Positions 1-20,248 of a DNA stretch of 20,248 nt are shown here, one piece after another. Made by a program: the position numbers and the translations under genes. The notes beneath the pieces were generated by a model that was not told the origin of the DNA, ran no database searches, and was given only the letters and a program-made list of their open reading frames with translations. Position 1 is the first letter of the stretch; each line of letters starts with the position of its first letter. The DNA is from a virus: positions 1 to 20,248 of IMG/VR virus record IMGVR_UViG_3300005617_000065; one strand, given 5' to 3'.

Positions 1-27
1 CTCCACTGTGGACACGGGGGTGACGTT

Positions 28-462
28 ATGGCTGGTCACGGCCCTGCACCGAAGGATCCGGCCACCCGGCGCAGGCGCAACGTCGTGCCACCGCCCACAG
101 TGATCGAGGCTGACGACGAGCTGCGCGGCCCGGACCTACCCATCGACGTACTGCCCAACCATGAGCAATGGCATCAGCGCACCCGCGACTGGTGGCGGAC
201 CTGGCGGACGTCGGCGCAGGCGCAGACGTTCACGGCGACGGACTGGGACTTTCTGCTCGACACCGCGTTGATGCATCACACGATGTGGTCGCAGGGTCGG
301 TGGGAGTTCGCGAGCGAGCTGCGGCTGCGGGCGGCGAAGTTCGGCGCGACGCCGGAGGACCGGATGCGGCTGCGGCTGCAGGTGACCGCGCCGGCGTCGA
401 AAGCCGAGGAACCGAAGCCGGCGGGTCGCTACCAGCACCTGCGGGCCGTCGAGTCGGCGTAG
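28..462 (+). CDS. Terminase small subunit
   Basis: 144 aa, probable TerS, which recognises phage DNA and loads it onto the large subunit for packaging. The N-terminus is proline- and arginine-rich (GHGPAPKDPATRRRRN). It is followed by a Trp-rich helical body (TRDWWRTWRTSAQAQTFTA, then TDWDFLLDTALMHH), and then KFGATPEDRMRLRLQ. This arrangement is what I recall for small terminases of actinophages. Its position directly before the large terminase gene, with only 5 bases between them, fits. The ATG at 28 is preceded by a G-rich ribosome binding site (CGGGGGTG). Only 27 bases precede the gene, so no promoter can be judged. Family assignment rests on remembered motifs and gene order, not on a search. 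Confidence 0.82.
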   Translation: MAGHGPAPKDPATRRRRNVVPPPTVIEADDELRGPDLPIDVLPNHEQWHQRTRDWWRTWRTSAQAQTFTATDWDFLLDTALMHHTMWSQGRWEFASELRLRAAKFGATPEDRMRLRLQVTAPASKAEEPKPAGRYQHLRAVESA

Positions 463-467
463 CCCCC

Positions 468-2159
468 ATGCCCTGGCGCGGGGCCGCGTACGAGGGTGAG
501 CTTCCGTCGCTGGGCTGGGGCCTGCTCGACTGGTGGGCGGAGACGTTGCCCTCACCGCGGGACCACACCGAGCCGCTGATCTTCACCGACGAGCAGGCCC
601 GGATCCTCGTCGACTGGTTCACGTTCGACCCGGTGACGCTCAAGTTCCTGTTCCGGCGCGGTTGTTCGCGCCGGTCGAAGGGCTGGGGCAAGTCGCCGGT
701 GGAGGCGGCGAAGGCGATCGCCGCGCTGGCCGGCGACGTCCGTCCGGATGGATTCGACGCTTCCGGTGAGCCGGTCGGGCGGCCGTGGGGACGCAAGGGC
801 GACCCGAACCCGTGGGTGCAGATCGCCGCGGTGTCCGAGGATCAGACCGACAACACGTATTCGGTGGTGCACGAGCTGCTCACGGCCAACGATGGGGCCG
901 CGGCGGACGCCCTCCGCATCGATGTGGGTCTGACTCGGTGCTATCTGCGGGACCGGCCGGGCAAGTTGGAGCCGGTGACGGCGTCGGCCGGGTCGCGGCA
1001 GGGTCAGCCGATCACCGACGCGACGCTGGACGAGACGCACCTGTGGTTGCCGTCCAATGGCGGTGTGCGTCTGGCCCGGACGCTGCGTCAGAACATCGCG
1101 AAGATGGGCGGCCGGTCGTACGAGACCACGAATTCGTTCGCTCCGGGCGAGAGTTCGGTGGCTGAGGGCACCCACAAGGCCGTCATGGAGGGCCAGCAGG
1201 GCATCTACTACAACGCGGTCGAGGCGCCGGAGGTCAAGCCCGAGGACTCCGACGACGTGCTCCGCGCCGCGCTGCGGGTGGCCTATGGCGGGGCCTACTG
1301 GGTCGACGTGAACCGGCTGGTGCAGGAGATCCGGGACCCGGAAACGCCCTGGGAAGACGCTGAACGGTACTTCTTCAACCACAACATCGACGATCGTCGC
1401 AGGGCGGTCGAGACGAAACGGTGGAACGACCCGAAGGTCGCCCGGCCGGACATCGTGGTGCCGGCTGGTGCCTACATCGGGGTCGGGTTCGATGGTTCGA
1501 TTTCGGACGACTGCACCGCGCTTGTCGGGTGCTGGATCAACGACGGCGTGCCGCACACCTTCGAGATCGAGGTGTGGCAGAAGCCGGCGTCGGAATCCCG
1601 CCGCCACGTGCATTCCACGAACGCGTGGCGGGTCCCGCGGGCCGACGTGCGGGCCAAGGTGGCCTGGGTCTTCCGGTACTACGACGTGGGTCTGATGTTG
1701 TGCGACCCGGCGAAGTGGCAGACCGAGATCGAGTTGTGGGCCGAAGAGGCCACCGAGCGGCGCCGGGCGGCCGGGTTGGCCAACGCCGAGGATCAGGTCG
1801 CGTTCTTCGATACGAACCAGCCGACGCGGATGTGGAAGGCGTGCGACCGGTTCTCGACCGCGCTGACGGAGGGCCTGTACACCCACGACGGTTCGGCGGT
1901 GCTGTCGGCGCAGGTGCTGGCCATGCACAAGCGCAAGATCCGGGTCCGCGACGAGGACGACGACGGACGGACCAAGTTCGTGTTCGTCAAAGGCCCGAAC
2001 CACGACAAGATCGACGCCGGGATTGGTGCCGTCCTGGCGCTCGAGGCGGCCCGGACGATGCCGCCGCGCCGCGTCGTCGCGGCACCACTGATGGACACCG
2101 AGCCGAGCGGAATCTACCGCCGGGGTGGCGTTGACGACCTCATGAGCATCGGGTTCTAA
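468..2159 (+). CDS. Terminase large subunit (ATPase and nuclease)
   Basis: 563 aa packaging motor that pumps DNA into the prohead and cuts the concatemer. The ATPase half has a deviant Walker A (RRSKGWGKSP, residues 68-77) and a Walker B-like segment ending in acidic residues (ATLDETHLW, D188/E189). The C-terminal RNase H-like nuclease half shows the expected three acidic positions: D342 in GVGFDGSISDD, D413 in LMLCDPAKW and D516 in DKIDAGIGAV. Length is normal for the family. I chose the ATG at 468 because upstream codons overlap the small terminase gene in another frame and look non-coding. There is no clear ribosome binding site, so translation is probably coupled to the upstream gene, whose stop lies 5 bases away. 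Confidence 0.93.
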   Translation: MPWRGAAYEGELPSLGWGLLDWWAETLPSPRDHTEPLIFTDEQARILVDWFTFDPVTLKFLFRRGCSRRSKGWGKSPVEAAKAIAALAGDVRPDGFDASGEPVGRPWGRKGDPNPWVQIAAVSEDQTDNTYSVVHELLTANDGAAADALRIDVGLTRCYLRDRPGKLEPVTASAGSRQGQPITDATLDETHLWLPSNGGVRLARTLRQNIAKMGGRSYETTNSFAPGESSVAEGTHKAVMEGQQGIYYNAVEAPEVKPEDSDDVLRAALRVAYGGAYWVDVNRLVQEIRDPETPWEDAERYFFNHNIDDRRRAVETKRWNDPKVARPDIVVPAGAYIGVGFDGSISDDCTALVGCWINDGVPHTFEIEVWQKPASESRRHVHSTNAWRVPRADVRAKVAWVFRYYDVGLMLCDPAKWQTEIELWAEEATERRRAAGLANAEDQVAFFDTNQPTRMWKACDRFSTALTEGLYTHDGSAVLSAQVLAMHKRKIRVRDEDDDGRTKFVFVKGPNHDKIDAGIGAVLALEAARTMPPRRVVAAPLMDTEPSGIYRRGGVDDLMSIGF

Positions 2160-2176
2160 GGAATCGGGGTGGGTAC

Positions 2177-5100
2177 ATGACCACCTCGCAGACCAAGCCC
2201 GCGGCGCCGCTGACCGAGATCGGCTACGCCCAGGCGCCCAACTACAACTGGTGGCAGTACCAGGACGAGACCACCCCGGAGCTCCAGTGGCCGCAGTCCA
2301 TCAGCGTCTACGACGCGATGCGCCGCACCGACGCCCAGGTGACCTCCGTCCTGCGGGCGATGACGTTGCCGGTGCGTTCCACCCCCTGGCGGATCGACCC
2401 GAACGGGGCGAGCGACGAGGTTACCGAGTTCGTCGCGGATAACCTCGGTCTGCCGATTGTCGGCCAGGAGCCGAAGTCCCCGCTGCGCCAGCAGGACCGC
2501 TTCAGTTGGGATGAGCACCTGCGGCAGGCGTTGCTGATGCTGCCGTTCGGGCACATGTACTTCGAGCAGACCTACCGCATCGACCCGGACGGTAAGGCGC
2601 GGCTGCGCAAGCTCGGCCCCCGCATGCCGAAGACGATCAGCCAGATCGACGTCGCCGAGGACGGCGGACTGATCTCGATCACCCAGTACTGGACCGCCGT
2701 CGACCGCAAACCGCAGCCGATCCCGGTCAACCGTCTCGTGGCCTACATCCACGAGAAGGAGGGCGGGAACTGGCTCGGCTCGTCGATCCTTCGTCCCGGA
2801 TACAAGAACTGGCTGCTGAAAGACCGTTTGCTTCGCGTCTGGGCGCAGACGATCGAACGTAACGGCATGGGTGTGCCCCGCTACACCGGTGCCGAGGGCG
2901 AGGCGTCGCTGGCCCAGGGCTTGGCTATGGCGAGGGCGTGGCGGTCGGGTGAGTCGGCCGGCACGGCCATCCCGTTTGGGTCGATGCTGGACCTCGTCGG
3001 GGTCAACGGCACGCTGCCCGACGCCGAGCCAGCGGTCCGATATCACGATGAGCAACTTGGGCGGGCGGTCCTCGCCCACTTCCTGAACCTGGGCACGCAG
3101 ACCGGCTCATGGGCGCTGGGAACGACGTTCGCGGACTTCTTCACGCTGTCCCTGCAGTCCCTGGCCCAGCAGGTGGAGCAGGTCGGCTCGCTGTACATCA
3201 TCGAGGATCTCGTCGACGTCAACTGGGGTCCGGACGAGCCGGCACCAAAGCTGGTCTGTGACGAGATCGGTTCCCGCCAGCCGGCCACGGCACAGTCGTT
3301 GGTGGCTCTGTTCGGCGCCGGTGCGCTCACCCCCGACGCCCGGCTCGAGGAGTCGCTGCGCCAGCAGTACGGTCTGCCGCCGAAGGAGCAGGCGCCCGAC
3401 GCGACGGGGACGGCTGCGCCGTTGCTGCCGCCGGACCAGGCGCAGACGCAGCCCGAGCCGGTGCTGGCCGGTGGTGTCGGCCCAAAAGGCGAATGGGTTG
3501 AGGCGGGCCATCCGCATCCGGGCCAGAAGTACCGGCACGGCTGGATTCCCGTTGGTGGCAGCCCCTCAGCCTTGCTGAATGCCCTCTCTGACCTCAAGGA
3601 GGGCGACGAGAAGTACCTCGATGAGCTTCAACCGGAGGTCGGGGCCATCGTCCGGCAGGTGTTCAACGGTACGCACGGCGGAATTACCGCTGAGGTCGGT
3701 GACGAATCGCTGGCGTCGCCATCGCCCGCCGAGGAAGTACAACTCCGTGCCTGGCTGGCTGCGTTCGACAGTTCCGACCGGACGAAGTGGCCTACACCAA
3801 AGGAAATCGCTGACAGCGGAAAGCTGGGCGAGTCGATCCTTGATGGGTCTTCCTGGTCGGGCGAGCGAGTCCTCGGTTCGAGCAATCGGCCCGTTTCCGC
3901 GTCCATCGACGACGATGAAGATGACGAACCGGGGCAATTCGAGTCCACAGAGGACATCGACACCGCCGCCCTCGTTGCCGCGCTGGCCGCGTTCTGCGGC
4001 GAGGTCTACGCGGCGGCCGAGTTCAGCGACAAGCTCCACCCGCGCGGCGCCGGCGGCCGGTTCCGCAACACCTTCGCCCGGATCGTGCGTGCGTTGGAGG
4101 ACTGGGGCAACGGCGACAGTCCGAGCAACGCCAACCCGTTCGAGGGTCATGGCTTCACCCGGGCGCAGCTGCGGGACGCGGCCAAGAAGCGCGGCGTGAC
4201 ACTGCGCCACGGCGCGTCTGAGCCGGAAATCGTCGAGGCGCTCAAGGCCGACGTGCGGGCCAAGCGTGGTGACGCCAAGGCCGCCAAGTCCCCCGACGCG
4301 GGTAAGCCGGTGCGGTTCACGCTGACCGGCGGCGGCGAACCAAGGAAAGCCGGCCAGGTCAAGGGTCGAAACATCGCCGACGATCACGCCCTCATCTCTG
4401 CCGCCTTCGAGGCGGGCAAGGAGGGCGGCGAGTGGCAAGGTGGCGGCCGGTTCGAACCTGACAAGGGCGGCTACCAGGCCCATCTGACCCTTGCCAAGCA
4501 GCAGGGTTTTGACGGCTTGCCGCAAGTGTTTCGTCGCGATCAGAACCTCGGCGCAAACGGCGAGCCGATCGGATGGAACAAACTCGAAAATGCCGGTTGG
4601 CGCCCACTGTATCGAGGCTGGGGTTGGGGCCAGGGCGAGAAGCCAGGCAAGACCGGCCAGGACATGGCTCACCAGTTCCTATACGGACCACTGCACGTCG
4701 GCGGCGGCGTAGGCCTCGGCACGAACATGTCCGACGACTTGGACAATGCCGATTACTACGCTCGCCAGGACCGTTTCACCCGGATCCACGGAAGCGCCAC
4801 GGTTGCCTTCCTGCTTTCTCCTGACGCGAAGGTCATCAAGTACCCGGACGCGGTGAAGCAACGCGATGACTACCTGGCGAAGCTGCCCCCTGGGCCGAGG
4901 TACGAAGCCGAGCGCAAGGTGTTCGACGACCCGGGAACGTTTGCTATGGCGCGTGGGTATGACGCCATGGTCGCGACCCACGATGACCACAAGGTTGTCA
5001 AGCGTGGCACCGAAGAATGGGTCATCTTCAATCGCACTAAGGTCGCCGCATGGGAGGACAACCCTGAGGCGGCCAAGGCGTGGAAAGCAGCCCACAAACC

Positions 5101-6949
5101 AACCGTTGATTCCAAGCTCCGCAACCTCGACGTCGGTGTCTTCCACGAGAATGGCAAACTCGCCCTGTGGGAGGTGTCCGACTCGGGCGAGCGCCGCAAG
5201 CGGGTGGCGCTGGTCGACGACCTGGCCGGGTTGGAGTCGTGGGCGAACGAGCACGGCGAGTCGGAACTGGCGGGGTGGGCGCGCAAGGAGCGGGGTGGGG
5301 CTGAGGTTCCGAAGGCTCCGACCAAACGGGTAATCGGGCGTGATCTGACCGCCAACCTGGACTATGCATCGATTTCGCAAATTCCCTATGTGTCTGGTGA
5401 GGGCGACCCCGAGCTCTCGCATATCTGGGCGCAGCAAGGCTTCGACGGCCCGCCCCGAGTTGTCAATAATGCCGAATGGGATCGTCTGACGAAGGCTGGC
5501 GGCACACCCATCTACCGAGGTGTGCGTGGGCTGAAGGATGGCCTATCGGCCGACCAGATTGCGGAACGATACGCCACCGGAGACCATTACCCCGGCATCG
5601 GGGTCTTCGGCAACGGCGCGTACTTCGTCGACAGTCCTAAGACGGCAAACGACTACTCGGTCGGCAAGGCATATGGCCCACTGAACTTCAATCGCGGAAA
5701 CCGCGCCCTCGAAGGCAGTGCGGTGATTGAGGCGATGCTCCTACCGGATGCGCGGGTGCTGGACTTCCAAGATGTCGAGCACATTCGTCAGTCGATGGGC
5801 CTTCCTGCCGAGTTTAGTTTCCACGGCGCCGACGGCGAGCCGCGTCAGCTCGTTCTCGGCGACCCTGGCAGGCTCGCCGCCGCCCTGGGGTATGACGCGG
5901 TCAGGGTCCGATCGGGGCTGGAGTACGGGGACGAACTGCTCGTCCTTAATCGGACGGCCACGGCGGTTAGGAGGCCAGATGGGTCCGGATCTATCGCGGC
6001 ACCTCGCAGAGATCGTGAGCATGCGGCCGGTGTCGATGTCGGAGCGCCTCCGCGTGGTGACCGCGGCCCGGCGGGTGGAGACGTGGGAACAACTGCCAGC
6101 GGACGTAAAAGCTCTCCTGGCCGAGATCGAGGCGCGGTCGTAGCGCCAAAGAAAACCGCACCCACCGCCGCCCCCGTCGAGGTCGAGAACGCGATCCGGC
6201 CGCCGCGTAACAGCAGATGGGCCGGCGAGCACACGTCGGCGATAGCCCGGCTCACCTCAGAGAAGGACATCCGAGACTATCTCGGCGCACAGAAGCTGAG
6301 CACCGACCAACTGGCCGATGTTGCCGACAAGTTCGTGCCCCGCGACCGCACCTTGCCCAAGACGAGGACCGCGCTGATCAACGGCATCGTTGCCGGTCGG
6401 ATGGCGGAGGTTGAGCGGCAGTCGGTTCCTCTCGGGACGGCCTCACCGCCGAACGCCGCCCCCGACGTCAACGCCCTGCGCACCCTGGACACCGAGTCCC
6501 GCCGCGACGCCCTGGACCTGCGCAAGGTCGATGAACTGAAGGCCATGCTGCGCGAGCAGGGACTGCCGGTGTCGGGCAAGAAGCGGGACCTGGTGGACCG
6601 GCTGGTGGGGCATCTGGACGGTGGTGCTGGGAAGCCGGCGGCACCGAATGTGCGACCGTCCGGGTTGCCGACCGACAGGAAGTTGGTATCGGGCGACTTC
6701 GACGACCTCGCTGGTCGGCTGATCGGCAAGAACGAGCAGCAGATCCTGGACCTTCTCGCGGACCTGAACGCCAGCGAGTTGGCACGGTTGGCCCGCAAAT
6801 ATGAGGGCGCCAGGAAGGCCAGATCGACGCTCAGTACTGCCAGGGGAGCAAAGTCGGGCCTGCGGTTCCCCGACGATGTGAAAGGCGCCGACGAGCGCCG
6901 ACGGTGGCTTGCCCAGCAACTGACGAGCCGGCGGAACGAGTGGCGATGA
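2177..6949 (+). CDS. Portal protein fused to two ADP-ribosyltransferase-like domains and SAP-like modules
   Basis: 1,590 aa, about three times a normal portal. Residues 1 to ~400 resemble DUF935/Mu gp29-type portals, the dodecameric DNA gate at one capsid vertex. A linker follows with GPKGEWVEAGHPHPG (435-449) and DKLHPRGAGGRFRNT (618-632), then a SAP-like helical module (~658-693). ART-like domain 1 spans ~766-959 and ART-like domain 2 ~1080-1263. An Arg/Gly-rich low-complexity stretch (~1268-1325) comes next, then helical modules at ~1362-1408, a clear SAP-type motif at ~1447-1481, and ~1508-1552. Known portals do not need these additions; they look like virion-borne effector or nucleic-acid-binding parts. 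Codon bias is weaker in parts of the C-terminal region, suggesting acquired modules. The protein may be processed by the downstream protease. The stop overlaps the next start (ATGA). The portal call is strong; biochemical activity of the extra domains is inferred. Confidence 0.85.
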   Translation: MTTSQTKPAAPLTEIGYAQAPNYNWWQYQDETTPELQWPQSISVYDAMRRTDAQVTSVLRAMTLPVRSTPWRIDPNGASDEVTEFVADNLGLPIVGQEPKSPLRQQDRFSWDEHLRQALLMLPFGHMYFEQTYRIDPDGKARLRKLGPRMPKTISQIDVAEDGGLISITQYWTAVDRKPQPIPVNRLVAYIHEKEGGNWLGSSILRPGYKNWLLKDRLLRVWAQTIERNGMGVPRYTGAEGEASLAQGLAMARAWRSGESAGTAIPFGSMLDLVGVNGTLPDAEPAVRYHDEQLGRAVLAHFLNLGTQTGSWALGTTFADFFTLSLQSLAQQVEQVGSLYIIEDLVDVNWGPDEPAPKLVCDEIGSRQPATAQSLVALFGAGALTPDARLEESLRQQYGLPPKEQAPDATGTAAPLLPPDQAQTQPEPVLAGGVGPKGEWVEAGHPHPGQKYRHGWIPVGGSPSALLNALSDLKEGDEKYLDELQPEVGAIVRQVFNGTHGGITAEVGDESLASPSPAEEVQLRAWLAAFDSSDRTKWPTPKEIADSGKLGESILDGSSWSGERVLGSSNRPVSASIDDDEDDEPGQFESTEDIDTAALVAALAAFCGEVYAAAEFSDKLHPRGAGGRFRNTFARIVRALEDWGNGDSPSNANPFEGHGFTRAQLRDAAKKRGVTLRHGASEPEIVEALKADVRAKRGDAKAAKSPDAGKPVRFTLTGGGEPRKAGQVKGRNIADDHALISAAFEAGKEGGEWQGGGRFEPDKGGYQAHLTLAKQQGFDGLPQVFRRDQNLGANGEPIGWNKLENAGWRPLYRGWGWGQGEKPGKTGQDMAHQFLYGPLHVGGGVGLGTNMSDDLDNADYYARQDRFTRIHGSATVAFLLSPDAKVIKYPDAVKQRDDYLAKLPPGPRYEAERKVFDDPGTFAMARGYDAMVATHDDHKVVKRGTEEWVIFNRTKVAAWEDNPEAAKAWKAAHKPTVDSKLRNLDVGVFHENGKLALWEVSDSGERRKRVALVDDLAGLESWANEHGESELAGWARKERGGAEVPKAPTKRVIGRDLTANLDYASISQIPYVSGEGDPELSHIWAQQGFDGPPRVVNNAEWDRLTKAGGTPIYRGVRGLKDGLSADQIAERYATGDHYPGIGVFGNGAYFVDSPKTANDYSVGKAYGPLNFNRGNRALEGSAVIEAMLLPDARVLDFQDVEHIRQSMGLPAEFSFHGADGEPRQLVLGDPGRLAAALGYDAVRVRSGLEYGDELLVLNRTATAVRRPDGSGSIAAPRRDREHAAGVDVGAPPRGDRGPAGGDVGTTASGRKSSPGRDRGAVVAPKKTAPTAAPVEVENAIRPPRNSRWAGEHTSAIARLTSEKDIRDYLGAQKLSTDQLADVADKFVPRDRTLPKTRTALINGIVAGRMAEVERQSVPLGTASPPNAAPDVNALRTLDTESRRDALDLRKVDELKAMLREQGLPVSGKKRDLVDRLVGHLDGGAGKPAAPNVRPSGLPTDRKLVSGDFDDLAGRLIGKNEQQILDLLADLNASELARLARKYEGARKARSTLSTARGAKSGLRFPDDVKGADERRRWLAQQLTSRRNEWR
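4472..5052 (+). other. ART-like domain 1 within the portal fusion
   Basis: Residues ~766-959 of the portal fusion. In order: QQGFDGLPQVF, WRPLYRGWGWG with candidate NAD-binding R813, GGGVGLGTNMSDD followed by ADYYA at the site of the usual S-T-S/GNGxYF strand, GSATVAFLLSPDAKVI, ARGYDAMVA, and TEEWVIFNR with candidate catalytic E947. This order (R, middle strand, E) is that of ADP-ribosyltransferases of the R-S-E class. The middle motif differs from domain 2 (GTNMSDD instead of GNGAYF), so this copy may have changed substrate or lost activity. Assignment is by motif pattern and by its clear similarity to domain 2. Confidence 0.6.
5414..5965 (+). other. ART-like domain 2 within the portal fusion
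   Basis: Residues ~1080-1263 of the portal fusion. It shows AQQGFDGPPRVV, then GGTPIYRGVRG with candidate NAD-binding R1114. GVFGNGAYFVDS (G1145-N-G-A-Y-F1150) fills the middle strand. EGSAVIEAMLLPDARVL and AAALGYDAVRV follow, and YGDELLVLNR carries candidate catalytic E1253. These line up one for one with the matching segments of domain 1. The GNGxYF and E-x-x-V-x-N-R signatures recur in phage and secreted ADP-ribosyltransferase-like proteins, as I recall them. Target and activity are unknown. Confidence 0.68.
5979..6143 (+). CDS. Nested small ORF (54 aa) inside the portal fusion gene
   Basis: A 54-codon ORF read in a different frame from the portal fusion that encloses it. It starts at an ATG preceded by a perfect Shine-Dalgarno AGGAGG with a 4-base spacer and ends at TAG 6141-6143. 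Hand count: 44 of 54 third positions are G or C in this frame, against 26 of 54 for the enclosing frame. The enclosing frame is there a low-complexity Arg/Gly/Pro/Ala run. The product looks like a real helical protein, with VETWEQLPADVKALLAEIE near its end. It begins just after ART-like domain 2 finishes. It could be a separate small gene that came with the ART cassette. A partner or immunity role is speculation only. Confidence 0.6.
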   Translation: MGPDLSRHLAEIVSMRPVSMSERLRVVTAARRVETWEQLPADVKALLAEIEARS

Positions 6950-7758
6950 CCGTCGTCACTGCGGTGAACTACGACGACGCCAAGCATCCGCGTGTCCTCA
7001 CCGGCCCCGAGGGCGGGCAGTTCTCCGCCACTTCGACCACCAAAACGACGACGACGAAGACCAAGACACCGGCGAGACCAGCCCGCCGGGCACCTGCCGC
7101 CGCGCCCTTGCCCGACGGCATGGCACGTGGCCGCGCCAACAGCCCGACCGCCGTGAAGCGTCTGCAGCGGCTCATCAAAGCCCTGGGTCTCGGCGACTTG
7201 GCGCCAGACGGCGTCTACGGCCCGGCCACCGAGGCGGCCGTGAAGGCGGTTCAGGCCAAGCTGGGCATGAAGCAGACCGGTGTGGCGTCGCCGGCGGTGG
7301 TGCAGCGGTTGAAGATCGCCAAGGCGTTGTCGCCATGCGTCGGTCGCACGGTGAAGGCGGCGGGTGGCCCGGACGACGAGGACCTGCCGGAGCAGGACGA
7401 CACCGAAGAGTTCGACCTCGACGACGACGAGTCCGAAGTGGACGTCGGCATCGACCTGTTCGACGACGACGACTTCCCGGACGATGGCGAGCCGGTCCTC
7501 GCCACGCTGGGTCACGATGTCACGCCCGGCCACGACCAGTTGCACCACTGGTGGGTCTACGGAAAAGGTCGAGCCCGCTGGCGGACCTGGACTGAGCTAT
7601 ACGACCAACTGGCGACGATCCCCGAAGTCGGTCCGGTCAAGGCCGCCGTGTATGCCTCCGCCTGGTTCCACGACAGGTACGGCTATTGGAGCGGAAGCGA
7701 TCTCAATCGCGTCAGGAACGGTAAGCCCCCAAGAGGATCCAAGATAGGGCCAGGCTGA
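6946..7758 (+). CDS. Peptidoglycan-binding-domain virion protein
   Basis: 270 aa. The N-terminus has DAKHPRVLTGPEGGQFSAT (11-29), akin to the HPR..GGRF motif of the portal fusion. A Thr/Lys/Ala/Pro-rich linker follows. Residues 66-123 (SPTAVKRLQRLIKALG, then DGVYGPATEAAVKAVQAKLG) form a PG_binding_1-type helical domain, a family that binds bacterial cell wall. Residues ~142-181 are very acidic. The C-terminus (~198-250) carries LHHWWVYGKGRARWRTW, WTELYDQL and ASAWFHDRYGYWSG. I recall this pattern at the ends of actinophage head-region proteins. No catalytic lysis domain and no signal peptide are visible. The start at 6946 is supported by the ATGA overlap with the portal stop. It lies between portal and protease, so a minor capsid role is likely; the reason for a wall-binding domain there is unclear. 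Confidence 0.7.
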   Translation: MTVVTAVNYDDAKHPRVLTGPEGGQFSATSTTKTTTTKTKTPARPARRAPAAAPLPDGMARGRANSPTAVKRLQRLIKALGLGDLAPDGVYGPATEAAVKAVQAKLGMKQTGVASPAVVQRLKIAKALSPCVGRTVKAAGGPDDEDLPEQDDTEEFDLDDDESEVDVGIDLFDDDDFPDDGEPVLATLGHDVTPGHDQLHHWWVYGKGRARWRTWTELYDQLATIPEVGPVKAAVYASAWFHDRYGYWSGSDLNRVRNGKPPRGSKIGPG

Positions 7759-7774
7759 TCTGATCACGGTCGCC

Positions 7775-7802
7775 AGCCCACGTACCGAAAGGTAGGTGGG
7801 CT
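7775..7802 (+). promoter_or_regulatory. Perfectly placed hairpin covering the protease ribosome binding site
   Basis: AGCCCACGTACC, loop GAAA, then GGTAGGTGGGCT: a 12-base stem with one G-G mismatch, closed by a GNRA-type tetraloop. It ends one base before the ATG at 7804. The only purine-rich ribosome binding sequence (AAAGGTAGG) lies in the loop and 3' arm, so folding would hide it. No U-run follows, so it is not an intrinsic terminator. Translational control of the protease/scaffold gene is the natural inference. Confidence 0.6.
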
Positions 7803-7803
7803 G

Positions 7804-9129
7804 ATGACGCATGCCCTCGAACAGCCCAGCGGCCAGGAAACGCGCGATGCCCTGGTGTCCGCTGCCGCCGAATATGCACACACCGAAGCGAAGCATTACG
7901 CCGATCCTGGCTACCAAAGCGACGGCAAGAAACGGTACGCACTCGATTCGGAAAGTCAGTGCAGGGCCGCCTGGAGCTACATAAACCAGGAAGACAACGC
8001 GGCCAAGTACTCGCCCGAGGAACTCAAGCGGATCAAGGGACGCATCAAGGCCGCCGGCAAGAAGTACGGCATCGACTTCGCCGAGGACAACAAGGTCACC
8101 GCCGCCGCCGAACTGCGCGACATCGAGTTGGCCCGCGCCGGTTCTTGGAAGCTCGCCAGCGGTCCGCTCGAGGTGACCGACGAGATGCTGGCCGACGCCG
8201 CCCGCTTCGCCAACCGTGATGGTGCCCGCCCCGGCTACCTGAAGATCGGCCACACCGATACCCGCTTCATGGCCGGCGACGGCGAACCCGCACTGGGGTG
8301 GCTGCACAACATCCGCCTCGAAGAGGACGACCAAGGCCACGTCCTGAAGGGCGACCTGCACGACGTCCCCGACTGGCTCGCCGAGGCCATCCCGAGGCAT
8401 TGGCCGGATCGAAGCATCGAGGGCTATGCCGACTACACCCACGACGGCCAGCAGTACGGGCTGGTCGTGGACGGCCTAGCCCTGCTCGGTGTGACCCCGC
8501 CAGGTATGCCGTCGATCCGGTCGCTGCGCGATCTGCCCGCCGCTCTCGGTGTGGCCGCGGCCGGCGCGCTGGAACCCAACGGCACCCGCATCGTCGCCTC
8601 CTTCGGCGACGTCCCAGACCCCGCCCCGGAGGCGGTCGCACCACCCACCAACACCAGAAAAGGAGCCGGCATGTCTGCCGATCCGACCGAGATCCGAGAG
8701 GTGCTCGGGCTCGGCCCGGACTCCTCCGACGAAGAGGTGAGGTCGTCGTTCGACGAGGCGTTCCCACCACCCGCAGTACCTGTGACGGCCAGCGCGGCAC
8801 CGGGCACGATCGTGCTCGCCGCCTCGACGTACGAGGCGATGCAGCGCGACATGAAGGTCCTCACCGAGCACATCGCGAAGACCAAGCGCGACGAACGCGA
8901 CGAGGTGATCGCGGGTGCCGTGCGTGCCGGCAAGTTCACCCCGGCGCAGAAGCTGCACTTCACCCGACTGTGGGACGCCGACCCGGACGGCACCCGCAAT
9001 CTGATCGACACCCTGACGCCCAACTCGGCGCTCGCGGTGATGGCGTCCGGCTATGCCGGTGAAGGCGTCGAAGCCGACGCCGACTATGCGGCACTCTACG
9101 GCGCGCCCGACGCGCGTAAGGCGGGCTGA
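7804..9129 (+). CDS. Capsid maturation protease with C-terminal scaffold (Mu gpI-like)
   Basis: 441 aa. Residues ~30-90 (HYADPGYQSDGKKRYALDSE, then AAKYSPEELKRIKGRIKAAG) resemble the DUF6582 module often found in phage head proteins. Residues ~107-245 match the Mu gpI-type prohead protease pattern: WKLASGPLEVTDEML, YLKIGHTDTRF with H150, GWLHNIRLEEDDQGHVLKGD, WPDRSIEGYADY (200-211) and LLGVTPPGMPSI. The remaining ~150 residues are acidic and charged (SSDEEVRSSFDEAF), as expected of a scaffold domain that lines the prohead and is digested during maturation. An internal start at codon 290 could produce the scaffold alone. I did not assign the catalytic residues firmly. The gene sits directly before decoration and capsid genes, as usual. 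Confidence 0.84.
   Translation: MTHALEQPSGQETRDALVSAAAEYAHTEAKHYADPGYQSDGKKRYALDSESQCRAAWSYINQEDNAAKYSPEELKRIKGRIKAAGKKYGIDFAEDNKVTAAAELRDIELARAGSWKLASGPLEVTDEMLADAARFANRDGARPGYLKIGHTDTRFMAGDGEPALGWLHNIRLEEDDQGHVLKGDLHDVPDWLAEAIPRHWPDRSIEGYADYTHDGQQYGLVVDGLALLGVTPPGMPSIRSLRDLPAALGVAAAGALEPNGTRIVASFGDVPDPAPEAVAPPTNTRKGAGMSADPTEIREVLGLGPDSSDEEVRSSFDEAFPPPAVPVTASAAPGTIVLAASTYEAMQRDMKVLTEHIAKTKRDERDEVIAGAVRAGKFTPAQKLHFTRLWDADPDGTRNLIDTLTPNSALAVMASGYAGEGVEADADYAALYGAPDARKAG
8661..8673 (+). promoter_or_regulatory. Internal ribosome binding site and start for a scaffold isoform
   Basis: AGGAG at 8661-8665, five bases before an in-frame ATG at 8671 (Met290 of the protease). Initiation here would make a ~152-aa protein (8671-9129) lacking the protease domain. 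Phage Mu (gpI/gpZ) and lambda (C/Nu3) make scaffolds from in-frame internal starts, so the arrangement has strong precedent. The preceding residues are a Pro/Thr-rich linker, a sensible domain boundary. Confidence 0.68.
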
Positions 9130-9132
9130 CCC

Positions 9133-9519
9133 GTGGCTGACTATGAACCGGTCTACTCCGCCGGCACCTTGCCGTTCACCGTCACCACTGGTGGTGCCGT
9201 CACCGGCGGCAACGTAGTGGTCTGGTCCGCGGCGAGCACGGTGACCGTCTCTGGTGCGGACTCCGCAGTCGTGGCCGGCGTGGCCGCCCACGACGCGGCG
9301 TCCGGCGCGAAGCTCACCGTGTGGCCGATGGACGGCTGCGTTCATGAGCTGGTCGCTTCCGGCGCCATCACCGTGCTCGCTGGTGTCGTCACTGACACGA
9401 CCGGTCAGGTCAAGACCGCCACCATCGCCACCGCGGCCGCGGCCGGCACCCTCATCGGCACCGCCGTGACGACAGCTGCGGGTTCCCCGCTGAAGCTGCG
9501 CGTCCAGGGCCGCCGGTAA
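9133..9519 (+). CDS. Capsid decoration (cement) protein, first copy
   Basis: 128 aa, GTG start, three bases after the protease stop. It is rich in Ala, Val, Thr and Gly with alternating hydrophobic residues typical of a small beta-barrel: VTTGGAVTGGNVVVWSAA, SAVVAGVAAHDAASGAKLTV, GTLIGTAVTTAAG. This resembles DUF2190-type capsid cement proteins, which trim or bind the outside of the capsid and stabilise it. It sits between the protease and the major capsid gene, the usual place for decoration proteins. A related gene lies at 10844-11260, with matching AVV-x-G-x-A-x-x-DAASGA and IGTALTTA segments. The start is likely coupled to the upstream stop. Confidence 0.68.
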   Translation: MADYEPVYSAGTLPFTVTTGGAVTGGNVVVWSAASTVTVSGADSAVVAGVAAHDAASGAKLTVWPMDGCVHELVASGAITVLAGVVTDTTGQVKTATIATAAAAGTLIGTAVTTAAGSPLKLRVQGRR

Positions 9520-9540
9520 CCACCCGAGAGGAGATAGCAC

Positions 9541-10464
9541 ATGCCTGGTACGTACCCGGCTGGCGCGCCCGTCCTCACGGGTGATTCGCTGGCCATCAGC
9601 CGGTTCCTGCAGTCGCCGACTGCGATCCAGCGCCGGTTGCGCGACTACAAGGACCTTCGCTTCGTCGCCGATCAGTTGCTGACGCAGCGTTTCCGGTCCT
9701 CCGGTGGCGCGGTGCTCTACGAGTTGACCGAGCCGTTCGTGACCGACCGCACGGTGGAAGCCGTGTCGGCCGGGTCGGAGTACCCGTTCGGCAACCTGCC
9801 CACAGGTACCGCGGCCCTGGCCGCGGTCTCCAAGTGGGGTCAGAAGGCGCGGCTGACCGACGAGGAGATCTCGCGCAACCAGTACGGCGGGGCCGCCGTG
9901 GACCGCACGATGCGCAAGGTGCTCAACAGCATCATCAGCCAGGTCGACTCGATCACCATGTCGGCGATCGGGTCGGGGTTGGCCGACACCGCGACGTTGG
10001 GCAAGTGGGACGCCGGCACACCGAAGATCCTCAACGACATCTTGAACGCCAAGAGGATCATCAACGCCCGCAATCTCGGCTACGACCCGGACACCATCGT
10101 GGTGTCCGACCTCGGCTACATGTCGATGATGGTCGACACCGTCATCTCCAACCTGTGGCGGCGGGAGACCACCGACAACCCGGTCTACACCGGTGTGCTG
10201 GAGTCGGTGGCCGGTATGAAGGTCATCGTCACACCCAACCTGCCGGTGCCCACGTCGTGCTTCGTGCTCGACTCCAAGGCGCTGGGCGGCATGGCGGACG
10301 AGGTGGACGGCGCACCCGGTTACGCCGTGTCCGACCTGGCGGTGCAGGTCAAGGCGATCCGACTCGATGAGATCGACGGGTGGGACCTTCAGGCCCGCCG
10401 CAAGACGGTGCCGGTCGTTCAGGAGCCCGGTGCGGGCCAGGAGATCACAGGGGTGACGTCATGA
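9541..10464 (+). CDS. Major capsid protein (HK97 fold)
   Basis: 307 aa, preceded by a strong ribosome binding site (GAGAGGAGA). Its position after protease and decoration genes, its length, and segments such as KWGQKARLTDEEISRNQYGG, SIISQVDSITMSAIGSGLAD, DPDTIVVSDLGYMSMMVD, MKVIVTPNLPVPTSCFVLDS and IRLDEIDGWDLQARRKTVPV match HK97-fold major capsid proteins of actinophages. The protein would form the icosahedral shell. There is no long N-terminal delta domain, which agrees with a separate scaffold supplied by the upstream gene. Its stop overlaps the next ATG (ATGA). Confidence 0.88.
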   Translation: MPGTYPAGAPVLTGDSLAISRFLQSPTAIQRRLRDYKDLRFVADQLLTQRFRSSGGAVLYELTEPFVTDRTVEAVSAGSEYPFGNLPTGTAALAAVSKWGQKARLTDEEISRNQYGGAAVDRTMRKVLNSIISQVDSITMSAIGSGLADTATLGKWDAGTPKILNDILNAKRIINARNLGYDPDTIVVSDLGYMSMMVDTVISNLWRRETTDNPVYTGVLESVAGMKVIVTPNLPVPTSCFVLDSKALGGMADEVDGAPGYAVSDLAVQVKAIRLDEIDGWDLQARRKTVPVVQEPGAGQEITGVTS

Positions 10465-10844
10465 CCGACATCTATCGCGTGACCGCGCCGTACATCACGC
10501 TCAAGTCGAAGGCGGAGACCGGCGGCGAGCAGGTGCTCAGTTACTTCGCCGGCGCGCTGGTGCCCGAGACGGTGGACCTCGAGGATCTGGCCCGCCACAT
10601 CCGCAAGGGCATGGTGGAGAAGGTCGAGGGCGCCGATCTGAAGGCTGTGCAGACGCAGCAGGCCGAGGCGGACAAGGCCGAGAAGGCCGCCGAGGCACCG
10701 GAGGACAAGGCGGGTGCGGCGGCGGTCAAGTCGGCTCAGGCCGAGGTCGACCGGGCGGCTGCCGACAAGGCCGCGGCCGAGAAGGCGGAGGAGAAGGCGG
10801 AGCCCGAGGTGCGGGCGAAGCCGACGAAGGCGGGCGGTAGCTGA
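10461..10844 (+). CDS. Hypothetical head accessory protein with Ala/Glu/Lys-rich tail
   Basis: 127 aa. Start ATG overlaps the capsid gene stop, and its stop overlaps the next start (TGATG), so it is translationally coupled on both sides. Residues 1 to ~60 look globular (IYRVTAPYITLKSKAETGGE, VDLEDLARHIRKGMVEKVEG). The rest is almost only A, E, K, D and P (for example KAEKAAEAPEDKAGAAAVK), probably a long helix or coiled coil, or disordered. I do not recognise a named family. Similar short genes follow capsid genes in actinophages. A minor capsid or head-stabilising role is inferred from position. Confidence 0.7.
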   Translation: MTDIYRVTAPYITLKSKAETGGEQVLSYFAGALVPETVDLEDLARHIRKGMVEKVEGADLKAVQTQQAEADKAEKAAEAPEDKAGAAAVKSAQAEVDRAAADKAAAEKAEEKAEPEVRAKPTKAGGS

Positions 10845-11260
10845 TGGCCGCTGTCGTCGCGACGTCCGGCTGGGTCGCCAAGCACTCCAACCATCTGCAT
10901 GAGGGTCCGGTGACGGTGTACGAGGGCTGTACGGCCTCGGCCACCGTGACCGGTGGGCAGGTGTTGGCCGTGACCGCCAGCGGCACGGTCGGTCCGGCCG
11001 CCGCGAACTCGGCGGCGGTGGTCGGTATCGCTCTGGCCGACGCCGCGTCGGGTGCGACGGTGCGGATGTTCGTGCCCAACGGGGTGTGGTCCACTGTCAC
11101 CCCGACCGGTGTCACGGCCGGGGCGAAGCTGGTGACCGGTACGGCCGGCACGGTGGAGACGATCGCGGCCAACACGTTCGAGAAGATCATCGGTACGGCG
11201 TTGACCACGGCGACGGCGGGTAACCCGGTCATCTGGGTGCTCGGCATCAACGGCGGCTGA
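10844..11260 (+). CDS. Capsid decoration (cement) protein, second copy
   Basis: 138 aa, start overlapping the previous stop. It is Val/Ala/Thr/Gly-rich with the alternating pattern of a small beta-barrel: GWVAKHSNHLHEGPVTVYEG, CTASATVTGGQVLAVTASG, SAAVVGIALADAASGATV, EKIIGTALTTATAGNPVIWV. It resembles DUF2190-type cement proteins and shares the AVV-G-x-A-x-x-DAASGA core and the IGTALTTA element with the gene at 9133-9519. The two are therefore probably diverged paralogues on either side of the capsid gene. A role on the capsid surface is inferred from family and position. Confidence 0.66.
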   Translation: MAAVVATSGWVAKHSNHLHEGPVTVYEGCTASATVTGGQVLAVTASGTVGPAAANSAAVVGIALADAASGATVRMFVPNGVWSTVTPTGVTAGAKLVTGTAGTVETIAANTFEKIIGTALTTATAGNPVIWVLGINGG

Positions 11261-11263
11261 GCC

Positions 11264-11653
11264 ATGACGTGGCCGAATCTGTTCGAACTCAGCGACCTGC
11301 CCTCGTGGCTGCAGGTGCCTTCGGTTGATACAGAGACGGCCACGAGGATCAGGCAGTACGTGAACGGGTGGCTGATGTCGGCCACCCGTCTCACGGTCTG
11401 GCCCAATCCGGTGCCGGACGATCTGTTCGCGTGGGCGATCGAGTTGGCCGGGATCGCGTTCCGCAACCCGTCCGGCGCGGCGTCGGAATCCATCGATGAT
11501 TACAACGTCTCGTACAACGACGCGCGGCGTAAGGAGATCCTCGACGCCGCCCGTGTCGCGTACTCCGGTGCGGCCACGCCGAGCTACTTTTTCCCGGACT
11601 GGGACTGGCACTGGACGGTCACCGCGACTAGCACGAGTCCGCTGACGCAATGA
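11264..11653 (+). CDS. Head-tail connector (gp6-like adaptor)
   Basis: 129 aa. Helical in composition, with WPNLFELSDLPSWLQVP, TRIRQYVNGWLMSATRLTVW, AWAIELAGIAFRNPSG and the characteristic YNVSYNDARRKEILDAARVA. That last segment is typical of the actinophage form of the HK97 gp6/lambda-type adaptor that sits under the portal ring. It is the first gene after the capsid block, the usual place for the adaptor, and is followed by closure and tail-completion genes. The C-terminus is aromatic (SYFFPDWDWHW). The start is the ATG four bases after the preceding stop. Confidence 0.78.
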   Translation: MTWPNLFELSDLPSWLQVPSVDTETATRIRQYVNGWLMSATRLTVWPNPVPDDLFAWAIELAGIAFRNPSGAASESIDDYNVSYNDARRKEILDAARVAYSGAATPSYFFPDWDWHWTVTATSTSPLTQ

Positions 11654-11715
11654 CGCTCCGGCCGTCTACGGGCAGTACCGCCAGGCCGACTACCACGAAC
11701 ACCGTGCGTCCATAA
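11650..11715 (+). CDS. Possible 21-aa small ORF between connector and closure genes
   Basis: A 21-codon ORF whose ATG overlaps the connector stop (ATGA), the same coupling used by many real gene pairs here. It ends 12 bases before the next GTG start and so fills nearly all of the gap. The product is Thr/Pro/Arg-rich (MTLRPSTGSTARPTTTNTVR). Third-position G/C is fairly high. It is too short to tell from chance; it could instead be the decayed end of a longer connector. Confidence 0.25.
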   Translation: MTLRPSTGSTARPTTTNTVRP

Positions 11716-11727
11716 GGGAGGTTCGCC

Positions 11728-12138
11728 GTGGGTCGGGAGAACGTGCTCGCCGCCGGCCGGGCCTTCCTTTTCACGTCGGGTGCGTTGGTTGACACGTGCC
11801 GGATCCAGCGGCCTGCGAACGACTTCACTGATCCGACGACGGGTGTGGTGACCAAGACGTACACGCTGGTGTATCCGGACGGTCCGTGCCGGGTGCAGGC
11901 GGCTGCGGCGAACTGGGCCGGTCCGACCGACGTCGCTCAGGCGGCGTTGCGGCTGGCGAGCTTCGAGCTTCAGCTTCCGGTGGTCGGCACAGAGGGTTTG
12001 GAGATCGACGACCGGGTGACGATCCTGTCCTGCCTCAACGACGCTGATCTGGTCGGCCGGGTCTTCACGATCACGGGTGTGAGTCGCAAGAGCCACGCGA
12101 CCACGCGGAAGCTGCCTCTACTTGAGGTGCTTAGCTGA
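11728..12138 (+). CDS. Head closure protein (DUF6093-like)
   Basis: 136 aa, GTG start with a good ribosome binding site (AAGGGAGG, 7-base spacer). It opens with a helix (NVLAAGRAFLFTSGALVDTC), and then RIQRPANDFTDPTTGVVTKT and YPDGPCRVQAAAANWAG. A beta-rich end follows (LASFELQLPVVGTEGLEIDD, RVTILSCLNDADLVGRVFTI). This matches the DUF6093-type proteins that follow the adaptor in actinophages and plug the connector once DNA is packaged. Its last eight bases overlap the end of a gene on the other strand (12131-12316), so the two converge. Confidence rests on order and remembered pattern. Confidence 0.74.
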   Translation: MGRENVLAAGRAFLFTSGALVDTCRIQRPANDFTDPTTGVVTKTYTLVYPDGPCRVQAAAANWAGPTDVAQAALRLASFELQLPVVGTEGLEIDDRVTILSCLNDADLVGRVFTITGVSRKSHATTRKLPLLEVLS

Positions 12139-12316
12139 CCTTGGCGGGCATCTGGGCAAGGAAGTCGTAGAACTCCTCCTCGGTGAAGACGAACCGTTCC
12201 CCGGCCTGGACCACCTCGATCTCGCAGGTGTCGCCGTTGATGAAGACCGGTACGCCAGCCTCGCGAGCGAGCAGCGCGGTGGCGCCGTAGAAGATGATCA
12301 GCCCTCTCGTGTCCAT
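12131..12316 (-). CDS. Reverse-strand small protein of unknown function (moron-like)
   Basis: 61 aa, the only convincing gene on the - strand. The sequence is well-formed: MDTRGLIIFYGATALLARE, GVPVFINGDTCEIEVVQAGE, RFVFTEEEFYDFLAQMP. Nearly all codons end in G or C. It fills the 205-base interval between the head-closure and tail-completion genes, where the + strand has no gene. An upstream in-frame extension exists but reads antisense to the next gene and looks non-coding, so I start at 12316. A TACCGT hexamer (TANNNT type) lies seven bases before the ATG on the - strand, which could allow leaderless transcription. I do not recognise a family. It carries no membrane segment or signal peptide. 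Confidence 0.72.
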   Translation of the reverse strand: MDTRGLIIFYGATALLAREAGVPVFINGDTCEIEVVQAGERFVFTEEEFYDFLAQMPAKVS

Positions 12317-12323
12317 GCCCCAC

Positions 12324-12329
12324 ACGGTA
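12324..12329 (-). promoter_or_regulatory. Possible -10 element for the reverse-strand gene
   Basis: TACCGT on the - strand, ending seven bases before the ATG at 12316. TANNNT is the actinobacterial -10 consensus, and this spacing would put the transcript start on the start codon (leaderless), a common actinobacterial arrangement. No clear -35 was identified. A six-base match can arise by chance. Confidence 0.3.
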
Positions 12330-12343
12330 CGCCGGGAGGTGTC

Positions 12344-12745
12344 ATGGGCCTCTCGACGCGTGGCATGGACGAGTGGCTGGCCGACCTTGAGTCGCTGCCC
12401 GAGCGGGCAGTGAAGCCATTCACCCAGATCATGAAACGGGCCGGCGGCAACATCAAAGACGACTGGTCCGCCCGCTGGACAGCCATGCCACACGCCCACA
12501 TCCCGCACCTGGTCCAGGTGAGAGCACTCAGCTACGACACCGACCAGAAGGGATGGACGTTCAGCGTCGAGGTGGGTGTCCGGGCTGAACGGCTACAGGC
12601 CCGACTCGCCTCCTTCATCGAGTACGGCACCTTGACCTCCGCACCGCACCCGGCCGGCATGCCGGCCCTCGAAGCTGAGGCGCCCCGGATGGCCCAGTGG
12701 GCGGCCAAGGTCGCCGAGGACCTGTTGAACGGAGCCAAGCCATGA
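12344..12745 (+). CDS. Tail completion protein (HK97 gp10-like)
   Basis: 133 aa, ATG preceded by GGGAGG with a five-base spacer. LESLPERAVKPFTQIMKRAG and NIKDDWSARW, then PHLVQVRALSYDT, a beta strand segment (WTFSVEVG), and FIEYGTLTSAPHPAGMPALE are typical of HK97 gp10-type neck proteins. In those, the ExGT and P-x-P...PA elements near the end are characteristic. It joins the head connector to the tail terminator. The stop overlaps the next ATG (ATGA). An in-frame extension upstream to 12122 is open but runs antisense through the reverse-strand gene and was rejected. Confidence 0.76.
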   Translation: MGLSTRGMDEWLADLESLPERAVKPFTQIMKRAGGNIKDDWSARWTAMPHAHIPHLVQVRALSYDTDQKGWTFSVEVGVRAERLQARLASFIEYGTLTSAPHPAGMPALEAEAPRMAQWAAKVAEDLLNGAKP

Positions 12746-12975
12746 CGAAGAAGATCGAAGGCGCACCAGAGACCATCACGCAGGCACAGGTCGTCGCGGC
12801 GTGCGAAGTCCTCGGCCTCGACCCGGCGTGGACGCGCACCGTCAAGATGGGCGTCGGCTACATCGAGGTCACGTTGTTCGGATGCAGGCCCGTGAAGGTC
12901 CTGCGCGACAAGGACGAGGTAGCCGAGCACGTCGTCTACTACGACCTGCTCGCCGAGTCGTCGGCTGATGACTGA
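12742..12975 (+). CDS. Small hypothetical protein in the neck-gene cluster
   Basis: 77 aa, coupled by overlap to both neighbours (ATGA at its start, eight-base overlap at its end). Sequence: helix-like ITQAQVVAACEVLGLDPAW, then strand-like VKMGVGYIEVTLFGCRPVKV, then helical DKDEVAEHVVYYDLLAES. The strict coupling between tail-completion and tail-terminator genes suggests a virion or assembly role. No family recognised, and no motif that would give a function. Confidence 0.7.
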   Translation: MTKKIEGAPETITQAQVVAACEVLGLDPAWTRTVKMGVGYIEVTLFGCRPVKVLRDKDEVAEHVVYYDLLAESSADD

Positions 12976-13390
12976 CCAGCTGGATGAACTGCACGCGCAG
13001 GTCTTCCTCGCCGCACTCGCGTCCAACCCGAACCTGACTGTCAGCCGGGCCTTCGACGGTGTGGTGCCTAGTCCCACGCCCGATCCGCCGTGGGTGCTCG
13101 TCTACTTCCACCTCGCGTGGCCGCGCGACGGCATCGGCACAGCCCTGACCGCGCAGCAGGTCACCGCGACCGCCACGGCCACCTGCCATTGCGTCGGGCT
13201 CAACGCCGCCGCCGCCCGGGCGGTCGGCATGCAGGTCCGCTCATCGCTGCTCAACCTCAAGCCGGTCATTGCCGGGCGCAGCTGCTCGCCGGTCAAGCAG
13301 GACGACTCGCTGGCACCGGACCGGGACGAGTCCACCGGCCGCCTCGTCATGGACGCCGTGCAGGTTTTCAGCTTCCAATCCACCGGCTGA
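12968..13390 (+). CDS. Tail terminator protein
   Basis: 140 aa. It starts with a helix (LDELHAQVFLAALASNPNLT), followed by beta-rich WVLVYFHLAWPRDGIGTALT and TATATATCHCVGLNAAAARA. VGMQVRSSLLNLKPVIAG is next, and it ends with VMDAVQVFSFQSTG. Helix, central strands, helix, then a terminal strand is the arrangement of tail terminators of the lambda gpU type, which cap the tail tube and fix its length. The position after tail completion and before the tube gene agrees. The assignment is by order and general pattern. Confidence 0.68.
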   Translation: MTDQLDELHAQVFLAALASNPNLTVSRAFDGVVPSPTPDPPWVLVYFHLAWPRDGIGTALTAQQVTATATATCHCVGLNAAAARAVGMQVRSSLLNLKPVIAGRSCSPVKQDDSLAPDRDESTGRLVMDAVQVFSFQSTG

Positions 13391-13428
13391 GTCCGGGCCA
13401 ACCACCGTCCACATAGGAGGCGCGTCGG

Positions 13429-13776
13429 ATGACGCTGCAAGCATCACAGACCGTCGCCGGGCCCGGCAGCGCCGCCCTGACGACACCGACCGCACTTACG
13501 CCCGCCGCGTCGGACACCATCGCCGCGACCAGTTTCGGACCCAACGGTCTGCTCATGTTCGTGGTCACCACCGGCACCCAGACCGACGTGACGGTGCTCG
13601 ACCCCAATGTGGACGCTCTCGGGTATGCCGGCACGGTGCCGACGTTGACGGGTACGGCCACCGGGCATCGGATGCTGTTCATCCCGTTGTCCGCCATCGC
13701 GCCCTCGACGCAGCTGGCGACAGTCACGTTCTCCGGCGCCCGCACCGGCGTGACGTATTACCTGGTGAGGGTCTGA
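13429..13776 (+). CDS. Small beta-rich structural protein, unknown
   Basis: 115 aa with a strong ribosome binding site (ATAGGAGGCG) in the 38-base gap before it. It is rich in Thr, Ala, Val and Gly, with alternating patterns of a beta sandwich: SDTIAATSFGPNGLLMFVVT, DVTVLDPNVDALGYAGTVPT, HRMLFIPLSAIAP, LATVTFSGARTGVTYYLVRV. It lies between tail terminator and tail tube. No named family recognised. A surface or tail-decoration role is possible from composition and location, but unproven. Its own good ribosome binding site suggests it is needed in quantity. Confidence 0.68.
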   Translation: MTLQASQTVAGPGSAALTTPTALTPAASDTIAATSFGPNGLLMFVVTTGTQTDVTVLDPNVDALGYAGTVPTLTGTATGHRMLFIPLSAIAPSTQLATVTFSGARTGVTYYLVRV

Positions 13777-13778
13777 CC

Positions 13779-14021
13779 ATGGCCCGCTTCGCCGTGATCC
13801 GCCACCCGGACGTCACCGTAGCCGGCGTCTGCCCCGAGGGCGCCTTCGAGTTCCAGCACGCCCGCGGCTGGTACCGGGTCTCGGAATGGACCGAGACGCC
13901 GGGCGAGTACGAGCTTGACGATTTCGGGCCGGACCTGCCGGACCTGGACGCGCCACCGGAGAAGAAGACCACCAAAGCCCCGGCCAAGCCGGCAGCCGAT
14001 GATGAGGAGCAAGAGGTATGA
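13779..14021 (+). CDS. Small acidic/lysine-tailed protein, unknown
   Basis: 80 aa, ATG two bases after the preceding stop, and its own stop overlaps the tail tube start (ATGA). The N-terminal half looks like a small beta domain (MARFAVIRHPDVTVAGVC, then FEFQHARGWYRVSEWTE). The C-terminus is low-complexity, first acidic (LDDFGPDLPDLDAPPEKK) and then Lys/Ala/Pro-rich ending DDEEQEV. Similar head- or tail-associated short proteins with charged tails occur in actinophages. Function unknown. Confidence 0.66.
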   Translation: MARFAVIRHPDVTVAGVCPEGAFEFQHARGWYRVSEWTETPGEYELDDFGPDLPDLDAPPEKKTTKAPAKPAADDEEQEV

Positions 14022-14512
14022 GCGTCGTCATCATGGACGGCCGGGTCCGGGTCTACTCGCTGACCGCGTGCGCGAACATCGCGCTGCCGACGGTGGCCGA
14101 GCTCAACGCCGGCACGGACCTGACCAGCTACATCACCCCGGACGGGTTGGACATCTCGATGGCCACCGGGAAGGTCAACGTTGGCAACGTCGGGTCCACG
14201 TTCACGCTGAACCGGGTCGGTCGGCGTGAGCCGACAATCTCGTTGACGCTCCACCATGACTCGCCGACCGACACCCCGTGGTCGCTGTTCGTGTACCGGG
14301 CCACCGGCTTCCTGGCCGTGCGCACCGGCATCGACAAGGTCACGGCGTGGACGATCGGCCAGGGTGCCGGCGGTTCCACCGGTGTCGTGCAGGTGTTCCC
14401 GTACGAGTGCGGCGAGTACAACCCGGTCAAGCCGGCGCCGGACACGTCGTGGGACTTCACGGTTGACCTGACCGTCTACCTCGACCCGAACGTGCGGTCA
14501 GTGGTGGCATGA
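14018..14512 (+). CDS. Major tail tube protein
   Basis: 164 aa, beta-rich: MSVVIMDGRVRVYSLTACAN, AELNAGTDLTSYITPDGLDI, STFTLNRVGRREPTISLTLH, PWSLFVYRATGFLAVRTG, SWDFTVDLTVYLDPNVRSVV. The LNAGTDLT-x-Y segment and the position after the terminator and directly before the tail chaperones identify it as the tube protein that polymerises around the tape measure. The size is in the range of small tube proteins. Start and stop overlap both neighbours by ATGA, so expression is coupled. The host-type codon bias is strong. Confidence 0.8.
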   Translation: MSVVIMDGRVRVYSLTACANIALPTVAELNAGTDLTSYITPDGLDISMATGKVNVGNVGSTFTLNRVGRREPTISLTLHHDSPTDTPWSLFVYRATGFLAVRTGIDKVTAWTIGQGAGGSTGVVQVFPYECGEYNPVKPAPDTSWDFTVDLTVYLDPNVRSVVA

Positions 14513-15030
14513 CCGATTTCGACGCGGTCAAGAAACGGGCCACGCTGCCCACGCGGACGGTGCCGTTGTGTCTGGACGCGGAGCTGGTCGACAAGATCGC
14601 CCAGTTGGAGGCGCAACTCGCCGACGCCAAACCGCCCACCAGCCTCGGCGACGCATCGCCGAGACGGGTCATCGCCGAGCAGATCGCCGAGCTACAGGAC
14701 CGGATGCGCGAGTCCAAGGTGGACTTCAAACTGCGGGCTCTGCCAAGCCGGACGTGGGACAAGTTCTGGGCCGCCGCCCCGACCCGCAAGGACGGCGAGA
14801 CCGACGACGAGTGGGAAGGCCGCGCCTTCCCGTTCTACGCCGAGATGCTGTCCCGGTCCTGTACTGACCCGGTGATGAGCGTCGAGCAGGTGACCGAACT
14901 GGTGGACCTGATCCACCACAAGGCGTGGTCGACGCTCGTGTCCGAGTGCATGGCGTTGAACATGCGCGAGGTCGACATCCCAAACTCCGACGCCGCCTCC
15001 GAACTGATCCGGGACTCCGAGCAGACGTAG
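14509..15030 (+). CDS. Tail assembly chaperone G
   Basis: 173 aa, ATGA overlap with the tube gene. It has charged helices: LDAELVDKIAQLEAQLADAK, RRVIAEQIAELQDRMRESKV. DFKLRALPSRTWDKFWAA and FPFYAEMLSRSCTDPVMS follow, and VTELVDLIHHKAWSTLVSE closes the core. This is the actinophage form of the lambda gpG-type chaperone, which binds the tape measure during tail assembly. Most ribosomes would finish at TAG 15028-15030. A fraction should shift by -1 at 14979-14985 and make the longer GT form (14509-15299, about 263 aa). Confidence 0.86.
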   Translation: MTDFDAVKKRATLPTRTVPLCLDAELVDKIAQLEAQLADAKPPTSLGDASPRRVIAEQIAELQDRMRESKVDFKLRALPSRTWDKFWAAAPTRKDGETDDEWEGRAFPFYAEMLSRSCTDPVMSVEQVTELVDLIHHKAWSTLVSECMALNMREVDIPNSDAASELIRDSEQT

Positions 15031-15049
15031 AGGCGGCTACTTCCGTCGG
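14979..15049 (+). promoter_or_regulatory. Programmed -1 ribosomal frameshift site with downstream stem
   Basis: The heptamer CCCAAAC at 14979-14985 is in the exact X XXY YYZ phase (C CCA AAC; G-frame codons CCA and AAC). A shift of -1 joins the G frame to the frame that stays open to 15299. Six bases after the heptamer, GCCGCCT (14992-14998) is perfectly complementary to AGGCGGC (15031-15037). An outer pairing of CCGACG (14987-14992) with CGTCGG (15044-15049) could extend or compete with it. The G stop lies in the loop. Slippery sequence, spacing and stem match known tail-chaperone frameshift signals. Confidence 0.85.
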
Positions 15050-15299
15050 CATCGCCTACAGCCGGTTCCGCCAGTGGTCCGATGTGGACCGTGGCCTGCT
15101 GTTGGCGCTGCTGGCCGAGCGGGCCGATATCTGTTCGCTCTGCGGGCATCCCATGTCGCAGTGCCGGGACCGGTCCACCGAAGGTTCATGGCAGGTGGTC
15201 GAGGACATCTGCCAGCCGTCGCGGATCGCACAGGCCGCGGCCGAGAACCTGGCTGAGCAAAAGCGGCGTGGCGTGGTGCTGCTGACGAAACGGAACTGA
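14985..15299 (+). CDS. Tail assembly chaperone T extension (made only as GT fusion)
   Basis: About 104 residues read in the -1 frame after the slippery heptamer. They have no credible start of their own; an ATG at 14925 lies inside G in the wrong frame. The extension contains YSRFRQWSDVDRGLLLALLA, a cysteine/histidine cluster ICSLCGHPMSQC, and VEDICQPSRIAQAAAENLAE. T domains of lambda-like chaperones bring the tube subunits to the tape measure. The Cys cluster resembles those in actinophage T domains, perhaps binding zinc. High third-position G/C after the G stop supports true coding. Confidence 0.84.
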   Translation, partial: LRRRLRTDPGLRADVEAATSVGIAYSRFRQWSDVDRGLLLALLAERADICSLCGHPMSQCRDRSTEGSWQVVEDICQPSRIAQAAAENLAEQKRRGVVLLTKRN

Positions 15300-15321
15300 C
15301 CGGGAGGTGCCGTGCCCGGTC
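15298..15321 (+). promoter_or_regulatory. Possible hairpin enclosing the tape measure start
   Basis: GACCGGG (15298-15304) and CCCGGTC (15315-15321) form a perfect seven-base stem around a ten-base loop that holds AGG and the GTG start at 15312. Part of the ribosome binding sequence (GGGAGG) lies in the stem. It could slow tape measure translation relative to the chaperones. GC-rich DNA makes such stems by chance, so support is limited. Confidence 0.35.
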
Positions 15322-17273
15322 GCCGCATCGCTGTCGGTCTGGATCTCGAAGCCGCCCCGTACATCAACGAGGCCGGCAAGGTCCTGACGACCACCAAGGC
15401 CATGAACGCCGAGATGGGCGCCCTGGACCGCGAGGTGGACAAGGTCGACCGGGACATGGCCGAGCTGGCCGCCACGACCGCCGCGGCCAAGCATGAGGTC
15501 GACGACCTGGGCGACAAGGCCCGTGGTTCGGCCGCTGATCTCTCGTTGCTGGACGCCCGGATCAAGGCCACGAAGGCGTCGGTGCGCGAGCTCGGGCTCG
15601 AGTTCGCCCGCACCGGCGACAAGGCCGCCGGCACGAACCTGAGCAAGGAACGTTCGTTGCTGGGCCGACTGGAGAAGCTGCGCAAGGAACTGTCCGATCT
15701 GGACGGTTCGGCGAGCGCCGTGAAACTGCCGACCGGCAGCGCCAGTGTCCGTTCCGGTGCGATCTCCGCGCCTGAAACCAGCGGCGCCATGCCGGCGCTC
15801 GTCGGTGGGCTGATCGTGGCCGTCATCGCTGCGGCCCCGACCATCGGTGCGGTCATCGGTGGTGCCATCGCTGGCGCGACCGGCACTGCCGCGATGGCCG
15901 CCGGTATCGCCGCGGCGAGCCGTGATCCGCGGGTGCGGGCGGCGGCCAGCGACGTCGGGGAGACGATCTTCACCGAGATCGACCGGGCCGGTGTCGCGTT
16001 CGTCGAGCCGACCATCAAGGCGCTGCACACGCTCGATTCGGCGCTGGTGGCCATGCACGTACCCGAGGCGTTGGCCAAGCTGGCGCCGACGGTGGAGGTC
16101 ATCGCCAAGGGCTTCGCCGCGTTCGGCACCAGCATCATGCCCGGGGTGAACAAGGCCCTGGACCGGATGGGACCGTTCGCCGACGTGGCCGCGGTCGGTC
16201 TCGCCGACATGGGCGAGGCCTTCGGTGAGTTCATCGACGACGTCACCGCGTCCAAGGGCACGGTCGAGGGTCTGGCCACGCTGTTCGCTCTGGTCAACGG
16301 CACCGTCCGCCTGTTGGGCGACTCAATCCATTTCCTGTCCGACGCCTATCAGGAAGAGGTCAAGCTCCAGCGCATCCTGCTCGCCGAGTTGGAGGGCATC
16401 GCGATCGCCACCGGTCACTTCGACCTGGCGGCAAAGCTGCACGAGTACGGCGTCGGCATCGACAACATGGTGAAGGGACTCAAAGAGGGCTCCGATTCGC
16501 AGCAGAATTTCGTCAGCCACATCGACGTGACGAACCTCGCGATCAAGCGCCAGCACGACTACATCGAGGCGCTGCTGAGGATTTACGACCAATGGTTCGG
16601 CATCGCCATGAGCCTGGACCAGGCCCAACTGGCGGTGAAGCAGGGCATGCTCGATTTCCAGGAAACGCTGAAGAAGAACGGCCGGCACTGGGAGGACAAC
16701 ACCAGGGCCGGGCTGGACAACCAGGCGGGGCTACTCCGCATGATCCAGACGATTAACGACTTCCGACAGCGCGAGATCGAGGCCGGCCATGACGTGGCCG
16801 CCACCAACGCCAAGTACGACGCGCAGGTGCAGGCGCTACTTAACCTGGCCAAGCAGGCCGGGGCGACGAAGGAGCAACTCGACCACCTCAAGGGCGAGTA
16901 CGAGATCCACATCGTCATGCCGGGGCTGATCGCCGCGACCAATGCGTTGGCGAACTTGGCCAAATCCGGGCTCGCCCAGTTCTTTGGCGGCCACCGCGCC
17001 GCCGGTGGTCCGGTCCTGGCCGGCGTGCCGTACACGATCAACGAGCATGGCAACGAGACGGTGACCTTCCCCGCCTCCGGCACGGTGCACCCGGCGTCGC
17101 TGTCACCCGCGCAGCCATGGTCGGGTGGGGCGTCAGGCGGTGCACGGTATGTGATCGAGAACAACATCACACTGATCGACCCGATGACTGGTCAGAAGAC
17201 CCGCGGAATGCTCATCACCGACGCGCGCAATCGGGGTAAGCCAGCTGACGTCGTCGCGGCGGCGTATCCGTGA
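15312..17273 (+). CDS. Tape measure protein
   Basis: 653 aa, GTG start preceded by GGGAGG. It is long, helical and Ala-rich. Charged coiled-coil segments lie at ~30-135 (MGALDREVDKVDRDMAELAA, ERSLLGRLEKLRKELSDLDG). A hydrophobic stretch follows at ~161-202 (PALVGGLIVAVIAAAPTIG), the kind thought to help DNA pass the membrane. Helices continue to ~555. The end has GGPVLAGVPYTINEHGNE, typical of tape measure C-termini. Placed right after the chaperones, as always. The ruler relation of about 0.15 nm per residue predicts a tail near 98 nm. No lysozyme or peptidase domain is evident, so wall degradation would need another protein. Its stop overlaps the next GTG. Confidence 0.92.
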   Translation: MPGRRIAVGLDLEAAPYINEAGKVLTTTKAMNAEMGALDREVDKVDRDMAELAATTAAAKHEVDDLGDKARGSAADLSLLDARIKATKASVRELGLEFARTGDKAAGTNLSKERSLLGRLEKLRKELSDLDGSASAVKLPTGSASVRSGAISAPETSGAMPALVGGLIVAVIAAAPTIGAVIGGAIAGATGTAAMAAGIAAASRDPRVRAAASDVGETIFTEIDRAGVAFVEPTIKALHTLDSALVAMHVPEALAKLAPTVEVIAKGFAAFGTSIMPGVNKALDRMGPFADVAAVGLADMGEAFGEFIDDVTASKGTVEGLATLFALVNGTVRLLGDSIHFLSDAYQEEVKLQRILLAELEGIAIATGHFDLAAKLHEYGVGIDNMVKGLKEGSDSQQNFVSHIDVTNLAIKRQHDYIEALLRIYDQWFGIAMSLDQAQLAVKQGMLDFQETLKKNGRHWEDNTRAGLDNQAGLLRMIQTINDFRQREIEAGHDVAATNAKYDAQVQALLNLAKQAGATKEQLDHLKGEYEIHIVMPGLIAATNALANLAKSGLAQFFGGHRAAGGPVLAGVPYTINEHGNETVTFPASGTVHPASLSPAQPWSGGASGGARYVIENNITLIDPMTGQKTRGMLITDARNRGKPADVVAAAYP

Positions 17274-18649
17274 CGTGGGAGAACCGGATCGTCTTCGAGG
17301 TGTCCTCGGCCGAACCGGACGCCGAAGTGCCGGTGTGGGTGGACCTTTCGCTGCGCATCCTCGACGACCTGCAGGCCGTGCGGTTGCAGATCGGCCGACA
17401 GAACGACCTGGACCAGTCCGAGCCGGCCCGCGTGGATCTGCTGCTCAACAACGCCGACGACGCGCTGACCTTCGGCAACCTGTCCTCGCCGTATGCGGCG
17501 TGGTGGGGGCCGGGCCGTAAATGCCGACTGCGCGACACGGTGTCCGGTGCCCGGCTGACCCTGTTCACCGGCTACATCGAAGTACCGGACGAGGCGGTCA
17601 TCACCACCGGCATCGAGGCCCGGGTTGCCATCTCGGCCGTGGACCGGCTGGGGCGACTGGCGGACTCGCCGCAGTTCGTGTCGACGTTGACCGAGCACAT
17701 CCGCTTCTCGGGTGGCACGGCGCTGAAGGCGTACTGGCCGCTCAACGACGCGAGTGGGGCGACCACGGGCGCCTCACTCGTGGCCGGTATCGGGCCGCTG
17801 CTTCAGGTCGTCAACTACAACGACACCCCGCGCCAGAACCAACTGCAGTGGGGGCAACGCACCGGTCCGATCGGTGACGACGCTTCCTACGTCCAGATGA
17901 ACCCGACCGCTGCCGTCATCGCCGCCGGCACCGGCTTCCCGCGAATCGTGCGCCGCGACTTCAACGTGCCGCTCAACGCCGGCGAGGTCGTAGCCATCGC
18001 GGGCTGGGTCTACATGCCGGTGGGCAGCGTGAGCGCCCAGGTGCTCGTCGCGCACGCGAACGGTTCCGCCGACCCGACGTTCCAGTTCACCGCCAACGTC
18101 GCAACCGGCTGGACCCTGCTGGTCTCAACGTCCGCCGGCATCGTCTCGCCCACACTGCCAGCCACCAAGACCGACAGCTGGCAGATGTTCGGCGGGCTGC
18201 TGAACGTCACGTCGGGGGCCATCACCTTCTTCGTCGGCGACCAGACCACGACGGCCGCTCTCGGTGGCGCGAGTACCGGCACATTTCAAGAAGTGGCCCT
18301 CGACGGTGAGAACGGCTACTCGTTCGGCAGCGTCCAGTTCTACGCCGGCAACCCCGGAACGCTGACGCGGGCTTTCTTCACCGACCAGTACCAGATGGGG
18401 CTGCTCGGCCTGGACCGTCAGCCCACCGGCGACCGGATCCGCACCATCGCCCGCTACGCCGGTCTGCCCAATGTGGACGTCGCCAACACCATCGACACCG
18501 GCGCCAGCATCATGCAGCGCGCCGAACTGGCCGGCAAGGACCCGCTGACCGCGATGCGTGAGGCCGAGACCACCGAGCAGGGCCTGCTGAGTACCGACGG
18601 CGACGGACGCTTGGTCTTCCGCGACAGGCGAAGTTTGTACAACGTCTGA
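17270..18649 (+). CDS. Minor tail protein with LamG-like domain; N-terminal part of a tail hub
   Basis: 459 aa, GTGA overlap with the tape measure stop. Residues 1 to ~145 look like the tube-facing beta domain (WVDLSLRILDDLQAVRLQIG, RLTLFTGYIEVPDEAVITTG). Residues ~150-380 look like an inserted LamG/concanavalin-type jelly roll, opening ALKAYWPLNDASGATTG and including VVAIAGWVYMPVGSVSAQVL; such domains often bind glycans. Residues ~382-459 begin a hub domain (GDRIRTIARYAGLPNVDV, LTAMREAETTEQGLLSTDGD) but stop at GRLVFRDRRSLYNV. As I recall them, actinophage homologues continue through a further domain, which appears instead in the gene starting at 19345. The gene may therefore be split. Confidence 0.76.
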   Translation: MTWENRIVFEVSSAEPDAEVPVWVDLSLRILDDLQAVRLQIGRQNDLDQSEPARVDLLLNNADDALTFGNLSSPYAAWWGPGRKCRLRDTVSGARLTLFTGYIEVPDEAVITTGIEARVAISAVDRLGRLADSPQFVSTLTEHIRFSGGTALKAYWPLNDASGATTGASLVAGIGPLLQVVNYNDTPRQNQLQWGQRTGPIGDDASYVQMNPTAAVIAAGTGFPRIVRRDFNVPLNAGEVVAIAGWVYMPVGSVSAQVLVAHANGSADPTFQFTANVATGWTLLVSTSAGIVSPTLPATKTDSWQMFGGLLNVTSGAITFFVGDQTTTAALGGASTGTFQEVALDGENGYSFGSVQFYAGNPGTLTRAFFTDQYQMGLLGLDRQPTGDRIRTIARYAGLPNVDVANTIDTGASIMQRAELAGKDPLTAMREAETTEQGLLSTDGDGRLVFRDRRSLYNV

Positions 18650-18659
18650 TCGTGATCCC

Positions 18660-18739
18660 TTGCCAAGCCCTGCCGTACCTTGCCCAACCGAGCCCGGCCA
18701 AGCCACGCCCTGCCTAGCCAAACCGTGCCTGGACCGGCC
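18660..18739. repeat. Degenerate pentanucleotide array (NN[G/A]CC on +, GGYNN on -)
   Basis: From 18660 to 18729 the sequence parses into 14 unbroken five-base units of the form NN(G/A)CC: TTGCC, AAGCC, CTGCC, GTACC and so on. Eleven have GCC and three ACC. Two further, less exact units (TGGAC, CGGCC) reach 18739. The first two bases of each unit vary freely while the last three are fixed. It lies in the only real intergenic gap of the tail region (18650-18768), between the two minor tail parts. It is not a CRISPR array, as there are no long repeats or spacers. Function unknown. Confidence 0.85.
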
Positions 18740-18768
18740 CATCGTACTGCGCACCTAGGAGACGCCCC

Positions 18769-19344
18769 GTGCAGGGATACACCTACGCCGAGTGCCTGAA
18801 GGCCATGCAGGTCGCCGGCCCCAACCTGACCGCTTCCACAACGCCAACATCGTTGCTGGACGCCACCGGCAAGGTGACGCTTAAGCCGGACTTCTTCGAC
18901 CGCCGAGGCAAGGGCGTACTGATCGAGTTCGCGGGCCAGCTCGGCAACATCGCCACAACACCGGGCACGCTGACCCTCGACGTCCGCATGGGCCCGACGT
19001 CCAACATCATCGTGTTCAACGGTGGGGCGATGCAGCTCAGCAGCACGGTGCACACAACGCTGCCGGTCGTCGGGCGAATTCTTCTGACCTGCCGCGCCGT
19101 GGGAAACGGCACCACGGCCAACCTGATCGGTCAGGGCACCATCACGTCGCAATGCTTGTCACTGACTGCGGTCGCGGACTCGGCAACGACGCCGGCGACC
19201 CTGCTCATGCCCAACACCGTGCCCACCGTCGGGACCGGCTTCGACTCCACCGTCGCGATGACCGTCGATCTGTTCGGCACGTTCAGTTTGAACAACGCCA
19301 ACGCTGTCCAGATCCACCAGTACTGGCTGTACGAGGTCAACTAG
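18769..19344 (+). CDS. Putative beta-sandwich tail-associated protein
   Basis: 191 aa, GTG start with AGGAGA and a six-base spacer. It has long alternating strands: GKVTLKPDFFDRRGKGVLIE, GTLTLDVRMGPTSNIIVFNG, VHTTLPVVGRILLTCRAV, NLIGQGTITSQCLSLTA, VAMTVDLFGTFSLNNANAVQ, IHQYWLYEVN. This suits a jelly-roll structural protein, a type I recall in actinophage tail regions. It lies between two parts of what looks like one hub gene, after the pentanucleotide array, so it may be an inserted cassette encoding a host-recognition or decoration subunit. Name and function are inferred only. Confidence 0.68.
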   Translation: MQGYTYAECLKAMQVAGPNLTASTTPTSLLDATGKVTLKPDFFDRRGKGVLIEFAGQLGNIATTPGTLTLDVRMGPTSNIIVFNGGAMQLSSTVHTTLPVVGRILLTCRAVGNGTTANLIGQGTITSQCLSLTAVADSATTPATLLMPNTVPTVGTGFDSTVAMTVDLFGTFSLNNANAVQIHQYWLYEVN

Positions 19345-20248
19345 GTGCCGGGGCCGCTGTACCGCCCGGGGCTGCCCAAGCGGTCCTGGGGCGGCCCGTG
19401 GACGAGCCAACCCGTCGGCGGTCGCGCACTGCCGCCGGTCGAGATCCCGTACGAGTGGATCGCCACGCCGGTGCTGCGGAGGCCGACCGCGGTCATCAAC
19501 TCGACCGCCATCCAACAGGCGGGCGCAGCGACCGCGTACAGCAGCGACGCGGCGAGCATCAAGCGCTACGGCGTAGGCCCGGCGTCGGCCACGCTCACCA
19601 CCCCGGTCGACGCGGATGCCAGCAACCTCGCCACCCACCTCACCACCTACTACGCCACACCACGGCCACGCCAGCCGGTGCTCGCGTTCCACCTGATGGC
19701 CCGCACCGAGGACGAATGCGCGCTGCTGCTCGGCGTCGGCCTGGGTCGGCGGGTGCGCATCATCCACACCCCGACCAACTGGCCGGTCGGTGCCGCCAAC
19801 TTCGTCGTCGAAGGAATCCGGCACACTCTCGCCGTCGACGACCGGACCGTGGAGTGGTCTACCGCGGCGCTCATCGGGGCGAGCCCAACGTTCCTGGACA
19901 CGTTCGACCGCAGCACCACCAACGGTTGGGGCAACACGTGGTCGGTGGTGTCCGGCGCCGCGTCGCAGTTCTCGACGAACGGCACATCGGCGCTGATGAC
20001 CCACTCGGCGCCGGGCTTCTGCCAGATCTCACTGCCGTACACCTCGCTCAACGACGACATCACTGCGACGTTCTCGGTGTCGTCCATCGCCAACTACGGC
20101 GACGCCGCGGTGCAGTTGCGGTTCACCGACACGAACAACTACTACCGCGCGGTGCACCGGTTCGACACCAACGCGTTCGAGATCGACGTGCGCACCAACG
20201 GGGTCACCTCGACGATCGCCGGGCCGGTCAGCCCGCTCGCCGCGGCGA
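19345..20248 (+). CDS. Minor tail protein, hub C-terminal part plus LamG-like domain (runs off the window)
   Basis: At least 301 codons, open from the GTG that directly follows the preceding TAG to the right edge. It opens MPGPLYRPGLPKRSWGGPW, and then VEIPYEWIATPVLRRPTAV. Next come SSDAASIKRYGVGPASATL, ADASNLATHLTTYYATPRPR and LLLGVGLGRRVRIIHTPTNW, and finally NFVVEGIRHTLAVDDRTVEW. These match what I recall as the C-terminal half of actinophage minor tail hub proteins. From residue ~183, FLDTFDRSTTNGWGNTWSVV begins a second jelly-roll domain of the LamG/concanavalin type. The start is chosen by adjacency; no clear ribosome binding site is seen. The 3' end is missing from the window. Confidence 0.72.
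   Translation, partial: MPGPLYRPGLPKRSWGGPWTSQPVGGRALPPVEIPYEWIATPVLRRPTAVINSTAIQQAGAATAYSSDAASIKRYGVGPASATLTTPVDADASNLATHLTTYYATPRPRQPVLAFHLMARTEDECALLLGVGLGRRVRIIHTPTNWPVGAANFVVEGIRHTLAVDDRTVEWSTAALIGASPTFLDTFDRSTTNGWGNTWSVVSGAASQFSTNGTSALMTHSAPGFCQISLPYTSLNDDITATFSVSSIANYGDAAVQLRFTDTNNYYRAVHRFDTNAFEIDVRTNGVTSTIAGPVSPLAAA

What the first reader, a model, noticed from the sequence alone, without database searches (positions are those of the whole stretch)
18660..18739. Degenerate five-base periodic array in the tail region
Fourteen consecutive NN(G/A)CC units, plus two imperfect ones, fill most of the only sizeable gap among tail genes. Fixed last three bases with free first two rule out simple recent slippage of one unit and imply selection or a templated origin. 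On the other strand it reads as GGY repeated every five bases, which could bind a protein in regular array, form G-rich structure, or act as a recombination or insertion hotspot. I cannot attach it to a named element.
Basis: seen in the sequence. Interest (0 to 1): 0.62.

Follow-up and report, generated by a model that had tools for sequence, protein, structure and literature searches.

The report
Stand-alone VIPR guide RNA in actinophage
The odd five-base repeat in this phage's tail region reads as a guide-RNA gene of the newly described VIPR type (a relative of CRISPR) that carries no VIPR protein of its own, and its decoded guide points at the end of the matching tail gene in related, competing phages.

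Summary
In detail: 14 perfect NNRCC units at 18660-18729 (chance runs reach 5). On the minus strand it reads (GGY NN)14. Such arrays with random NN are abundant in viral contigs, rare in cellular genomes (where RCCNN runs are ordinary microsatellites), and lie beside one protein family (phrog_4652; homolog in 86 of 108 array loci). That family matches the solved 'SUSP1 Vipr protein' (E=1.8e-43) and models as a CRISPR-type RAMP. It is the VIPR system of a 2026 preprint (PMC13142463): GGY/NN RNAs whose NN letters guide Vipr to DNA under a one-base-skip rule. So the array is a vrRNA gene, antisense to the tail genes. Two things go beyond that preprint's main text. (1) Neither the window nor its 49.9-kb, apparently complete relative encodes Vipr: the guide stands alone, in a ~107-nt insert absent from a 79%-identical relative. 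(2) Decoded with a 1-base skip only, the guide matches the 3' end of the adjacent tail gene's homologs in other phages (22, 21, 19, 19 of 28 letters) better than its own copy (17). An unrelated vipr-less phage shows the same design 3' of its capsid gene. Likely role: exclusion of rival alleles using a Vipr supplied in trans. Expression, Vipr source and a perfect target are not shown.

The parts
18660..18729 (-). guide part of the vrRNA-like gene: 14 GGY-NN units; guide dinucleotides 5'->3' AC TT TA AG GT TT CG TC TG AA AC AG TT AA
   Evidence: sequence; GGY/NN architecture as in VIPR vrRNAs; identical in the relative
18730..18740 (-). two imperfect units at the 5' end of the RNA (GGGCC, GGTCC+A)
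   Evidence: sequence
18650..18756 (.). insert of about 107 nt between two tail genes, absent from the 79%-identical relative L249; 18650-18753 has no difference from relative G051 although the surrounding 3.25 kb differ at 4.5% of sites
18741..18746 (-). TACGAT, possible -10 box just upstream of the array; weak, no -35 found
   Evidence: sequence reading; the promoter scan found nothing
18590..18659 (-). place where a 3' tail of the RNA would lie; no terminator found, weakly folded
18605..18645 (-). the phage's own diverged copy of the target site (17 of 28 guide letters match; codons GRLVFRDRRSLYN-V at the end of the tail gene)
17270..18649 (+). tail-region protein (phrog_5313, unknown function) whose homologs' 3' ends are the decoded target
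18769..19344 (+). downstream gene of the tail region, no PHROG match

Best explanation
The array is the guide part of a small RNA gene of the VIPR type (vrRNA), read from the minus strand. GGY triplets (GGC/GGT) are the scaffold that Vipr subunits (ancestral RAMP proteins) hold; the NN dinucleotides are the guide, pairing with DNA as NN-skip-NN-skip. This phage carries the guide without a vipr gene, so it most likely uses a Vipr supplied by a resident prophage, the host or a co-infecting phage. The guide is aimed at the 3' end of the tail gene in related phages; the phage's own copy, next to the guide, is diverged and matches less well. Binding would silence the rival's late genes, as VIPR is reported to do, and the guide would travel with an immune allele, like free-standing homing endonucleases in marker exclusion. 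Shown here: array, conservation, family link, lack of vipr, skip-1 match to homologous tail genes. Inferred: transcription, Vipr in trans, repression, exclusion.
For: GGY/NN arrays with random NN: high entropy in 225 of 261 arrays of the viral scan, 11 of 130 in 257 Gb of cellular genomes. phrog_4652 lies within about 5 kb in 86 of 108 viral array loci and in none of 61 low-entropy cellular microsatellite loci. Its profile hits PDB 36pp 'SUSP1 Vipr protein' at E=1.8e-43; the model (pLDDT 93) matches Csm3/Cas7 RAMPs. The preprint reports vrRNAs of 9-16 YNNGG repeats and the 1-nt skip rule by binding, GFP and phage assays. Decoding the window: best match in phage relatives is 6/28 mismatches at skip 1, 12 at skips 0, 2 and 3; 400 shuffles of the NN order at skip 1 reach 8 once. 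Hits at 6, 7, 9, 9 and 11 mismatches (L261, L260, L258, L259, L249) all fall on the homologous 3' end, with skips on codon position 3. Independent case L036: vipr-less, array 3' of the capsid gene; best skip-1 match is the 3' end and stop codon of the capsid gene in relative L440 (6/28; 500 shuffles reach 7 once; other skips 12). Among 20 arrays in loci without vipr, 5 have a partial skip-1 match within 300 nt at p<=0.05 (1 expected); none for skips 2 and 3, one for skip 0, and no excess among 187 arrays in vipr loci. No vipr in the window or in G051. Zero changes in the array against 145 in 3254 nt.
Against: No transcript, promoter, terminator or structured tail was demonstrated. No perfect target was found: an exact 20-letter scan of the viral contigs gave 0 hits. 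The 18-letter pattern with two units left open, chosen after seeing L261, hit only L261. Tail-gene homologs in Micromonosporaceae genomes do not match, and the scan of 396 genomes was at the level of its reversed control. The near-self test was exploratory and on few loci. In L036 the own copy matches almost as well (7/28 mismatches) as the relative (6/28). The host is unknown; Vipr was found in only 4 of 101 genomes of one candidate host family.
Confidence: 0.72

Rival explanations
1. Anti-VIPR decoy: the stand-alone GGY/NN RNA occupies Vipr of a resident prophage or competitor, as solitary CRISPR repeats (Racr) do against CRISPR-Cas.
For: No vipr gene in the phage; the array alone would suffice to bind Vipr.
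Against: A decoy needs no particular NN letters, yet the letters match the homologous tail gene at skip 1 and none changed between two diverged phages.
Confidence: 0.12
2. Self-regulation: the RNA, with a Vipr in trans, tunes the phage's own tail gene next door through a partial match.
For: Partial match (17/28) 84 nt from the start of the array, among the best skip-1 hits in the phage's own sequence.
Against: Relatives match better than self (22 and 21 of 28).
Confidence: 0.08
3. Relic: a vrRNA gene left behind after loss of its vipr gene, no longer functional.
For: No vipr; no recognisable promoter or terminator.
Against: All 14 triplets intact and no change in 104 nt where about 4.6 are expected at the regional rate; present in two diverged phages.
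Confidence: 0.06
4. Five-base array bound by a TRAP-like ring protein or acting as G-rich/R-loop DNA, unrelated to guiding.
For: TRAP sites also have a triplet plus 2-nt spacing; 49 of 66 array clusters with well-defined neighbours have GGY on the mRNA strand of both flanking genes.
Against: No TRAP gene in 50 array-bearing records; the linked protein is Vipr; G-rich DNA would not need Y in position 3; the guide decodes to the neighbouring gene family.
Confidence: 0.02

Closest known systems
VIPR systems (Vipr + vrRNA; PMC13142463, bioRxiv 2026), type II of phage SUSP1 and P. fulva prophage
   Same: alternating GGY/NN repeats, 9-16 units, phage-borne, guide read with a 1-nt skip, targets in competing mobile elements, skip bases on codon wobble positions
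   Different: no vipr or vap gene found here; single RNA inserted antisense between late genes; target is a homolog of the adjacent gene
Solitary CRISPR repeats / mini-arrays in phages (Racr anti-CRISPRs, phage-borne CRISPR mini-arrays; from own knowledge)
   Same: guide-type RNA in a phage that lacks the effector protein
   Different: GGY/NN scaffold instead of CRISPR repeat-spacer; letters match a phage gene
Free-standing homing endonucleases in intronless homing / marker exclusion (e.g. SegF of T4; from own knowledge)
   Same: element sits beside the phage's own resistant allele of the gene it attacks in relatives
   Different: RNA guide, presumably repression and not cleavage; no endonuclease gene
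TRAP-binding leaders ((G/U)AG NN)11 (from own knowledge)
   Same: triplet + 2-nt spacer, about 11 units
   Different: different triplet, different linked protein, antisense position; no TRAP gene found

Membership tests
VIPR vrRNA | 9-16 tandem GGY/NN units with hypervariable NN | tested here: met
   14 units, NN entropy 3.03 bits
VIPR vrRNA | guide matches DNA with a 1-nt skip and not with 0, 2 or 3 | tested here: met
   6/28 mismatches at skip 1 against 12 at the others in tail-gene relatives; shuffles. Partial match only, no perfect target
VIPR vrRNA | expressed as a small RNA of about 100 nt with a structured 3' tail | tested here: inconclusive
   no terminator or promoter by scan; weak tail fold; expression not testable
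VIPR vrRNA | RNA is bound by Vipr | not testable with these tools
   needs a binding experiment
complete VIPR system | vipr gene in the locus | tested here: not met
   no hit in the window or the 49.9-kb relative
complete VIPR system | vap accessory gene next to vipr | tested here: not met
   no vipr locus; candidate companion phrog_15946 absent from G051
TRAP-regulated leader | TRAP (PF02081) encoded by array-bearing phages | tested here: not met
   0 of 50 records
simple microsatellite | identical units | tested here: not met

The most novel reading that the evidence does not exclude
There is a class of solitary, vipr-less vrRNA genes in phages, inserted antisense just 3' of structural genes and guided against the 3' end of the homologous gene in rival phages, so that guide and immune allele travel together: an RNA-guided counterpart of homing-endonuclease marker exclusion that borrows another element's Vipr.
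Probability: 0.45. Interest if true: 0.78.

Novelty: new variant of a known kind. Interest (0 to 1): 0.64.

Why it matters
VIPR is proposed as the ancestor of CRISPR guides. A guide without its protein would mean that phages share or steal Vipr in trans, that the skip code can be read from sequence alone in unrelated (actinobacterial) phages, and that guides are placed next to the gene they attack in rivals, which gives a simple way to predict targets and a possible route by which guides arise. It is also an independent test of the preprint's decoding rule.

Tried and rejected
TRAP-like ring protein: no PF02081 in 50 array-bearing records. Coding repeat: a five-base period shifts the codon frame at every unit, and annotators of near-identical phages disagree on ORFs there. 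Microsatellite: NN random. Known RNA family: none in Rfam. Exact target in viral contigs: none. Target in 396 genomes drawn from the phylum of a Micromonospora genome: level of the reversed control, and the eight matches inspected do not look like tail genes. Target in tail-gene homologs of Micromonosporaceae and in phage pMLP1: none. Early literature searches on pentanucleotide repeats gave nothing. BLASTN of the region against named phages: no match.

Full report
Observation. The window is an uncultivated virus record of 20,248 bases, 67% G+C, with terminase, portal, head and tail genes on the + strand; a distant named relative is Micromonospora phage pMLP1 (32% identity in one tail protein). 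Between ORF 17270-18649 and ORF 18769-19344 lie 14 consecutive NNRCC units (18660-18729). Chance runs reach 5.

What kind of thing. 225 of 261 arrays there have near-random NN, often several per contig. The same search, with 11 units, in 257 Gb of cellular genomes returned mainly homogeneous microsatellites: 11 of 130 arrays had high NN entropy. Most viral arrays carry GGY on the strand of the flanking genes' mRNA: 49 clusters with both neighbours in that sense, 3 with both opposite, 14 mixed. The window is of the opposite type. In cluster F mycobacteriophages (Saal, Donkeykong, ByChance and others) the arrays differ by single NN letters and by gain or loss of whole units or larger blocks.

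The linked protein. PHROG scans of the neighbouring genes picked out one family of unknown function, phrog_4652: 29 of 73 upstream and 23 of 83 downstream neighbours. The family's profile matches PDB 36pp, 'SUSP1 Vipr protein' (E=1.8e-43), and its model (pLDDT 93) matches Csm3-type RAMPs. This led to the preprint on VIPR, Viral Interference Programmable Repeat (PMC13142463): Vipr proteins bind vrRNAs of alternating GGY and NN, and the NN letters guide them to DNA with one base skipped between dinucleotides, repressing competing phages. The window's array is thus the guide part of a vrRNA gene on the minus strand.

A guide without its protein. Neither the window nor its closest relative encodes Vipr. 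That relative (49,914 bp) has ends that overlap by 126 nt, though the overlap stops 11 nt short of the contig end, so it looks complete; it has an integrase, RecE and RecT-like genes. The array lies in about 107 nt that a 79%-identical relative lacks. Across 3254 aligned bases the two phages differ at 145 sites but at none in 18650-18753; about 4.6 would be expected, so the guide letters appear conserved, though local exchange could do the same.

Decoding. [quoted passage not shown] The adjacent tail protein ends in GRLVFRDRRSLYNV and its relatives in GNLVFKDRRTLYNI and the like. By letters, the best skip-1 matches in relatives are 6, 7, 9 and 9 mismatches of 28 (L261, L260, L258, L259), all at the 3' end of the homologous gene; L251 has 8 in a different place; the own gene has 11. 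Skips 0, 2 and 3 give 12 at best. Shuffling the order of the dinucleotides 400 times gave 8 once and otherwise 9 or more. No perfect target was found. A later scan with two units left open hit only L261 in the whole viral collection, but that pattern was chosen after seeing L261. Tail homologs in Micromonosporaceae genomes do not match.

Second case. L036 is another vipr-less phage record with a 14-unit array antisense to and just 3' of its major head gene, followed by a strong hairpin. Its guide best matches, at skip 1 only, the 3' end and stop codon of the capsid gene in relatives L440 (6/28 mismatches) and L441 (9/28), and its own copy at 7/28; 500 shuffles reached 7 once. Over 20 arrays in loci without vipr, 5 have a partial skip-1 match within 300 nt at p<=0.05 (1 expected) and 4 at p<=0.017, against 1, 0 and 0 at p<=0.05 for skips 0, 2 and 3; 187 arrays in vipr loci show no excess (5 at p<=0.05, 9.3 expected). 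One of the 20 (L118) proved later to have a vipr fragment at the contig end; it is not among the five. This test was thought of after seeing the window and needs repeating on fresh data.

Mechanism. Most likely the RNA is made from the minus strand, loaded into a Vipr supplied by another element, and represses the tail genes of related phages, while the own allele escapes. Vipr genes occur in 4 of 101 genomes of Micromonosporaceae, a plausible but unproven host family, so supply in trans is possible. Rivals are a decoy against others' Vipr, self-regulation, or a relic. The match of the guide letters to the homologous gene and their conservation argue against decoy and relic; the better match to relatives argues against self-regulation. 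Transcription, Vipr binding and repression are inferred.

Standing. It works like a vrRNA and meets the sequence features of one; it is not a complete VIPR system, because the vipr gene was looked for and not found. The kind is known since 2026; the solitary form placed beside the gene it targets in others is, as far as the preprint's main text says, a new variant (the supplement was not readable here; the preprint does mention satellites that encode their own vrRNAs).

Noticed in passing
L265:2256-2999 (-) and L265:2985-3250; L264, L266-L274: Cluster F mycobacteriophages (Saal gp51 and relatives) encode an unannotated Vipr (phrog_4652, E=3.8e-58) with a multi-block GGY/NN array directly upstream; some annotators call small ORFs inside the array. 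Array length and NN letters differ between near-identical phages.
   Followed up: partly
L321, L329, L331, L375, L297, L305, L383: A sister class of arrays with TCCNN (GGANN on the other strand) lies beside the same protein family: a related scaffold triplet.
   Followed up: partly
L110, L117, L062, L082: Multi-block arrays are joined by a fixed one-base slip, GCC-T-GCC (GGC-A-GGC), in 60 of 61 cases with a one-base spacer, after runs of about 8-13 units; probably borders between successive vrRNAs.
   Followed up: partly
neighbours of arrays, e.g. L402 (G035:C1:13768-14163): phrog_15946 (unknown function) is a frequent second neighbour (11 of 73 upstream, 6 of 83 downstream): a candidate accessory (vap) protein.
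   Followed up: no
L114:4601-5049: A low-G+C contig has arrays of ACCNN blocks of 10-13 units joined by CATTAGCC, a different block border.
   Followed up: no
L074, L035, L064, L023, L060: Further arrays in records without a detectable vipr; L064 and L023 have terminator-like hairpins after the array, and L074, L035 and L064 have partial skip-1 matches within 300 nt.
   Followed up: partly
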